A stretch of 64,000 nt of DNA from Cryobacterium luteum (lineage in GTDB: Bacteria > Actinomycetota > Actinomycetes > Actinomycetales > Microbacteriaceae), in the NCBI RefSeq assembly GCF_900110125.1, contig NZ_FOCN01000005.1, forward strand, positions 1 through 64,000, read 5' to 3'. Below are positions 1 through 64,000 of the stretch, piece by piece (positions within the stretch are counted from its first letter, which is position 1; the number at the start of each line of letters is the position of its first letter). Under the pieces are notes generated by a model. It made no database searches and had not been told where the DNA came from. It saw only the letters and a list, made by a program, of their open reading frames with translations. The position numbers and the translations under genes were made by a program.

Positions 1-270
1 ACGACCACTGACCTCGGCGACCTCCTTGGCCGAAGCCCGAGCGACCCCGAACTTACCGTCATACGCAGGATGGAACAGCCCGCTACTGTCTGACGCTACT
101 GCGTCCCGCAGGGGGTTCCCCAAACGGAACGGATGAAAGTCGCCGATCGACCGTTTGAGTGTCCCCCTCGGCGTCCGGCTTGCGGGGCGGCTTGGAGATG
201 GCGAAATGAAGCACCACAGTTTGGCCAGTGCAACTGTTCTGGAGGGTAGCGCTCTTTCTAGTTTCCGTCA
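1..270. other. left-edge stretch with no assignable gene
   Basis: Both strands are open at the very edge (a plus frame runs from base 1 to a stop at 91-93), so the end of a gene may be cut off here. The residues visible match no family I recognise. The rest holds only the small palindromic repeat at 103-188. Confidence 0.3.
103..188. repeat. 86-bp palindrome-ended repeat, copy 1
   Basis: The ends are inverted: GTCCCGCAGG at the left and CCGGCTTGCGGGGC at the right. A related copy lies at 11229-11323, sharing the GGGGGTTCCCC block and the right-end GGCGTCCGGCTT. Between copies the end stems differ by paired changes (GCAGG/TTGCG here, GTAGG/TTACG there), as expected if pairing of the ends is conserved. 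It could be a small non-autonomous mobile element or a structured RNA. Confidence 0.55.
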
Positions 271-356
271 CAGATGCTGGGTGACATTTGTCGCCGTGAT
301 CACGCAGCCATCAAGCCATTGATACACGCTGGCCCGTTTTGCGGCGACCCACGATT

Positions 357-407
357 TATCGTTCGACTATTCTCGCACTATGCTTGTGCGAGAATAGTCG
401 AACGATA
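357..407. promoter_or_regulatory. perfect 22-bp inverted repeat, probable ArsR operator
   Basis: Arms at 357-378 and 386-407 are exact reverse complements, separated by 7 nt. The repeat ends just before the ribosome-binding site (GAGGTGGG, 409-416) of the ArsR-like gene at 421. Its place and symmetry fit an autoregulatory operator for the regulator-transporter pair. As RNA it would form a hairpin, so attenuation is an alternative. Confidence 0.7.
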
Positions 408-420
408 TGAGGTGGGCCAG

Positions 421-759
421 ATGGCAGCAGCACGCGTGTACAAGCATCCAGAGACTGGGGACATCGCGATCCCGAGAGTGATGTTCGCGTTGAGTGAGCC
501 CCTGCGTTTGTCGATGGTGCAGCTGCTCTCGGAGCGGGGTGAAGTTGACAGTGTCGAGCTTGGGCCGGACCTTCCGAGGTCAACGCTGACACACCATACA
601 AGCCTGCTGCGCGAATCCGGTGTCGTGTTCGTCCGCGCAGAGGGTCGTCAATGCATGATCCAGCTGCGTCGCGACGACCTCGAAACTCGCTTCCCAGGAC
701 TTCTCGACACCGTGCTTCACGGTTACCAGGAATCAAATCCAGGGATGGCCGAGGCATGA
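421..759 (+). CDS. ArsR/HTH_20-type winged-helix transcriptional regulator
   Basis: This 112-aa protein has the layout of a small ArsR-like repressor. The segment SEPLRLSMVQLLSERGEV is the first helices, LPRSTLTHHTSLLRESG is the recognition helix region, and VFVRAEGRQCMIQLRRDDL is the wing. No metal-binding CxC cluster is visible, so a metal effector is doubtful. I chose the ATG at 421 because GAGGTGGG lies just upstream; the longer frame from 274 would run through the inverted repeat. Its stop overlaps the start of the MFS gene (ATGA), so the two are translationally coupled. It probably represses the pair through the palindrome at 357-407. Confidence 0.8.
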   Translation: MAAARVYKHPETGDIAIPRVMFALSEPLRLSMVQLLSERGEVDSVELGPDLPRSTLTHHTSLLRESGVVFVRAEGRQCMIQLRRDDLETRFPGLLDTVLHGYQESNPGMAEA

Positions 760-1922
760 TTCGCAAGGTATGGCCATTGGTGGCCGCCGCCATTGCTCTG
801 GGGATTGATGCCTATGTGCTTGCCGGGGTGCTGCCTTCGATCGCGGACTCGCTGACCACGACGGTGGCCGCTGTCGGGCTCGGGGTGACCGCATTCACCG
901 GCGCATATGCGCTGGCTGGCCCCATGATGTCGGGGAGACTCAGCCGCGGACACACCGCACGTGCACTGCTCATTGCGCTGGGCGTTTTCAACCTCGGTAA
1001 CCTCATCACTGTGGTCGCGCCTGGAATCGAGGTCTTCCTCGCTTCCAGGCTGATTGCGGGTGCCGGCGCGGGCGTACTCACTGCGGTGGCGATGGTAACC
1101 GCGGCCGCGATGGTCACCAAGCCCGAGCGGGGCCGGGCCACGGCGATGGTGACGTTCGGTCTGTCTGCCGGGACTGTTATCGGCGTGCCGGTCGGGATGC
1201 TCATCGGCGATCTTTTGAATTGGCGATGGACGATGGGGCTGGTCGTCGTCGTTGGTGTGCTCGGTATGCTCGCACTCGCTGCCCGCGCTCGAACGTTGCC
1301 CTCGTTGCCGAAATCGATAGGCCCGGCAATTGGAGTGTTCCGGTCCGCGAGAACTTGCGTTGGGGTGTTGATCGCATTCCTACTCGGCGTTGCCAGCCTG
1401 GGCTTGTACACGTATGTGCTGCCGATGGCAGAAACCCAGGGCCTCGAAGGGTGGGGCTTCGCACTCGTGTGGGCCTGGGGCATTGGAGGCGTCACTGGCT
1501 CTGCACTGATTGGCAGACCACTGGACACTTATGGGCCACGAGTCCTGTTGATCGTGCTGCCGGGAGTCCTCCTGACCAGTTTCGTTGCGATGTGGGTGTC
1601 CGATTCCCCCGCAGTCTGGCTAATCGCAGCAGCATTGTGGGGCGCGGCAGGCTGGGCAAGCGTGCCTACCGTGCAGCAAGCCCTCGTCGGGGATCGACCC
1701 GAGCAGGCGATGCCAATCATCGCGTTCCAGATGGCGGCAATGTATCTCGGTTCCGCCGTCGGCGCTGCTGCTGGAAGTAGCCTGTTACTCACAGGGACCA
1801 GAGCCACCGAACTCATTGTTTGGGCCTTGATCCCTGCAGGACTGGCGGTCGTCCTCGCAGCCTGGTTCAGTATCAGCGCGCTCCGCCGGCAACCTGAACC
1901 TCGTGCCACCGTGGCGGCGTGA
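756..1922 (+). CDS. MFS transporter, DHA1 family (drug/sugar efflux type)
   Basis: The protein has 388 aa and about 12 hydrophobic segments. It starts MIRKVWPLVAAAIALGIDAY, typical of chloramphenicol and arabinose efflux MFS proteins. A charged SGRLSRGHTAR stretch sits in the cytoplasmic loop after helix 2 (MFS motif A region), and there is a Gly/Pro-rich helix-5 stretch (SAGTVIGVPVGMLIG). The start ATG overlaps the stop of the regulator, giving a two-gene operon. The role is likely proton-driven export of a small molecule sensed by the upstream regulator. The substrate cannot be read from the sequence. Confidence 0.82.
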   Translation: MIRKVWPLVAAAIALGIDAYVLAGVLPSIADSLTTTVAAVGLGVTAFTGAYALAGPMMSGRLSRGHTARALLIALGVFNLGNLITVVAPGIEVFLASRLIAGAGAGVLTAVAMVTAAAMVTKPERGRATAMVTFGLSAGTVIGVPVGMLIGDLLNWRWTMGLVVVVGVLGMLALAARARTLPSLPKSIGPAIGVFRSARTCVGVLIAFLLGVASLGLYTYVLPMAETQGLEGWGFALVWAWGIGGVTGSALIGRPLDTYGPRVLLIVLPGVLLTSFVAMWVSDSPAVWLIAAALWGAAGWASVPTVQQALVGDRPEQAMPIIAFQMAAMYLGSAVGAAAGSSLLLTGTRATELIVWALIPAGLAVVLAAWFSISALRRQPEPRATVAA

Positions 1923-2298
1923 CACGCCAACCAATCCGTTGCCAACCTCGGCGGTAAAACGTCCTCCGCTAGCATCCATCCTGCCGCCAGGAGTGAAGCT
2001 GGGCAAGCGCCCGCCGTTCCTGGATCCCACGGTCTCGAGCTGATAAAAATGTGTCCCGGCAAGGTTCCCAAGTGACACAGCATCGGCACGCGTGGTCGCC
2101 CGGTGAATCGGCCCCGATTCTGTCCTGGCCGTCCCACTTGCGGGCAGCGATGCCACCATTCTGCGGCGAAAGTACACCTCCACTCTCCAGCCACATCTAT
2201 AGGGGTGGCTTTTGGTGCCGTTTTGGGAGGCGTTCTGTGTTCGCTAAATGGCGCATCAGTGGGACGCGACCTTGGTCAGCACGATCCGAGCGGCCCTG
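1923..2298. other. 376-bp intergenic stretch, no gene seen
   Basis: It lies between the convergent MFS gene and the winged-helix gene. Short open frames exist on both strands but show no family motif, no convincing ribosome-binding site and no -10 box at the usual spacing. No strong terminator hairpin was found by eye. Confidence 0.4.
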
Positions 2299-2616
2299 TT
2301 AGGCGGAGGCGTCGGCGCCAGCCGCAATCTTCCTCAGCGCCCGGATGTGGTCGTCGAAGACACCCCTGCCAACGTCCGTGAGTCGAAGCCATGTCAGTCG
2401 TCGCGCGTCGGCCCGTGCCTCCGAGGCGATCTTTTTCGAAGTCACGAAACCCGCCGTCGCAAGTACCTTGAGGTGCTTCGACAGAGCGGCATCGCTGATG
2501 CCAAGGGTGTCTCTGAGTACGGCGAAGTCGAGTTCATCGACGGCGCGCAGCAGACCGCAGATGCGCAGTCGTATCGGTTCATGAACGAGTTCGTTGAAAG
2601 AGCCTTCAGGCGACAT
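2299..2616 (-). CDS. winged-helix (HTH_27/MarR-like) regulator, cassette 1
   Basis: The product has 105 aa. The core NELVHEPIRLRICGLLRAV, RDTLGISDAALSKHLKVL and the following wing match small one-domain winged-helix regulators that often accompany membrane proteins. I chose the ATG at 2616, overlapping the end of the upstream membrane gene by 11 bp. It is clearly paralogous to the regulator at 14353-14688 (shared VHxPxRLRI, RDxLGxSD, LSKHxKxL and ALRxI). No ligand-binding domain is present. It probably autoregulates its own operon. Confidence 0.75.
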   Translation of the reverse strand: MSPEGSFNELVHEPIRLRICGLLRAVDELDFAVLRDTLGISDAALSKHLKVLATAGFVTSKKIASEARADARRLTWLRLTDVGRGVFDDHIRALRKIAAGADASA

Positions 2617-3076
2617 CGCGTACACGCTCCCGCATAGCCGAGGCACCGAGTAAGGCTAGACCTGTCGCGGCCAGGAACCCGGCGATCGCGGAGGCGACGA
2701 TCCACAAGGGGAGCCCGCTGGCGGCAAGTCCGAGCGAGACGCTGAAAAAGAACAGTGTGGTCAATATGGCGATTCCGAATAGCACACCTTCGAGTACCCG
2801 GAAGCGGAGGAGCTTGATGCCTGTCACCCACTGGTAGCCGAGAACCAGCAGGACGCCAGTCATAACGATAGATGTAAGTACAAACCCACGGTTGAACGTC
2901 TCTGGCAGCACCGGTGTCGAGATGAAGACCGCTGCTAACGCGCCGAATGCAGGGGCGAACCACTTCGGCTCCTTGAGGCGCTCGATAAGGCCCGCGCGGT
3001 CAGACTCAAGGTCACCCAAGAGAACCGCGGCGTCACTTTGCTGATTAGATCGGCCGGATGACAAGTTGTTTTCCAT
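2606..3076 (-). CDS. small integral membrane protein, cassette 1
   Basis: The protein has 156 aa. A charged N-terminus (residues 1-40) precedes four hydrophobic segments at about residues 43-60, 65-82, 93-113 and 116-137. I recognise no catalytic or transport motif. The ATG at 3076 is preferred because TAGACT lies 7 nt upstream, the leaderless arrangement seen elsewhere here. The downstream winged-helix gene overlaps its 3' end, so the two form an operon. The same layout recurs at 14353-15143. The function is unknown; a regulator-controlled envelope stress or housekeeping role is speculation. Confidence 0.7.
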   Translation of the reverse strand: MENNLSSGRSNQQSDAAVLLGDLESDRAGLIERLKEPKWFAPAFGALAAVFISTPVLPETFNRGFVLTSIVMTGVLLVLGYQWVTGIKLLRFRVLEGVLFGIAILTTLFFFSVSLGLAASGLPLWIVASAIAGFLAATGLALLGASAMRERVRDVA

Positions 3077-3083
3077 GGGGGCA

Positions 3084-3089
3084 AGTCTA
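3084..3089 (-). promoter_or_regulatory. -10 box for leaderless start at 3076
   Basis: TAGACT on the minus strand, 7 nt before the ATG at 3076. No convincing -35 at 16-19 nt. Confidence 0.45.
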
Positions 3090-3552
3090 TTGGTTGCTTT
3101 CTTCACGAGCAAGTCAAATGTTCCCGCTCAGGGTTCCCCACTAGGAGCCTCTGGCGGGGGTGCTCCCAGGTCACCGCGAGCGGAACACGATTCGCGGAAA
3201 TCAAGCTCTCGACAGCCCCCGTCCTCCGGCGTCGGTTTCACCGGGCTTCGCACCGCCCGCACCGCAGCAATCGGCGCAGGGCTTTATTTGGTTTGGCCGT
3301 CGTGCGCTCGGCCACCGCACCACCGCCGTCTAGAAGTCAGTCACTTTCTTGGCAGGCCACGCGCACCTTGCGGGAATACGATCTCTCTATCGGGCTTCCC
3401 GTCACGTCGGCAGCCCGCGACGCACCGCCTCACAGCAGCGTCGAAGCATCGCTGCACCACAGATTGACACCGCTGCGATGCGGCGGCTAATCGTTAAATT
3501 GTGACCCCGACGACACCGTTTCTCATCCAGCTAAAGCACACAGGGAGCATCA
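3090..3552. other. divergent intergenic region upstream of katG
   Basis: About 460 bp without a supported gene. There is no furA upstream of katG, unlike in mycobacteria. A TTGACA at 3464-3469 with a weak -10 (CTAATC, 3487-3492, 17-nt spacer) is a possible katG promoter. A GGGAG ribosome-binding site lies at about 3542. Confidence 0.35.
3464..3492 (+). promoter_or_regulatory. possible katG promoter
   Basis: A consensus TTGACA is followed after 17 nt by CTAATC, a poor -10. The spacer contains a small CCGC/GCGG dyad. Only the -35 is strong. Confidence 0.3.
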
Positions 3553-5865
3553 ATGGGCACTGACGACCAGACCAACACATGCAGTTTCCACATGAGCGGT
3601 GCGCTGCCAGCAGGTGGCGACCACCTCGGTGGCACCTTCGGTCAGTCGCCGACCCTGGACAGTTGGTACCCGCAGCGTCTCCGGGTTGAGCTTCTCCACC
3701 GGAACGGCGTAGACGCCGACCCGCTCGGCGCGGACTTCGACTACGCGGCGGCTTTCGCCACGATCGACCTCATGACGCTCAAGTCGGACATCAAGCGACT
3801 GCTCACCACATCGGTCGACTGGTGGCCGGCGGATTACGGCAACTACGGTCCACAGATGATCCGAATGGCGTGGCATGCCGCCGGCACGTACCGAATTGCC
3901 GACGGCCGTGGCGGAGCGGGCACCGCGATGCAGCGGTTCGCACCAATCGGAAGCTGGTGGGACAACGGCAACACCGACAAATCACGACGACTCCTACAAC
4001 CGATCAAGCACCAGTACGGCAACGCTCTGTCGTGGGCCGACCTGATGGTCTTGACCGGCAACTGCTCCCTCGAGTTGATGGGCCTTCCGACGTACGGCTT
4101 CGGTGGTGGACGACTCGATGCGTGGGAACCGGACGACGGCACCTGGTGGGGCCCGGAGGTCTGGAACCCGCACGCGGTCGCGAGCCCTGACGAGATGGTG
4201 AGCCGCGACGAACGCTGGCATGGTCAGAACGGCGACGCCGGCTACGACTTGCAGAGCCCCCTGGCCGCGTCGCACCAGGCGCTCATCTACGTCAACCCTG
4301 AGGGGCCCTATTCGAACGGCGACCCGCTGGGCTCAGCACGCGACATTCGCATCACGTTCACGCGGATGGCGATGAACGACGAGGAAACGGTGGCATTGAT
4401 CGCCGGTGGCCACGCGTTCGGTAAGAGCCACGGCCAGGTACCCGCATCCGACATCGGACCATCACCCGAGAAAGCCCCGATCGAGTCGATGGGGCTCGGT
4501 TGGCACAACCCGGTGGGTACCGGCAGTGCTGAGCACACTTCGACCAACGGCATCGAGGGCAGCTGGACTCCGAACCCGACACAGTGGGACAACACCTACC
4601 TCGAGAACCTGTTCGCGTACGACTACGAGCAGACGAAAAGCCCGGCCGGTGCGCTGCAGTGGACACCGACTGACTCGGAGGCGCCGAAGACTCCGGACGC
4701 CCACGTACCCGGTCAGATGAACCCGCTCATGATGATGACCTCGGACATCGCACTCAAGGTCGACCCGGAGTATCGGGCCATATGCGAGCGTTTCTTGGCC
4801 GACTTTGATCTGTTCACCCTCGCGTTCTCGAAGGCCTGGTACAAGCTCACGCACCGCGACATGGGGCCGAAGCACCGGTACCTCGGCCCGGAGGTCACCA
4901 TCGCCGACGACCTGCTCTGGCAGGACCCGCTCCCGGACGCAGCAGGATACTCACTCGACGAGGCCGACGTGGCAGCGCTCAAGGAAGCCGTCCTCGCGAC
5001 CGGGCTGTCCGTGTCCGACCTCGTTTACACGGCGTTCTCCGCCGCCTCGACCTACCGCGACAGCGACAAGCGCGGAGGGGCGAACGGTGCCCGCCTGGCC
5101 TTGTCGCCGCAGAAAGACTGGGCGGTCAACCGGCGCACCGTCCCAGTCATCGACGCGCTGCGGAACGTGCAGGCGGCTTTCACGGCGACGTCGGGCGGAC
5201 GGGAGGTGTCTCTCGCCGACCTCATCGTCCTCGCCGGCAGCGCTGCCGTGGAGCAGGCGGCACGGGCGGCAGGATCTGACGCCAGCGTGCCGTTTACGCC
5301 AGGCCGTGTCGACACGACGCAGGAGTTGACCGACATCGAGATGTTCGAGTGGCTGCGACCCATTGCGGACGGGTTCCGCAACTTCGTGTCCGAGCGCTTC
5401 GAAGAGTTTGCTCCGGGCGTCGCGCCCGAGGCGGCATTCCTCGACAAGGCGAACCTGTTCACTCTCACCGCACCGGAGTGGACCGTCCTGCACGCCGGGC
5501 TCCGCGTGCTCGGCAGCAACTGGGACGGGTCCGACGTGGGTGTGCTCACGGATCACGTCGGAGCCCTGACGACCGACTTCCTCGTGAATCTGACCGACAC
5601 CGACCTCATCTGGACGAAGGACGACGAGACCGCGATGACCTTCACTGGTCGGGTTCCGGCGACCGGCGAGGCTCGCTGGAGGGCCTCCCGGAATGACCTG
5701 GTATTCGGCTCGAACGCGCAGCTGCGGTCGATCGCCGATGCCTACGCGGGCAGCGACGGGCAAGAGCGGTTCGTCCGCGCATTCATCCGCGTCTGGTCGA
5801 AGGTCATGATGCTCGATCGCTACGACGTCAATGGCCACAAGCGTTACGGGGCGATGGCCGCCTGA
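3553..5865 (+). CDS. katG: catalase-peroxidase KatG
   Basis: This heme enzyme removes hydrogen peroxide by catalase and peroxidase reactions in the cytoplasm. The 770-aa length fits the two-domain family. The distal heme pocket is intact: RMAWH gives Arg104, Trp107 and His108. The Trp-Tyr-Met adduct residues are Trp107, Tyr246 (LIYVNPEGP) and Met272 ([10 protein letters not shown]). The proximal heme ligand is His287 in [10 protein letters not shown]. The C-terminal half shows the usual degenerate peroxidase domain. A GGGAG ribosome-binding site precedes the ATG. No Fur-type regulator is adjacent. The gene stands alone between the first regulator cassette and the IS21 element and ends at a strong hairpin. 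Confidence 0.95.
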
Positions 5866-5891
5866 CCCCGGAGGGCGCGTCCGGGCGAGCT

Positions 5892-5939
5892 GACGGCGTG
5901 GAGGCACGGCGCGGTCACGCGCTGAGCCTCCAAGCCGTC
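5892..5939. terminator. long hairpin after katG
   Basis: Arms 5892-5905 and 5926-5939 match at 13 of 14 positions, and the loop contains a further GCGCG/CGCGC stem. It starts 27 nt after the katG stop. There is no T-tract, which is common for actinobacterial terminators. Confidence 0.6.
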
Positions 5940-6267
5940 GGGGCCTTGACCGAACGACGCTGGAGGCCGCGAGCCGAACGTTGCACGGATTGATCAGGCT
6001 GGGGACGGCCAAGGAACATCCTCGGGCAGCACGTGGTCGACCACACTCGCACCTCGACGGCCTGCGAGGGTGGACGGGCCGCTATGCCCTGGAAGCCGTT
6101 GCCCCCACTCGTAGAGACGCCGGCCGGATTTGCTTTGGCCTCGGGTCGCGAGAGGGTGCCGCTGATGTTCTCTGTGGCGGCTCGTAAGGCCTGAGCCTTC
6201 CGGGGTCATGTCCCGCTGAGGAATGCGCGTGACCGGTAGAGGTCCGATTTGCGGGACTGCGTGGACG

Positions 6268-6320
6268 TGTCAGCGACGGTTGAAATCTAGTCCAGAATCG
6301 ACGGTTTAAAACTGGGCCAC
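6268..6320 (+). repeat. left inverted repeat of the IS21 element
   Basis: Contains two GACGGT words (GCGACGGT, TCGACGGT), which also appear in the right end. They are likely transposase-binding subrepeats. Confidence 0.85.
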
Positions 6321-6337
6321 CCAAGCACGATAGATGG

Positions 6338-7582
6338 GTGATCACAGTGGAAGATTGGGCTTTGGTTCGTCGCCTTCACTTGAGCGAGGGCGTATCGCAA
6401 CGTGAGATAGCGCGGCAGCTCGGCATCGCGCGCGACACGGTCGCCCGAGCGATCGCGTCAGATAGACCTCCGAAATACGAGCGGCCCGGCCGGCCGTCGG
6501 GGATGCGAGATCTGGAGCCGCGATTGCGGCAACTGCTCGCCGAGTATCCCAAGATGCCCGCGACAGTGGTAGCCGAACGGGTGAAATGGACGGGGTCTAT
6601 TACCTGGCTGCGCGAGACGGTTGCCCGACTGCGGCCAGAGTATGCGCCCGCCGATCCCGCCGACCGGCTGCACTACCGCGCCGGGGACCAAACGCAATGT
6701 GATCTGTGGTTCCCGCCGGTGAAGATTCCCCTCGGTGCTGACCAGGTCGGTTCCCCGCCGGTGCTGGTGATGGTGGCCGGGTTCTCCCGCACCATCTGTG
6801 CCGTGATGTTGCCGTCTCGGACAACACCAGATCTGTTAGCGGGAATGTGGCATCTGCTTCGCACCCAACTCCTCGCGGTCCCGCGACGGCTGATTTGGGA
6901 CAACGAAGCGGGCATCGGCCGCGGTAACCATTTCGTTGCTGGAGTCAGCGCCTTCGTGGGAATGCTGGCCACCAAGATCGTGCAGCTGAAACCCTTCGAT
7001 CCCGAATCGAAAGGCATCGTGGAACGAGCCAATCAGTATCTGGAAACATCCTTCCTGCCCGGACGCACCTTTTCCTCCCCGGAGGACTTCAACGGGCAAC
7101 TGGCTCACTGGTTGTCGTCGAAGGCCAACCACCGGACCGTTCGCAGCCTCGGGTGCAAACCCGTGGATCTGATCGACCAGGATCGCGCCGCGATGCTCCC
7201 GCTTCCGCCGGTGGCTCCGGTGGTGGGATTCTCCTCGAGGGTGCGGCTGCCGCGAGATTATTACGTCCGCGTCGCCGGCAACGACTACTCCGTCGATCCG
7301 ACCGGCATCGGCCGGATGGTCGACGTGTCCGCCGACCTCGCCCAGGTCATCGTGAAGCTCGACGACAAGATCGTGGCCTGTCACCAGCGGGTTTGGTCCA
7401 CCGCGCAAACCATCACCGACCCCACTCACGTCACCCAAGCAGCACGCCTGCGGCACGCATTCCAACACCCCGCAGCTGCCACCACGACCGAGTCGGACCT
7501 TCACCGGGATTTAGCGGACTACGACACCGCGTTCGGTGTCGACTTCGACACCACGAACGTTAGCGACGAGGAGGTCGCGTGA
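6338..7582 (+). CDS. istA: IS21 transposase IstA
   Basis: The 414-aa DDE transposase opens with an HTH domain (LSEGVSQREIARQLGIARDTV, residues about 15-35). The integrase catalytic core has Asp122 (QCDLWF), Asp188 (IWDNEAG) and Glu229 (GIVERANQ), followed by a C-terminal Mu-type beta domain. Translation starts at GTG 6338, 17 bp inside the left repeat. The end overlaps istB. It catalyses strand transfer of the element together with IstB. Confidence 0.93.
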   Translation: MITVEDWALVRRLHLSEGVSQREIARQLGIARDTVARAIASDRPPKYERPGRPSGMRDLEPRLRQLLAEYPKMPATVVAERVKWTGSITWLRETVARLRPEYAPADPADRLHYRAGDQTQCDLWFPPVKIPLGADQVGSPPVLVMVAGFSRTICAVMLPSRTTPDLLAGMWHLLRTQLLAVPRRLIWDNEAGIGRGNHFVAGVSAFVGMLATKIVQLKPFDPESKGIVERANQYLETSFLPGRTFSSPEDFNGQLAHWLSSKANHRTVRSLGCKPVDLIDQDRAAMLPLPPVAPVVGFSSRVRLPRDYYVRVAGNDYSVDPTGIGRMVDVSADLAQVIVKLDDKIVACHQRVWSTAQTITDPTHVTQAARLRHAFQHPAAATTTESDLHRDLADYDTAFGVDFDTTNVSDEEVA

Positions 7583-8364
7583 TGGGGAACCAGACCGGCA
7601 GTGAGATCGAATACTTGGCCCGCGCGTTGAAAGCACCGCGCATTCGCGACTCGGCGACCCGGTTGGCCGATCAAGCCAGAGAAGCGTCGTGGTCCCATGA
7701 AGAATATCTCGCCGCGGTTCTCTCCCGGGAGGTCTCAGCGCGGGAAGCGTCGGGGGCAGAGATCCGCATCCGCGCAGCCGGGTTCCCGGCCCGCAAGTCG
7801 ATCGAAGATTTCAGCTTCGATCACCAACCGTCACTGCGCCGTGACACGATTGCGCACCTGGCCACCGGAGCGTTTTTAGCCGAAGCTAAGAACGTGGTGT
7901 TGCTCGGGCCGCCCGGCACAGGGAAAACGCATCTCGCGATCGGATTAGGCATCAAGGCCGCCCACGCCGGCCACCGGGTGCTATTCGCGACTGCCGTCGA
8001 TTGGGTGGCTCGGCTGCAAACAGCTCACCAGCAGGGCCGGCTCGCCCTAGAACTCGTCAAGCTCCGCCGTTACGGGCTCATCGTCGTCGACGAGGTCGGC
8101 TACATTCCTTTCGAACAAGACGCCGCGAACTTGTTCTTCCAACTCGTCTCCAGTCGCTACGAACACGCATCACTGATCCTGACCAGCAATCTCGCGTTCG
8201 CTCGCTGGGGCGACGTCTTCGGAGACCAAATCGTGGCCGCAGCCATGATCGACCGAATCGTCCACCACGCCGACGTCCTCACCCTGAAAGGCGCCAGCTA
8301 TCGACTCCAGTACACCGGAATCGAATCCCTACCTTCAGTCCGAGCCCAGAACGCGGCACAATAA
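7579..8364 (+). CDS. istB: IS21 helper ATPase IstB
   Basis: A 261-aa DnaC-like AAA+ ATPase with Walker A LLGPPGTGKTHLA (about residues 108-120), Walker B LIVVDEVGYIPF and a sensor-1 region LILTSNLAF. It assists IstA in target selection and strand transfer. The start is GTG 7579 or ATG 7582, overlapping the istA stop (GTGATG), so translation is coupled. Length and motifs are complete. Confidence 0.93.
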   Translation: MMGNQTGSEIEYLARALKAPRIRDSATRLADQAREASWSHEEYLAAVLSREVSAREASGAEIRIRAAGFPARKSIEDFSFDHQPSLRRDTIAHLATGAFLAEAKNVVLLGPPGTGKTHLAIGLGIKAAHAGHRVLFATAVDWVARLQTAHQQGRLALELVKLRRYGLIVVDEVGYIPFEQDAANLFFQLVSSRYEHASLILTSNLAFARWGDVFGDQIVAAAMIDRIVHHADVLTLKGASYRLQYTGIESLPSVRAQNAAQ

Positions 8365-8375
8365 ACAAGACAACA

Positions 8376-8428
8376 GTGGCAGGGTTTTCCACCGTCGTAT
8401 TTGGCCTACTCCTTCACCGTCGCTGACA
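8376..8428 (-). repeat. right inverted repeat of the IS21 element
   Basis: Reverse complement aligns along its full length with 6268-6320 with scattered mismatches. It starts 12 bp after the istB stop. Confidence 0.85.
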
Positions 8429-8497
8429 GGACGTTCTTGGCACCGCAGTGCAACGGCAGTCGGCTGATGGGCGGCAGCGGCCCGGTCGGTGACCCGA

Positions 8498-8503
8498 TAC
8501 CTT
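8498..8503 (+). promoter_or_regulatory. -10 box for leaderless start at 8510
   Basis: TACCTT 6 nt before the ATG. It fits TANNNT only; there is no clear -35. Confidence 0.35.
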
Positions 8504-8509
8504 CGGAAT

Positions 8510-8707
8510 ATGTATTCATACAATTTTTATGGTGTCGCAGTCATGGGTGGGACGATTGTGGCATTGATCCTGGGTCTGGTGCTCCTGGTTTTGCTCTGCC
8601 GACTAATCCTCGTTGCAACACAAGCGCTCCGGACGTACAAGCGCACACAAGAGCTTCACCTCGACCTGCTTCTAGCCGACCGCGACGACGAATCCAAAGA
8701 GGAGTAG
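8510..8707 (+). CDS. small single-pass membrane protein
   Basis: A 65-aa product with one long hydrophobic stretch (MGGTIVALILGLVLLVLLCR, residues about 12-31) followed by a basic then acidic tail ending DRDDESKEE. The start at 8510 is chosen for the TACCTT box at leaderless spacing; GTG 8489 and ATG 8543 are alternatives. No family is recognised. It lies just beyond the right end of the IS21 element, so its original upstream context may have been displaced. Confidence 0.55.
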   Translation: MYSYNFYGVAVMGGTIVALILGLVLLVLLCRLILVATQALRTYKRTQELHLDLLLADRDDESKEE

Positions 8708-8735
8708 CCGAGCATCGCGGCGGTCAACTGCTCGG
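8708..8735 (+). terminator. weak hairpin after the small membrane gene
   Basis: CCGAGC at 8708-8713 pairs with GCTCGG at 8730-8735, directly after the stop. The 6-bp stem has a 16-nt loop and no T-tract. Confidence 0.3.
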
Positions 8736-9038
8736 GCTTCTCTCGACGAGGCCTGACCCGGAACGTGCCCGATGAGCGTTCGGCTTGCGGGCACACGTAA
8801 GGGGCGACGACGCTAGCGCTTGCCGTCCCGACCTGCGGTTCTGCACAAGTTCGCGGCATCGTCTCATCGAAGTGGTCGTGACTCGTGGTGAGCTCTTATG
8901 GACTCGATAGGCTAATCCGTAAGGGGCCTCAAAATGGGAACAGAAACTGTCGGCGATCGTCGCCTCGCAAGTCGGCCCGGCGGCAAGCGACGCCTTCTCG
9001 TTGCTCAGCCATGCGGCCGCTCCGCTCGTCGACACCGA

Positions 9039-9290
9039 ATGCTTCACGACTGGGACCCGATCGGTGTGTACGGGGGCGACGATCCGAACCCTTCACCCGA
9101 CGAGTACGACGATTTGGTGTCGCCAATCTTGACCGCCCTTCGTGCTAATCCCGATCCGACATCGCTTGCAAGGCAACTGCGCGAGGTTCTTTCATCTGAT
9201 CGGCGCCGACTGATGGGCCTGCGCCTCCTCTGGACAAGTCACTCCGACTGCAGCCCGGATTATTACTTGGAACCACGACGTCGCCTTTGA
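9039..9290 (+). CDS. hypothetical protein with WDPIGV...DEYD motif
   Basis: An 83-aa frame whose first 60 residues (HDWDPIGVYGGDDP, PDEYDDLVSPIL, ARQLREVL) resemble small orphan proteins often seen near toxin-immunity and mobile loci. The ATG at 9039 gives the start closest to the motif. The last 20 residues look unlike that family, so the gene may be frameshifted near its end. The frame remains open upstream to 8934 without recognisable content. Function unknown. Confidence 0.5.
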   Translation: MLHDWDPIGVYGGDDPNPSPDEYDDLVSPILTALRANPDPTSLARQLREVLSSDRRRLMGLRLLWTSHSDCSPDYYLEPRRRL

Positions 9291-9318
9291 AGGCTCCATT
9301 CCGCGCGACGGGCTGGCC

Positions 9319-9573
9319 TCAGCCGATCTGTTCGGCCAGCGCGACAATGATGCCCGCGGGGCCACGGAGGTAAAAGACCCGGAAGCTGGTCTCGTACTGC
9401 GCCACTTCGCTCGGAGCACCACCCGGGAACGAACGAGCCATACTCGAGGCCGCTATGCGTTGAGCCTCCTCGTGCGATCCACCCTGGGTAACCAAACCGG
9501 CGTATTCGATGCAGCTGCGGTCCAACCACGACGGAAACTCGCTAGTGAGGATTCGCCGAAGGGTGACAGTCAT
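9319..9573 (-). pseudogene. N-terminal fragment of a GNAT acetyltransferase
   Basis: Residues 1-50 (TVTLRRILTSEFPSWLDRS, EYAGLVTQGGSHEEAQRIA) match the helical opening of GNAT N-acetyltransferases. The acetyl-CoA-binding core is missing: the frame stops after 84 residues and no continuation was found in the other frames nearby. It is best read as a decayed gene. Confidence 0.6.
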
Positions 9574-9708
9574 CTCTCAATTCTTCCAAACAAGAATCGG
9601 CATCAGCGCCAGCCGAAGATTGCCCGAATAGCGTTCCCCCCTACAAGCGCCCCGCGCCACGGCGGCCGAAGGGAGAGAGGTGCCCGATAGCGTGGTGCGG
9701 CCTCGCGC

Positions 9709-9714
9709 TAAAGT
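9709..9714 (+). promoter_or_regulatory. -10 box for leaderless start at 9721
   Basis: TAAAGT, 6 nt before the ATG. No Shine-Dalgarno at a usable distance, so the transcript is probably leaderless. Confidence 0.5.
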
Positions 9715-9720
9715 GCAGGA

Positions 9721-10200
9721 ATGGGGAATCGTATTTCAATGTGGGTGGGGCCGGTCATCGTGGGTGTGTATGCGTCGGTGATGGTATTGACGATTGCCGT
9801 GTGGGATCCAGAAGCCGCTGTCCCGGGGCTCCGGTATCAGCAGATCGTTGCGGGACTTGGTGACGCGGGAGTGGACGTCGTTGGTTCCGTGATTGGCTTG
9901 ATTGTGTGGGGTTCCGTTGGCCTCGTGCTGGCCCTGGTCCTGAGCATCCTCGGACTTACTGGGCGCGTCGGACGCGTTCCCGTAATTCTGGGGCATCTTT
10001 TGCTGATTGCCGGCGGGGCCCCGGCCTACTTCTTGGGCTCGTTTTCGCTTGGTATAGACGTCGCGGACACGTTCGCCGTGTCGGGTGGCGTCCATGTACC
10101 CACAGGCGCCACCCTTTACACCGTGAGCGGGGTCGCTTTACTCATCCTCGCCGTTGTCGGTATCCGCAGGGCAGCGAATCGCCAGCCGGCGCTGGTGTGA
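9721..10200 (+). CDS. four-helix membrane protein of unknown function
   Basis: A 159-aa protein with four hydrophobic helices at about residues 7-28, 53-80, 86-109 and 129-147. A polar extracytoplasmic loop (GIDVADTFAVSGGVHVPTGA) precedes the last helix. The start is supported by TAAAGT at leaderless spacing. No family motif is recognised. The downstream hydrolase starts 124 nt later, so co-transcription is possible. Confidence 0.65.
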   Translation: MGNRISMWVGPVIVGVYASVMVLTIAVWDPEAAVPGLRYQQIVAGLGDAGVDVVGSVIGLIVWGSVGLVLALVLSILGLTGRVGRVPVILGHLLLIAGGAPAYFLGSFSLGIDVADTFAVSGGVHVPTGATLYTVSGVALLILAVVGIRRAANRQPALV

Positions 10201-10323
10201 GTCGGGTCTGCACGGAGCTGGCAGCATCCCGAAGCTGCACTAGTGTTCTGCCGTCTCGTCCGCACTGGCAGAAGGGCAACGGAACACGTTCTCCGCAAAT
10301 GTCGGGCTCGACGCGGTGAGAAC

Positions 10324-11199
10324 GTGAAGCCCCGCGACCAGAGGATGAAGCCTGTCAACTCGATCGACAGCGTGATCCAAGGGCCTTACGGCCCCATACC
10401 CGTTCGGCGCTATTCGCCGCCTCTTGGCATGAGTCCACTCGGATCCGCGCCAATCGTGTGGATTCATGGAGGTGGATTCTTCAAGGGCAACCTCGACCAG
10501 CCCGAGTCTCATGACGTCGCTCGATCGCTGGCCGCGGCGGGATTCCAGGTCGTTACCGTTGACTACCGGCTCGCGACTCTCGCAAGGCTTCGACGGTCTT
10601 CGAGTGGTTTTGGCAGGAGCCCGGCGGTCCACTATCCGGTCCCGGTCGACGATGTCGTTGCAGTGGTGCGGGCGGTTCAGCGCGAGGCTCCCAACGGGGT
10701 GATTCTGGGCGGTGCAAGCGCCGGAGCGTGTCTATCGGCCGGCGCAGTGCTTCGCATGGCGGACGACGGGGCGGCACCTCTCGCAGGCGTCTTCTTCGCC
10801 TACGGACTGTTCCACGCCGCCCTCCCGAAACGGGCGCGCACTCTGCGCCGTCGCCTTCGTGGCAAACGACGTTTTGTCCACACGCCGACCCTTCTCAACC
10901 TGACGAATCTCCACTACGCGGGCACACGGAGCGCAATGTTGGAAGCGCACGCATTTCCCGGGGGCCACCCCCTGCACGACTACCCTCCGACGCTCATGAT
11001 CGACGCGGACCGCGACTCGATGCGCGCATCGGGCGGTCAGTTCGCCCGAGAGCTTTCAGCTGCCGGGATCGCATCGAGCTACCACGTACTTCCCGAGACC
11101 TTCCACGCTTTCCTCAACCGTCCGAACGAGCCCGTCTTCGCGGACGGGTTACAACTCATAATCGACTGGGCCCACGACATTCAGTCGAAACAGACGTGA
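10324..11199 (+). CDS. alpha/beta hydrolase, hormone-sensitive lipase type (esterase family IV)
   Basis: The 291-aa protein carries the oxyanion motif HGGG (WIHGGGFFKGN) and the nucleophile motif GASAG (GGASAGACLSAG). A likely acid is Asp in IDADRD and the catalytic histidine is in ETFHAFLN. The spacing fits a soluble carboxylesterase acting on short-chain esters. The start is GTG 10324 with GGTGAG upstream; ATG 10345 is the alternative. It is followed by the second copy of the palindrome-ended repeat. The natural substrate is not evident. Confidence 0.82.
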   Translation: MKPRDQRMKPVNSIDSVIQGPYGPIPVRRYSPPLGMSPLGSAPIVWIHGGGFFKGNLDQPESHDVARSLAAAGFQVVTVDYRLATLARLRRSSSGFGRSPAVHYPVPVDDVVAVVRAVQREAPNGVILGGASAGACLSAGAVLRMADDGAAPLAGVFFAYGLFHAALPKRARTLRRRLRGKRRFVHTPTLLNLTNLHYAGTRSAMLEAHAFPGGHPLHDYPPTLMIDADRDSMRASGGQFARELSAAGIASSYHVLPETFHAFLNRPNEPVFADGLQLIIDWAHDIQSKQT

Positions 11200-11228
11200 G
11201 GCGCAGCAACCGGATTCAAGCGGCCCTC

Positions 11229-11323
11229 GTCCCGTAGGGGGTTCCCCTTACGAAACGGAGCAACTGTCGGGGATCGACTGTTGGCCTTTTTGGGTGTCCC
11301 GGTCGGCGTCCGGCTTACGGGAC
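11229..11323. repeat. 95-bp palindrome-ended repeat, copy 2
   Basis: Begins GTCCCGTAGGGGGTTCCCC and ends CCGGCTTACGGGAC, so the last 10 bases at each end pair. It shares both end blocks and part of the interior (GGGGATCGACTGTT versus GCCGATCGACCGTT) with copy 1 at 103-188, with a 9-bp longer interior. It lies directly after the hydrolase and could also act as its terminator. Confidence 0.55.
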
Positions 11324-11523
11324 GCCGACGGCGTATCGCGCGACAAGACAGGGCTAGGACACAACCAGGTTCGACGGTGCGATTATTTCTTGCGCGTGCG
11401 ACAGTCTGAGGCAGACGACTCCTTCGTTACGACCCGTGGGGCATATCGGATGCTGAGGGCTTTGGGTGTGCGTTTGCTCATAGCCATGATCTTGGGCGTC
11501 AAGTCGGCAGCCCTGATCCATCT
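11324..11523. other. intergenic stretch, no gene seen
   Basis: Two hundred bases between the repeat and the next plus-strand frame. No -10 at leaderless spacing and no strong ribosome-binding site was seen. Confidence 0.3.
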
Positions 11524-12951
11524 ATGGTGGAGAAGCATCAGGAGATCATTTCTCGCGAGCTCGGAGCAACTAACCCCTCGCCGTGCAACTGCGCGATCAT
11601 CGTTGGCGGGGCGGCTGTAGGCAACGTTGATCTTGAACGCATCAAATATGGGCATGAGACCTTGGATAGTGTCTCGATTTCCTACGCATCGTTCGCGCTG
11701 AAAAGGACCCTTTTGACTGAAGACCGTGTGGTCTCCTTGCTGGCTACCGCTCGAGCGCACTTCGCGGTGCCCGAAGCAACGACAGTCGCGCAAGTGGCTG
11801 GAGTGCTTCAGGGCTTCGGTGCGACAGGGCTGTCCGTGGCGCGTTTCATCGACGATGTTGCGGATGAATTCGTCGACCGCTCCTTGGTCGTAGCGGTGTT
11901 CACGCTGGCAGATGCGTCGCTGCTGCTATCGAGGGCCACCAGCGAAGAGCTCGAGATATTCGTCGACGATCCAGAAGAGACGTTCGACCCGTTCGAGTAC
12001 GGCAGCGACCAGGTGGAGTGGACCACCTTCTCCCACGAGATGAGCACGCTTCGACGGGCTATCATCCTGCTGGAGTGTATGCGCGAGGACCCGGACCGAG
12101 TCGGCAACTTCCGCGTTTACGGCGGCGCGCAGTGGCTTCGTGAAAGCCTCTGGGCTGCCACGGGTATTGTGCCGCGCGATCCTGGATCTCCCGACGCGCA
12201 GTGCACTCTCTTCGGCGAAGCATTCATTCTCAATCCGCCGTTCCTGTTGCGGGATCACTTATCGGGATTCGTATATCTCGCGTCGATGTCCAAGGCGGAG
12301 GACGAGCACGATCAACAGGTCATCGTGAATCTCGTAAATGATGCGGTAGTCCCCCGTTCGCACCCGCCATTCGCCAGAGCCTCCGACGAGTTGGATCGCC
12401 TTGGGAGGCCGCGGATCGTCTGCCAAGAGGTCGATCGCTGCTTGAACTCTCCGTCGAACCTGCGGATCGAACTTTCGCAGTTGCCGTTCAGCGGCCGGTG
12501 CGATCTTCACCGAGTAAGTCATGCGAGGCCGAGGTCCGCTTTCACCTGTTCCCAAGGAGTCGGTTCGTTTTTCGTGCGACGCATCTCTTCACGGGATTCC
12601 TCAGCGGCACGAATATCGGCCATGTCATCGGCCAATTCAATGAGACGCTCCAAATCGTCGACGTCGATAACAGCCGCAACTCGCCGCCCGCGGCGAGACA
12701 AGAAGACCGGCTCGTGCTCGGTGCGAGCCCGGTCGATGATCGATGCGAGCTGGTCGCGTGCATCAGAGACGCTGACGGGGACCGTGGTTGACATGTTTCA
12801 AGCGTACATTCCACTCACCAGATGTACAAGGGATCCTCAAATGTACAAATGGTCGCTCGCGCAGGGTTCCCGTTGCCGGACCAGCCAGTCCGTAACGAGA
12901 CAACGGTTGAGGGCCCTGCTGCGAAGAACTCGGGCAAGATCCCGGGCATGA
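11524..12951 (+). CDS. hypothetical protein, 3' part probably replaced (open frame antisense to the TA module)
   Basis: Roughly the first 245 residues (to about 12258) read like real protein with balanced composition, for example EELEIFVDDPEETFDPFEYGSDQVEW and VYGGAQWLRESLWAATG. I recognise no family. From 12259 on, the same frame runs antisense through relE and yefM and into the IS30 remnant, and its composition becomes Arg- and Ser-rich, typical of a shadow frame. The likely reading is a gene that lost its 3' end when the toxin-antitoxin module arrived, leaving a readthrough frame of 475 codons. The start is uncertain because no clear ribosome-binding site precedes 11524. Confidence 0.45.
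   Translation: MVEKHQEIISRELGATNPSPCNCAIIVGGAAVGNVDLERIKYGHETLDSVSISYASFALKRTLLTEDRVVSLLATARAHFAVPEATTVAQVAGVLQGFGATGLSVARFIDDVADEFVDRSLVVAVFTLADASLLLSRATSEELEIFVDDPEETFDPFEYGSDQVEWTTFSHEMSTLRRAIILLECMREDPDRVGNFRVYGGAQWLRESLWAATGIVPRDPGSPDAQCTLFGEAFILNPPFLLRDHLSGFVYLASMSKAEDEHDQQVIVNLVNDAVVPRSHPPFARASDELDRLGRPRIVCQEVDRCLNSPSNLRIELSQLPFSGRCDLHRVSHARPRSAFTCSQGVGSFFVRRISSRDSSAARISAMSSANSMRRSKSSTSITAATRRPRRDKKTGSCSVRARSMIDASWSRASETLTGTVVDMFQAYIPLTRCTRDPQMYKWSLAQGSRCRTSQSVTRQRLRALLRRTRARSRA
12259..12522 (-). CDS. RelE/ParE-family toxin
   Basis: The 87-aa protein has the RelE fold pattern: YSVKIAPAAERQLRKFDPQVRRRVQAAI, LVGGSGEWRVRTGDYRIIYEI and a C-terminal VLRLGHRREIYE. These are the basic and aromatic positions expected of a ribosome-dependent mRNA endonuclease. 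It is second in a two-gene operon: its ATG at 12522 overlaps the stop of the antitoxin (ATGA). The product should cleave translated mRNA when released from the antitoxin. It converges on the truncated plus-strand gene. Confidence 0.88.
   Translation of the reverse strand: MTYSVKIAPAAERQLRKFDPQVRRRVQAAIDLLADDPRPPKAIQLVGGSGEWRVRTGDYRIIYEIHDDLLIVLVLRLGHRREIYESR
12519..12794 (-). CDS. Phd/YefM-family antitoxin
   Basis: A 91-aa protein starting MSTTVPVSVSDARDQLASII, the typical DNA-binding N-terminus of YefM. It continues FLSRRGRRVAAVIDVDDLERL and then an acidic toxin-neutralising C-terminus. It precedes and overlaps relE. Three TGTAC boxes upstream overlap its -10, which fits autorepression by the antitoxin-toxin complex. 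The start ATG 12794 has TACGCT 6 nt upstream, so the mRNA is probably leaderless. Confidence 0.88.
   Translation of the reverse strand: MSTTVPVSVSDARDQLASIIDRARTEHEPVFLSRRGRRVAAVIDVDDLERLIELADDMADIRAAEESREEMRRTKNEPTPWEQVKADLGLA
12801..12848 (-). promoter_or_regulatory. toxin-antitoxin promoter with TGTAC operator boxes
   Basis: On the minus strand, TTGTACAT occurs at 12841-12848 and 12822-12829, and AATGTACG at 12803-12810, spaced 19 bp apart. The -10 TACGCT (12801-12806) overlaps the last box. YefM-type antitoxins bind palindromes with a TGTACA core, so these are probable operators. Confidence 0.65.
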
Positions 12952-13487
12952 CCATGATCAACGAGAGACCGGCGAAGGTTGAGAGCAGCGCCGTCCCGGG
13001 GCATTGCGAAGGGGATCTGATCTTGGGGTCACACTGCCGGTCGGCGATCGCTACGTTGGTGGAGCGTCAGACCCGGTTCACAATGCTGGTCCACCTCCCC
13101 GGTGACCACGGCGCAATCACGGTTCGCGATGGACTGTTGGCCGCCATCAAGACTCTCCCCGAGCACTTGATTAAGACTCTGACGTGGGATCAGGGAACCG
13201 AGCTGGCCCAGCACCGGCAGATCACGCTGGCCACAAAGATGGCTATCTACTTCTGTGATCCGCATTCGCCGTGGCAGCGGGGCACCAACGAGAACGCCAA
13301 CGGGCTGCTGCGCCAATATTTCCCCAAAAGCACCGACTTATCCGTACGTTCGCCTGAGCAGCTGCTCGAAGTCGCTACCGAACTCAACAATCGACCCCGC
13401 AAAACACTCGGCGGGATCACACCCGCTCAAGCCATGCAACGACTACTGTCAGAGCCAGAAAAGCCCCTCGTTGCGACGACCAGTTGA
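12897..13487 (+). pseudogene. 5'-truncated IS30-family transposase
   Basis: About 196 residues of the catalytic half remain, from KIPGMTMINERP onward. They include GHCEGDLI (first Asp, with Cys where Trp is usual), TWDQGTE (second Asp) and PWQRGTNENANGLLRQYFPK (Glu). The N-terminal HTH region and left end are gone; upstream is the toxin-antitoxin promoter region. Full-length relatives have roughly 330-400 residues. The right end probably lies just after the stop. It cannot make a full transposase. Confidence 0.85.
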
Positions 13488-13513
13488 ATCCGCCGTTCCG
13501 CTCGCGGACGCTT

Positions 13514-14065
13514 TTATGCGTGCTCCTGGACGTCAACGAGCCAGCCCTCCAGTGAGCGTCGGCGCTGCTCGGGCGGTGGAACAGCGAACTCTCCGACGGT
13601 AGGGAGCGGTTCGGCGTCTTCATCGATGCGCAGCCGAACTCCCTGAGCCGCGGCCAACCTCGCTGTATCCGCAACTGGCTCGATCGCGATCATGTATCGA
13701 GAGGGCGAAGTTCCGAGGAACGCACCATTGGCGAAATTACGGTCGGCCATCGGCCACTTGTCGCCGTCCGCCGTCATGATCGATTCGGAGGGCGCGCCAT
13801 GGCCGGGCCGACGTAGCGACCGACGCTCGATGACGTCCTGCGTGACCGCGTGTACCGCGATGACCCTGCCGCACACACGATCGGTGAACTCCTCCTCATG
13901 GTGCGACTCCATCGCGGCCACCGTCGCGATAAGTTCCGGTCCGAGCATGTCAGCGAGAGCCGCATTCGGTGTTCGCGTCTCGATACCGAAGTCGACCTCA
14001 TCGCCGATGGCAAAAGCATCGCCGCAGCAGGCCCATTCCCATTTCGTCAGCCACACGCGCGTCAT
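13514..14065 (-). CDS. DUF6578-like hypothetical protein
   Basis: A 183-aa soluble protein beginning MTRVWLTKWEWACCGDAFAI. This resembles DUF6578 proteins, which open with a Trp-rich strand and a CCG motif followed by GDEV. A His/Glu-rich stretch (ESHHEEEFTDRVCGRV) and a Cys pair could bind metal, but this is inference. The ATG at 14065 has TAGCGT 7 nt upstream, a leaderless arrangement; GTG 14074 is the alternative. It sits next to the IS30 right end and may be a passenger gene. Confidence 0.6.
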   Translation of the reverse strand: MTRVWLTKWEWACCGDAFAIGDEVDFGIETRTPNAALADMLGPELIATVAAMESHHEEEFTDRVCGRVIAVHAVTQDVIERRSLRRPGHGAPSESIMTADGDKWPMADRNFANGAFLGTSPSRYMIAIEPVADTARLAAAQGVRLRIDEDAEPLPTVGEFAVPPPEQRRRSLEGWLVDVQEHA

Positions 14066-14352
14066 AATGCCCACGCTACCAACTCACACGCTGCCTCTCA
14101 GCCGCAGCCTTAGGTATCCGCTACCGGAACGCTGTAGCCCGCTCAAGGATCCCCATACGGGCAATTTGCTCAGCGAATCGATTTGAGGAATCCCGCTTCA
14201 ACGCGCCCGGTGGACGTCCCTCTTATGGAACGTGGGATGGATCTCTTGAGACGGATCGCGGGAGCCACGTTGAACTTTTCACAATTGGCTTGGGTCGCAT
14301 CCTGCCCTGTGGCTCACCACGCCCGGGGTGATTTAGTTCTCGGGACGCTGGA
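14066..14352. other. 287-bp intergenic stretch
   Basis: Contains the -10 for the DUF6578-like gene (TAGCGT, 14073-14078, minus). The remaining sequence shows no supported gene or clear repeat. Confidence 0.4.
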
Positions 14353-14688
14353 TCACGGTCTCGGATGTCCTGAGACCTGTAAACTACTCGTGTCCTCATC
14401 ACCCATACTGGCGGTGATTTCTCGCAAGGCTTCTATGTGCGCCCGGTAGGCCTCCCGACCTTTCGTGGTGAGGGCGAGAGATGTCCGCATGTGGGAATCG
14501 ATAACGGTCTTTGTGATGTTGACATAGCCCGCTTCACCCAGCGGCTTCACGTGTTTGCTGAGTACGGAATCGCTGACACCGAGCAAATCACGGATGATGG
14601 AAAAGTCCGCGCTCTCGACGGCCGACAGCGCGGCCGTTATGCGCAGCCTGTTGGGTGCATGGATCACGTCATCGAATACCGCGCGCAT
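14353..14688 (-). CDS. winged-helix (HTH_27/MarR-like) regulator, cassette 2
   Basis: A 111-aa single-domain regulator: VIHAPNRLRITAALSAV, RDLLGVSDSVLSKHVKPLGEAGYV, a wing, and GREAYRAHIEALREI. It is closely similar in layout and many residues to the cassette 1 regulator at 2299-2616. The ATG 14688 follows the upstream membrane gene stop by 2 nt, so the pair is an operon. The last 17 residues are low in homology. It probably represses its own promoter. Confidence 0.75.
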   Translation of the reverse strand: MRAVFDDVIHAPNRLRITAALSAVESADFSIIRDLLGVSDSVLSKHVKPLGEAGYVNITKTVIDSHMRTSLALTTKGREAYRAHIEALREITASMGDEDTSSLQVSGHPRP

Positions 14689-14690
14689 CG

Positions 14691-15143
14691 TTAGGTTCCT
14701 ACTGCTGTGCGATGAATATCTCGCTCCCACCACCAGGGAACCGCAATCATCACCAGTGGCACTGCGATCGCCAACCCCACGACGGCCCAGAAGAAGTCTG
14801 TGTACGTTCCGATAAGGATTCCTGCGATCGGGACCAGCACCATCACGCCGACAAGGATCAGTCGCCCGGCAAGATGCTGACCTGGCTGGGCAAGAAGGCG
14901 GCGAACCCCAGCACGCTCGAAGAGCCAGGCCGAAACGACTATGGCAGTGAACGCGACGACTGCAACGACGAACGCCATCTCTTGGGGCAGCAAAACGGCG
15001 GCAGTAACCGCGCCACTGGTCAGTCCGACGATCGCGATGGATGGCCTGACCGAGCGGGCGCGCCGCCGCATGGCATCTTCTGCTGCTTGAGCGGAGACCA
15101 ATGCATCGCCTGCGGAGATGGGGACTTGTTCTTGGTTTTGCAT
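14691..15143 (-). CDS. small integral membrane protein, cassette 2
   Basis: The product has 150 aa. After a polar N-terminus it has four hydrophobic segments (SIAIVGLTSGAVTAAVLL, MAFVVAVVAFTAIVVSAWLF, LILVGVMVLVPIAGILIG and FFWAVVGLAIAVPLVMIAV), ending with a Trp-rich charged tail. Topology resembles the cassette 1 protein although sequences differ. A GTGGAG ribosome-binding site precedes ATG 15143. Function unknown. Confidence 0.7.
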   Translation of the reverse strand: MQNQEQVPISAGDALVSAQAAEDAMRRRARSVRPSIAIVGLTSGAVTAAVLLPQEMAFVVAVVAFTAIVVSAWLFERAGVRRLLAQPGQHLAGRLILVGVMVLVPIAGILIGTYTDFFWAVVGLAIAVPLVMIAVPWWWERDIHRTAVGT

Positions 15144-15495
15144 CGTGACTCCACTTTCCACTTCGGACTTTCCTTTATGGAATTCTTATCACGTTCCGCA
15201 AAGGAAAGCGCATTACGGGAGCAGATTCTCGATAGTCTCACGTACCTTGCAGCCGGCCTCGGTGAGCCGCTTCAGGGCGCCCGAACATGGATTATCAAAC
15301 GGACGTGCACGCATCGCTCCGCACTGCAACCGAGACTAGACCCCAGCGCTCTGACCCTGACCCCGTTAGCGGGGGCCACGACGACCCGACCGCGCGGCGC
15401 AGCGGGGCAGGCCCTAATTCGCGGGTGACGGGTAGACAGTCTGACTAACTAGTGACACTATATAGTCATGCGTGCAGCGTTTGGAGGAAAAAGTC
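15144..15495. other. divergent control region between cassettes 2 and 3
   Basis: Holds the promoters for the membrane gene on the minus strand and padR on the plus strand. No additional gene is supported. The dyad at 15442-15468 is the only clear structure. Confidence 0.4.
15442..15468 (+). promoter_or_regulatory. dyad overlapping the -10 of the PadR operon
   Basis: TGACTA (15442-15447) and TAGTCA (15463-15468) form an inverted repeat with 15 nt between. A TATATA/TATAGT stretch suitable as -10 lies in the right half. A repressor bound here would block the promoter, as expected for PadR autoregulation. Confidence 0.5.
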
Positions 15496-15870
15496 ATGGG
15501 CGCGAAACAGTGGTCAAGTGATTGGATGCGGGCGGCCCTCGGCTTGTGCGTGCTGCGCACGCTCGCCGCCGGCCCGACCTACGGGTACGCCATCGCGGCG
15601 GAGTTGGAGGAGAGGGGATTCGGCACGATCAAGGGCGGCACGCTCTATCCGTTGCTGACCCGCTACGACGCGGCCGGCTGGATCTCTGTCGAGTGGCGGG
15701 TCGGCGCCGGCGGTCCCGAGCGCAAATACCTGTCGCTGACAAATACCGGACTCGACGAGTTGGCAACCCAGACCGCCAACTGGCGCGATTTTACGGACAC
15801 GGTCCTGGCTCACCTCGACAGCACTCTCACAAGCGGCACCGCACTAACCATGGGGACGGACAAATCATGA
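15496..15870 (+). CDS. PadR-family transcriptional regulator
   Basis: The 124-aa protein has the PadR winged-helix: LGLCVLRTLAAGPTYGYAIAAELEERGFGTIKGGTLYPLLTRYDAAGWI, then GAGGPERKYLSLTNTGLDEL and a short C-terminal dimer helix. The strong ribosome-binding site TTTGGAGG sits at the right distance from ATG 15496, so the upstream in-frame start is not needed. Its stop overlaps the next gene (ATGA). It likely represses the two-gene operon through the upstream dyad and responds to an unknown ligand or stress. Confidence 0.9.
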   Translation: MGAKQWSSDWMRAALGLCVLRTLAAGPTYGYAIAAELEERGFGTIKGGTLYPLLTRYDAAGWISVEWRVGAGGPERKYLSLTNTGLDELATQTANWRDFTDTVLAHLDSTLTSGTALTMGTDKS

Positions 15871-16643
15871 CGGCCAGCAACATTCGCGACGCACACGACC
15901 GCGACACCGAGAACGAGAAGTGGTTGGAAGGCCTGACCATCGAGCTGCGCCTGCTCGACGTCAACGGCACGCGGATCGGCGACGCCGTAGCGACCGCACG
16001 CGAGTTCCTGGCCGACTCCGGGTCCCTGGCCGAAGAATCTTTCGGCAGCGCCCATTACTACGCCGCGGAGCTGAGCCTTCCGGCAACCGCAGATGCCGCA
16101 AAAGAGGTGCGGGGTGCCACCCTGCGCAGCGGTCTCGGCCTGCTCGGGCTCATGGCTCTCATAGAGACGGTCGTTCCGCTCAGGCATCAGACAGACGTGA
16201 CATTCGGGCTCGGGGTGGTTCTGATTACGATCGCAGTGCTCACGATTATTGCGTTTTTGCCACGACTCCTTCCCACCATCATCGTGCGGATAGTTTCGCA
16301 CGGGAAGGTCAGAGCGTTCATCGATGGGGCGGCAGTTGGGCTTGTCACTACGCTGGTTTTTGTGCTGATATCCCTGTGGTCAGCGGACCGGATCGTGCTC
16401 AGCGTTCCCGCGCTACCGGTCTTCATTGCGGCGGTCGTTCTACTCATCGCCCCGCCTCTGTGGGCCCAGTTCCACCACTCCTATCAGGATGACCCCATCG
16501 TGGCACCCGGCTCCGCGGCGGCCGACACGCCACGGATATCTATCGGCATCCGGCTATTTCTGGTCGCCACCAACTGGCTGCTCGTCATCGTGAGTGTCAT
16601 CCTCTGCGCCCTGGAGCTGTTCATGGATACCCTATCTCGCTGA
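15867..16643 (+). CDS. membrane protein co-transcribed with PadR regulator
   Basis: A 258-aa protein. The first 85 residues are acidic and soluble (ENEKWLEGLTIELRLLDVNGTRIGDAVATAREFLADS), resembling the cytosolic head found before membrane helices in PadR-linked DUF1700/DUF1129-type proteins. Hydrophobic helices follow at about residues 90-108, 114-137, 151-170, 178-197 and 229-250. Translation is coupled to padR. Such pairs usually adjust envelope or stress responses; the exact role is not known here. Confidence 0.7.
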   Translation: MTASNIRDAHDRDTENEKWLEGLTIELRLLDVNGTRIGDAVATAREFLADSGSLAEESFGSAHYYAAELSLPATADAAKEVRGATLRSGLGLLGLMALIETVVPLRHQTDVTFGLGVVLITIAVLTIIAFLPRLLPTIIVRIVSHGKVRAFIDGAAVGLVTTLVFVLISLWSADRIVLSVPALPVFIAAVVLLIAPPLWAQFHHSYQDDPIVAPGSAAADTPRISIGIRLFLVATNWLLVIVSVILCALELFMDTLSR

Positions 16644-16755
16644 AACCGGGCGTGGGTGTCCCTGAAAAACACAGAATCGTGTAATCACAACTCGTTACCG
16701 CCTGACGCAAGTGGGCAGCTCCAGAGTCCAAGGCCGTGTCAAATCAGAACATTGA

Positions 16756-16852
16756 GTGAATCAAGTCCTGCCCCTTCGGTGAGGACAAGAAACCCTGGAC
16801 AGACGACTTTTTTGGTGCCCCCGGTAGGAATCGAACCTACGACAATCGGATT
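16756..16852 (-). repeat. distal attachment site (duplicate of tRNA-Arg 3' half)
   Basis: These 97 bp match 24929-25025 with 5 mismatches; the last 53 bp are identical. The segment 16813-16852 equals the tRNA-Arg sequence from the base after the anticodon to the encoded CCA. The remaining 57 bp match the sequence downstream of the tRNA. Identity stops exactly in the anticodon loop, a classic crossover place for tyrosine integrases. Confidence 0.9.
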
Positions 16853-16991
16853 GCGGCGGACCCATTTTGGCCGAGCGAATCTTATTGCGAAATCTAGACT
16901 AATCTCGTCCGATATCGATCTGATCAGGAGTTTCCTGTGATATCTGCCGCAATTCTATCGCATTACCTCGGCCCATCTCGGCTGGTCTCGA

Positions 16992-17011
16992 CGCAATAAA
17001 CGTTGAATAAA
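16992..17011 (+). repeat. arm-like integrase repeat, left copy
   Basis: The 20-bp sequence AATAAACGTTGAATAAACGT, itself a tandem of AATAAACGT words, recurs exactly at 24906-24925. Its place just inside both ends of the element fits arm-type binding sites of the integrase. Confidence 0.65.
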
Positions 17012-17210
17012 CGTGCGCGCATCAAGTCCCGATGTTTGGCCCCTGTTAAACATACGCCTGAGTCTCGGGCTGCACACCTGGTGTGCTGACCGGCTGTGAC
17101 TATCCCTGCGCTTCCGCACAACGGTCGCGACCGCGCTTGACCGATCTGGGCAGGCGACTAGGGAGATGGCGAAATTTGCCCATATCCAGGTGTGGCAAGC
17201 CAACAGCCAG

Positions 17211-18440
17211 TTACCCGGCGGACGGTCGGTGAATCCGTTCGTCTACCGCGTCCGCAGGAGCTTGGAAAGACATCGCAACGTGCTGCTTGGCGACGCGGGC
17301 AACGCTCCGAGCATCATCGATTGTCAGCCTGTTCGTGGGCACGCGCCCAAAGACCTCCTGCATCGCAAGCTGCACGACCAGCGACTCGACGGGCACACGA
17401 GGCTTTACCCGATGAGTCCTAGCCTGGTTATCCATCTCCGCGTCGACGCGAAACCGTGCACTGTTGCGGTGCGCATGAGTCACGACTGTTCTTATGAGTC
17501 GCTCGAACTGCTGCTGCCGCTCTTCGCGCCGAATCATGGCCGTCGTGGCGCGAACGGCCGCCGCGACGTCGCGGCCGGTCAGCAGGTCGACCCGGCGCAT
17601 CCTCTCTGCAACGATCTCGACGGCCCGGGCGTACACGACGTCATCCACCGACACCGGCGGTAAACCAATGCGCGCCCGGGACGATACATAGGCATCGGCG
17701 AACTCGCGCATGCGTGCGTCATTCTTCAGCATGTGCTCGGTCAGCGACTCGGCGAACACGGTGAACTGCCGCAAGTGCTCGGGCCGCGATGGGTCATTGA
17801 AATACGCATCGGCTTCACGCTCATCGGCCCGGCGCTCAGCCGCGGTCGCAACGTGAATACGCTTCGGGGGGAGGCCGGCCCGACTCAGGATGCGCTTCAG
17901 CCGTCTCGCCGCCGCGTTGACCTCCAGCTCGGACTGGTAAACCTCCGGGTCGCTGCGCCGGGTGCGCTGCAACTCGGCACGGCGCTCCTTGTTGCGCTCG
18001 GCCCACTGCCGGGTGATCTGCTTCGTGCGCTCAGGGTCCGCATCCCGCCTGGCCGCAGCCCGGGCGTTCACCTCGTCGCGGTGGGACTCGTAATAGCGGC
18101 TGTAGTACTCGCGCACCTTCTCGCGATTCTTCGTCACCCACCGCTGCTGATACTCACGCTTGCGATCGAGGTGCTCCTCTCGCCAGCGTTTCGCCCACTC
18201 CCTCCCCCGCGCCCGCACCTCCGCTTCGCGATGCCGGCGAGCCGCAGCCCGACGCATCGAGTCACGATTGAGCTCCCGGGCCCGGTCGAGATGCTCCGAC
18301 CGCCAGCGACGATTCATCTCGCGGATCCGGTCACGGTTCGCCGCCACATACTGCCGCCGCTTCTCGGCCTCTTCATCAAGAGACGGATGCTCCGCCAGCC
18401 CTTTATGCAGCACGGCGCCTTCCTCAGATGGGTCGTTCAT
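17211..18440 (-). CDS. highly charged repetitive protein of unknown function
   Basis: A 409-aa protein. Residues about 28-165 consist of imperfect repeats of roughly 18-22 residues rich in Arg, Glu, Trp and Tyr (RRWRSEHLDRARELNR, KRWREEHLDRKREYQQRW, RDEVNARAAARRDADPERTK). These are predicted to be helical. The remainder is a less repetitive helical domain (HLRQFTVFAESLTEHMLKNDARMREF, RVDLLTGRDVAAAVRATTAMIRREER). Similar repeat stretches occur in phage and plasmid proteins. DNA or RNA binding is plausible from the charge but unproven. It is the most distal cargo gene, facing outward. Confidence 0.65.
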   Translation of the reverse strand: MNDPSEEGAVLHKGLAEHPSLDEEAEKRRQYVAANRDRIREMNRRWRSEHLDRARELNRDSMRRAAARRHREAEVRARGREWAKRWREEHLDRKREYQQRWVTKNREKVREYYSRYYESHRDEVNARAAARRDADPERTKQITRQWAERNKERRAELQRTRRSDPEVYQSELEVNAAARRLKRILSRAGLPPKRIHVATAAERRADEREADAYFNDPSRPEHLRQFTVFAESLTEHMLKNDARMREFADAYVSSRARIGLPPVSVDDVVYARAVEIVAERMRRVDLLTGRDVAAAVRATTAMIRREERQQQFERLIRTVVTHAHRNSARFRVDAEMDNQARTHRVKPRVPVESLVVQLAMQEVFGRVPTNRLTIDDARSVARVAKQHVAMSFQAPADAVDERIHRPSAG

Positions 18441-18448
18441 GATCGCGG

Positions 18449-18715
18449 CTACTCGGCAGGCTGCGGGGCCAGCTCGATGACCAGCGCGAGAAGCTCAGAG
18501 CGATGCACCGTCGGATTCGTGATCACACGCCCGACCACGACGCGGAGCCGCTCGGCATCCTCGTCTCCGATCCCGGCGACGGGCTCCACGCAGTACGCGA
18601 TGTCATTCTGCAGGTTGTGGCCGTCATCGTCGACAGCGACCTCCGGATAGTAGAACAGTGCAGCCAGGGCGGTGCGGCTGAGCAGGTCGTCGAACTGATC
18701 CTGCGGGATCGTCAT
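18449..18715 (-). CDS. small acidic hypothetical protein
   Basis: The 88-aa product starts MTIPQDQFDDLLSRTALAAL and continues YYPEVAVDDDGHNLQNDIAYCVEPV. An AGGAGG ribosome-binding site lies 7 nt before ATG 18715. It is 8 nt upstream of the repetitive-protein gene, so the two are probably co-transcribed. It could be a small partner or regulator of its neighbour; no domain is recognised. Confidence 0.65.
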   Translation of the reverse strand: MTIPQDQFDDLLSRTALAALFYYPEVAVDDDGHNLQNDIAYCVEPVAGIGDEDAERLRVVVGRVITNPTVHRSELLALVIELAPQPAE

Positions 18716-18791
18716 AGTGAAGCCTCCTGTGCGCGGACGTGTGTGAGCCAATCATGCCGCTACCAGGAGGTACGCCGGCCCAGACGTGGCG

Positions 18792-19178
18792 TCAGCCGAG
18801 TCTCGAGACGAGCACTGGCTCGTCGAAGTGCTCAACGCCGTCAGTGAGCAGCGTCCGCGTCATGCGACGGCGCGCCACGTCTTCACGAACGCGTACTGCG
18901 ATCAGCTTCAGCAGGCTGATGGGCCCGATCAAAACAAACTTGAGTGTGTTCCACAGAAACAGCAACACGAGCAGGTTCAGCCAGCCCGCACCACCGGCTT
19001 CAATCGGGGCTCGGCAATAGACAGCAGCGATCGCATACGGAACGGCGAGCAGCATCGGTGGCACCCCCCACTTCAGCCCACGCCGCGTACTGATGGCGTC
19101 GATCACGATGGCGGTCGGCATGAACCGGCGCAAGAAGAAGTAGCTGCGGGCCGTGGCGGCCAGAATGAACTCGAACAT
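18792..19178 (-). CDS. membrane-associated protein of actinobacterial mobile elements
   Basis: The 128-aa product begins MFEFILAATARSYFFLRRFM and has two clear hydrophobic segments (LKWGVPPMLLAVPYAIAAVY and WLNLLVLLFLWNTLKFVLIG), then a basic tail. This arrangement (RSYFFLRRFMPT, RRGLKWGVP, WN-LKF) is one I know from small membrane proteins carried by actinobacterial integrative and conjugative elements, often mislabelled as permeases. The ATG 19178 is preferred over 19241 because similarity begins there. It supports a mobile origin for the region. Confidence 0.65.
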   Translation of the reverse strand: MFEFILAATARSYFFLRRFMPTAIVIDAISTRRGLKWGVPPMLLAVPYAIAAVYCRAPIEAGGAGWLNLLVLLFLWNTLKFVLIGPISLLKLIAVRVREDVARRRMTRTLLTDGVEHFDEPVLVSRLG

Positions 19179-19396
19179 GGTGCGGCCTTTCAGATGTTCG
19201 GCAACAAGAACCTGAAAGGACTGAAAGTCACGCCATCGCAACGGGTCACGCCGCGTAATAGAGGTTGCCTAACAACACTGTAGAACCTGATATCTAAAGC
19301 TGAAAGTACCGTGCGGGGCAATTACAAGCGGATGCTACCCGCGCACTTCCCCGCACCGGCGCCCACCTATCCGCACCAAATTCATTCTCGACGGTC

Positions 19397-19825
19397 TTAG
19401 TCGTCGATGACGGCGCGGCCTTCCTTTGTCAGGGCGGCGAGTCCATCCCGCATCGACTTCACCTGAACCGGCGAGTGCCCAATCCAATCCACGAGTTCAC
19501 CGACCACCTCAACCGGGTCAGGGGTGCGGTAGGAGTGAGTCGGATTGCCGCGGAACTTCTTATCCGTCACATTGGGGTCATCCTCGAGGGCACCTCTCGG
19601 TTCGACGATGTAAATGTGTCCCCGACCGTCGCCGACTGCCAATTCGGCACCCCAGGTTGCAGCGTCCAGGGTTGCCGTCATATAGACATAGTTCATTCGC
19701 CTGCCGGCTTCGAAATTCGAGTCGCGACCGGGAACTAACAGGTCGCCCACCGCCAAGTCGGCTTTCGTCCCATGCAACAGGACCCCGGGTTCGTAGACAT
19801 CGAACGGCTTCGGCTCACGGGTCAT
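19397..19825 (-). CDS. arr: rifampin ADP-ribosyltransferase Arr
   Basis: The 142-aa enzyme transfers ADP-ribose from NAD to a hydroxyl of rifamycins, inactivating them. The family signature is clear: HGTKADLAVGDLL with His18, MNYVYMTATL with the NAD-site Tyr, and EDDPNVTDKKFRGNPT with the conserved Asp. It ends within the usual length of about 140 residues. ATG 19825 has GGAGG 5 nt upstream, so the four-residue longer form is less likely. It stands alone between the small membrane gene and a decayed VOC gene, and is cargo on the tRNA-Arg element. Confidence 0.92.
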   Translation of the reverse strand: MTREPKPFDVYEPGVLLHGTKADLAVGDLLVPGRDSNFEAGRRMNYVYMTATLDAATWGAELAVGDGRGHIYIVEPRGALEDDPNVTDKKFRGNPTHSYRTPDPVEVVGELVDWIGHSPVQVKSMRDGLAALTKEGRAVIDD

Positions 19826-19852
19826 GAGTGCCTCCACAACGGTTGGTAGGGA

Positions 19853-19858
19853 ATCCTA
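19853..19858 (-). promoter_or_regulatory. possible -10 of arr
   Basis: TAGGAT on the minus strand, 27 nt before the ATG. No good -35 was seen, so confidence is low. Confidence 0.3.
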
Positions 19859-19985
19859 ACTCGGGCCGCGCTCGCACCAGAATGTGAGTAGCACGGCCCT
19901 GCCAGAGGGCTGAGCCAGACCAGAACCCGGAGGCCTGAGCACGCCTCTCCATCGTTGCCCCGCACCGAGCTACAGATCGCCCTGC

Positions 19986-20140
19986 TCAGGTGGCCGTGTC
20001 CACGACGCAAAACTGGTTCCCCTCCGGATCTGCCAGGATCACGTAGTGAGCATCTGCTGGTCGTTTGTCCCAGTCGATCTCCGTAGTTTCCAGCGCCAGC
20101 AATCGCGCTATCCCTGCCGCATGCTCCAGGACCTTGCGTC
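19986..20140 (-). pseudogene. C-terminal remnant of a VOC/glyoxalase-family gene
   Basis: The minus strand encodes IARLLALETTEIDWD, then AHYVILADPEGNQFCVVDT and a stop at 19986. This is the typical last 45 residues of VOC-superfamily proteins. An in-frame stop lies about 10 codons upstream and the N-terminal half is absent. Decayed passenger gene. Confidence 0.75.
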
Positions 20141-20718
20141 ACCATCTTTGGTTGTGTCGGATGATGACGATGTTCGTGACCCTAGCACCACCGGCTCAAT
20201 TTTGGAACTCGTGCTTCTCCTGCTTGTCGGAGTCGCACGAGAGATCAGCTCGGCGACGATCCGCGGCGCACGACGAGTGCGACCGGCTCCGGATGCCCAC
20301 GACACGACCGCTGCCAGTCTGATTGCGCGCCCGGTGCGAGGCTCGTCGCTGGTCCGCCCATCGGGGTACGGTTGGCGTGCGGTCCGATTCGTGATGAGGA
20401 CTTCGTGTAGTTCATCGTCGACGAAGTCGCGCGTCGCCGCGATGCCCAGGCATCGCTATACCTTCACGGTTAATCTCGTTGATATCGCCAAGCTTTGGCT
20501 CTTGCGAAGGGCGCAAATGCCCTGCTCCCCTGTCGCAGTTGACGTACCTGAGCGCGACTGGTCTAAGGGCGCTGCGAGCGCGGTTGGCGTAGAGCACGAG
20601 GATGCCCAAGCAACGTGGCTACTCTCATTGGCGGCCGCGCCTGCACCCCCGAAAGTAGTTAGCCGCGCAACCGATAGAATGCGTCGCAGATATACGGCGG
20701 ACTCAGAGAGGGCAGATC
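20141..20718. other. 578-bp stretch without a supported gene
   Basis: A long plus-strand frame crosses it but has no family motif and overlaps the VOC remnant. It probably holds more decayed sequence plus the promoter and leader of the 929-aa gene. Confidence 0.4.
20675..20680 (+). promoter_or_regulatory. possible -10 of the 929-aa gene
   Basis: TAGAAT lies 38 nt before ATG 20719. The -35 region is weak. A GAGAGGG ribosome-binding site precedes the start. Confidence 0.35.
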
Positions 20719-23508
20719 ATGGCACGCAGATCCAGTTCTAACCGTTGGTCGCGCCCCGCAACGGGCAAGCAGATCGCTGCGCTGAAGTCAGGCGGCAGCT
20801 ATGACGGCAAGTACTACTCAATGGGCAGGGCGAGCCAATCAATCGGGGGTTCGGCATTCAACTCGTCGGCCGGTCCGCCTCGGTCGAGCGGTAACGCGTC
20901 GAGCGGCTCGGCGTACTCTCCCCTAGCGGTCTCGGGCTTTGGGCCATCCGGACTTCTGTCGCGACTGATTATCGGGAACGTCGAACTCGGCTCATTGCTG
21001 CAACCCGCCCTTGGCGCCAGCCCGCAAAGCCGGCTTGCATCATCCGAAGCCGGGCCGATGAGGATCCTGTCGGAATTGCTCGGCGTGCCCGATGACCTCG
21101 ATTCATTGGTGCAGGTCGCACTCGGCGGGGACGATTCAGACGGGTCAAGCGTGCCTGCTGAAGATGGCCCTGTCGAGGCTGTTTCGTTTACAGTTTTTTC
21201 CGACGATTCCAATCCCGCCGAGCCGCGCATCGTCGTGGAAGCTAACGTGGTTCGAAACTTGGCCTTTAATGGAAAGCCATCCCTCGAGGTTCGGTTCATG
21301 GGCGCAGGTGGACCGAGCGAGAACCAAGCTTTGGACCGTGCTCTCCAGCCTAGAGTGCGACCAGTTCTGGGGTATCGGCCGACCTGGACGTCAGTGCTCG
21401 TCCGAACGCCGGCCGAACTGGCCGAGCAGATGCGAGCCCATTGGGGTGCCGCTACTAAGGAACTCGAAGAAGGTGTCGACCCTCGACTCGCGACGTTTCT
21501 TGCACGGTCCGGCGGGATGGAGACCGCGTTGGAGGTGCTCAACTCGGGTCAGTCAACTGCCTCCATGTACGTGCACCTTCAAGGCATCCTGGACCCGGAC
21601 GGCCCGATTCAGTTTCACGGCCTTGGCCTCGATGCCGCCACCTTCGCCGAACAGATTCGCATGGCGCACGAGGGGGACGAACAGGCGCTCACTTGGCTTG
21701 AAGTGATCCAGAGATTGCAGGTCTTGACTTCGCTGGCGGAGGTCACCGGAATCAGTCTTGCGGCGGAGGCTGACTTCCGGTTGGCGTGTTGGCACAAGCA
21801 AGGTACCGACCTCATCGGCGCCGTAACGATGGATGCCGACGATTCCGGGTTTGACTTCACTTCGATCAGAGCGCTCTTGACGATGAGGGCAGAAAACGAA
21901 GCAAAATATGCGGAGCTGCGCGCGTCTCTCGCAGAGGGAATTGAGTCGAACCCGGAGACTTCGGCCGACGATCAGACTCAACTTGACCGGTTGGACGCCC
22001 TTTTCCCTCCAGCGTCTTCCTCGGAGTACGGGCTACTCGAAGACTGGTTCTTCGAAGAGACGCGAATCTACCTCCAAGCCAGACTGCGTCAATCTCTGCC
22101 TGGACAGTTCGCCGTAGCCCTCATGCCCTCTTCGTCGGACAGATCAAGCTACGACTCAGCCGCAGACGAAGTACGCAGATTGGTCACCACCTCCTCAACC
22201 GACCTGAATGACTACTCGCCAGTACCGGCTTCGAGTGCGGACTCCTCGTTTGGATCGTTCCACAGACCGTCGCGGTTGTCTCAAAGCCAGCGGATGGTCA
22301 ACCCTCCGGAGCGGATAGTCCAGGCAGTTCGCCGCGCGGTCGCTGAATCGGAGGCGGCTGGCGACGAAGACCTAGGGACGCTCATCATCTCCCAAGAGTT
22401 GCTCGGATACGCGCAGTGGAAGCGCGATGAACTACGCGGCAGCAAACAAATGGAGGAGCTGAAAGAGCGGTATAGTGCTGCTACTCAGCGCTCCAAGGCT
22501 GTGCGGCAGCGCGCTCAGGCAGCGAAAGAGTGCGGCGAGGAGGTGCGTAGACACGCCGGATTGATGCCCAACGTCGAGCGGGTCGTCCAGAATTACACCG
22601 ATGCTTTGGCGCGTACGGCGAACTCAATATCCATCGACGAGCCACTGTGGAACTCCGCACAGGAGGCAGCGAGCGCCCGAATAGAGGAAGCGAAGGCGCG
22701 GGAATTCGCCGCTGGTGAATGGCTGGCTGCGGCCGAAGAGCGCGAAAAGCGGGTGGAGTCAGAAATGGCGGTGGTCGCAACGATAGGTGTCATTGAGAAA
22801 CTGCGTGCAGAGCATGGCGCGGCGGTCACAGAGCAGGCGGACGCCAGGGCAGAACGCCAGGGTGCTCAGCGGGATCAGCAGGACGGGCAGGACCATCGTG
22901 CACGGATTTCCGCAGCGCGAGCGAATTTTGATGATCAGATTCGGCCGGTCCGCGAAGAGAACCTGAAGCGTCTCCGGGCGGAGGCTGAGCGTCGTCAAGA
23001 GGCGATGGCCAGGCAGCAGGAGGAGCGACGGCAGAAGCAGGCCGTCGAGCAAGAACGTAGAGAAGCCGCAAATAAACTCCAGGAGCAAACCAACCAGCGG
23101 CAACAAGAGCGAGCTCGCAATGCCAAGAACGCGCTTGCTCCTGAACTTGAGCGCTTCCTTGCGCTACCGGTCGCTACGTCATTCTGGCGACGTAAGACTC
23201 TCAAAGTGACCCGAGAATCGCTAGAGCAAGCCATCCTGAAGTCTCAGACCGAGATCGTAGCTCCTCTGTCTCCGCCGGGCACCATCTCAAAAACGTGGCC
23301 GAGCATGCTTTCTCGCACTGAGCGCTACTTGGGGACAGTGGAAAAGCTTGCCGACTACGGTGTCTTCGTTTCGCTCCCCGCTGGGGCAGATGGCCTGCTG
23401 CGCGGATCCGAAGTGGGAAACTCCTTATCGCTGGGGCAACTTGTGGTCGTCGAGATCGTCGACATGCCCTACGGAAAGCCCATTGCACTGAAACGCATCT
23501 CTCGGTAG
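20719..23508 (+). CDS. large coiled-coil protein with C-terminal S1 RNA-binding domain, function unknown
   Basis: 929 residues without signal peptide or membrane segment. Residues about 12-46 (PATGKQIAALKSGGSYDGKYYSMGR split over two halves) resemble the short KQI..LK...A..I motif found at the ends of some DNA-acting proteins. Residues 60-560 are a globular region matching nothing I recognise; no Walker, HD, HNH, PD-(D/E)XK or TIR motif was seen. Residues about 570-815 are a Glu/Arg/Gln-rich coiled coil. Residues 866-929 are an S1 OB-fold: YLGTVEKLADYGVFVSLPAG, DGLLRGSE, GQLVVVEIVD. GAGAGGG precedes the ATG. It is the largest cargo gene of the element. An RNA-sensing or translation-linked role, possibly defence, is inference. 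Confidence 0.8.
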   Translation: MARRSSSNRWSRPATGKQIAALKSGGSYDGKYYSMGRASQSIGGSAFNSSAGPPRSSGNASSGSAYSPLAVSGFGPSGLLSRLIIGNVELGSLLQPALGASPQSRLASSEAGPMRILSELLGVPDDLDSLVQVALGGDDSDGSSVPAEDGPVEAVSFTVFSDDSNPAEPRIVVEANVVRNLAFNGKPSLEVRFMGAGGPSENQALDRALQPRVRPVLGYRPTWTSVLVRTPAELAEQMRAHWGAATKELEEGVDPRLATFLARSGGMETALEVLNSGQSTASMYVHLQGILDPDGPIQFHGLGLDAATFAEQIRMAHEGDEQALTWLEVIQRLQVLTSLAEVTGISLAAEADFRLACWHKQGTDLIGAVTMDADDSGFDFTSIRALLTMRAENEAKYAELRASLAEGIESNPETSADDQTQLDRLDALFPPASSSEYGLLEDWFFEETRIYLQARLRQSLPGQFAVALMPSSSDRSSYDSAADEVRRLVTTSSTDLNDYSPVPASSADSSFGSFHRPSRLSQSQRMVNPPERIVQAVRRAVAESEAAGDEDLGTLIISQELLGYAQWKRDELRGSKQMEELKERYSAATQRSKAVRQRAQAAKECGEEVRRHAGLMPNVERVVQNYTDALARTANSISIDEPLWNSAQEAASARIEEAKAREFAAGEWLAAAEEREKRVESEMAVVATIGVIEKLRAEHGAAVTEQADARAERQGAQRDQQDGQDHRARISAARANFDDQIRPVREENLKRLRAEAERRQEAMARQQEERRQKQAVEQERREAANKLQEQTNQRQQERARNAKNALAPELERFLALPVATSFWRRKTLKVTRESLEQAILKSQTEIVAPLSPPGTISKTWPSMLSRTERYLGTVEKLADYGVFVSLPAGADGLLRGSEVGNSLSLGQLVVVEIVDMPYGKPIALKRISR

Positions 23509-23611
23509 GCAGGGTCGAACGAGGCGACCGTTCGGTCCGATGCTCCGGACGTCAACAAGTGCTGCATTACCAGGCCCGCACCGGACCATCGACTCGATCA
23601 GAGGCCTCAAG

Positions 23612-23936
23612 CTAAAACCCCCGACTCTTTCGCAGTCGGATGGCGTTGGTGACGTTAGTGGCGTTCGAGACTCCGTGCTCATGGCCGAGGCGCTCGGTCA
23701 TTGCCTCGTTCAGCGCGGTCTCGGGGAAGCATTTAGTGAACTGGCCCAGCAGCCCATTCTGGCCGTCCAGGGTCATCCCCTGCTCAATGCTACGAGCACC
23801 CATTCCATCGCCGCCGCGTCACGGGTGTGCAAAGATTTCGTCTTCTTCCTCACCGCGTCAAATGTCGTCATCACGGCACATTTCCCGCCAGACCACGTCC
23901 AGCGCGTCAGGCCGGAAACACCGTTAAAGGGACAAT
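23612..23936 (-). mobile_element. IS256 (Mutator)-family remnant
   Basis: The minus strand at 23803-23612 encodes LDGQNGLLGQFTKCFPETALNEAMTERLGHEH in pieces matching the N-terminal part of Mutator-type transposases. It then breaks off; a further start at 23871 lies in another frame. The GGAAACACCGTTAAAGGGAC sequence at about 23915-23934 looks like the element's outer end. Most of the transposase, including the catalytic residues, is missing. Confidence 0.65.
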
Positions 23937-23989
23937 CCTCCCGGAGGATAAATCCTTCGACACTGGCGTTCAGAGGACCAATGGATTCT

Positions 23990-24961
23990 TTACTGAGGCG
24001 GAGCGAGCCGCTGCAGCACCGTCGCCGGCTCGGATTTTACGGCGCGATCAGGCTCTGCGTAGTGCGCCTTTGTCTTCGACGTCGACGTGTGTCCGAGCAC
24101 GTCGGCCGCAGCCTGCAAACCCAGTTCGTTGGCGAGCAGCGTCGCCCCCGTTCGACGGAAGGCATGGGGCGTGATCCCCATGCCTTCAAGGCCAGCGTTC
24201 CGGAGAATGTCGCGGAATGTGCGCCGGACGTTGTGCGGCGCGAGTGGCTTGCCGTTCCGCGTAAAGAACAGCAGGTGTTCACCGTCCTCCCCCTCGATCA
24301 GTGTCAGACGTCGTCGAATTACCTCTGCCGCGAATTGCGGCACGGCGACGACCCGGTTCGACTCATGGGTTTTGGGATGCGCCTGGCGAATCACGCCGAC
24401 GCCACTCTGTATGACGAGCGTTCCGCGGATATGCACCCACGGCGGGTCGGCGGTCATATCTATGTCGCACTTTCGAAGCGCAAGCGTCTCGCCGATGCGC
24501 GTCGCCGTGCCGAGCATCACCTCGATCAGGTCCCGTACCTGCCCGTCGGGTTTGGGCCCCATCCTGCCCTCCGCTGTGCGCCAGTCGCGGGCGGCGAGTC
24601 GGATTGCGGCTACCTGATCCGGCGTGAGCGCCTTCGGGGTGTGCTGGGGCTTCTTCATGCGCGAGGTTTCCTTCACGGGATTGCGCGCGATGACTCCCCG
24701 CCGCACGGCAAACCCCAGCACCATGCTGAGGATCGTGCGGGAGTGCTTGTTTTTGGCGAGCTCGCTTGTCGTGAGTACGGGCTCCAAACCGAGCCCCGAG
24801 AGATTTGTAGCATCCATAACCCGTAGGTGCCCAAGGTCACACCAGGTGAATCGAACTGGCTCGCGTACCTTCTCGCCGAGCGCCCACAAAAGGCGGGCGC
24901 CGCGGAATAAACGTTGAATAAACGTTGCGTGAATCAAGTCTTGCCCCTTTAGTAAGGACAA
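23990..24961 (-). CDS. tyrosine-type site-specific integrase, N-terminus probably shortened
   Basis: All catalytic residues are present in order: Arg155 (GTATRIGETLAL), Lys197 (HPKTHESNR), His266 and Arg269 (HAFRRTGAT), His291 (LGHTS) and Tyr301 (KAHYAEP). Recognisable core-binding sequence begins only around residue 43. Full-length relatives have about 60-100 more N-terminal residues, including the arm-binding domain. The open frame starts inside the att repeat (24961), so residues 1-30 may be translated att sequence. ATG 24817 is an alternative that would leave only part of the core-binding domain. It should catalyse insertion and excision at tRNA-Arg if still functional. Confidence 0.85.
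   Translation of the reverse strand: MSLLKGQDLIHATFIQRLFRGARLLWALGEKVREPVRFTWCDLGHLRVMDATNLSGLGLEPVLTTSELAKNKHSRTILSMVLGFAVRRGVIARNPVKETSRMKKPQHTPKALTPDQVAAIRLAARDWRTAEGRMGPKPDGQVRDLIEVMLGTATRIGETLALRKCDIDMTADPPWVHIRGTLVIQSGVGVIRQAHPKTHESNRVVAVPQFAAEVIRRRLTLIEGEDGEHLLFFTRNGKPLAPHNVRRTFRDILRNAGLEGMGITPHAFRRTGATLLANELGLQAAADVLGHTSTSKTKAHYAEPDRAVKSEPATVLQRLAPPQ
24906..24925 (+). repeat. arm-like integrase repeat, right copy
   Basis: Identical 20-bp copy of 16992-17011, lying 4 bp from the att repeat and inside the first codons of the integrase frame. Confidence 0.65.
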
Positions 24962-25025
24962 GAAACCCTGGTCAGACGACTTTTTTGGTGCCCCCGGTAG
25001 GAATCGAACCTACGACAATCGGATT
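24929..25025 (-). repeat. proximal attachment site in tRNA-Arg
   Basis: 97-bp partner of 16756-16852. It spans the tRNA 3' half (24986-25025) and 57 bp downstream. The 5 mismatches all lie downstream of the tRNA, in a region able to form a small hairpin. Confidence 0.9.
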
Positions 25026-25061
25026 AGAAGGCCGGTGCTCTATCCACTGAGCTACGGGGGC
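24986..25061 (-). tRNA. tRNA-Arg (anticodon UCU)
   Basis: Acceptor GCCCCCG pairs with CGGGGGC, the D arm is GCTC-AGTGGATA-GAGC, the anticodon loop is CTTCTAA, and the T arm has GGTTCGATTCC. CCA is encoded. In the anticodon stem, 28-42 to 30-40 pair, but 27-43 is C-A and 31-39 is C-U. The gene carries the integrative element in its 3' half and is transcribed away from isopropylmalate-dehydrogenase-like gene toward the integrase. Confidence 0.93.
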
Positions 25062-25112
25062 GGGACTGTACAAGGTTACAGGCCGTCGACGCTCATGCGG
25101 TCAACACGCGCA

Positions 25113-26243
25113 TCAGCGCAGCGCGGCGAGGTCGTCCATGACCGAGTAGCCGGGGACGGCGGGCACCGGTGCTCCGCTCGTCACCAGGCCGGCGATCTCC
25201 CTGCCCAAGTGCGCGGTCGAGAAACCCATGCGCGGCCCGGCGGTCGCCGGCAACTGGGCCAGAAGGTGCACGGCGGCGGCCTCGATGGCACGAGCGGCGT
25301 CGATCTCGCCGAGGTGGGCGAGGCACATGGCGGTCGAGAGCACCGCCCCGATCGGATTGGCCCAGCCCCGGCCGGCAATGTCGGGAGCCGAGCCGTGAAT
25401 GGCCTCGAACATGCTCGGGCCACAGCCGTCGAGGTTGAGGTTGGCGCTCGCGGCGACGCCGAGACCGCCCTGGATGGCCGCGCCCAGGTCGGTGATGATG
25501 TCGCCGAAGAGGTTGTCGGTCACCACCACATTGAAGCGTTCCGGAGTTGTCGGCAGGTAGAAGCACAGGGCGTCGACGTGCACGTAGTCCACTGGAACGG
25601 TCGGAAAGCGCGCACTCAGGTCGTCGACCGTCGACTGCCAGAGCGTGCCGGCCTCGACCAGGATGTTCTTCTTGTGGCACAGGGTCAGCGTGCCACCGCG
25701 CCGTTCGGCGAGTCGAAACGCGAATTCGACCACGCGCTCCACGCCCATGCGGGTGTTGACCGATTCCTGCACGGCGACGGCGTGCGGGGTGCCGACGTGC
25801 ACCGTCGATCCGCGGCCGACATAGGAGCCCTCGGTGTTTTCCCGCACAATCACGAGGTCGCAGCGCTCCGGCGTGAGGCCCGCGATGGGCGTGGTCACTC
25901 CCGGATACAGCTTTACCGGTCGCAGGTTCACCGCCTGCGCAAAGCTGCGACGCATCTCGAGAATGAATCCGCGCTCCAAAACGCCCGGCGCGACGGCCGG
26001 GTCCCCCATGGCACCGAACAGAATGGCGTCGTGGTCACGCAGCTGCGCCTGCAGGGCGGGCGTGAAGAGTTCGCCGGTGGCCAGGTAGTGCCGGGCACCG
26101 GCCGAAATCTCGGTCAGCTCTGCCCGAAACCCGAACAACGACTCCGCCGCCGCGAGCACCTCGAGTGACGCGTCGATCACCTCTGGTCCGATTCCGTCGC
26201 CGCGGATCACGGCCAGCCGGTGGACTCTCGTTGTGCTGGTCAT
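25113..26243 (-). CDS. isocitrate/isopropylmalate dehydrogenase-family enzyme (3-IPMDH or tartrate/malate dehydrogenase-like)
   Basis: The 376-aa NAD-dependent beta-decarboxylating dehydrogenase opens with IRGDGIGPEVI. It has the substrate loop EMRRSFAQAVNLRPVKLYPG, the signature VVTDNLFGDIITDLGAAIQGGLGVAASAN with catalytic Asp residues, and HGSAPDIAGRGWANPIG for NAD binding. The genomic setting among catabolic genes, rather than leuCD or ilv genes, argues for a side pathway such as tartrate or alkylmalate use. ATG 26243 has GAGGGAGAG upstream. It is divergent from the aldehyde dehydrogenase gene with a TGGTCAGACCA operator between them. Confidence 0.85.
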   Translation of the reverse strand: MTSTTRVHRLAVIRGDGIGPEVIDASLEVLAAAESLFGFRAELTEISAGARHYLATGELFTPALQAQLRDHDAILFGAMGDPAVAPGVLERGFILEMRRSFAQAVNLRPVKLYPGVTTPIAGLTPERCDLVIVRENTEGSYVGRGSTVHVGTPHAVAVQESVNTRMGVERVVEFAFRLAERRGGTLTLCHKKNILVEAGTLWQSTVDDLSARFPTVPVDYVHVDALCFYLPTTPERFNVVVTDNLFGDIITDLGAAIQGGLGVAASANLNLDGCGPSMFEAIHGSAPDIAGRGWANPIGAVLSTAMCLAHLGEIDAARAIEAAAVHLLAQLPATAGPRMGFSTAHLGREIAGLVTSGAPVPAVPGYSVMDDLAALR

Positions 26244-26321
26244 TGGGCTCTCCCTCATGAACGGATGCGCGCCGCGACAGATGATTGACCTGACGATCGC
26301 CACTCGATACCCTAGTTAGGT

Positions 26322-26338
26322 TACTGGTCAGACCAGTA
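26322..26338. promoter_or_regulatory. FadR/GntR-type operator, 17-bp perfect palindrome
   Basis: TACTGGTCAGACCAGTA is fully symmetric around the central A. FadR-subfamily GntR regulators typically bind TGGT-N3-ACCA. The same TGGTCAGACCA core lies at 36758-36768, upstream of the local FadR-type regulator gene. The site is placed to control both divergent catabolic operons. Confidence 0.75.
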
Positions 26339-26372
26339 GAAATGCCAGCACCCCTTAACAGAAGGCAGTCCC

Positions 26373-27821
26373 GTGGCTCCGTTCCCGATCCCCTACCCGA
26401 CCGGGCTCCCCATCGGCGAACGCTGGCTGGACTGCGCCGAGCAGGAGGAGATCGTATTCCCCTTCGACGGCTCCCCCGTCGCGTTCGCCCCGGTCGGCAC
26501 AGCGGCGCAGGCCGCGCTCGCGGTGGACGCGGCCGCCGCGGTACGCGCGGAACTGGCCGGGCTGAGCACGGGCATCCGTCGTACCCTACTCATCGCTATT
26601 CACGATGCCCTCGCCGAGCGAAGCGCTGACTTCGAGCAACTGCTCGTGCTGGAGACTGGCAAGCCGCTCACGGACTGCCGCACCGAGGTCGCTCGCGCCC
26701 TCACCACGTGGTCGGCCAGCGCCGAGGAGGTCGCCCACCTGCACGGTGAGACCGTTCCGCTCGACCTGCAGCCCAGCGGGGTGGGAATGATCGGCTACTG
26801 GACGCGGCGACCGGCCGGAATCGTCGTGGGCATCACCGGCTTCAACTACCCCTTTCTGCTGGCCAGCCACAAACTCGCTCCCGCTCTTGCTGCCGGCTGC
26901 CCGATCATCATCAAACCGGCCCCGAACACACCGCTGACCACGCTGTGGGTGGTGGACCTCATTCGCGGGGTATTGTGCGACCACGGGGTATCGACCGCTG
27001 CCGTTCAGCTCGTCACGGGCGGAATCGCCGTCGGCGAGGCCCTCGTCCGCGACCCGCGGGTGGCCGTGGTCTCCTTCACCGGCTCTGCCGCCGTCGGGCA
27101 CCAGATTGCCCGCGACGCTGCGCCGCGCAAGGTCGTACTCGAACTCGGCGCCAACACCGCGCTGATCGTGGCGAGCGACGCCGACCTCGGGAAGGCCGTC
27201 GACGCGGTGATTCGCGGCGGCTTCTACGCCAATGGTCAGGCCTGTATCTCGGTGCAGCGCATTCTGGTACACGACACGATCGCCGACGAATTCGAGCGGA
27301 TGCTGCTCGCCCGCCTGCCCGAGGTGCGCGTCGGTGACCCCCGCGACGAAAGCACCCGCGTGGCACCGGTCATCAATGAGGCTTCAACCGAGCGCATCCT
27401 GGCTTGGATCGATGCCGCCAGGGCGAGCGGGGCGCGGGTGCTGGCCGGCGGCCACCGGATCGACCGAAGTATCGCCCCGACCGTGCTGACGGATGTTCCC
27501 TACGACGCCCTGGTCTGGTGCGAGGAGATCTTCGGACCGGTTGTGGTGCTGCAGCGCATCTCCGACCTCGGTTCGGCCATCGCGCTGGTCAACCGCTCGC
27601 GTTACGGCCTGCAGGCCGCCATCTTCACCGGATCGCTGCAACGAGCCTTTCAGGCCATCAACGAGCTAAACGTCGGCGGCGTGGTAGTCAACGAGATTCC
27701 CGGTTTTCGCTCCGACATCATGCCCTATGGCGGCGTCAAGGATTCCGGCACCGGCCGGGAAGGGCCGCGCTTCGCCATCGAGGAGTTCACCGTGACCCGC
27801 ATGGCCATGATCCGCCCGTGA
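26373..27821 (+). CDS. NAD(P)-dependent aldehyde dehydrogenase
   Basis: The 482-aa enzyme oxidises an aldehyde to the acid. Motifs: GITGFNYPFLLASHKLAPALAAGCPIIIKPAP (coenzyme binding), SFTGSAAVG, ELGANTALIV with the general-base Glu, and FYANGQACISVQRI with the catalytic Cys at about residue 290. It ends with the usual EEFTVTRM helix. GTG 26373 is the start, following AAGG. The SDR gene begins 20 nt after its stop, so the two form an operon. It sits under the FadR-type operator at 26322. Confidence 0.9.
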   Translation: MAPFPIPYPTGLPIGERWLDCAEQEEIVFPFDGSPVAFAPVGTAAQAALAVDAAAAVRAELAGLSTGIRRTLLIAIHDALAERSADFEQLLVLETGKPLTDCRTEVARALTTWSASAEEVAHLHGETVPLDLQPSGVGMIGYWTRRPAGIVVGITGFNYPFLLASHKLAPALAAGCPIIIKPAPNTPLTTLWVVDLIRGVLCDHGVSTAAVQLVTGGIAVGEALVRDPRVAVVSFTGSAAVGHQIARDAAPRKVVLELGANTALIVASDADLGKAVDAVIRGGFYANGQACISVQRILVHDTIADEFERMLLARLPEVRVGDPRDESTRVAPVINEASTERILAWIDAARASGARVLAGGHRIDRSIAPTVLTDVPYDALVWCEEIFGPVVVLQRISDLGSAIALVNRSRYGLQAAIFTGSLQRAFQAINELNVGGVVVNEIPGFRSDIMPYGGVKDSGTGREGPRFAIEEFTVTRMAMIRP

Positions 27822-27841
27822 ACCAGAACAAAGGAACCTCG

Positions 27842-28615
27842 ATGGACTACACCCAGCTGTTCCAGTTCTCCGGTCGCCGGGTTCTCGTGATCGGGGCCGG
27901 AAGCGGCATCGGCCGAGAGAGCGCCCTCGCCCTGCACGCCCACGGCGCCACGGTGATCTGCGCCGACCGGGACGCCCCGAGCGCGGCGGCCACCGCGGCG
28001 CAGCTCGGCGCCGGAGCCAGCGCGCTGCAGCTCGACGTTCTCAACCAGGAAGCCGTTCGGGCCGTCGCCCGCGACCTGACCGACCTCGCCGCTCTCGTCT
28101 TCACAGCGGCCACCAACGTGCGAAAGCGCATCGCGGACTACACGCTCGACGAGTTCGATCGCGTCGTGAATCTCAACCTGCGCGCTGCCTTCGTCCTCAT
28201 CCAGGCCTTTGCGCCGACGATGGCGGCCAACGGCGGCGGCAGCATCATCGGCTTCGCCTCCATTCGGGCGGTCACGGTCGAGCCCGGCCAGGGGGTTTAC
28301 GCGGCGACCAAGGCCGGGCTGGTGCAGCTGCTGCGCACCGCCGCGGCAGAATACGGGCCCGCCGGGGTGCGGGTAAACGCGATCTCCCCCGGCGTCGTGG
28401 AGACGCCCCTGACGGCACAAATCAAGAACGATCCCGAGTGGTACAACGCCTACGCCGCCAAGAGCGCCCTCGGCCGCTGGTCGACTCCGAGCGAACTGGC
28501 CGGCGCCGTGGTCTATCTTGCCTCGGACGCCTCGCGTTTCGTCACCGGGTCGGTGCTCACCGTCGATGGCGGCTGGACCGCCGTCGACGGCCGCTTCGAC
28601 CCGCCGAACGCCTAG
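27842..28615 (+). CDS. short-chain dehydrogenase/reductase (SDR)
   Basis: A 257-aa classical SDR with Rossmann motif GAGSGIGRES, NNAG-position variant TAATN, catalytic YxxxK in VYAATKAGL, and PG motif ISPGVVETPL. It likely interconverts an alcohol and a ketone or aldehyde with NAD(P). With the aldehyde dehydrogenase directly upstream, an alcohol-to-aldehyde-to-acid sequence is plausible. The longer upstream frame is a shadow of the aldehyde dehydrogenase gene; ATG 27842 follows AAAGGAACC. Confidence 0.9.
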   Translation: MDYTQLFQFSGRRVLVIGAGSGIGRESALALHAHGATVICADRDAPSAAATAAQLGAGASALQLDVLNQEAVRAVARDLTDLAALVFTAATNVRKRIADYTLDEFDRVVNLNLRAAFVLIQAFAPTMAANGGGSIIGFASIRAVTVEPGQGVYAATKAGLVQLLRTAAAEYGPAGVRVNAISPGVVETPLTAQIKNDPEWYNAYAAKSALGRWSTPSELAGAVVYLASDASRFVTGSVLTVDGGWTAVDGRFDPPNA

Positions 28616-28668
28616 GGCGTGTAAGTGGCGCGGTGGAGCCGGCAGTTGCCTGCCGACCCTTTCACCAG

Positions 28669-29853
28669 CTAGCGGACGACGCGCTCGAATCCGGATGCGC
28701 CTTTTCCGGTCCAGCGGTGCAGCTCAAGTGTGGCTGCTTGCTGCGCATGGCCGCTGGAGCTGTCGCGAAAGTCTCGGGCGACGTAGAAATAGCCGTCACC
28801 GACGGGCTCGATGCCGACGTCCGACTTGAACTCCCAGCCGTAGATGCCGGTGGCTTCGTGTTTCAGCCCCTGCTGCAGGAGCGGCACGACGAGGCCGGTT
28901 TCATCGTTGGGCTGGCCTTCAATGATCTGCTCGTGCGGAGCGGTGGTCCCATCCAGCACGTAGAGCGTCCGGTTCGGGTACCCGGGCTTGCCGCCGCGGT
29001 AGACGCCCATGTACCAGAGGTTGCTCTGTTCGTCGTAGGCGAGGTTCTGCACGCCGAAGGCGGTGTTTCCGGTGTGGACGAAGTACTTGGCGTCCTCGTC
29101 GACCGGGCCGGAAGTGTGCGGATCGGCCTGGGTCAGTTGGCGTTCGTACTTTCCCCATCGGGAAACGTCATACTGCAGAAGCACCTGGTGATCGTTGTCG
29201 GCCCGAGCATCGTTGCGGTAGACACCGTAGGCGACCATCAGCTGCTGCTTGCCGCTTTTCTTTCCGAACTCGGGACCGAAGGAGACGCCGTCAATGCCGC
29301 TGGAACCATACCGGTGGTCTGCGGTGCTGGCGGTGTTGCCGTCGAATACGCCGTTGCCGTCCATATCCGCCGTGAAGTCCTCGACGACCTCCTCGAGGTA
29401 CACGGCCGTGACTAAGCCTGAATCCTCGGCGTCCATGCCGACAGCGTTGATCTTGTCGACGTCAAAGATTGCGATGTAGAAGGCCTCTTCGGCCTTGTAC
29501 TCGAGGGAACCGTAGACGCGGCCGTCCTGAGTGTTGAAGTCCAGGTCGCCGAGGTGGCCGGTGAACCCCTCGACCGTCCCGATGACATTACCCGTCAAAT
29601 CAGTCTTGACCAGCGTGTCTGTAAACGAGTGGTACACATACCCGTTCTTCTCATCGATCGCGATGCCTTGAATGTGTCCGGCGTCCCACGACCCGGAATC
29701 AATGGTCGTGGGGTAGTTTTCGATAGCCGCCGGCGCCTCTGCATGGGCGGGAGGTCCCTGCGGGTCGGCGGGTGCCGCGCTGACCGGCGCTGCCACGCTC
29801 AGCGCGGCGGCCAGCGCAACGGTGGCGGGTAGTAGTGCGAATGTGCTCTTCAC
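28669..29853 (-). CDS. secreted protein, probably beta-propeller-like, function unknown
   Basis: The 394-aa precursor has a Sec signal peptide (residues 1-27, cleavage after PVSA). Repeating strands such as GIAIDEKNGYVYHSFTD, GDLDFNTQDGRVYGSLEY and FGVQNLAYDEQSNLWYMGVY suggest a propeller with blades of about 45 residues. An EF-hand-like DMDGNGVFDGNT could bind calcium. GTG 29853 follows GAGGAG. It lies between the SDR and amidase genes, convergent to the former. It may process or bind an extracellular substrate of the neighbouring pathway, but this is only positional. Confidence 0.7.
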   Translation of the reverse strand: MKSTFALLPATVALAAALSVAAPVSAAPADPQGPPAHAEAPAAIENYPTTIDSGSWDAGHIQGIAIDEKNGYVYHSFTDTLVKTDLTGNVIGTVEGFTGHLGDLDFNTQDGRVYGSLEYKAEEAFYIAIFDVDKINAVGMDAEDSGLVTAVYLEEVVEDFTADMDGNGVFDGNTASTADHRYGSSGIDGVSFGPEFGKKSGKQQLMVAYGVYRNDARADNDHQVLLQYDVSRWGKYERQLTQADPHTSGPVDEDAKYFVHTGNTAFGVQNLAYDEQSNLWYMGVYRGGKPGYPNRTLYVLDGTTAPHEQIIEGQPNDETGLVVPLLQQGLKHEATGIYGWEFKSDVGIEPVGDGYFYVARDFRDSSSGHAQQAATLELHRWTGKGASGFERVVR

Positions 29854-30002
29854 GATTTACGCTCCTCGGATCCGGTGGGAGTGAATGATGCCGGGCCCCA
29901 CTTCCCGGCGACACCAACCCTGCCCCTCCGGTACGAACGTCCGAACACGAGGACATGAACGGCACGAGAACCCTGAAGAGCACTGCCAGCCCGTCGCGCG
30001 AG

Positions 30003-31436
30003 TCAGCGCGCCAGCTGGCCCACCGTGTGAAAGGGCCAGACCGGCTCGGCCGCTGCCGGCCGTGCCTGCTCGTACCAGTGCGTGGCCCGCAGCACGGCGA
30101 GGTCCTCGAAACGACGTCCGGCAATATGCAGCCCGATCGGGCGTCCGTCGGCGGTGAACCCGCAGTTCACCGAGCTGGCCGGCTGCTCCGAGAAGTTGTA
30201 CGGCGCGGTGAACGCGATGTGGTCGAGCGAGGTGGCCGCGTCGTTGGTCGGCATCGGCCATTCCGCAGGAAAGGCCGCGACAGGCGACACCGGCGACAGC
30301 ACTACGTCATAGGGCGCGGTGGCCGCGACGGTCGCCGCGCGCAGGTCTTGGATGCTCTGGTAGCAGCGCACCACCTCGGTCCCCGATACCCCTGCTCCGC
30401 CCAGCACCCAGTCCCGAATGAAGTCGAGCACCAGCGCCTGCCGCGCCGGTTTGAGCACCTCATAGTCGGCGAGGGAGCGCACCCTCAGAAACAGGTCGAG
30501 GTCGGCGAGGTATTTCGCGGTCATCGGCGGGGCGATCTGCTCCACGATCGCTCCGGCCGCCGCAAAGAGTTCCACCGCCTGTAGAACGGATGCCGCCACC
30601 TCCGGGTCGGTCGAAAGACCCGCCCCACCCGCGAGGTGAAAGCCTACTTTCAATCCAGTCACACCCGATTCGCCGCAGTGCACGTCGGTCCAGTCGAGGT
30701 GTTGGTCGCCGAGAGCGGTGTAGTCGCGCGGGTCTGGCCGGGTGAGCACCCCCAGGAACAGCGCGGCATCATCCACTGTTCGGGTGAGCGGTCCGGCGAC
30801 CCGGCCCATGTAGGGCGGGTCGACGGCCACTCGGCCGAAACTCGGTTTCAACGTCACAAGCCCGAGCCAGGTGGCCGGCAGCCGCAGCGAGCCGCCGATG
30901 TCGGAGCCGAGGTGCAGCGGGCCGATCCCGGCTGCGGCCGCAGCGCCCGCGCCGGCGCTCGACCCGCCGACGGTCCAGGCAGGGTTCCACGGGCTGCGAG
31001 TCACGCCGTGCAGGCTTGAGACCCCGGAGGACAGCATGCCGTAGTCGGGCATCACCGTGACGCCGAAGATGACGCCGCCGGCCTCCCGAACGCGCGCGGC
31101 GCTCGGCCCGTCGACGGTCGCAACCGGTGCGTCGAACTTGGCTGCGGTGCCGGACGGCTGGCTGAAGCCGCGCACCGCGACGTTCTCCTTGATGCTCGTC
31201 GGCACGCCGTCGATCGGTCCGCGCGGCATCCCGGCCGCCCACCGGCGTTCACTCGCGGCGGCCGCGGCGAGCGCTCCGACCCGGTCGAGACCCCAGAAGC
31301 AGTTCAGCTCGGGCTGCAGACGCTCGGCCTTGTCGAGCACCGCGGCCGTCACCTCGACCGGGGAGAGGTCACCGCTTCGGTAGCGCCGAACGAGTTCGGT
31401 CGCCGGCAGGCATTCGATGGGCGCGGTCTCGGCCAT
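30003..31436 (-). CDS. amidase signature-family hydrolase
   Basis: The 477-aa enzyme hydrolyses an amide bond. The Ser-cisSer-Lys triad is visible: Lys83 (PTSIKENV), the GGSSAGAG serine pair (159-160), and nucleophile Ser183 (DIGGSLRLP). It is not GatA, which has its own gene at 55460. ATG 31436 follows GAGGG; the frame upstream is noise. It begins 30 nt after the ABC ATPase gene, so it is the last gene of the importer operon. It is likely to cleave the amide that the ABC system imports. Confidence 0.9.
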   Translation of the reverse strand: MAETAPIECLPATELVRRYRSGDLSPVEVTAAVLDKAERLQPELNCFWGLDRVGALAAAAASERRWAAGMPRGPIDGVPTSIKENVAVRGFSQPSGTAAKFDAPVATVDGPSAARVREAGGVIFGVTVMPDYGMLSSGVSSLHGVTRSPWNPAWTVGGSSAGAGAAAAAGIGPLHLGSDIGGSLRLPATWLGLVTLKPSFGRVAVDPPYMGRVAGPLTRTVDDAALFLGVLTRPDPRDYTALGDQHLDWTDVHCGESGVTGLKVGFHLAGGAGLSTDPEVAASVLQAVELFAAAGAIVEQIAPPMTAKYLADLDLFLRVRSLADYEVLKPARQALVLDFIRDWVLGGAGVSGTEVVRCYQSIQDLRAATVAATAPYDVVLSPVSPVAAFPAEWPMPTNDAATSLDHIAFTAPYNFSEQPASSVNCGFTADGRPIGLHIAGRRFEDLAVLRATHWYEQARPAAAEPVWPFHTVGQLAR

Positions 31437-31465
31437 GGTCCCTCTTCCAATTGTTCGGTGCTGCA

Positions 31466-33235
31466 TCAGTTCGCCGCGCGTCGGGCGAGGTCGCGCATCG
31501 ACGGCGTCGCGCTGACCAGCTGCCTTGTGTAGGGATGCAGGGGGCGATCGTAAACGCTCGCGGTGGGCCCGCATTCGACGATGCGCCCGTCGGAGATGAC
31601 GGCGACGGTGTCGCAGAGGTGGCGAATGACGCCGAGGTCGTGGGAGACGAACACGAGGGTGAGCTGGTATTCATCAACCAGATCGGCCAGCAGATTGAGC
31701 ACCTGAGCCCGCACCGACACGTCGAGGGCGCTGACCGCTTCGTCAGCCACGAGCACACGCGGCCGAGTGATGAGCGCCCGCGCAATGGAGATGCGTTGCC
31801 GTTGGCCGCCGGAGAACTGGTGCGGATGCCGGTGCATCACGTCGGCATCGAGCCCGACCGCATTGAGCTGGGCTTCGACCCGGGCCAGGGCGTCGGCGCG
31901 GCTGACGTTGCGCAACGGTTCGGCGACGATGTCGCGCACGCGCATGCGCGGATCCAGCGATCCCATCGGGTCCTGGAAGACGATCTGCACCTGGCTGCGA
32001 AAGTCCCGCAGTTGCCGTTCCGAGGCGCCGGCGATGGACTGCCCGAGCACGTCGACCGTCCCGGCGGAAGGCTGGTCGAGGGCGCAGAGGATGCGCATGA
32101 GCGTGGATTTGCCCGACCCGGACTCGCCGACGATGCCGAACCGTTGGCCCTCGCCCACGTCGAACGACACCTCGCGCAGGCCGTGCACGATCGGTGCCGG
32201 AGCGAACAGTCCCCCGCCGCGTCGGCGATACTGCCGACTGACGTCGCGCACCGAGATGGCCGGCACCCCGGCGACCTCATTGAAGACCACCGGTGGGCCG
32301 CCCTGTTCGAGGCGCTGGTGGGCGGCGCGGTGCGGCGGCAGAATCGGCGCGGCGGCGGCATCCGCTGCAACCGGACGAGGCGAGGATGCGGCCGCACGCG
32401 GGGTGCTGATTACGGGCATCGACATGGTGTGCAGCCGGCCCCGGTCGTCGACCGAAGAGAGATCGGAGGCCGCAATGAGTTTCTGCGTATACGGATGCTG
32501 CGGCGCGGTCAGCACCCGCCCGACCGGTCCGTCTTCGACGATGTCGCCCTCGTACATCACGAGCACCCGCTGGCACACCTCCGCGACCACCGCGATGTCG
32601 TGCGTGATCAGCAGCAGCGCGGTGCCGCGGTCGGTGACGAGGTTGCCGATGAGTTTCAGAACCTCGGCCTGCACGGTGACGTCGAGCGCCGTGGTCGGTT
32701 CGTCGCAGAGCAGCAGCTGCGGGTCGTTGGCCATGGCCATGGCCAACATCACGCGCTGGCGCTGCCCGCCGGAGAGCTGGTGCGGAAATGCCAGGGCCGC
32801 TTCGGCCGGGTTCGGCAGCTTCACCTGCGCCAGCAGCTCAACGGCGCGGTCCCGAGCCTGCCGCCGACCCTTTTCGGTGCGGTGCACCGTCATGATCTCG
32901 GCCACCTGGGCGCCGACCCGCATAAGCGGGTTCAGGGCGGTCATCGGCTCCTGGAACACCATCGCCATGGTGTTGCCGCGCAGCGAATTCAGGCGACGCT
33001 CGCCGGCGGTGAGCAGGTCGGCTTCGACGCCGTTCAGGCGGATCGTGCCGCTGGCCGCAAGGGTTTCCGGCAGCAACCCCATAACGGATGTCGCGGTGAG
33101 CGACTTGCCGGAGCCGGACTCCCCGATCAGGCCCACTCGTTCGCCGGCCGCAATGTCGAAACTGATGCCGTGCAGCAGTTCGTTGAACGGTGAGCCGACC
33201 CGCAGGTCGCTCACGCTGAGGGTAGGTGTGCTCAT
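31466..33235 (-). CDS. dipeptide/oligopeptide ABC transporter, fused double ATP-binding protein (DppD-DppF)
   Basis: The 589-aa protein contains two complete ABC domains. The first has Walker A GESGSGKSLT, signature LSGGQRQR and Walker B LLLCDEPTTALD. The second has GESGSGKSTL, FSGGQRQR and VLVADEAVSALD. Each is followed by an oligopeptide-type C-terminal extension ending near LHPYTRQL. A linker of about 60 residues with Ala/Pro joins them. It energises import with the two permeases just upstream (4-bp overlap). Confidence 0.93.
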   Translation of the reverse strand: MSTPTLSVSDLRVGSPFNELLHGISFDIAAGERVGLIGESGSGKSLTATSVMGLLPETLAASGTIRLNGVEADLLTAGERRLNSLRGNTMAMVFQEPMTALNPLMRVGAQVAEIMTVHRTEKGRRQARDRAVELLAQVKLPNPAEAALAFPHQLSGGQRQRVMLAMAMANDPQLLLCDEPTTALDVTVQAEVLKLIGNLVTDRGTALLLITHDIAVVAEVCQRVLVMYEGDIVEDGPVGRVLTAPQHPYTQKLIAASDLSSVDDRGRLHTMSMPVISTPRAAASSPRPVAADAAAAPILPPHRAAHQRLEQGGPPVVFNEVAGVPAISVRDVSRQYRRRGGGLFAPAPIVHGLREVSFDVGEGQRFGIVGESGSGKSTLMRILCALDQPSAGTVDVLGQSIAGASERQLRDFRSQVQIVFQDPMGSLDPRMRVRDIVAEPLRNVSRADALARVEAQLNAVGLDADVMHRHPHQFSGGQRQRISIARALITRPRVLVADEAVSALDVSVRAQVLNLLADLVDEYQLTLVFVSHDLGVIRHLCDTVAVISDGRIVECGPTASVYDRPLHPYTRQLVSATPSMRDLARRAAN

Positions 33236-34110
33236 CGGTTCACCTGCATCTTGGGGTCGAAGCGATCGCGGAGGCCGTCACCGAGCAGGTTGAAACCGAG
33301 CACCACCACGGCGATGGCAATTCCCGGCCAGACGATGAGCAGCGGCTCGATGAACAGGTAGCCCTGGGCGTCCTGCAGCATACGCCCCCACGACGGCGTG
33401 GGCGGCGGTGTGCCGAGCCCCAGGTAGGAGAGCGCGGCCTCGGCGAGAACCGCGATGCCGAACGAGACGGAGGCCTGCACGATGAGCATGCCGCTGATGT
33501 TGGGCAGAACATGCCGCACCCCGATGAAGAAGCCGCTCTTGCCCGAGGCGCGGGCTGCCTGCACATATTCGCGGCTCATGACCTGCAGGGTACCGCTGCG
33601 GGCGATCAGGGCGAAGGCGGGTGCCGTGCCGATGCCGAGCGCGACCATGGCCGTGACCGTGCCCGCTCCGAAGATGGCACCGAAGATGATCGCGAGCAAC
33701 AGGGCGGGGAAGGCCAGGGAGATGTCGTTGCCGCGCATCATGAACTGGTCGAGACGGCCGGGATTCATGCCCGCCACGATGCCGAACGGCACGCCGAGCA
33801 GCGCGGCGATCCCAACCGCGACGGTGCCGACCAGCAGGGAGATCTGGGCGCCGCGCAGGATGGAACTGAACACATCACGCCCGAAACTGTCGGTGCCGAG
33901 CAGATGTTCCGCGCCGGGCGGCAGCAGGATGGAGTCTGAGAAGACCCCCTCGGGGTCGAACGGCGTCCAGAACGCTGACACGAGGGCCGCCAGCAGCACG
34001 AGGCCGATGAGCACGACGCCGGCCCAGAGTGTGGCACCGCCCCCGTTTTTGCTGCGGCGTGCGGGGGTGGGCCCGGTCGGTGTGGGGATCTGGGCATTGA
34101 CGGCGGTCAT
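33232..34110 (-). CDS. peptide-type ABC transporter permease (DppC-like)
   Basis: A 292-aa protein with six hydrophobic segments. It has the N-terminal OppC-type helix and GTDSFGRDVFSSILRGAQISL, then the EAA loop (YVQAARASGKSGFFIGVRHVLPN) that contacts the ATPase. It overlaps the genes on both sides by 4 bp, so it is translated in a coupled operon. The role is to form half the membrane channel of a Dpp/Opp-class importer. Confidence 0.93.
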   Translation of the reverse strand: MTAVNAQIPTPTGPTPARRSKNGGGATLWAGVVLIGLVLLAALVSAFWTPFDPEGVFSDSILLPPGAEHLLGTDSFGRDVFSSILRGAQISLLVGTVAVGIAALLGVPFGIVAGMNPGRLDQFMMRGNDISLAFPALLLAIIFGAIFGAGTVTAMVALGIGTAPAFALIARSGTLQVMSREYVQAARASGKSGFFIGVRHVLPNISGMLIVQASVSFGIAVLAEAALSYLGLGTPPPTPSWGRMLQDAQGYLFIEPLLIVWPGIAIAVVVLGFNLLGDGLRDRFDPKMQVNR

Positions 34111-35054
34111 GCGGCGCTCCGAAGGCGGGGGTCGACCAGCGTGAAGGCGAGGTCCACCAGAAAGTTCAGCGCCAGTACGAACACCACGAGCACGAGCACG
34201 ATGCCCTGCACGGCCGGCAGGTCGCGCAGCGCGACCTTGTCGAGCAGCAGGCTGCCGAGGCCGGGAATGCTGAAGACCCGCTCGATCACGACGGCGCCGA
34301 CCAGCAGGGTGGCGATCTGCAGGCCGAGCACGGTCATCACCGGTACGGCGGCGTTGCGCAGCCCGTGCCGGAACAGGGCCGGTCCGGCACCTAGGCCTTT
34401 GGCGCGGGCGGTGCGAATGAAGTCTTCCCGCATGACTTCCAGAACGGATGAGCGCACGTAGCGGCTGAGCACGGCGCCCTGCACACTGCCGAGCGCGATC
34501 GCGGGCAAAATGAGATGCTCGAGGAATCCACCGAAGTCCTCGCCCGGGTCGACCCAGCCGCCGGCCGGAAGCCAGCGGAGCGTCACAGCGAAAACGGTGA
34601 CGAGCAGCATCCCGGCCAGAAATCCGGGTACGGCCACGCCGATCTGGCTGATGCCCGACAAGATGGCACCATCGGGCTTCCGCTGCCTCACCGCGGTGAG
34701 GATTCCGAACGGAATCGCGAACAAAAGCGCCAGCACGACGCTCGTGAGCACGAGGATCACCGTGATGCCGAGGGCATCCGTTATTTCGGGGCCGATCGCC
34801 TGGCGGCTCACGGTGGAGGTGCCGAAATCGCCGATCAGCACGTGCCCGAACCAGTCCAGGTAGCGCACGATCGCTGGGCGGTCGAGCCCCATGGCTGTGG
34901 CCTGCGCCGCGACATCCGCTTCACTCGCCTGCACGCCGAGGGCGATGCGGGCGGCGTTGCCGGGCAGGATCGACAGCATCAGGAACGTCACGACCGAGGC
35001 CACGACCACCGTGGTGGCGAAGACGCCGAGGCGACGCAGAACCACAAAGACCAT
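34107..35054 (-). CDS. peptide-type ABC transporter permease (DppB-like)
   Basis: The 315-aa protein starts MVFVVLRRLGVFATTVVVAS and has six membrane helices. It shows the DppB pattern LDRPAIVRYLDWFGHVLIGDFGTS and the EAA loop (DFIRTARAKGLGAGPALFRHGLRN). ATG 35054 follows AGAGGAAAG; the 14-residue longer frame is less likely. It pairs with DppC-like at 33232. Gene order is binding protein, B, C, DF, amidase. Confidence 0.93.
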   Translation of the reverse strand: MVFVVLRRLGVFATTVVVASVVTFLMLSILPGNAARIALGVQASEADVAAQATAMGLDRPAIVRYLDWFGHVLIGDFGTSTVSRQAIGPEITDALGITVILVLTSVVLALLFAIPFGILTAVRQRKPDGAILSGISQIGVAVPGFLAGMLLVTVFAVTLRWLPAGGWVDPGEDFGGFLEHLILPAIALGSVQGAVLSRYVRSSVLEVMREDFIRTARAKGLGAGPALFRHGLRNAAVPVMTVLGLQIATLLVGAVVIERVFSIPGLGSLLLDKVALRDLPAVQGIVLVLVVFVLALNFLVDLAFTLVDPRLRSAA

Positions 35055-35135
35055 AACGGGACTTTCCTCTGACTGATTCAACCGCTCGAACAACAACCGT
35101 ACGCGTCTAAGGCCAGGTCGCGGCCCCTGCGGGCC

Positions 35136-36647
35136 CTATCGCGCGATCGTCGACAGGTCCAGTGCGAGGCTCGGCGTGTTCTTCGGCACCCCGAGCAGGT
35201 CGGCGTCGGCGAGGGAGATCGCCGGCTGCAGGTAGAGCCAGTCGGCGGCGGCGTCCTCGGCCATGGTCGTGGTGGCCTCCTTCATCAGTTCGATGTAGGC
35301 GGTCGCGTCGGCGGCGTCCGCTTCGGCGAATTTGGCCATCACCGCTGGTGAGTCGTAGCCCGCGTAGTAGGTGGGGGCGGCGAAGGCGGTCACGTCGCGC
35401 GGCTCGCTGTGCATGATGAGCGACATGTCGTAGTCGTGGCCCGAGAAGACTTCGTCGAGCCAGACCGCGGGAAATTCGAGCGCCGTCACGTTGGCGGTGA
35501 TACCCACCTTGGCGAGCTGGTCCTTGACCACCTGGGCGCCGGCCACGGCGTAGGGCAGGTTGGGAATCTTGAAGGCGACGGTCAGGTCGCTGACTCCGGC
35601 CTCGGCCAGGAGCTCGGTGGCCTGGTCGGGATCGTACGGGTACAGGTCGGCCAGGGTCGCGTCGTACCAGGGGTCGGTCGGCGGCACCATGGAACCGATC
35701 AGCAGACCGTAGCCGCTGTTCGCCGTGTCCATGACCGCCTGGCGGTCGATGGCATACATGACGGCTTGCCGCACCCGAACGTCGCTGAAGGCGTCGCTGG
35801 CATTGTTCATCGACAGCGTCACCTCACCCGTGCTCGCGCCTTCGAGCACCTGGAAGTCGGTGTTGGATTTGAACTGGTCGACCAGCTGAAACTGGGAGAT
35901 GCCCGAGATGAGGTTGATGTCGCCGCTGAGCAGCGCGTTGGTCTGCGCGGTTGCGTCGGTGAAATAGCGCAGCGTCACGTCGGTCATGTACGGGGCCTCG
36001 CCCCAGTAGTCGGCGTTGGTGGCGAGCACGAGGCTGTCCCCGGTCTTGAACGAGCTGACCGTGTACGGGCCGGTACCGATTGGAGCGGTGGCGAGGTCGG
36101 CCAGGCCGGATTCGGTGAACATGGTGCCGACCGGGCCGCTCATGTTGAACAGCCAGCTGTTGCTCGGCTTCGACAGGGTGATGCGCGCCTCGGTGTCGCT
36201 GACCGCCTCAATGCTGGCGATCGGGTCGAGGTAGGCGGGTCCGTTGGCGGTCCAGTTGTCTTTGACGCGTTCGAGGCTGAACTTCACGCTCTCCGCGGTG
36301 AATGGCGAACCGTCGGAGAAGGCTACGCCCTCGTGCAGAAGAAAGTCGTAGACCAGCCCGTCGTCGCTGACCGTCCACGACTCGGCGAGCAGCGGAATGA
36401 TCGTGCCGTCGTTGTCGAGTTTCACCAGCCCCTCATAGACGTTGTAGAGGAGGGCCTGCGGGATCGCGGCACCGGCGGTCGTGGTGTAGTCGAGGTTGCC
36501 GGGAGTGGCCAGCAGGCCAACGGTCAACGCCGTGTCCGGCTCCCCTTCGGCGGTCGTCGATCCGCTGGAACAACCGATTAGGGCCATGGACGCGACTATG
36601 ACCGTGGCAATGCTGGCGAACATGCGTCGCCGGGTGTGTGCCCTCAT
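35136..36647 (-). CDS. ABC transporter substrate-binding lipoprotein, family 5 (peptide/nickel type)
   Basis: A 503-aa lipoprotein precursor. The signal peptide ends with lipobox ALIGC at about residue 26. The SBP_bac_5 fold shows in LYNVYEGLVKLDNDGTIIPLLAESW and the DVRVRQAVMYAIDRQAV region. It captures the substrate outside the cell for the permeases downstream. ATG 36647 with GAGGGG is chosen; the longer frame to 36905 covers the control region. It leads the importer operon and is divergent from the FadR-type regulator. Confidence 0.92.
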   Translation of the reverse strand: MRAHTRRRMFASIATVIVASMALIGCSSGSTTAEGEPDTALTVGLLATPGNLDYTTTAGAAIPQALLYNVYEGLVKLDNDGTIIPLLAESWTVSDDGLVYDFLLHEGVAFSDGSPFTAESVKFSLERVKDNWTANGPAYLDPIASIEAVSDTEARITLSKPSNSWLFNMSGPVGTMFTESGLADLATAPIGTGPYTVSSFKTGDSLVLATNADYWGEAPYMTDVTLRYFTDATAQTNALLSGDINLISGISQFQLVDQFKSNTDFQVLEGASTGEVTLSMNNASDAFSDVRVRQAVMYAIDRQAVMDTANSGYGLLIGSMVPPTDPWYDATLADLYPYDPDQATELLAEAGVSDLTVAFKIPNLPYAVAGAQVVKDQLAKVGITANVTALEFPAVWLDEVFSGHDYDMSLIMHSEPRDVTAFAAPTYYAGYDSPAVMAKFAEADAADATAYIELMKEATTTMAEDAAADWLYLQPAISLADADLLGVPKNTPSLALDLSTIAR

Positions 36648-36757
36648 TCGAACGTGCCCCTCTGGTTCGGCTGGCCCCACGAAGATCGGCCAGACATACT
36701 GCGAGAAATGGTGCGAGAAATACCGTGGAAATGTGCTGTGCAGACCGGCGAAACACA

Positions 36758-36781
36758 TGGTCAGACCAGTACACTCTGTAC
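36758..36781. promoter_or_regulatory. two abutting palindromes between importer operon and FadR regulator
   Basis: TGGTCAGACCA (36758-36768) is the same core as at 26322-26338. It abuts GTACACTCTGTAC (36769-36781), a GTACA-N3-TGTAC palindrome. The first is a probable site for the regulator at 36865. The second may be its second site or that of another factor. Confidence 0.7.
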
Positions 36782-36864
36782 CAAAGTCAGCTTTACATGA
36801 AGATCTGAGATCGTCAAGATCGACCCCGATATTGACGCCGGGTCGAAACCTCGAGGGAGTGCAG

Positions 36865-37632
36865 ATGACCCACAAAGCCGCATTTACCGCCGTCAAAACC
36901 GTCAAGGCCTACGAGCGCGTCGTCGAACAGATCGAGACCGCCATCGGCCGGCGGGAACTCCGCCCCGGCGATCGTCTGCCGAGCGAGCGCGAGCTGATGC
37001 TGACGTTCGAGGTGAGCCGGTCGACCATTCGTGAAGCCCTGCGTGTGCTCGAGAGTACCGGACTCGTGCGCTCGCGCCCCGGCGACCCGCGCGGTCCCGA
37101 AGTATTGCAGGCCTCGCCGGCTATTCTCGCGAAAACCGTCAGCCGACTGGTGCGTCTGGAAACCGTCGCCCTGTCGGAGCTCGTGGAGTTTCGCATCATG
37201 CTCGAGGGCACCGCCTGCACCCTGGCCGCCCAGCACCGCACCGAGGCGCAGCTGAACGAGATGCGCGCGGCCGTCGACGCGATGCAGCAGGAAGTGGCCC
37301 GCGGACCGGTCGCGTTCAGCCGAGCGGATGTCGCCTTCCACGTGAGCGTGTGGGCGGCCAGCCAGAATCAGCTCCTGCAGATTTGCGGGGAAGCGACCCG
37401 GGGCGCCCTCATCGACATGGTCACCGACGAACTCGATCGCGCGCCTGACTCCCAGGCCAGGATGGAACTGTCCCTGGCCCACGATCGTGAGATTTTGGCC
37501 GCGATCTCGGCCGGAGACGGAGCGAGTGCCGGACGACTTGCTCGATCCTTCATCATCGAGTATTACGGCGACATCATTTCGTCCCAGAGCCGGTCAGCAC
37601 TCGGTGGAGCTCCCGACGACGCTGTGGCGTAA
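36865..37632 (+). CDS. FadR-subfamily GntR transcriptional regulator
   Basis: The 255-aa protein has an N-terminal GntR winged helix (AIGRRELRPGDRLPSERELMLTFEVSRSTIREALRVLESTGLV) and a C-terminal FCD ligand domain. The FCD metal and ligand residues are in the region EFRIMLEGTACTLAAQH, FHVSVWAAS and LAHDREILAAI. GAGGGAGT precedes ATG 36865. It is divergent from the ABC importer operon with TGGTCAGACCA between. It likely represses that operon and the dehydrogenase block at 25113-28615, released by a pathway acid. Confidence 0.92.
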   Translation: MTHKAAFTAVKTVKAYERVVEQIETAIGRRELRPGDRLPSERELMLTFEVSRSTIREALRVLESTGLVRSRPGDPRGPEVLQASPAILAKTVSRLVRLETVALSELVEFRIMLEGTACTLAAQHRTEAQLNEMRAAVDAMQQEVARGPVAFSRADVAFHVSVWAASQNQLLQICGEATRGALIDMVTDELDRAPDSQARMELSLAHDREILAAISAGDGASAGRLARSFIIEYYGDIISSQSRSALGGAPDDAVA

Positions 37633-37638
37633 GCCCGC

Positions 37639-37899
37639 TCAGAGCGCTTTGGCGGCGGCGACGAGCACCTGCGCGAGGGTGGGAACTCCGGCCGCGCGAA
37701 AGACCTCGGTGCCGGCGCCGTTGGTGATGATGACCGTGGGAGTGTTGCGAATAAGCAAAGCCTCAGCCTGCTCCGGAGCACCGGCAACATCGATCTCGCG
37801 CACGGTCGCACCGGGGACGAGTCGTTTCGCTTCGGCGAGCACCGCCCGCGTCTGCATGCACGGTTCGCAGAATGACGACGAATACAGTGTGAATTCCAT
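37639..37899 (-). CDS. thioredoxin/glutaredoxin-like protein
   Basis: The 86-aa protein begins with strand MEFTLYSSSFCEPCMQTRAVL, holding the redox CEPC, and has the cis-Pro motif NTPTVII. It is small like glutaredoxin-type reductants such as NrdH or mycoredoxin, though neither signature is exact. It is predicted to reduce disulfides in the cytosol. It converges on the FadR-type gene and diverges from orn. The longer frame running to 38634 is the shadow of orn. Confidence 0.85.
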   Translation of the reverse strand: MEFTLYSSSFCEPCMQTRAVLAEAKRLVPGATVREIDVAGAPEQAEALLIRNTPTVIITNGAGTEVFRAAGVPTLAQVLVAAAKAL

Positions 37900-37968
37900 C
37901 AGGGCCTCGCAGGTCGCGCGTTGAGTTCGGTAGCATCCAAGTTTACAGGCCGTGTCGCAGGCCACCGG

Positions 37969-37974
37969 TAGACT
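37969..37974 (+). promoter_or_regulatory. -10 box for leaderless orn
   Basis: TAGACT, 6 nt before ATG 37981. No Shine-Dalgarno is present. Confidence 0.6.
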
Positions 37975-37980
37975 CGGGTC

Positions 37981-38655
37981 ATGACGAACAGCACGACTGG
38001 TGAAGCACCGACGACCGCCCCCGCAAACTCCCCGACGTCGAAGAGTCCCGACCGATTGGTCTGGATCGACTGTGAAATGACCGGGCTCGACCTCGACCGT
38101 GACGAACTCGTCGAGATCGCCGTCGTCATCACCGACTACGACCTCAACGTGCTTGATCCCGGCCTGGACATCATCATCAAGCCCAACGATTCGGCCCTGG
38201 AGAACATGGGCGACTTCGTGCGCAACATGCACACCTCGTCTGGCCTCATCACCGAGATCCCCAACGGAGTCAGCGCCGCCGAAGCCGAGTTCCAGGTTCT
38301 TGAATACGTGCTGAAGTTCATCCCGGCCGAGCAGAAGGCTCCGCTCGCCGGCAACTCCATCGGCACCGACCGAGCTTTCCTCACCCGGTACATGCCGCGC
38401 CTCGACACTCAGCTTCACTATCGCAACGTCGACGTGTCGTCGATCAAAGAGCTGGCCCGCCGCTGGTACCCGCGGGTATATTTCAACGCCCCCACCAAGG
38501 ACGGCGGACACCGCGCCCTGGCCGACATTCTCGAATCCATCCGTGAGCTGGCGTACTACCGCCAGACCGTGTTCGTGGCCGATCCGGGGCCGACGAGTGA
38601 GGAAGCCAAGTCGCACGCGGCCGATGTTGTGCACTTATTCGCCTCCGAGGTGTAA
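37981..38655 (+). CDS. orn: oligoribonuclease
   Basis: The 224-aa DEDDh exonuclease degrades 2-5 nt RNA and cyclic-di-nucleotide breakdown products to mononucleotides. Motifs: [12 protein letters not shown] (Exo I DxE), the central [16 protein letters not shown] with the second Asp, and [10 protein letters not shown] (Exo III His and Asp). A 22-residue Ser/Thr/Pro-rich N-terminal extension precedes the core and a 20-residue tail follows. It is read from a leaderless start. Followed by tRNA-His. Confidence 0.96.
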
Positions 38656-38698
38656 TAGGATTGCTGAGTTGCCCCGCGTTGTAGACGTGGGGACGCAT

Positions 38699-38775
38699 GG
38701 TGGGTATAGCTCAGTTGGCAGAGCGCCTGGTTGTGGTCCAGGAGGTCGCGGGTTCAATCCCCGTTACTCACCCCA
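38699..38775 (+). tRNA. tRNA-His (anticodon GUG)
   Basis: Includes the extra 5' G at position -1 and discriminator C, the tRNA-His identity elements. Acceptor GTGGGTA pairs with TACTCAC with one G-U. Anticodon stem is CCTGG-TTGTGGT-CCAGG. CCA is encoded at 38773-38775. Confidence 0.95.
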
Positions 38776-38846
38776 ATGAAACCCAGCGCGTTCGGCCCCG
38801 GCCGCCCGTCTGGTGGTCGGGAGCAGTCCGCGATGTTGAATGCAGC

Positions 38847-39197
38847 ATGCTAGAACTCGACGCAACGCAGTTCGAACGTCTCGTCGTCGATGAGCTCGAC
38901 CTGCTGCCCGACGACATGGTCGACGGCCTCGACAATGTGATCTTCGTGGTGGAGGACCGTCCCGAGGACGGCACGCTCGACACCCTGGGCTTGTACGACG
39001 GGGTCGCCCTCACCGAACGCGGGCAGTACGGCTTCGGTGAGATGCCCGATCGAATCGTGCTCTACCGGGAGCCGTTACTGGCGATCTGTGACACTTTCGA
39101 CGATCTGCACGATGAGATCCACATCACCCTGGTTCATGAAATCGCCCATTTCTACGGTATTGATGACGACAGGCTGCACGAACTCGGCTGGGGCTAG
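38847..39197 (+). CDS. zincin-like metallopeptidase family protein (DUF1025)
   Basis: The 116-aa protein has a C-terminal zinc-binding HEIAHFYGIDDDRLHELGW, an HExxH motif with a third ligand expected about 6-10 residues on. The N-terminal part FERLVVDELDLLPDDMVDGLDNVIFVVED fits the PF06262 family. The substrate is unknown. ATG 38847 is the first reasonable start; the frame upstream runs through tRNA-His and is a shadow. It lies 24 nt before dacA-like. Confidence 0.88.
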   Translation: MLELDATQFERLVVDELDLLPDDMVDGLDNVIFVVEDRPEDGTLDTLGLYDGVALTERGQYGFGEMPDRIVLYREPLLAICDTFDDLHDEIHITLVHEIAHFYGIDDDRLHELGWG

Positions 39198-39209
39198 CCT
39201 CCTGCGGTC

Positions 39210-39215
39210 TAGCCT
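39210..39215 (+). promoter_or_regulatory. -10 box for leaderless start at 39222
   Basis: TAGCCT, 6 nt before the ATG. Confidence 0.5.
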
Positions 39216-39221
39216 TGGGGC

Positions 39222-40502
39222 ATGAGCTCCTTTCGTCTCGGCCGCCTCGTCGGCATCCTGGTCGGAACAGTGGTGATTCTCGGCGTCGGCATCTACGGCC
39301 CGGCGACGCTGCTGGGACCTCTGCCCGCCGTCACGGCCACCACGGTCACCCCGGGTGACAGCGCTGCCGCGCCCACTCCCCCGACGCTCTCCAGTGATGG
39401 TGCGAGCGCCATTGCCGTGCTGGCTGCCACGACGAGCGGCGCCTCCGGCACGACGTCGACCGCCGCGGATACCTCAGCGCCGATCGCCGTGGCCGGCACC
39501 ACTGAAGCCCTCCCGATGGCCTCCATCGCCAAGGTCGTGACCGCTCTCGTCGTTCTCGACGCCAAACCCATTGTCGCCGGTGAGTCTGGCCCCATCGTGA
39601 CCCTCACGACGGCCGACTTTCAGAGTTACCTGGACTACGACAAGTCGGGTGCCCGCTCGGTGACCGTCTTCGCCAACGAACAGTGGACCGAGCTCGAGTT
39701 GTTGCAGGCGCTGCTGCTCGGCTCGAGCAACAACCACGCCGACAGCGTGGCACGCTGGGCGTTCGGCTCGGTCGACGCCTACGTCGTCGCCGCCAACGCC
39801 TGGCTCACCGACCAGGGCCTCACCGACACGGCCGTGGTCGACGCTAACGGGCTGCACGATGCGAGCGCCGGCACCGCCACCGACCTCGCCCAGCTGGCCG
39901 GCCTCGCCGCGACCGACCCGGTGGTGTCTGCGATGCTGGCCAGTCCCGCATCCGCTCTGGCGAACCGTCGTGGGGTTCTGAACACCACCTCGTATCTGCC
40001 CGAGGAAGGCATCACGGGAATTTCACGCAGTTATACGGATGCCGCCGGGGTCTGTTTTCTGTTCACCGCCGAGGTGAGTGACGGAGCATCGAGCTTCACG
40101 TTCTCGGGCGCCTACCTGGGCGAACCGACCTACGACGCGCTCACGGCAGATCTGATCGCCCTTATGGGCAGTGCGCGGGCCGGAGTGGGCGCACTGCCGG
40201 TTCTGGCCGCGGGTGACGCCTATGCGACGTTTGAATCCGCGTGGGGCGACGAAGCTTCGGCCGTGGTGGGGGTCTCGCGCACCCGTTACGCCTGGCAGGC
40301 CGCCACCCCGGAGGCCGCAATCGTCACGCTCAAGGACTTCGCGACGGCCCGCAGCGGTGCGAACGTGGGCCAGGTACGACTCACCGTAGCCGGGGAGGAC
40401 CTCTCGGCTGCCCTGAAACTGAGCGAGGGTATCGCCGACCCGGGGCCGGGCTGGCGCCTGCTGCATCCAATCGTGATGATCACGGCCCTGCTCGAGCAGT
40501 AG
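39222..40502 (+). CDS. D-alanyl-D-alanine carboxypeptidase (S11) homologue lacking the KTG motif
   Basis: The 426-aa protein has an N-terminal membrane anchor or signal (residues 9-32), a Ser/Thr/Ala-rich linker to about residue 95, then a penicillin-binding fold. The SxxK motif is Ser101-Ile-Ala-Lys104 and the SxN motif is Ser169-Asn-Asn. Where KTG is expected, in GITGISRSYTDAAG, residues 268-270 are Ser-Arg-Ser. With KTG lost, ordinary DD-carboxypeptidase activity is doubtful. It may be a substrate-binding or structural relative that acts on or near peptidoglycan. A further C-terminal domain of about 110 residues follows. Confidence 0.8.
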   Translation: MSSFRLGRLVGILVGTVVILGVGIYGPATLLGPLPAVTATTVTPGDSAAAPTPPTLSSDGASAIAVLAATTSGASGTTSTAADTSAPIAVAGTTEALPMASIAKVVTALVVLDAKPIVAGESGPIVTLTTADFQSYLDYDKSGARSVTVFANEQWTELELLQALLLGSSNNHADSVARWAFGSVDAYVVAANAWLTDQGLTDTAVVDANGLHDASAGTATDLAQLAGLAATDPVVSAMLASPASALANRRGVLNTTSYLPEEGITGISRSYTDAAGVCFLFTAEVSDGASSFTFSGAYLGEPTYDALTADLIALMGSARAGVGALPVLAAGDAYATFESAWGDEASAVVGVSRTRYAWQAATPEAAIVTLKDFATARSGANVGQVRLTVAGEDLSAALKLSEGIADPGPGWRLLHPIVMITALLEQ

Positions 40503-40536
40503 CGTCAGTCGAGAACGGCTACAGCGGCACGAACGG

Positions 40537-40800
40537 CTAGAGCGGCTCGACCTCGGTGTCGACGGGGTCGCTCTCGCCCGAGTCGAAGGTGTACCGCACG
40601 CGGCGTTGCCCGTTCAGGTCTCGTTCGTCGACCTCGTCATACCAGAACACCGATTCGAGGCCGCCGACGGCGGCGACCATGCTGATGCGTGGTGCGTGTT
40701 TGCCGCGCACGAGGGCCCGGGAATCAATCTGCCCCTCGAGCGGGCCGTCGATGAACTCGGCGATATACAGGGTCGGGGTTTCGCGGTCAGGACTACTCAT
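40537..40800 (-). CDS. small conserved-looking hypothetical protein
   Basis: 87 aa, acidic: TPTLYIAEFIDGPLEGQIDSRAL, FWYDEVDERDLNGQRRVRYTF, ending with an acidic tail. The pattern (FxDGPLEG, YxDEVDxRxLNGQ) is one I know from short actinobacterial orphans without assigned function. TACATT sits 7 nt before ATG 40800, giving a leaderless start. It converges on the carboxypeptidase homologue. Confidence 0.65.
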   Translation of the reverse strand: MSSPDRETPTLYIAEFIDGPLEGQIDSRALVRGKHAPRISMVAAVGGLESVFWYDEVDERDLNGQRRVRYTFDSGESDPVDTEVEPL

Positions 40801-40807
40801 GACAGCC

Positions 40808-40813
40808 AATGTA
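40808..40813 (-). promoter_or_regulatory. -10 box for leaderless start at 40800
   Basis: TACATT on the minus strand, 7 nt before the ATG. Confidence 0.45.
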
Positions 40814-40854
40814 GTCCTGTGCGGTGCGCTATGCCCGGGGAACTGGCGCGCGCC

Positions 40855-40912
40855 GCACGTGTTTGAGAAGGCGGCACGTGTTCAAACCAGTGCGAACCTC
40901 GCAAACACGTGC
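40855..40912. repeat. 58-bp palindromic intergenic element
   Basis: GCACGTGTTTG at 40855-40865 and its exact reverse complement at 40902-40912 are the ends. A further direct copy GCACGTGTT lies at 40874-40882. It sits 12 bp after the kinase stop and could serve as a terminator or be a REP-like element. Confidence 0.6.
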
Positions 40913-40924
40913 CACGAGCCAGCG

Positions 40925-41500
40925 TCAGCTCCGCAAACGAACGGTCGCCCGACTTTGCGGGGCCTCCCGCCCGAGGTAGGTCGCCCATTCCTGCTGCCAC
41001 TGGTCCCAATGGGCGCGAAACGCTTCGCCGTCACGGTCAAGCGCACGTCGTTTGCGCAGCGCATCGTCGGCGGCCAGCCACACGCGCACCTGGCTGAGCG
41101 GTTCGTGGGCGGCGGCGAGGGTTCCGCAGCCCTCCACGATGAGTGCTCGGGTCGGGTCGAGCGGATGCCACTCCGCCGCTTCGTTCTCGCCCCAGTCGTA
41201 GCGCTGCCAGGCTGCCGGCAACGCGTCGTGTCGCGGTTGCAGAACGTGATGCTGCAGGTGATGCACGGCCGCGTCAAGGCCGTCCCAGCCGGGATAGATG
41301 TCATCCATCCGCACCAACTGGGGACGAACCGTGCCCGGCCAGTGCTGCGCGAGGGCATCGGCGAGGGTGCTCTTACCCGCACCGCTGGGCCCGTCGATGA
41401 GAATCACCGGGTTCGCACCGGCTGCGGCGACCGCCAGCAGCAGGGGGGCCAGCAACGGGGTGACGCCCAGGGCGGCCGGCTCGAACAGGGCGTCAGGCAA
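40925..41500 (-). CDS. P-loop kinase (uridine kinase-like) in the thiamine-type transporter operon
   Basis: About 191 aa. Walker A is ILIDGPSGAGKSTLADAL, followed by a region with RMDDIYPGW (typical of nucleoside and pantothenate kinases) and LIVEGCGTL. The start is uncertain: TTG 41500 overlaps the EcfT stop and implies coupling, giving FEPAALGVTPLLAPLLLAV at the N-terminus. The gene is the last in an operon controlled by a TPP riboswitch. A role in phosphorylating the imported pyrimidine or thiamine, trapping it, is a reasonable inference but is not shown. Confidence 0.8.
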   Translation of the reverse strand: MPDALFEPAALGVTPLLAPLLLAVAAAGANPVILIDGPSGAGKSTLADALAQHWPGTVRPQLVRMDDIYPGWDGLDAAVHHLQHHVLQPRHDALPAAWQRYDWGENEAAEWHPLDPTRALIVEGCGTLAAAHEPLSQVRVWLAADDALRKRRALDRDGEAFRAHWDQWQQEWATYLGREAPQSRATVRLRS

Positions 41501-42287
41501 GAATGAAACTCCAGGTTTCGGCCCACACCGCAACCCCGATGGCGATGCCGGCGATCCCGAATCCGATGCCGACGAGAACCGCATCGGCCCCGCGAACTCT
41601 GGACGGCCGAGCCCAGGTGCGCGGTGTGTCGCTGCCGAAACCGCGCGCTTCCATGGCCGTGGCCAGTTTGCTGCCCCGGCGCACCGAGATCACCAGCAGT
41701 GAGAAGGCCGGGCCGAAGAATCGGCGGGCGGCCCCGCGGAGGCCGCCGCCGTCCCCGACGCCCCTGGCCCGCCTGGCGAGGGTGAGCGAGTGCCAGTCTT
41801 CGATGAACATGCCCACGAGCCGCAGCCCGGCCAGCCCGCCGAGAACGAACCGAGCCGGCAAGCGCAACACCTGCGCGAGGCCGTCGGCCAGGTCGGTCGG
41901 ATCGGTCGTGGCGAGCAGCACGATGCCGGGCAGGCCGATGGCGAGCACTCGCAGCCCGATGGCCAGCCCGAGCTGGGCCGAGCCGTCGGTCACCGAGATG
42001 AAGCCGAGATGCCAGAGCAGCGCGCCGGAGTCTTCGCCGTAGAGGATCGTTGTGATCGCGGCCATCGGCGCCGCAATCCACACCGGGGCGGTGCGCAGCC
42101 AAAATTGCCGGGCGCTGAGTCCGCACCAGAGCAGGAGCAGGGCCTCGAGCAGCAGGGCTACACCCGCCGACACCCAGTCGATGGACAGCAGCAGGGCGCA
42201 GCTCACCGTGAGGGCGACGGCGAGCTTGGCCACCGGGTTGAGGCGAGCGACCACGCTCGGGCGGATCATGGGGGTCAGAAGGCTCAC
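41493..42287 (-). CDS. ECF transporter transmembrane subunit EcfT (YkoC-like)
   Basis: The 264-aa membrane protein has the two coupling motifs of EcfT, ARRARGV and AMEARGF, preceded by about five helices. It couples the paired ATPase domains to the S component. It overlaps the ATPase gene by 4 bp. With the EcfS upstream, it completes a YkoEDC-type module. Confidence 0.9.
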   Translation of the reverse strand: MSLLTPMIRPSVVARLNPVAKLAVALTVSCALLLSIDWVSAGVALLLEALLLLWCGLSARQFWLRTAPVWIAAPMAAITTILYGEDSGALLWHLGFISVTDGSAQLGLAIGLRVLAIGLPGIVLLATTDPTDLADGLAQVLRLPARFVLGGLAGLRLVGMFIEDWHSLTLARRARGVGDGGGLRGAARRFFGPAFSLLVISVRRGSKLATAMEARGFGSDTPRTWARPSRVRGADAVLVGIGFGIAGIAIGVAVWAETWSFILA

Positions 42288-43813
42288 CGGGCACCCGACT
42301 CGAGCCGGATCGGATCGGGGGTACCCAGGCGGTATTCCTCGTCGGCGAGGGCGCTGACGAACGCGGCGTCGTGCGTGACGGCCACCAGGGCGGTTCCCTC
42401 GTCGAGCAGCTCGGCCAACAGGGTCACCAGTTCCTGCCAGGTGCGGGAATCCTGTCCGAAAGTCGGTTCATCGAGTATGAGCAGGCGCGGGCGGGTGGCG
42501 AGAACGGTGGCGACGGACATGCGTCGTTTTTCGCCGCCCGAGAGGGTGAACGGGTTGGCGTCGGCGAGGTGATCGAGACGCAGCCGGCGCATCAGCTCGT
42601 CGACGCGGTTGGTCTGCTCGGCAACGCTGAGCCGGAGGGCGCGAGGCCCAATCAGCAGGTCGTCACGCACCGTCGCGGCCAGAAACTGCAGTTCCGGGTC
42701 TTGAAAGACCGTTCCGATGCGGGTCAGCAACTGCGTCGAACGCCAGCGGTGCGGTTCGGGGGCGGCACCGGCCGCGAAGTTCTCGCACGCACGCAGCGAT
42801 CCCCCGGCCGGTTTCAACAGACCGGCCAGGGTCAGTGCGAGCGTGGATTTGCCGGCACCGTTCGGTCCGGTCACAACGGTGGCCGTACCGGCGGCGACGG
42901 AGAGGGTGATGCCAGCGGCGACAACGGATGCTGCGCGCCGGCCGAACGGAACACGACCGACCGCGAGTCCCTCGGCTCGCAGCAGGGTCTGCCCGGAACC
43001 GATCGGGTGACGGGCCGGAAATCGGGGCGGCAGGGCGGGCACCCAGACACCGGCCTGCGCCAAGCGTTCTCCGTGGCTGGCCAGGATTTCATCGGTCGCC
43101 CCGTCAGCGAGCACACCGCCGGCCGGATCCAGCACGATGACGCGATCAACGACGTCCTGCCAGACTTCGACGCGGTGTTCGATGACCACGAGGGTGGCCC
43201 CGGAGCGGTCGAGGGAACGCACGACGGCGTCGCGTACCTCGAGGACGCCTCTCGGGTCGAGGTTTGCGGTGGGTTCATCGAGCAGCAGCAGTCCCGGCTG
43301 CATGGCGAGCACGCCGGCGAGGGCCAGACGCTGCTTCTGCCCGCCGCTCAGGCTCGACGTGGGATGGTCGAGGGGCAGGGCCAGTCCCACCTGTGCCAGC
43401 GCGCGCCGCACGCGCGGCCAGATCTCGGAGCGCGGGACGGCGAGGTTTTCGCAACCGAACGCGACGTCGTCGCCCACCCGGGCGAGTACGACCTGGGAAT
43501 CGGGGTCCTGCAGCACGAGGCCGACCCGGCCCCTCGCCTCGGCCGCGCGTCGTCCGTCGATGAGCAGGCTGCCCGTCTCGTCGCCGTCTTCGGCATCGCC
43601 GAGCACCCCGGCCAACGCGTGCACCAGCGTGCTCTTGCCGGCGCCGCTGGCCCCGAGCAGCAGCACCCGCTCGCCGGGCTCGATCTCGAGATCGAGCCCG
43701 GACACGGCCTGATTCTGGCGTCCGGCGTGCCGCCAGCCCCAACTGCGGGCCTGGATCTGCACCGGTCGAATCTGCGGGCCGCGAGCGGGTATGAACGACG
43801 AGGGGTCAGGCAT
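42284..43813 (-). CDS. ECF transporter fused double ATPase (YkoD-like)
   Basis: The 509-aa protein holds two ABC domains. The first has LLGASGAGKSTL, LSGGQKQR and LLLLDEPTANLD. The second has VTGPNGAGKSTL, LSGGEKRR and LLILDEPTFGQD. This fused arrangement is characteristic of YkoD in YkoEDC transporters for hydroxymethylpyrimidine or thiamine. It lies 3 nt after the S-component gene. Confidence 0.92.
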   Translation of the reverse strand: MPDPSSFIPARGPQIRPVQIQARSWGWRHAGRQNQAVSGLDLEIEPGERVLLLGASGAGKSTLVHALAGVLGDAEDGDETGSLLIDGRRAAEARGRVGLVLQDPDSQVVLARVGDDVAFGCENLAVPRSEIWPRVRRALAQVGLALPLDHPTSSLSGGQKQRLALAGVLAMQPGLLLLDEPTANLDPRGVLEVRDAVVRSLDRSGATLVVIEHRVEVWQDVVDRVIVLDPAGGVLADGATDEILASHGERLAQAGVWVPALPPRFPARHPIGSGQTLLRAEGLAVGRVPFGRRAASVVAAGITLSVAAGTATVVTGPNGAGKSTLALTLAGLLKPAGGSLRACENFAAGAAPEPHRWRSTQLLTRIGTVFQDPELQFLAATVRDDLLIGPRALRLSVAEQTNRVDELMRRLRLDHLADANPFTLSGGEKRRMSVATVLATRPRLLILDEPTFGQDSRTWQELVTLLAELLDEGTALVAVTHDAAFVSALADEEYRLGTPDPIRLESGAR

Positions 43814-43816
43814 CCG

Positions 43817-44458
43817 CTAGCTGAGCGCGCCGGAACGCGCGCGCGCCCCTTCCCGACCCGCAGCAAATCGGCTCAATGCACCGGTTCGAGCCAGGCCGCG
43901 CACGGCGAGCCAGGACAGCAAACCGGCCAGCACGGTGCCCGATACGACGGCGGAGGTGAAGTAGACGGCCTTGAAACCGAAATCTAAGGCGGCATAGCTC
44001 ACGGTCGTGTCGAGCAGGCCCACAGCCACTCCGGCGCCGGCACCGGCGAGGAGGGCTACGCCGAGGCGCCAGTTGGAGTACAGGAACAGGGCCAGGACGA
44101 TCTCCGCGCCGAGCCCTTCGACGATGCCCCAGATGAGCGTCGAGAATCCCCACTGGGTGCCGATCAGCATGGACACGACCGCGGCAATGACCTCGGTGTA
44201 GAGGGCGGCGCCGGGTTTGCGAATGATGAGGCCGCCGAGCACGCCGGCAAACAACCAGCCGCCGGCCAGAAGGCCTTCGAGGCCGGGCGTGAACGTGAGG
44301 ATCGCGCTGAGCGGTGACCAGGCGAGGCCCCAGGCCCAGAAGATGACGCCGCTCGCGACGCCGATGACGCTCGCCACGACGATGTCGACGACGCGCCAAC
44401 GAAAGTTGCGCGGCTTGTTCGCCGTGACCGGTCGCGTGGAGGTGAGTGTAGCGTGCAC
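43817..44458 (-). CDS. ECF transporter S component, YkoE-like (thiamine/HMP)
   Basis: The 213-aa membrane protein has about six helices: IVVASVIGVASGVIFWAWGL, LLAGGWLFAGVLGGLII, ALYTEVIAAVVSMLIG and so on. These match the YkoE family of substrate-binding S components. The TPP riboswitch just upstream supports thiamine or hydroxymethylpyrimidine as cargo. GTG 44458 is preceded by GGAAAGGG, which lies in a hairpin with the riboswitch tail. It is first gene of a four-gene operon. Confidence 0.9.
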   Translation of the reverse strand: MHATLTSTRPVTANKPRNFRWRVVDIVVASVIGVASGVIFWAWGLAWSPLSAILTFTPGLEGLLAGGWLFAGVLGGLIIRKPGAALYTEVIAAVVSMLIGTQWGFSTLIWGIVEGLGAEIVLALFLYSNWRLGVALLAGAGAGVAVGLLDTTVSYAALDFGFKAVYFTSAVVSGTVLAGLLSWLAVRGLARTGALSRFAAGREGARARSGALS

Positions 44459-44463
44459 TGTTC

Positions 44464-44493
44464 GTGCCCTTTCCGTAGGTGAATACAGGGCAC
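44464..44493 (-). promoter_or_regulatory. riboswitch expression platform: Shine-Dalgarno hairpin
   Basis: GGGCAC (44464-44469) holding the end of the Shine-Dalgarno can pair with GTGCCC (44488-44493), loop 18 nt. The GTG of that arm also belongs to the outer stem of the aptamer (CACGGG/CCCGTG), so the two helices compete for those 3 nt. Control is likely at translation. Confidence 0.6.
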
Positions 44494-44495
44494 GG

Positions 44496-44592
44496 GATTG
44501 AGAAGCCTCCCTGCGCTGGCATGATCCAGATCAGGTTCGACGGTCGAAGCTTAAGTGAGCTTCCTCTCAGCCCGGTATACCGGACTCCCGTG
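44496..44592 (-). ncRNA. TPP riboswitch (THI element)
   Basis: On the minus strand the conserved words come in order: GGGCTGAGAGG, ACCGTCGAACCTGATC, CATGCCAGCGCAGGGAGG. An outer stem CACGGG/CCCGTG closes the aptamer (44587-44592 with 44491-44496). It controls the ECF operon downstream. Confidence 0.95.
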
Positions 44593-44618
44593 ATCGACTT
44601 CAACTCTAGTGCCCCGCC

Positions 44619-44624
44619 TAGACT
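44619..44624 (+). promoter_or_regulatory. -10 box before a 5-codon leader ORF
   Basis: TAGACT lies 6 nt before ATG 44631, which opens a five-codon frame ending TGA at 44648. The GTG of the membrane gene (44645) overlaps that stop, so a leaderless mini-ORF could feed ribosomes to it. Confidence 0.4.
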
Positions 44625-44644
44625 TGCGGCATGGGGATCACAAC

Positions 44645-44908
44645 GTGAGCATCGGTATTCTGCTCGTGCTGGCGGCGCTGTATCTCGTGCTGATGCGGCG
44701 ATTCATTCTGCGGCGACGCCGAATCAAGCAGGGTCTGCCGGTGAGCGGCCCGTGGCATTTTCCGGCCTGGCTGCGCCCGCGAGTGCCCCGCTGGGCGAGC
44801 CGGCGGTTCGCGCGGGGGCCGTTCGCGCGCAGGCCGCGCTGGCCGCGGCGCATCCGCTCTGCGCGTCCCGGGCGCGGCCCGCGCCGCACGCGGCCGGGCC
44901 CACCTTAG
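44645..44908 (+). CDS. small single-pass membrane protein with Arg/Pro-rich tail
   Basis: About 87 aa. A single hydrophobic helix (SIGILLVLAALYLVLMRR) is followed by a strongly basic tail (FARGPFARRPRWPRRIRSAR). It starts at GTG 44645, overlapping a short leader frame, or at GTG 44609. No family is recognised; the low-complexity tail means coding status is moderate only. It is divergent from the ECF operon. Confidence 0.45.
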   Translation: MSIGILLVLAALYLVLMRRFILRRRRIKQGLPVSGPWHFPAWLRPRVPRWASRRFARGPFARRPRWPRRIRSARPGRGPRRTRPGPP

Positions 44909-45003
44909 GGAACGGGGCCCATGATCTATCCTGGGCCCACTTTCCGGGCCCGGGCCCGGATAGAACGAGCGGCGGGGCCGCGAGCCCGGTGCAGCGGAAG
45001 AGG

Positions 45004-45330
45004 CTACTTCTTCAGGGCTTTGATCACCCGGGCCAGGGCGCGGCCGGCGACGATGAGAAACGGCACCCCCACGGCGAGCAGCGCGATGACGTTGGGTTCG
45101 AAGCGGGCGGTCCCGCCCGACTTCACGTAGGCACCGATCGGCAGCGATACTCCGCCACCGCCACCGCCGGATCCGGCACCGCCTTCGCCGGCGTCACCGC
45201 CGCCGAAGCCGTAGTAACTGAGGGCCACCGGCACGAGGGTGACACCGTCGATTTGCACGGGATCGCCATAGGCCGACTTCACGCCGGCGGAACGGAAGGT
45301 ATCTGCGAGTTTTTCCGGGAGGCTGGTCAT
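45004..45330 (-). CDS. GerW/YtfJ-family protein
   Basis: The 108-aa protein: KLADTFRSAGVKSAYGDPVQIDGVTLVPVAL then a Gly-rich loop (YGFGGGDAGEGG) and an amphipathic C-terminus (NVIALLAVGVPFLIVAGRAL). This matches the YtfJ/GerW family, named for spore germination but widespread in non-spore-forming actinobacteria. Its ATG overlaps the dinB stop (ATGA), and TAACCT lies 6 nt upstream inside dinB, so both coupled and leaderless expression are possible. Confidence 0.85.
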   Translation of the reverse strand: MTSLPEKLADTFRSAGVKSAYGDPVQIDGVTLVPVALSYYGFGGGDAGEGGAGSGGGGGGVSLPIGAYVKSGGTARFEPNVIALLAVGVPFLIVAGRALARVIKALKK

Positions 45331-46571
45331 TCCAACAGGTTAGCGCGACTCGTGTCCGAAGGGCGAGGCTTGAAGAACGAGGCCGGACGCACGGTTCCCG
45401 CCCCGAATCGTTCGGTGACCGAGTCGACGGCGAGTTCGGCACCCCGCCAGTCTTCGTCAGGATCCCACAGTCCTACCGACCCCGATGCCGTGCCAAGCTG
45501 CTCGGCGCGCACCCCGATCAGGCGTACCCGAATGCCCGACGCGGCCAGCAGGTCGAATGCGGCCACCGCTTCCTCGTAGATTCGGCGACCGACATTGCTC
45601 GGTTCGGCGAGGGTGCGCGATCGGGTGACCGTACTGAAGTCGGTGTAGCGCAGTTTGAGGGCCACCCGACGGGCCACCAGGTCGCCCCGCCGCAGCCGTG
45701 CGGCGACGAGGTCGCACTGTCGCAGCAGTTCGCTGCGCAACCGGTCGACATCCGTCACATCGTGTTCGAAGGTCACCTCGTGGCCGACGCTTTTCTCCTC
45801 CCGCTCGATCGTCACCGCGCGCGGGTCACGTCCCCAGGAGAGTTCGTACAGCTTCACACCGGATGCCTCCCCCAGCGTTTTCTTCAGCACGTCCAGTGGC
45901 GTGTGCGCGATATCGCCGATCCGTTTCAAGCCGAGGCGGGTCAGCATTTGCTCTGTTGCGGCCCCGACTCCCCAGAGGGCGGTCACCGGCAGCGGATGCA
46001 GGAACGCGATCGTCTCGTTGGCGGGAACCACCAGCAGGCCGTTCGGTTTAGCCAGACCGGAGGCCAGTTTGGCAACGAACTTGGTTGACGCCGCACCGAC
46101 CGAACAGACCAGGCCGGTCTCGGCGAACACCCGGGCGCGGAGGAGTTCGCCGATCGCGGCCGGTGAGCCGAACAGATTGGTTGCCCCAGCCACGTCGAGA
46201 AAGGCTTCGTCGATGCCGAGCCGTTCGACCAGCGGGGTCACGTCGTCGAAGATGCTCATGACCCGGGCGGAGAAGTCCCGGTACAACCCCATGTGCGGCG
46301 CGAGCACGATCGCGTTCGGGCACTGCCGCAGCGCGAGCGCCATCGGCATGGCCGAGTTCACCCCATAGCGCCGGGCGATGTAATTGGCCGCCGTGACGAC
46401 CGAACGATTGCCGCGATGACCGACGATCACCGGCTGGTCGATGAACTCCGGGTGCGAAAGCAGTTCGACCGAGACGAAGAAGGCGTCGAGGTCGACGTGC
46501 AGCACGGTGGCCGAACGGTCATCGACGCCATCCGCCGATACCTGCCGCCCGCTGCCGTCCTGTCTGCCCAC
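45327..46571 (-). CDS. dinB: DNA polymerase IV (Y-family, DinB)
   Basis: The 414-aa error-prone polymerase has VLHVDLDAFFVSVELL (first catalytic Asp), the steric gate region FF, GIDEAFLDV (catalytic Asp-Glu), helix-hairpin-helix WGVGAATEQMLTRLG, and the little finger LRYTDFSTVTRSRTL. It lacks an obvious beta-clamp motif at the C-terminus, though QLGTA-like stretch may serve. GTG 46571 has TAGGGT 6 nt upstream, a leaderless start. No LexA box was recognised. Confidence 0.93.
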   Translation of the reverse strand: MGRQDGSGRQVSADGVDDRSATVLHVDLDAFFVSVELLSHPEFIDQPVIVGHRGNRSVVTAANYIARRYGVNSAMPMALALRQCPNAIVLAPHMGLYRDFSARVMSIFDDVTPLVERLGIDEAFLDVAGATNLFGSPAAIGELLRARVFAETGLVCSVGAASTKFVAKLASGLAKPNGLLVVPANETIAFLHPLPVTALWGVGAATEQMLTRLGLKRIGDIAHTPLDVLKKTLGEASGVKLYELSWGRDPRAVTIEREEKSVGHEVTFEHDVTDVDRLRSELLRQCDLVAARLRRGDLVARRVALKLRYTDFSTVTRSRTLAEPSNVGRRIYEEAVAAFDLLAASGIRVRLIGVRAEQLGTASGSVGLWDPDEDWRGAELAVDSVTERFGAGTVRPASFFKPRPSDTSRANLLE

Positions 46572-46577
46572 CGAAAA

Positions 46578-46583
46578 ACCCTA
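46578..46583 (-). promoter_or_regulatory. -10 box for leaderless dinB
   Basis: TAGGGT on the minus strand, 6 nt before GTG 46571. Confidence 0.5.
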
Positions 46584-46658
46584 ACCTGATCCGGCCCGTC
46601 CCTGCTACAACCCACAGGCCCGCCTCGTCCTCGACCTCACCCCGACCCGGCTCCCCGT

Positions 46659-46751
46659 GGCTAAATCAGGAAATCCGTGGTGGTCTGGCAGTCCGTGCCC
46701 CGGAAATACCGGTCCCCTAAGGGCTCGTGGTTCGCATTTCCTGAATTAGCC
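46659..46751. repeat. 93-bp intergenic palindromic element
   Basis: The ends 46659-46677 and 46733-46751 are inverted repeats matching at 17 of 19 positions (GGCTAA-TCAGGAAAT). The middle holds CCGGAAATACCGG, a smaller dyad. It occupies the gap between dinB and the permease gene. No target duplication was seen. Possibly a MITE or REP-like element. Confidence 0.55.
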
Positions 46752-46813
46752 CCAGGTGGCACCCGGCCGCACGGCAAACTCCCCCATTTTCGTGCGCATG
46801 GGCCAGCAGAAAG

Positions 46814-47614
46814 CTAGCGCACGACCTTCTCGGCGCCGGCGATGCGCTGCGCGAAATAGATGGGAATGATGGACACCAGCACGAGCACCACCGCGATGAC
46901 GTTGACCACCGGCGCCTGGTTGGGCCGGAACAGGTTGTCCAAAATCCACAGGGGCAGGGTCTTGACGCTGGATCCGGCGGTGAATGTCGTCACGATGATC
47001 TCGTCGAAGCTCAGAGCAAAGGCGAGCAGGCCGCCGGCAAACAGCGCCGACCGCAATTGGGGAAACGTGACGAGGCGAAACGTCGTCCAGATGCCCGCGC
47101 CGAGGTCGGAGGAGGCATCTTCGAGGCTCGTGCCGAGACGCCGCAGCCGGGCGATCACGTTATTGAACACGGTCACGATGCAGAACGTGGCGTGAGCGAT
47201 GATGAGCGTCAGAATGGACAGCTGCACACCGAGACCGGTACGAAAGGCATTGTTCAGCGCGATGCCGGTGACGATGCCGGGCAGGGCGATGGGCAGGATG
47301 ACCAGCAGGCTGATGGCGTCCCGGCCGAAGAATTCGAAGCGTTGCAGCCCGATCGAGATCAGCGTGCCGAGTACGAGAGCGATGGCCGTTGAAGCGAGCG
47401 CCACCTGCAGACTGGTCAGCACCGCGTCGAGGGCTCCGTCGCTCTGAAATGCCTTCGCCCACCATTTCACGGTGAAGCCCGGCGGCGGCCACGTGAGATT
47501 CTGGCTGGTGCTGAACGAGTTCACGAACACCACGAGCAGCGGCAGGTAGATGAGGGCCAGAACCACGGCAGTGATGGCCGCGAGCAGGCCGCGAGCCGGT
47601 CGGCTCAAACGCAT
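46814..47614 (-). CDS. polyamine-type ABC transporter permease (PotC-like)
   Basis: 266 aa, six helices, with the EAA loop LEDASSDLGAGIWTTFRLVTFPQ. The opening LIYLPLLVVFVNSFSTSQNLTWPPPGFTVKWW is characteristic of PotC. It follows the partner permease by 9 nt, the last gene of the operon. Substrate is likely spermidine, putrescine or a related cation. Confidence 0.9.
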   Translation of the reverse strand: MRLSRPARGLLAAITAVVLALIYLPLLVVFVNSFSTSQNLTWPPPGFTVKWWAKAFQSDGALDAVLTSLQVALASTAIALVLGTLISIGLQRFEFFGRDAISLLVILPIALPGIVTGIALNNAFRTGLGVQLSILTLIIAHATFCIVTVFNNVIARLRRLGTSLEDASSDLGAGIWTTFRLVTFPQLRSALFAGGLLAFALSFDEIIVTTFTAGSSVKTLPLWILDNLFRPNQAPVVNVIAVVLVLVSIIPIYFAQRIAGAEKVVR

Positions 47615-47623
47615 GACAGGCTC

Positions 47624-48550
47624 CTAGAGGTTATTGAGCGCACCCGTGCGCCGCACCGCGGCGAGGTAGGCGAAGATGATCAGAATGGGGATGAGCGCGA
47701 TCGCCGCCGCGAGCGGCAGGTTGTTGGCCGCCCCGACATTGCTATAAACGAGATTGCCGAGCATCTGGTTGGCCCCGCCGACGATATTGACGGTGATGTA
47801 ATCACCAAGCGACAGGGAAAAGCTGAAGATCGACCCGGCGATGATCGCCGGCCAGATCATCGGCAGCACGACCAGCCGCAGGGTCGACCAGGTGCCGCCA
47901 CCGAGATCAGCGGATGCCTCCAGCAGCGAATCCGGCACCCGCTCCAGGCCGGCGTAGATCGGCAGGATGACATACGGCAGCCACAGGTAGGACAGGGTGA
48001 TGATCGTCGCCGGCAGGCCGTAACCGGGGCTGTGCCCGCCGAACGGTGCGACGAGCCATTCGAATATACCGCCCTGGGACAGCACCGAACGCCAGGCGTA
48101 GGCCTTCACGAGGTAGCTCGCCCAGAGCGGCATCAGGATAGCGATCACGAGGATGCGCTGAGCCCTGGGGCTCGCAACCTTCGCCATGTAGAACGCGATC
48201 GGCAACGCGATCACGATGTCGATGATGGTGACCAGCAGCGCAACGCCCACCGTGCGCAGCGTCACGGTTTGGTAGAGCGATCCGGTGAGCACTGCCACGA
48301 TATTATCGAGGGTCCAGGTGTGGGAGATCTGCCCGGTGAACGAATCGACCGTCCACAGGGCGGTGATCAGCAGCGCGGCCAGCGCCGCGATGTACACCAG
48401 GCCGAGCCAGAACAGGGGCGCACCGAGCAGCAGCGACAGCCGCACGCGCGGGTGCCGGCTGAGAAAAACCGAGCCCCGCCGGGCGATGCTGCCCCGTTGC
48501 GGCGGCAGCACCGCCCGGCGGGTGGGTGGCGCGGAAGCGTCAACCGTCAT
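47624..48550 (-). CDS. polyamine-type ABC transporter permease (PotB-like)
   Basis: 308 aa. A 40-residue basic N-terminal extension precedes six helices. The coupling loop is LLEASADLGGGTWSTLRLVVLPM. Features such as SQGGIFEWLVAPFG and YLWLPYVILPIYAGLERVP match PotB. It lies 33 nt after the binding-protein gene. Confidence 0.9.
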   Translation of the reverse strand: MTVDASAPPTRRAVLPPQRGSIARRGSVFLSRHPRVRLSLLLGAPLFWLGLVYIAALAALLITALWTVDSFTGQISHTWTLDNIVAVLTGSLYQTVTLRTVGVALLVTIIDIVIALPIAFYMAKVASPRAQRILVIAILMPLWASYLVKAYAWRSVLSQGGIFEWLVAPFGGHSPGYGLPATIITLSYLWLPYVILPIYAGLERVPDSLLEASADLGGGTWSTLRLVVLPMIWPAIIAGSIFSFSLSLGDYITVNIVGGANQMLGNLVYSNVGAANNLPLAAAIALIPILIIFAYLAAVRRTGALNNL

Positions 48551-48583
48551 GGTTATTCCTTCTGTCTGACTCGATCAGGCGGA

Positions 48584-49777
48584 CTAACCTTTGATTTCCT
48601 GCCAGGCCGTGGTCCAATCGGAGTAGTCCGTGCACTTGACGTCGGTGCGCCCGTCGAGGCACTCGGCGATCGGTGTCGACCAGTACCAGATCTGGGCGGC
48701 GTACTCGGCATCGCCGGCGTGGAAGACCGCGCAGTGATCCGGGTTGACCGTGAAGTCGCAGGCTCCGGCGTTGGACGGCGCTTCACCGAAGTACTCGGTG
48801 GCCTGTGCGTTCGCTTCGGGGCTCGCGATGTAGTCGAGCCAGGCGTATGCACAGTTCGGGCTCTTCGCCTTGGCGGCGATCATCCAGGTGTCCGACCAGC
48901 CGGTCGCGCCCTCTTCCGGCAGCACGACCTCGGCCGGGGTACCCTCGGCAAGCGAGTTGTGGATGACCTGCCAGGTGGTGCCGACCACGGTGTCACCGGT
49001 TTCGAAGGCCTGCACCTCCTTGAGGTAGTCCGACCAGTATTCTCCGATGTTCTCGCGCTGGTCCTTGAAGAGTTGAACGGATGCCGCGAGCTGCGTTTCG
49101 TCGAGCGCATACGGGTTCGTGATGCCCAATTCCGGCTGGTGTGCCATGAGGTAGACCGCCGCATCCGCCAGCGAAATCGGCGAATCGTAGGCAGTCACCG
49201 CACCCTTGTAGGCGGACGACTTATCGAAGACGACGTCCCACGAGGTCGGTGCTGGGGTGACGACTTCCGTGTTGTACATGAGCAGGTTGGCGCCGTAGCC
49301 GTGCGGAATTCCGTAGGAGACGCCGTCGACGCTGTTCCAGGACTGCATCTTCAGAAAGTCGAAGATGCCGTCGTAGTTGGGAATGAGGTCGGTGTTGACC
49401 GGCGCGACGTCGCCGGCGGCGACGAGCCGCAGCGAGGCGTCACCGGAGGCCGCGACGACGTCGTAGTCCCCGGTTTTCATGAGGCTGAACGCTTCGTCGG
49501 AGGTGCCGTAGGTTTTGCTGGTGACGGTGCAGCCGGTTTTCTCTTCGAAGGCGCTGACCCAGTCGACCGTCGGGTCGTTGCTTCCGTCTTCGACGTAGCC
49601 GGGCCAGGCCAGCAGCGAGACGCTGCCTTCCATCTCGCCGAGTTCGGTCTGCGCCTGGGTCGGTTCGGCACTGCCGCCGCCCTGGCTGGTTCCGCAGGCG
49701 GTGAGGAGCAGGGCTACCGAGACGATGGCGACGCCGGTGAGGGCGCCAGAGGCATAGCGTGCCGGGGTGCGTTTCAT
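48584..49777 (-). CDS. polyamine-type ABC transporter substrate-binding lipoprotein (PotD-like)
   Basis: 397-aa precursor with lipobox LLTAC near residue 24. The mature protein has SLLAWPGYVEDGS, the typical first strand of PotD-like proteins, and FEEKTGCTV. Unusual is the number of Cys residues near the C-terminus (CAYAW, ACDF, HCAVF, ECLDG, KCTDY), suggesting disulfides. It lies between the ATPase and permease genes. ATG 49777 is chosen since the signal peptide begins there. Confidence 0.88.
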   Translation of the reverse strand: MKRTPARYASGALTGVAIVSVALLLTACGTSQGGGSAEPTQAQTELGEMEGSVSLLAWPGYVEDGSNDPTVDWVSAFEEKTGCTVTSKTYGTSDEAFSLMKTGDYDVVAASGDASLRLVAAGDVAPVNTDLIPNYDGIFDFLKMQSWNSVDGVSYGIPHGYGANLLMYNTEVVTPAPTSWDVVFDKSSAYKGAVTAYDSPISLADAAVYLMAHQPELGITNPYALDETQLAASVQLFKDQRENIGEYWSDYLKEVQAFETGDTVVGTTWQVIHNSLAEGTPAEVVLPEEGATGWSDTWMIAAKAKSPNCAYAWLDYIASPEANAQATEYFGEAPSNAGACDFTVNPDHCAVFHAGDAEYAAQIWYWSTPIAECLDGRTDVKCTDYSDWTTAWQEIKG

Positions 49778-49821
49778 GACTTTTCTCCATTCGTGAATCA
49801 ATTTGGGCATTCGTGAATCGA

Positions 49822-50859
49822 TCAGGTGAGAGCGGGGGCAGTCAGGGTGACGATGTCGGAGTCGTTCCAGCCCACGGTCACCCGAGCGCCGCGTCCCTTG
49901 CTCGCCACGCGGTGGGCGTCGTTCTGTTCGAGCGCCACGACGCGTGTTCCGGCGTCGAGGTCGACGATGAGCTGGGTGCTGCTGCCCACATAGATAACCT
50001 CAGCGAGTACCCCGGCAGCGGTGCGATCGGCCACCAGAGGCAGGTTCTCGGTGGCGACGCTGACCTTCTCGGGGCGCACCGAGTGCACGCCGCCGCGGCC
50101 GAGGAGGGCCTGCGAGGTGCTGTCGTCGAAGATGTTCGAGGTACCCACGAAGGCGGCGACGAACGAAGAGGCCGGGCGCTCGTAGATCTCGGCCGGGGTG
50201 CCGAGCTGCACGATCCTGCCGTCGTTGAAGACCGCGATGCGGTCGCTGAGGGTGAGGGCTTCCTGCTGGTCGTGGGTGACGAAGATGAACGTGATGCCGA
50301 GGTTGCGCTGCAGTTCTTTGAGTTCCACCTGCATCTGCTCGCGCAGCTTCAGGTCGAGGGCACCGAGCGGTTCGTCGAGCAGCAACACCTTGGGCTGCAC
50401 GACGGTGGCGCGGGCGAGGGCAACCCGCTGACGTTGCCCGCCGGAAAGCTGGCTGGGCTTGCGATCGGCGAATCCGCCCAGGCGCACGGTGTCGAGGGCC
50501 GCTCTGGCCTGCTCCTGCCTGGCGCGTTTGGCGACGCCGCGCACGCGCAGCCCGTAGGCGACGTTGTCGAGCACGCTCATGTGCGGAAACAGGGCGTAGT
50601 CCTGGAACACGGTGTTGACGTCGCGGTCGAAAGGTGCCCGGTCGGTGACGTCTCGGCCGAGCAGGGAGATCGTGCCGCTCGTGGGTTGTTCGAAGCCGGC
50701 GATGAGGCGCAACACCGTGGTCTTGCCCGAACCCGACGGCCCGAGCATCGAGAAGAATTCGCCCGGGGCGATGTCGAGGTCGACCTCGTCGACGGCAGTG
50801 ACGCTGCCGAAGCTCTTGGTCAGTCCGGTCAAACGGATGGCGGGCTGCGCACCGGTCAT
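49822..50859 (-). CDS. polyamine-type ABC transporter ATP-binding protein (PotA-like)
   Basis: 345 aa with Walker [11 protein letters not shown], signature LSGGQRQR, Walker [13 protein letters not shown], the H-loop VTHDQQEAL and a C-terminal TOBE domain ([12 protein letters not shown]). GGAGGAAA precedes ATG 50859. It is first in a four-gene operon and divergent from a GntR regulator. Confidence 0.93.
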
Positions 50860-50895
50860 ACGATTTCCTCCGTCAGTCGCTGGCTCTCTGCTCAC

Positions 50896-50977
50896 TCACC
50901 GGTAATCATATGGAGTTAGATGTCATGAAGGTACGCCGGGATGTTACGGTCGTGTCACAACCTGAAATGAGCAGCCC
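50896..50977. promoter_or_regulatory. divergent control region of polyamine operon and GntR gene
   Basis: An 82-bp A/T-richer gap. A short TCAT...ATGA dyad around 50914-50937 could be an operator but is weak. It does not contain TGGTCAGACCA. Confidence 0.3.
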
Positions 50978-51784
50978 ATGCCGCAGTCCATCCGCGCCGG
51001 ATCGGCAACCCGCGCGGCCATTTTCGCTCCGCTGGATGGTGCCGGGCGCGCCGAACTGGTGTTGCAGCGCCTGACCGACGCCATTGTGCTCGGGGTGCTG
51101 CACGATGGCGAACGGCTGCCGAGCGAGGCCGAACTGGCCCGCCAGCTCGGCGTCGCCACGGTCACCGCCCGCGAAGCGCTCGAGATTCTGCGCCGCAACA
51201 ACCTCGTGCACACCAAACGCGGTCGGGACGGCGGCAGCTTCGTCACCTTCACCGGCGGGGGCGCCACCGACCTGCAGGACGACCGCCTTCTGGCCTGGTC
51301 CCGGGTGCAGATGCGCGACCTGGGCGTGCACTATTCCGCAATCGCCGGCTTGGCCGCCGAACTCGCCGCCGACCGGGCGAGCGCCGCCGACATCTCCAAC
51401 CTCGAGCACATCCTCGATCACACCGACGCCGGCACAGCGGATGCCGCGCGCCGCGGGCAGGGCACCTTCCGTCTCGAAGTGGCCGCGCTCAGCCAGTCCC
51501 CCCGGCTCGTGCGCGAAGAATTACGACTGCAGGCCGAATTCGGCTCACTGCTCTGGCTCAGCCTGCGCGAACCCCTCCGACGGGAGCGCTGCAAAGCGGT
51601 GCAGCGCGAAACGGTCGCCGCCCTCGTCGCCGAGGACGGCGCCCGCGCCCGGCAGCTCACCGTCTCGCAGATCACCGAATCGATCGAGTGGCTGATCGAG
51701 GCGAAGGCAGTCTTGGAACAGAAAGGCAGGTCGACCATGACCGGCAGCACGTCCTCGCCAGTACCGACCGGGGCACCCGCATGA
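50978..51784 (+). CDS. GntR-family (FadR-like) transcriptional regulator
   Basis: 268 aa. The winged helix is LTDAIVLGVLHDGERLPSEAELARQLGVATVTAREALEILRRNNLV, followed by an all-helical FCD-type domain (FRLEVAALSQSPRLVREEL). It ends overlapping the Cache gene (ATGA). Divergent from the polyamine ABC operon, it probably controls that operon together with the Cache protein. ATG 50978 follows GAGCAG. Confidence 0.88.
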   Translation: MPQSIRAGSATRAAIFAPLDGAGRAELVLQRLTDAIVLGVLHDGERLPSEAELARQLGVATVTAREALEILRRNNLVHTKRGRDGGSFVTFTGGGATDLQDDRLLAWSRVQMRDLGVHYSAIAGLAAELAADRASAADISNLEHILDHTDAGTADAARRGQGTFRLEVAALSQSPRLVREELRLQAEFGSLLWLSLREPLRRERCKAVQRETVAALVAEDGARARQLTVSQITESIEWLIEAKAVLEQKGRSTMTGSTSSPVPTGAPA

Positions 51785-52575
51785 CCATCGCGCCGGGGCA
51801 TACGACGCCGCCCACCGACGCCTGCGTCGCGTCCATTGCCGACGTGTTCGACCCGGTCTTCTCCCGTCTGGAACAGTGGGCTGACCTGGTCGAGCGCTCT
51901 GCCGCCCGGCCCGGTCGTGTTCTCGACCGGGCCGAACTCGACCTCCTGGTCGAAAAGCTTGTGCGCGCCGAGTTCGATGACTCAAACGGATGCGTGATCG
52001 GGGCCGGCTTCGTCTCCGCCCCAAACTTTATGGGCTGGCATTTGGCCTGGTGGCTGGGCGGGAAGAACGCGGCGTCGGGGGGGCTGCCGGCCGCCGGCAT
52101 CCGTCATCTGGAAACGGTCGAAGACCCGCTCGAGGAAAGTTTTCGGGACTATACCGCGCTGGAGTGGTGGCGGGTTCCGGCCCGCACCGGTCGCCGACAC
52201 ATCACCGGGCCCTATGTGGACTACTTGTGCACCGACGAGTACACGTTGACGCTCACGCTGCCGGTCTACCGCGGCGGCTCCGAGCTGATCGGAGTCGTCG
52301 GTATCGACCTGTCGGTCGATCAGATCGAACGCGATCTGGTACCGCGCCTGGATGCCGGTGGCGTCGCGGTGACGATCATCAACGCGAGCGGTCGGGTGGT
52401 TGTCTCGACCGACGCCCACCTCGCGACCGGGGCGCTGTTACGTTTGCCGGGACTGACCGAGCTTTTGGCCGACCGCACGCTGCCGACGACAACACTCGGA
52501 CGAGGCAACGCACACTCGTTCCAGTGGTGCGGCCGCACCGGACTCGCGGTCGTCGCCGGCCCGGCACCGGGGTAG
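51781..52575 (+). CDS. cytosolic Cache-domain protein
   Basis: 264 aa without signal peptide or membrane helix. The Cache signature is clear: EWWRVPARTGRRHITGPYVDYLCTDEYTLTLTLPVYRGGSELIGVVGIDLSVDQIE, the core that binds small ligands in chemoreceptors and kinases. It has no output domain. Translation is coupled to the GntR gene. It could sense or buffer the ligand of the polyamine-type importer and modulate GntR; that is inference. Soluble Cache proteins are unusual, since most are extracytoplasmic. Confidence 0.8.
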   Translation: MTIAPGHTTPPTDACVASIADVFDPVFSRLEQWADLVERSAARPGRVLDRAELDLLVEKLVRAEFDDSNGCVIGAGFVSAPNFMGWHLAWWLGGKNAASGGLPAAGIRHLETVEDPLEESFRDYTALEWWRVPARTGRRHITGPYVDYLCTDEYTLTLTLPVYRGGSELIGVVGIDLSVDQIERDLVPRLDAGGVAVTIINASGRVVVSTDAHLATGALLRLPGLTELLADRTLPTTTLGRGNAHSFQWCGRTGLAVVAGPAPG

Positions 52576-52584
52576 CCGGCCGAA

Positions 52585-53688
52585 CTAGCCCAGCGTGGTG
52601 CCGAAGACCAGCCCGAGCAGATAGGTGACCGCGGCCGCGCCGAGGCCGATCACGAGCTGCCGCAGCGCGCGCTTGAGCGGTGGACCACCCGAGAGCAAGC
52701 CGACGACGGCGCCGGTGGCGAGCAGAGCCATGCCGACCAGGACCGTCGCGAGGATTATGGCCGCGTCGCCGCTCATGCCGAACAGGTACGGCAGCACCGG
52801 CAGCAGTGCGCCGGAGGCGAAGAAACAGAAGCTCGACAGGGCGGCCCCGGTTCCCGTACCAATGGCCTCGTGTTCGTCAGGCTCCGGCGCCTGCTTGCTG
52901 ACCGCGTCGATCGGGCCCGTCGCGGCGTAGGCGGTCGCGAGCACGCCGCGGGCGTAGGTCTCGGCTTCGGCCTCTGACATGCCGCGGGCCCGGTACACGA
53001 GGGTCAGCTCGTTGGCGGCGAGGTCGAGGTGCGAGAGCACGCTCTTGGCCGGTGCCGCGGGGGTGGACGCTTCGAGTAGTTCCCGCTGGGACCGCACCGA
53101 GACGTACTCGCCGGCGCCCATCGAGAGCGCCCCGGCCAGCAGCCCGGCGATGCCGGTGAACAGGATCGTCGCGGGCGACACCCCGGTCGCGCCGATCCCC
53201 AGCACGAGCGCGAGGTTGCTGACCAGGCCGTCGTTGACGCCGAACACGGCGGCACGAAACGTGCCGGACAGGCGTTTGCGGCCGCGCGCGGCGAGTCCGC
53301 GCACGACCTCCTCGTGCACGGTCTCGTCGGCGGCCATGGCGTTCGTCGCGTCGGCGTCGGCGTCGTAGGGCGAGCGCCCTTCGGCGCGCTGGGCGAGCGC
53401 GAGTACGAAGACCGAACCGAACCGGCGGGCGAGCAGCCCGAGAAACCGGGTGCGCAGAGCGCCACGCCGGGGCGCGCCGAGATTGGGGCCGAGCAGTTGC
53501 CGCCAGTGTTCCTCGTGACGGCCCTCAGCGTCGGCGAGGGCGAGCAGAATCTGGCGTTCCTCACCACCCCGCCGGTTGGCGAGGTCACGGTACACCGCAG
53601 CCTCGGCCTGTTCGTCAGCCAGGTACTGCCGCCACCGACGGATGTCCCTGGCCGACGGTTCCCGCCCGTCCCGCTCCATACCGCTCAC
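52585..53688 (-). CDS. ferritin-like/VIT1 (CCC1) family metal transporter
   Basis: The 367-aa protein has an N-terminal rubrerythrin-like di-iron helix bundle (residues about 12-140: YLADEQAEAAVYRDLANRR, ADAEGRHEEHWRQLL, ADETVHEEVVRGLA). A VIT1-type membrane domain with five helices follows, starting FRAAVFGVNDGLVSNLALVLG and including SMGAGEYVSVRSQRELLEA. Such fusions (Mbfa-like) export Fe or Mn. GTG 53688 overlaps the previous stop; ATG 53679 is an alternative. It is the last gene of the gat operon. Confidence 0.9.
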   Translation of the reverse strand: MSGMERDGREPSARDIRRWRQYLADEQAEAAVYRDLANRRGGEERQILLALADAEGRHEEHWRQLLGPNLGAPRRGALRTRFLGLLARRFGSVFVLALAQRAEGRSPYDADADATNAMAADETVHEEVVRGLAARGRKRLSGTFRAAVFGVNDGLVSNLALVLGIGATGVSPATILFTGIAGLLAGALSMGAGEYVSVRSQRELLEASTPAAPAKSVLSHLDLAANELTLVYRARGMSEAEAETYARGVLATAYAATGPIDAVSKQAPEPDEHEAIGTGTGAALSSFCFFASGALLPVLPYLFGMSGDAAIILATVLVGMALLATGAVVGLLSGGPPLKRALRQLVIGLGAAAVTYLLGLVFGTTLG

Positions 53689-53951
53689 GCCTCCGGCGCC
53701 GCTTCCAGGAAGCTCTGCGGGATCCGCGCGGAATCGTGCGGGCCCGAACCGTCGAGGCCGAAGAAGGGTTCCTCGAAGCGCACGACCCAGAACTTTTCCC
53801 GCACCACGGTCGGCGCGTAGAGGCCGGCTCCCTCCGACTCCCCCGCTGCCACGATCACGCCGATCGGGTCGTCGATGAGAGAGTCGGGAAACCGGGTACG
53901 GTCAAGGTGAACGACGACCTGCACGCCAACACCGAAAGCCTGAAGCGTCAC
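53685..53951 (-). CDS. small hypothetical protein between gatB and the VIT1 gene
   Basis: 88 aa. Strand-rich: LQAFGVGVQVVVHLDRTRFPDS, DPIGVIVAAGE, YAPTVVREKFWVVRFEEPFFGLDG. No family is recognised. It starts 3 nt after the gatB stop and overlaps the VIT1 gene by 4 bp, so it is translated as part of the operon. Its tight spacing argues that it is a real gene. Confidence 0.65.
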   Translation of the reverse strand: MTLQAFGVGVQVVVHLDRTRFPDSLIDDPIGVIVAAGESEGAGLYAPTVVREKFWVVRFEEPFFGLDGSGPHDSARIPQSFLEAAPEA

Positions 53952-53954
53952 CGG

Positions 53955-55460
53955 CTACTCGATTGTGGCGGCGCGTTCGAGCACGAGTTCGCGCACGCGT
54001 GCGGCATCCGCTTGCCCACGCATGGCCTTCATGACCGCGCCGATGACGGCGCCGGCGGCCTGCACCTTGCCATCGCGAATCTTGGCGAGCACGTCGGGCT
54101 GGCCGAGCAGGGCAGCGTCGATGGCCGCGACGAGCGGGCCGTCGTCGGAGACCACGGCGAGGCCGCGACTGTCGACGACTTGGGTCGGGGTCCCTTCCCC
54201 GGCGATGACCCCCTCGAGCACCTGACGGGCCAGGCGGTCGGTGAGGGTTCCCGCCTCAACCAGTTCGATCAGCGCGGCGAGCTGCACCGGAGTCACGAGC
54301 GTGTCAGCGGCGACGCCGGCCACGTTGGCGAGTCGGGCGATTTCCCCGGTCCACCACTTACGTGCGGCCTGAGCGGATGCCCCGGCAGCGACGGTCGCTT
54401 CGACAGCGTCGAGCAGGTCGGAGTTGACGACGTCCTGGAACTCGAGATTCACAAAACCCCAGGCGGCTTGCAGGCGCTTTCGTCTGGCCGCGGGCGGCTC
54501 GGGCAGGGTTAGGCGCAGTTCTTCAACCCATTCCCGCGACGGCGCCATCGGCAGCAGGTCGGGCTCGGGGAAGTAGCGGTAGTCGTCGGCGTCGCTCTTG
54601 GGACGACCAGCGCTCGTGCGACCGGTGTCTTCGTGCCAGTGCCGGGTCTCCTGGGTGATGGTGCCGCCGGCATGAAGCACGGCCGCCTGGCGCTGGATCT
54701 CGTAGCGCACCGCACGTTCAACGCTGCGCAGCGAGTTGACGTTCTTGGTCTCCGTGCGGGTGCCGAGCACGTTCGAGCCGCGCGGGCGCAGGGACACGTT
54801 TGCGTCGCAGCGCACGTTGCCCTCTTCCATGCGGGCGTTGGAGACGCCGAGCCCCTTGGCGATCTCTCGAATGGCCGCGACGTAGGTCTTGCCGATCTCG
54901 GGGGCGTCGTGTTCGGCTCCCTCGATCATCTGGGTGACGATCTCGACGAGCGGAACGCCGCCGCGGTTGTAGTCGACGAGCGAGTAGTCGGCGCCCTGGA
55001 TGCGTCCTGTGGCGCCGCCCATGTGGGTGAGCTTGCCGGCGTCGTCTTCCATGTGGGCGCGTTCGATCTCGACGGTGACCAGGCGGCCGCTTTCGAGTTC
55101 GATCGTGATGGATCCGTCGTGGCAGATCGGGTCGTCGTACTGGCTGGTCTGAAAGTTCTTCGCCGTGTCGGGGTAGAAGTAGTTCTTGCGGGCGAACCGG
55201 GAGTGTTCTGCGATCTCACACCCCAAAGCCAGCCCCAAACGGATGCTGGATTCGATCGCCTTCTTGTTCACCTGCGGCAGGCCGCCGGGCAGGCCGAGGC
55301 AGGTGGGGCAGGTGTTCGTGTTGGCGCCGGATCCGAACTCGTTGGCACAGCCGCAGAACATCTTGGTCTTGGTGTTCAGCTCGACATGCACCTCGAACCC
55401 GAGCACCGGCTCGAACAGTTCGAGTGCTTTGTCGTAGTCCATCAATTCAGCACTAGCCAT
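53955..55460 (-). CDS. gatB: aspartyl/glutamyl-tRNA amidotransferase subunit B
   Basis: 501 aa. GatB converts mischarged Glu-tRNA(Gln) or Asp-tRNA(Asn) to the amide with GatA and GatC. Motifs: [17 protein letters not shown], the C-x-C...CPTCLGLPG zinc site, [11 protein letters not shown], and the C-terminal YqeY/tail domain ([22 protein letters not shown]). It overlaps gatA by 1 bp and leads into two small genes. Confidence 0.97.
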
Positions 55461-57007
55461 CAGACGGCTCCCTCTTCGCTGGCAAACATTTCGGTCGGGG
55501 TCAGGGCTGGAGCCTGGCTGAGCATGGTGTGCCCCCAGCTCGCTTCGAGCAGCTGCTCGATCGCGGCACCGACGGTGTAAAGGCGGGCATCCGCTTTGGC
55601 GGGTGCCATGATCTGCAGGCCAACCGGCAGGCCGTCTTCGGGTGCCAGCCCGATCGGGATACTCATGCCGGGCACACCGGCGAGGTTGGCCGGGATGGTG
55701 GTGACGTCGTTGATGTACATGGCCATCGGGTCGGCAAGCTTTTCACCGAACTTGAACGCGGTGGTCGGGGCGCTCGGCGAGACGAGTACGTCGACCTGGC
55801 TGAACGCGGCGGCGAAGTCGCGCTGGATGAGGGTGCGCACCTTCTGCGCGCTGCCGTAGTAGGCGTCGTAGTAACCGGCGCTCAGGGCGTAGGTGCCGAG
55901 GATGATGCGTCGCTTGACCTCGGCGCCAAAACCGGCCTCACGGGTGGCGCTCATCACGTGCTCGCTCGTGAGCGAGCCGCTCTCCGGGTTGACCCGGATA
56001 CCGAAACGCACGGAGTCGAAGCGGGCCAGGTTGCTCGACGCTTCGGCCGGCAGAATCAGGTAGTAGGCCGCGACGGCGTACTCGAAGTTCGGGGCGGAGA
56101 CCTCGGTGATCTCAGCGCCGGCGGCAACGAGCAGCGCAAGCGTTTCGTTGAAGCGCTGCGTGACGCCGGCCTGGAATCCGTCGCCGGAGAGTTCCTTGAT
56201 GACACCGACGCGCACACCCCTGAGGGCATCGTCCTGGAGCCCGGCCGCGGCGGCGGCGGCCATCGAGGGCCAGCGCTCGGTCAGCGAGGTCGAATCGAGC
56301 GGGTCGTGCCCGCCGATGACGTCGTGCAGCAGAGCAGCGTCGTAGACCGTGCGGGAAACCGGGCCGACCTGGTCGAGGCTCGACGCGAGGGCGATCGCGC
56401 CGTAGCGGGAGACCCCGCCGTACGTGGGCTTGACGCCGACCGATCCGGTCACGGCGGCGGGCTGGCGGATGGATCCGCCGGTGTCGCTACCGAGGGCGAG
56501 CGGCGCCTGGAAGGAGGCGACGGCCGCGGCCGAGCCGCCGCCGGAGCCGCCGGGGATACGGTCGCGGTCCCAGGGATTGCGCGTAATTCCGTAGGCGGAG
56601 TGTTCGGTCGAGGAGCCCATGGCGAATTCGTCCATGTTGGTCTTGCCGAGCGGCACGAGGCCGGCCGCACGAAGGCGAGCGACGACGGTCGCGTCGTACG
56701 GCGGGATCCAACCTTCCAGAATTTTCGACCCGGCGGTGGTGGGCATGTCCTGGGTCGCGAGCACGTCCTTGATCGCGATCGGAACTCCGGCGAGCGGGTT
56801 CAGTTCTTCGCCGGCGGCGCGTCGGGCGTCGATCTGTGCTGCCGTCGCGAGGGCGGCGTCGCCCGCGACGTGCAGGAACGCATGCAGGTCGGTGTCGACC
56901 GCCGTGATGTGCTCGAGGTGGGCGCGGGTCGCTTCGACAGCGCTGACCTCCCTGCTGATGAGCAGGTCACTGAGAGCGGCAGCGGAGAGCTTGGTGAGAT
57001 AGGTCAT
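55460..57007 (-). CDS. gatA: aspartyl/glutamyl-tRNA amidotransferase subunit A
   Basis: 515 aa. Amidase signature enzyme that supplies ammonia from glutamine. The triad is Lys in PIAIKDVL, Ser in [13 protein letters not shown] and Ser in [10 protein letters not shown]. The start is 2 nt after gatC. Its product forms the GatCAB complex needed because actinobacteria make Gln-tRNA and often Asn-tRNA indirectly. Confidence 0.97.
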
Positions 57008-57009
57008 GT

Positions 57010-57306
57010 TTAATCCTCATCCAAAATGGCGGGCACGCGGAACTTGTCACCGGCACGGTCGGGAGCGCCGGACAAGGCCTGCTCGACTGTCAGGGACGGC
57101 ACAACGACGTCCTCGCGGAACACGTTGGTCAGCGGCATCGGGTGGCTCGTGGCCGGGGTGTCGGCGGTGGCGACCTCGGAGACCTTGGCGATCGAGTCGA
57201 CAATCTGACCGAGGTCGTGGGTGAGATTGGTGATCTCGAGCGGGCTGAGGTCGATCCGGGCAAGGTAGGCCAGATGCTTGACCTGCTCGGCCGTGATTTC
57301 AGACAT
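57010..57306 (-). CDS. gatC: aspartyl/glutamyl-tRNA amidotransferase subunit C
   Basis: 98 aa beginning [20 protein letters not shown], the family N-terminus, with C-terminal [10 protein letters not shown] and FRVPAIL. It tethers GatA and GatB. A TTTGGAG ribosome-binding site precedes ATG 57306. The longer open frame upstream crosses the intergenic palindrome and is not coding. Confidence 0.96.
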
Positions 57307-57337
57307 GGAACTCCAAACGCATTGTGATGATGACCCA

Positions 57338-57343
57338 ATTCTA
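57338..57343 (-). promoter_or_regulatory. possible -10 of the gatCAB operon
   Basis: TAGAAT on the minus strand, 31 nt before ATG 57306. No -35 was recognised. Confidence 0.4.
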
Positions 57344-57354
57344 TTGGACCGTCG

Positions 57355-57570
57355 CCGACACCCCTTTTCGCGGCGGCCGCACCCGATCAGGCGGTTGGAG
57401 ATGGCCAGCTGCGCAGGACGAGCGAAAAAACGCGGGAGATGCGCCAATTCGCGGGACTTCGGTTCTGGCCATATCTCCCGCATTGCACGCCAAGCTGGAG
57501 CTGCGCCAGTGCGCGCGAGTTCCGCCTCCCGCGCAGCTGCGCAACTCCCGCTTAGCGAAAAATTGTCGGT
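57355..57570. repeat. palindrome-rich intergenic element between ligA and gatC
   Basis: The outer ends are CCGACA..TTTTCGC (57355-57371) and GCGAAAAATTGTCGG (57556-57570), roughly inverted. Inside are GCGGGAGAT (57433-57441) and ATCTCCCGC (57473-57481), and AGCTGCGCA at 57408-57416 and GCAGCTGCGCA at 57533-57543. Most of the 295-bp gap is involved. Confidence 0.5.
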
Positions 57571-57601
57571 CTCCACCGCCGAGCCGACCGCGATGTGGCC
57601 A

Positions 57602-61061
<3,460 letters not shown>

Positions 61062-61067
61062 CCAACG

Positions 61068-61073
61068 AGTGTA
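61068..61073 (-). promoter_or_regulatory. -10 box for leaderless mnmA
   Basis: TACACT on the minus strand, 6 nt before GTG 61061. Confidence 0.55.
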
Positions 61074-61098
61074 CGCGGAGTGCCTGTTTGAACAAACG

Positions 61099-62295
61099 TC
61101 AGTGCCCGGGCACCCGATCGGCCATGCCGGCGGCGAGCGCCTGCGCGTGCGCGGCGGGCAGAGCCGTGAGCAGCGCGTCGACGTCGGCGTCGGTCGACGA
61201 GTGGCCGAGCGTGATGCGCAGGGCGCCATGGGACTCAGCTTCGCTGCGTCCCATGGCCCGCAGCACGTGCGAGGGCTCCGGCACGCCGGCCTGGCAGGCC
61301 GACCCGGTCGACACCGACACCCCGGCGGCGTCGAGCAAAAACAGCAGCGAGTCCCCCTCGCAGCCGGCAAAGCTGAAGTGGGCGTTTCCGGGCAGCCGGT
61401 GCACAGGGTCGCCGTTGAGAACCGCACCGGGAGCCAGCCGGGCCACCCCGGCGATCACCCGGTCGCGCAGCGCGGCCAGGCGTGCGCTTTCGCCGCCACC
61501 TTGACCCGCCAGCTGTTCAACCGACAGAGCGGATGCCGCCACCGCGAACGAGACCGCCCCCGCGACGTCCTGGGTTCCGCTGCGCACCTTGCGCTGCTGC
61601 CCACCGCCGTGGATGAGCGGTTCGACCGTGGTAGCGCGGCCGAGTACGAGGGCGCCGATACCGACCGGGCCGCCGACCTTGTGCGCCGAGACGCTCAACG
61701 CCGACACTCCGGCCGCGGCAAGCGTGCGAAAGTCCACCGGAATGTAGCCGTACGCCGCGACGGCGTCGACGTGCACCGGAATTCCCTGGGCCGCGGCGAG
61801 CGCCGCCACCTCCGCGACCGGCTCGATGGTGCCGACCTCATTGTTGGCCATGATCAGGCTCACGAGCGCCACATCGAGGGGGTCACGCGCGATGGCAGCC
61901 GCGAGCGCGCCGAGGTCGATGTGCCCCTGCTCGTCGAGCGGGATCCATTCCACGGTCGCGCCGTCGTGCTCGGCGAGCCACTCGACGGTGTCGAGGGTCG
62001 CGTGGTGTTCGCCGCCCGGCACCAAAATGCGCCGGCGCGGGGCGCGCGCCCAGTACAGGCCCTTGATGCCGAGGTTGATGGCCTCGGTACCGCTTCCGGT
62101 GAAGATCACCTCGATCGGGTCGCAGGCAAGGCTCGCCGCCACGATTTCCCGTGACTCTTCGAGCATCCGTTTCGCATTTTGGCCCTGGCTGTGCACCGAG
62201 GCGGGGTTGCCGACGACGCCCATCGCTTCGGCATAGGCGGCAATAGCGGCGGGAAGCATGGGCGTGGTCGCCGCATGGTCCAAATAGACAACCAT
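61099..62295 (-). CDS. cysteine desulfurase (NifS/IscS family)
   Basis: 398 aa. The PLP lysine lies in [12 protein letters not shown], the catalytic loop Cys in STGSACQAG, and the N-terminal [10 protein letters not shown] is diagnostic. It delivers sulfur for MnmA and possibly other acceptors. It sits directly upstream of mnmA, suggesting a dedicated partnership. TAAAAT 6 nt before ATG 62295 supports a leaderless start. No iscU or other Fe-S assembly genes adjoin. Confidence 0.95.
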
Positions 62296-62301
62296 GGCCC
62301 T

Positions 62302-62307
62302 ATTTTA
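62302..62307 (-). promoter_or_regulatory. -10 box for leaderless cysteine desulfurase
   Basis: TAAAAT on the minus strand, 6 nt before ATG 62295. Confidence 0.6.
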
Positions 62308-62367
62308 CGCCCCCCAAATTTGTCGTCGGGCGGATGCCGGTGGTCGTCAGCCTCCCTGCACACTGAT

Positions 62368-62373
62368 TACTCT
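62368..62373 (+). promoter_or_regulatory. possible -10 box for glgX
   Basis: TACTCT, 7 nt before ATG 62381. No Shine-Dalgarno is evident. Confidence 0.4.
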
Positions 62374-62380
62374 TGAACCC

Positions 62381-64000
62381 ATGAGTTCCACCGACCCCCT
62401 GCGCAACCTCGGTGTGCGCTTGACCAGCGCCGGTGGCGAACTCCGTGTCTGGGCCGAGCACGCCGACGCCATGGAGTTGTGCTTGTTCGACGACACCGAC
62501 CCGAACTGGATCATCAAGAGCGTGCCGATGACCATGGACGTGCACGGCGTTTGGTCCGGCAAATCGCGCACCCTGTCACCGGGGCGCCGCTACGGCATCC
62601 GGGTGTCGGGTCCGGCGAGCCCTAAGAACTCGTTCCACCCGGAGAAAACCCTGATCGAACCGTATTCTCGTGGTTTGGTTCGGGTGGGAGCCGGGCTGTG
62701 GCAATCCTCGGTCGTCGACGACTATTTCGACTGGAACGGTACCGCAAAACCGGCAACGGCCCTCGACCACACTGTGGTTTATGAGGCGCACGTGCGCGGC
62801 CTCAGCCGGCTGAATCCGCTGGTTCCGGCCGCGCTGCGTGGAACCTACGCCGGGCTCGCCCACGAATCGACCATCGCCTATCTGAAAGACCTCGGCGTGA
62901 CCGCGGTCGAGCTGCTGCCGGTGCAGGCGTTCGTGTCGGAGCAGCGACTGATTAAACAGGGTCTGATCAACTACTGGGGGTACAACACCCTCAATTTCTT
63001 TTCCCCGCACGCCGACTACGCCACCCAGGCAGCCCAGTCTGCCGGGCCGGCAAGCGTGCTGCGTGAGTTCAAGGGCATGGTCAAACTGTTGCACGAGGCG
63101 GGGCTCGAGGTCATCCTCGATGTCGTCTACAACCACACCGCTGAAGAGGGTCGCAACGGTCCGGTCACCAGCCTGCGCGGCATCGACAACTCTGCCTACT
63201 ATCGGCAGGACGAGTCCGGCGCGTACATCGATGTGACCGGCTGTGGCAATACGGTCAACTTCAGCCACGACGTGCCGAAACGTCTCGTGCTCGATTCGCT
63301 GCGCTACTGGGCCAACGACCTGCAGATCGACGGGTTCCGCTTCGATCTCGCCGCGACGCTCGGGCGGGACGCCGGCGTCGTCTACGACCCGGGGCATCCG
63401 CTGCTCACCGAGATTCGCGACGACCCGGAACTGGCCGGAGTGAAACTCATCGCTGAACCGTGGGACGTCGGCCAGGGCGGCTGGCAGACCGGCAATTTTC
63501 CGCCAGGCTGGACCGAGTGGAACGACCGCTACCGCGACCGCATGCGGGATTTCTGGCTGTCCGATATGAAGAGCCTGCGCCTGACCGGCTCGGCCGGCAG
63601 CGGCATCGGCCGGTTCGCGACCCGCGTCGCTGGGTCGTCGAACACCTTCTCCGAAGCTCGCGGACCGCTCGCCTCGCTCAACTTCATCACCGCCCACGAC
63701 GGGTTCACCCTGGCCGACCTGACCGCCTACGACGTGAAGCACAACCTCGGCAACGGCGAGTCGAACCGGGACGGCACCGACAACAACAACTCCTACAACC
63801 ACGGGGTCGAGGGTCCGACCCGCGACGTGGCTATTCTGGCGACGCGGCGCAAAGCCATGCGCAACATGCTCGGCACGCTGCTGCTCTCGGCCGGTATTCC
63901 CATGCTCACCGCCGGCGACGAGTTCGGGCGCAGCCAGCGCGGCAACAACAACGCCTACTGCCAGGACAGCGAGCTGACCTGGCTCAACTGGGACTTCGAC
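62381..64000 (+). CDS. glgX: glycogen debranching enzyme GlgX, 3' end beyond the window
   Basis: 540 codons are visible with no stop; the family has about 700. Order: N-terminal CBM48 domain (GVRLTSAGGELRVWAEHADAMEL), then GH13_11 catalytic barrel. The nucleophile Asp is in DGFRFDLAATLGRD, the acid/base Glu in KLIAEPWD and the transition-state Asp in FITAHDGFTLADLT. GlgX hydrolyses alpha-1,6 branches of glycogen left by phosphorylase. It is divergent from the cysteine desulfurase. Confidence 0.96.
   Translation, partial: MSSTDPLRNLGVRLTSAGGELRVWAEHADAMELCLFDDTDPNWIIKSVPMTMDVHGVWSGKSRTLSPGRRYGIRVSGPASPKNSFHPEKTLIEPYSRGLVRVGAGLWQSSVVDDYFDWNGTAKPATALDHTVVYEAHVRGLSRLNPLVPAALRGTYAGLAHESTIAYLKDLGVTAVELLPVQAFVSEQRLIKQGLINYWGYNTLNFFSPHADYATQAAQSAGPASVLREFKGMVKLLHEAGLEVILDVVYNHTAEEGRNGPVTSLRGIDNSAYYRQDESGAYIDVTGCGNTVNFSHDVPKRLVLDSLRYWANDLQIDGFRFDLAATLGRDAGVVYDPGHPLLTEIRDDPELAGVKLIAEPWDVGQGGWQTGNFPPGWTEWNDRYRDRMRDFWLSDMKSLRLTGSAGSGIGRFATRVAGSSNTFSEARGPLASLNFITAHDGFTLADLTAYDVKHNLGNGESNRDGTDNNNSYNHGVEGPTRDVAILATRRKAMRNMLGTLLLSAGIPMLTAGDEFGRSQRGNNNAYCQDSELTWLNWDFD

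What the first reader, a model, noticed from the sequence alone, without database searches (positions are those of the whole stretch)
20719..23508. 929-aa S1-domain/coiled-coil protein as main cargo of a tRNA-Arg element
The sequence shows a large protein with a short KQI-type N-terminal motif, about 500 residues matching nothing I recognise, a 240-residue coiled coil and a C-terminal S1 OB-fold (DYGVFV, DGLL, GQ-V-V). S1 domains bind RNA in ribosomal and RNA-decay proteins. Having one at the tip of a coiled coil on an integrative element, with no relaxase or replication gene, suggests an RNA-sensing or translation-targeting cargo, possibly anti-phage. That last step is inference.
Basis: partly seen in the sequence, partly recalled or inferred. 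Interest (0 to 1): 0.8.

Follow-up and report, generated by a model that had tools for sequence, protein, structure and literature searches.

The report
Kinase-system adaptor with RNA-binding S1 tip
A rare bacterial protein on a small mobile DNA element joins pieces otherwise seen in protein-kinase signalling systems to an RNA-binding-type tip; it may be a single-gene sensor or immunity factor, and the family libraries searched here do not name it.

Summary
The 929-aa ORF (20719-23508, +) is real: four other genomes, from three named actinobacterial genera, encode it full length (41-57% identical). It lies in an 8.2-kb element bounded by a 105-nt direct repeat that includes 40 nt of the tRNA-Arg 3' half. 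The C-terminal S1 domain is confirmed (family profile E 2.8e-12 to ribosomal S1). Much of the "500 unknown residues" is recognisable. The N-terminal ~200 residues also occur as a separate ~175-aa protein directly upstream of a PIN-like kinase, vWA and PP2C triad (3 of 3 loci). Residues ~215-365 match a domain C-terminal of Ser/Thr kinases (5 of 5 loci; hhalign 99.8%, E 6e-29). Neither module matched Pfam, and the full-length gene has no conserved neighbour in the stretches compared. My reading: a kinase-less, probably non-enzymatic adaptor linking kinase-system docking modules to an RNA-binding S1 tip, carried as sporadic mobile cargo. Defence is plausible but untested. It is not a TerY-P system: vWA, PP2C and kinase are missing. 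The one structure model was poor (pLDDT 51.6).

The parts
16748..16852 (.). left att repeat (contains 40 nt of the tRNA-Arg 3' half)
   Evidence: 105-nt direct repeat, 93% identical to 24921-25025, spacing 8173
24921..25025 (.). right att repeat, overlapping tRNA-Arg and the start of the integrase gene
24986..25061 (-). tRNA-Arg (tct), integration site
   Evidence: ARAGORN, Rfam RF00005; in four relatives read, the DNA to its right aligns and the element to its left is missing apart from an integrase piece in one
23990..24961 (-). tyrosine recombinase (integrase), 323 aa
   Evidence: PF00589 E 9.5e-21
20719..23508 (+). 929-aa protein P0001, the finding
20719..20853 (+). residues 1-45: KQI / YDGKYYSMGRAS module
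   Evidence: HMM of this region hits short proteins in L007, L028, L029 (same locus as L006) at 2e-25 to 3e-25
21046..21318 (+). residues 110-200: helix plus beta-strand module, travels with the KQI module
   Evidence: HMM hits the same three loci at 1e-21 to 2e-13
21331..21834 (+). residues 205-372: kinase-associated domain (my name, KAD)
   Evidence: hhalign 99.8%, E 6.1e-29; tblastn from the L018 kinase E 4e-22, 36% over 148 residues; HMM 9e-35 to 3e-8 in kinase ORFs
21832..22128 (+). residues 372-470: helical stretch with invariant acidic and Arg residues
   Evidence: HMM hits only the full-length family among the ORFs held
22291..22473 (+). residues 525-585: DDLGT helical stretch
   Evidence: one weak outside hit (3.6e-4) in an ORF downstream of the KAD kinase in L024; tentative
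22372..23160 (+). residues 552-814: long helices, coiled-coil-like
   Evidence: AF2 model, block pLDDT 50-90
23314..23505 (+). residues 866-929: S1 OB-fold domain
19397..19837 (-). Arr, rifampin ADP-ribosyltransferase (co-cargo)
   Evidence: PF12120 E 1.4e-46
18792..19241 (-). small hydrophobic (by eye, probably membrane) protein; a relative sits next to the short KQI gene in L028
   Evidence: tblastn 46% over 104 residues, E 4e-23
17211..18440 (-). 409-aa basic, repeat-rich ORF (by eye), unknown
   Evidence: no family above cut-off
18449..18751 (-). 100-aa ORF, unknown
   Evidence: no Pfam match; PHROG 2209 of unknown function E 0.011

Best explanation
P0001 is a stand-alone, horizontally carried adaptor protein. 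Its N-terminal part (KQI plus beta module) and its kinase-associated domain are docking modules shared with actinobacterial Ser/Thr-kinase systems. A long helical rod follows and ends in an S1 domain that binds RNA or single-stranded nucleic acid. I propose that the S1 tip recognises an RNA (phage or stress-altered transcripts, or ribosomal RNA) and that the rod relays this to the docking end, which recruits or releases a protein partner, most likely a host or resident kinase/phosphatase circuit. The outcome would be arrest or protection of the cell. Shown: modular make-up, homology of the modules, S1 homology, mobile and sporadic carriage, no kinase in the protein and no conserved neighbour in the stretches compared. 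Inferred: adaptor role, RNA as ligand, kinase pathway as partner, defence or stress outcome.
For: KAD homology to the domain C-terminal of kinases: A2 profile E 2.0e-34 to 2.2e-13, each for one genome, hhalign E 6.1e-29, single-sequence tblastn E 4e-22. Of the 5 KAD loci outside the family, 4 match PF00069 and the fifth, L023, aligns with the L018 kinase across the kinase domain. The short KQI protein is directly upstream of PIN-like kinase, vWA and PP2C genes in 3 of 3 loci. S1: profile E 2.8e-12. None of the 218 positions invariant in the five proteins is His or Cys, which argues against HEPN, HNH or zinc catalysis and fits a non-enzymatic adaptor. No shared neighbour gene of note among the five full-length loci (window 8-40 kb, ~10 kb each side elsewhere). 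Mobile carriage: att repeats, 1 of 57 genus genomes, lower third-position GC than most ORFs picked beside it.
Against: No functional data. The full-length gene is not next to a kinase in the loci read. The window's own genome shows no second KAD at E 1e-6, so no KAD kinase was found to pair with; the other four hosts were not searched for one. Of five hosts, one (L003's) was seen to have a TerY-P-like kinase/vWA/PP2C set, about 64 kb away on what is probably the same contig; only that neighbourhood was read. PP2C matches occur in 5 of 5 hosts and also in 7 of 14 control genomes, so they say little. PMC11090510 (passages) reports metal sensing, not RNA, as the hypothesis for TerY-P. Lack of invariant His or Cys does not exclude an enzyme using Asp, Glu or Lys; residues 372-470 hold invariant acidic and Arg residues. 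S1/OB domains can bind other ligands. Defence genes near homologues are anecdotal. The structure model is poor.
Confidence: 0.38

Rival explanations
1. A self-sufficient single-gene anti-phage (abortive infection) effector: S1 senses phage RNA and the 372-560 region is an undescribed toxic enzyme or membrane/ribosome poison; the kinase-system modules are only oligomerisation parts.
For: Stand-alone mobile gene, sporadic. The L004 copy is ~0.3 kb from a PD-T4-3-like GIY-YIG gene, the L005 copy ~5 kb from a DUF4238 gene, the L003 copy ~7 kb from an SF1 helicase (ten chosen neighbours only). The related short KQI gene in L007 lies near a Pycsar-like set.
Against: No significant PADLOC match of the protein itself (the one listed, LmuB, E 0.15, is in the helical region). 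No known catalytic signature recognised, no invariant His or Cys. No defence gene recognised in the six element ORFs scanned (P0001 and three others also against PADLOC).
Confidence: 0.25
2. A translation or RNA-metabolism factor: S1 docks on the ribosome or on PNPase-type RNA substrates and the protein tunes gene expression under stress or during excision and transfer of the element.
For: Best S1 relatives among solved structures are ribosomal S1 and PNPase.
Against: A single S1 domain is promiscuous (recalled); no ribosome-linked domain recognised elsewhere; kinase-system modules unexplained; the copies sit in different surroundings, in L008 close to a tRNA-Gln, with no shared element gene found.
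Confidence: 0.2
3. A structural or transfer-related protein of the integrative element itself.
For: L003 lies among what read by eye like T4SS/ParB-type genes of a conjugative element.
Against: No such gene recognised among the six ORFs scanned in the window element or by eye around L004, L005, L008.
Confidence: 0.07
4. Ordinary filler: a coiled-coil protein whose apparent modules are low-complexity similarity.
For: Alanine- and charge-rich helical part; residues ~45-110 are poorly conserved.
Against: The KAD match is found in both directions, spans 148-150 residues at 36% identity and lies outside the helical rod; 218 invariant positions.
Confidence: 0.03

Closest known systems
TerY-P triad (vWA + PP2C + Ser/Thr kinase with C-terminal zinc ribbon or OB-fold), antiphage according to Gao et al. 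2020 as cited in PMC11090510 and PMC7699616 (passages read)
   Same: The N-terminal module of P0001 is a separate protein in operons of this make-up (L006, L007, L028); an OB-type domain at a C-terminus occurs in both.
   Different: P0001 has no kinase, phosphatase or vWA domain and none was found beside it; its OB-fold is S1-like on a long rod.
KAD-kinase operons seen here (MSGPK-type coiled-coil protein, ClpB-like AAA, FHA, Ser/Thr kinase-KAD in L024, L025, L027, and L026 cut by its contig end). Neighbours named by eye, kinases by Pfam or tblastn
   Same: Share the KAD (36% identity over ~150 residues).
   Different: There the KAD follows a kinase domain; in P0001 it follows the KQI/beta modules and precedes a rod and S1.
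KKP kinase-kinase-phosphatase toxin-antitoxin and defence module (PMC11341870, abstract and passages read)
   Same: Precedent that mobile-element phospho-switches give phage defence.
   Different: It encodes its kinases and phosphatase; its trigger is a phage protein acting on the phosphatase, not RNA.
CoCoNuTs (PMC11090510, passages read)
   Same: Coiled coils plus OB-folds, predicted to target RNA, types II and III-A often with TerY-P.
   Different: No McrB GTPase, helicase or HEPN match in P0001.
S1 domains of bS1 and PNPase
   Same: Core G-V, DYG-FV, DGLL, GQ-V-VEI (motif by eye).
   Different: Single C-terminal domain on an otherwise unrelated protein.

Membership tests
TerY-P triad | TerY-like vWA protein in the locus | tested here: not met
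   No vWA match among the six element ORFs scanned; no shared neighbours in homologous loci
TerY-P triad | PP2C phosphatase in the locus | tested here: not met
   The window's genome has 4 PP2C_2 matches; the only one on the window's contig (C45) is at 152947-153573, outside the window
TerY-P triad | Ser/Thr kinase with ZnR or OB C-terminus | tested here: not met
   No kinase match in P0001 or the other five element ORFs scanned
S1 RNA-binding domain (PF00575) | Significant profile match to the S1 core | tested here: met
   Family profile E 2.8e-12 against solved bS1; the single-sequence Pfam score is under the gathering cut-off
S1 RNA-binding domain (PF00575) | Binds RNA | not testable with these tools
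   needs a binding assay
KAD-type kinase-associated domain (described here) | Homology over the ~150-residue domain | tested here: met
KAD-type kinase-associated domain (described here) | Follows a kinase domain in the same protein | tested here: not met
   Yes in 5 of 5 outside loci; no in the full-length family: Pfam finds no kinase in P0001 and the family N-termini align with it
Known anti-phage system (PADLOC 2.0.0) | Significant match of the protein to a model | tested here: not met
   Best hit LmuB E 0.15
Integrative element at a tRNA | Tyrosine integrase next to a tRNA and flanking att repeats | tested here: met
CoCoNuT type IV restriction | McrB-type GTPase with coiled coil | tested here: not met
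   No GTPase match in P0001

The most novel reading that the evidence does not exclude
A new class of one-protein immune sensor made by kinase-free recombination of two separate kinase-switch systems: the KQI/beta partner of a PIN-kinase/vWA/PP2C triad and the KAD of an FHA/AAA/kinase operon are placed on one rod with an RNA-reading S1 tip. It would plug into, or jam, the cell's Ser/Thr-phosphorylation network when foreign RNA appears, and would reveal RNA as an input of TerY-P-like switches.
Probability: 0.2. Interest if true: 0.78.

Novelty: new variant of a known kind. Interest (0 to 1): 0.52.

Why it matters
In the passages read, the input of TerY-P triads is only hypothesised (metal sensing, PMC11090510), and I saw none stated for the FHA/AAA/kinase operons found here. 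A single protein that carries modules of both without a kinase gives a compact handle: if its S1 end binds a defined RNA and its docking end a defined kinase or phosphoprotein, the signal and partners of two undescribed modules become directly testable. It also adds modules that gave no Pfam match.

Tried and rejected
Family searches of pieces (residues 1-60, 1-208, 205-372, 373-524, 525-587) against Pfam up to E 10 gave no family except ParD_antitoxin at 0.07-0.10, under its cut-off, in a helical stretch; rejected as chance. PADLOC LmuB (0.15) and PHROG 28069 (0.053) are weak helical hits; rejected. Phage, plasmid and viral-contig collections gave no relative. AF2 on five sequences gave mean pLDDT 51.6, with the S1 region mostly below 40; no fold search was run on it because matches would mean little. 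The idea that the gene works with a triad in the same host was checked by a PP2C search: 5 of 5 hosts match, as do 7 of 14 control genomes; only the strongest match, in L003's host, had its neighbourhood read, and there a kinase and a vWA lie beside it. The DDLGT resemblance (3.6e-4) is tentative. GajB-type SF1-helicase hits beside L003 and L004 are generic and not counted as defence; one search took ten chosen genes, not every gene of the loci. One search also paired a dehydrogenase-like gene (window and L004), an ABC-transporter-like gene (window and L008) and UvrD-type helicases (L003 and L004), read by eye as generic.

Paper searches for the combination (0 papers each; 47, 63, 74, 87: related papers only) and passages of five papers showed nothing describing this protein; the library holds open-licence papers only and no paper was read whole.
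Full report
Observation. The ORF at 20719-23508 (+) encodes 929 aa with an ATG and a purine-rich stretch just upstream. Full-length relatives were found in Nocardioides daeguensis (L003), two Arthrobacter (L004, L005) and Agrococcus jejuensis (L008): 4 full-length and 2 N-terminal-only among 6 confirmed loci (114 stretches matched a seed pattern) in a collection of one genome for each of 84,980 species; the method finds close relatives only. Identity to the window protein is 57, 55, 50 and 41%; 218 positions are invariant in the five. The gene is therefore real and conserved.

Element. A 105-nt direct repeat at 16748-16852 and 24921-25025 (93% identical, last 53 nt identical) includes 40 nt of the 3' half of tRNA-Arg 24986-25061. 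It bounds 8.2 kb holding the integrase (PF00589, E 9.5e-21), P0001, Arr (PF12120, E 1.4e-46) and three ORFs without a Pfam family above cut-off. In the 57 genomes of the genus, all have some match to the DNA from this tRNA rightwards, but near-full-length ones (about 1,180 or more of 1,339 bases) occur in 11, own included. In four relatives fetched (L055-L058) the right side aligns at 83-90%. Left of the tRNA no part of 16853-24540 has a counterpart in the stretches read; L055 has integrase-gene pieces (matching 24541-24749 and 24753 onwards) beside its tRNA, and L055 also matches the window further left, at 9409-11246. L056 ends with its contig about 7.3 kb from the tRNA. So this is a variable integration site and the element an insertion. 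Short fragments of the same tRNA end occur elsewhere in several genus genomes.

Distribution. P0001 itself: 1 of 57 genomes of the genus (the other 56 show only an S1-type match within residues 861-907, in L002 in what reads by eye as PNPase). Family sample: 2 of 150 at E 1e-8, the second (G103) N-terminal only. Order sample with the family profile: 5 of 297 at 1e-10, of which only the window's genome has the full length; G302 matches the N-terminal part, G224, G312 (twice) and G447 the KAD. N-terminal profile in a class sample: 1 of 345. KAD profile in a phylum sample: 2 of 346. Genus of the Arthrobacter Edens01 host: 1 of 29. Each search scores a limited number of first-look candidates per genome, so these are lower bounds. 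No relative in 72,556 plasmid or 50,697 phage records or in two scans of the viral contigs. Third-position GC of the gene is 0.66, against 0.80-0.88 for eight of ten ORFs picked between 25.1 and 37.5 kb (the other two, 0.74 and 0.71, may be wrong-strand picks); it is 0.68 in L008 against 0.81-0.97 for the six ORFs picked upstream of it. It is sporadic and probably acquired.

Anatomy. Separate HMMs of seven stretches, run over 3,329 distinct six-frame ORFs of the loci then held, resolve the protein. Residues 1-45 and 110-200 are found in short proteins of three independent loci outside the family: L007 (Microbacterium lacus), L006 (Flavimobilis; its contig has the same length as that of G302, so L020, L022 and L029 are taken as the same locus) and L028/L016 (G103), E 2e-25 to 2e-13. 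Residues 205-372 are found in kinase ORFs (E 9e-35 to 3e-8). Residues 372-470 and 585-815 are found only in the family. Residues 525-585 have one weak outside hit (3.6e-4, L024, downstream of a KAD kinase). Residues 815-929 find the S1 ends of L002 and L009-L015 (3e-8 to 4e-7). The family profile against solved structures gives ribosomal S1 at 2.8e-12 over several stretches and PNPase at 1.1e-6.

Context of the modules. In L006, L007 and L028 the short KQI gene is directly followed, on the same strand, by a PIN-like kinase with a Cys-rich end (zinc-ribbon-like by eye), a vWA and a PP2C gene (Pfam on L007: PF00069 2.8e-11, PF00092 2.6e-11, PF13672 1.5e-44; PIN_12 9.7e-4 and PIN_4 1.6e-3 are below their cut-offs). 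PMC11090510 (passages) defines TerY-P as vWA, PP2C and kinase with a zinc ribbon, reports a metal-sensing hypothesis, and says that a variant with a kinase-OB-fold was shown to be antiphage by Gao et al. 2020; PMC7159879 (passages) describes actinobacterial kinase/PP2C/vWA sets. The KAD lies C-terminal of a kinase in 5 of 5 outside loci (L018/L024, L019/L027, L021/L025, L023/L026, L044): four match PF00069 at 1.3e-34 to 9.2e-29, and L023 aligns with the L018 kinase across the kinase domain. HRD-KP and DFG motifs are visible by eye (motif names recalled). Beside the kinases in L024-L027 lie ClpB-like AAA, FHA and MSGPK-type coiled-coil genes, named by eye and homologous to each other; L044 is a 3-kb contig and shows little else. 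The comparison of four kinase KADs with five family KADs gives hhalign probability 99.8, E 6.1e-29, 36% identity over 150 columns. These four kinase KADs were first found with the family profile, so searches are not independent of it; goes the other way, from the single L018 kinase to the window, at 4e-22.

What is absent. P0001 has no kinase, and the full-length loci share no neighbour of note in the stretches compared (window 8-40 kb and about 10 kb on each side elsewhere; the generic pairs found are listed under tried and rejected). The window's genome shows no KAD other than P0001 at E 1e-6. No His or Cys is invariant. In L003's host a kinase, vWA and PP2C set lies about 64 kb from the homologue, if the two listings of the 242,046-base contig are the same record in the same direction.

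Mechanism. The parts suggest an adaptor: docking modules from kinase systems at one end, a long helical rod, and a nucleic-acid-binding-type S1 tip. I infer that RNA binding at the tip changes docking at the other end. The partner, the RNA and the outcome are inferred, not shown. Neighbour genes with defence-type matches occur near some relatives (PD-T4-3-like and LEM-3 GIY-YIG at L004; DUF4238 at L005; PycC, E2-like and PycTM near the short KQI gene at L007), but none was recognised in the window's element and I scanned only chosen neighbours, so this is a hint only. PMC11341870 (abstract and passages) shows that a mobile kinase-phosphatase switch can defend against phage; it is a precedent, not evidence for this protein.

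Structure. One AF2 job on five sequences gave pLDDT 51.6 and pTM 0.34; the helical rod is the only long stretch modelled with some confidence. A second job was not accepted.

Verdict. The protein fails membership of TerY-P and has no significant PADLOC match, but shares parts with kinase-switch systems. I rate it a new variant of a known kind, interest 0.52.

Noticed in passing
L007:7190-9144: Pycsar-like set in Microbacterium lacus with an E2-like gene between cyclase and effector: PycC (E 2.7e-25), E2-like (5.4e-17), PycTM (3.3e-14), ending about 0.8 kb upstream of the short KQI/PIN-like kinase/vWA/PP2C operon. The E2-like middle gene looks unusual.
   Followed up: partly
L024, L025, L026, L027: Conserved operon of MSGPK-type coiled-coil protein, ClpB-like AAA, FHA (some with zinc ribbon) and Ser/Thr kinase with KAD, with Thr-containing repeats such as TRREE or TVFE before the kinase that could be FHA ligands; names by eye.
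   Followed up: partly
L045:9529-11672: vWA gene and a kinase with a Cys-containing, beta-rich-looking C-terminal end next to a strong PP2C match in the host of L003, probably on the same contig as the P0001 homologue.
   Followed up: partly
19397-19837: Arr rifampin ADP-ribosyltransferase gene carried in the same att-bounded element (PF12120 E 1.4e-46).
   Followed up: no
18792-19241: Small hydrophobic protein with a relative (46%) beside the short KQI gene in L028: a second gene shared between the window element and a triad locus.
   Followed up: partly
24986-25061: This tRNA-Arg looks like a recurrent integration site: ~40-nt copies of its 3' end occur elsewhere in several genomes of the genus.
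   Followed up: partly
12259-12794: Overlapping pair that reads by eye like a RelE-type toxin and a Phd-type antitoxin, left of the element, beside a transposase-like ORF (rve, PF00665, 12822-13487).
   Followed up: no
21331-21834: Kinase-associated domain that gave no Pfam match up to E 10; could be described as a new domain family.
   Followed up: yes
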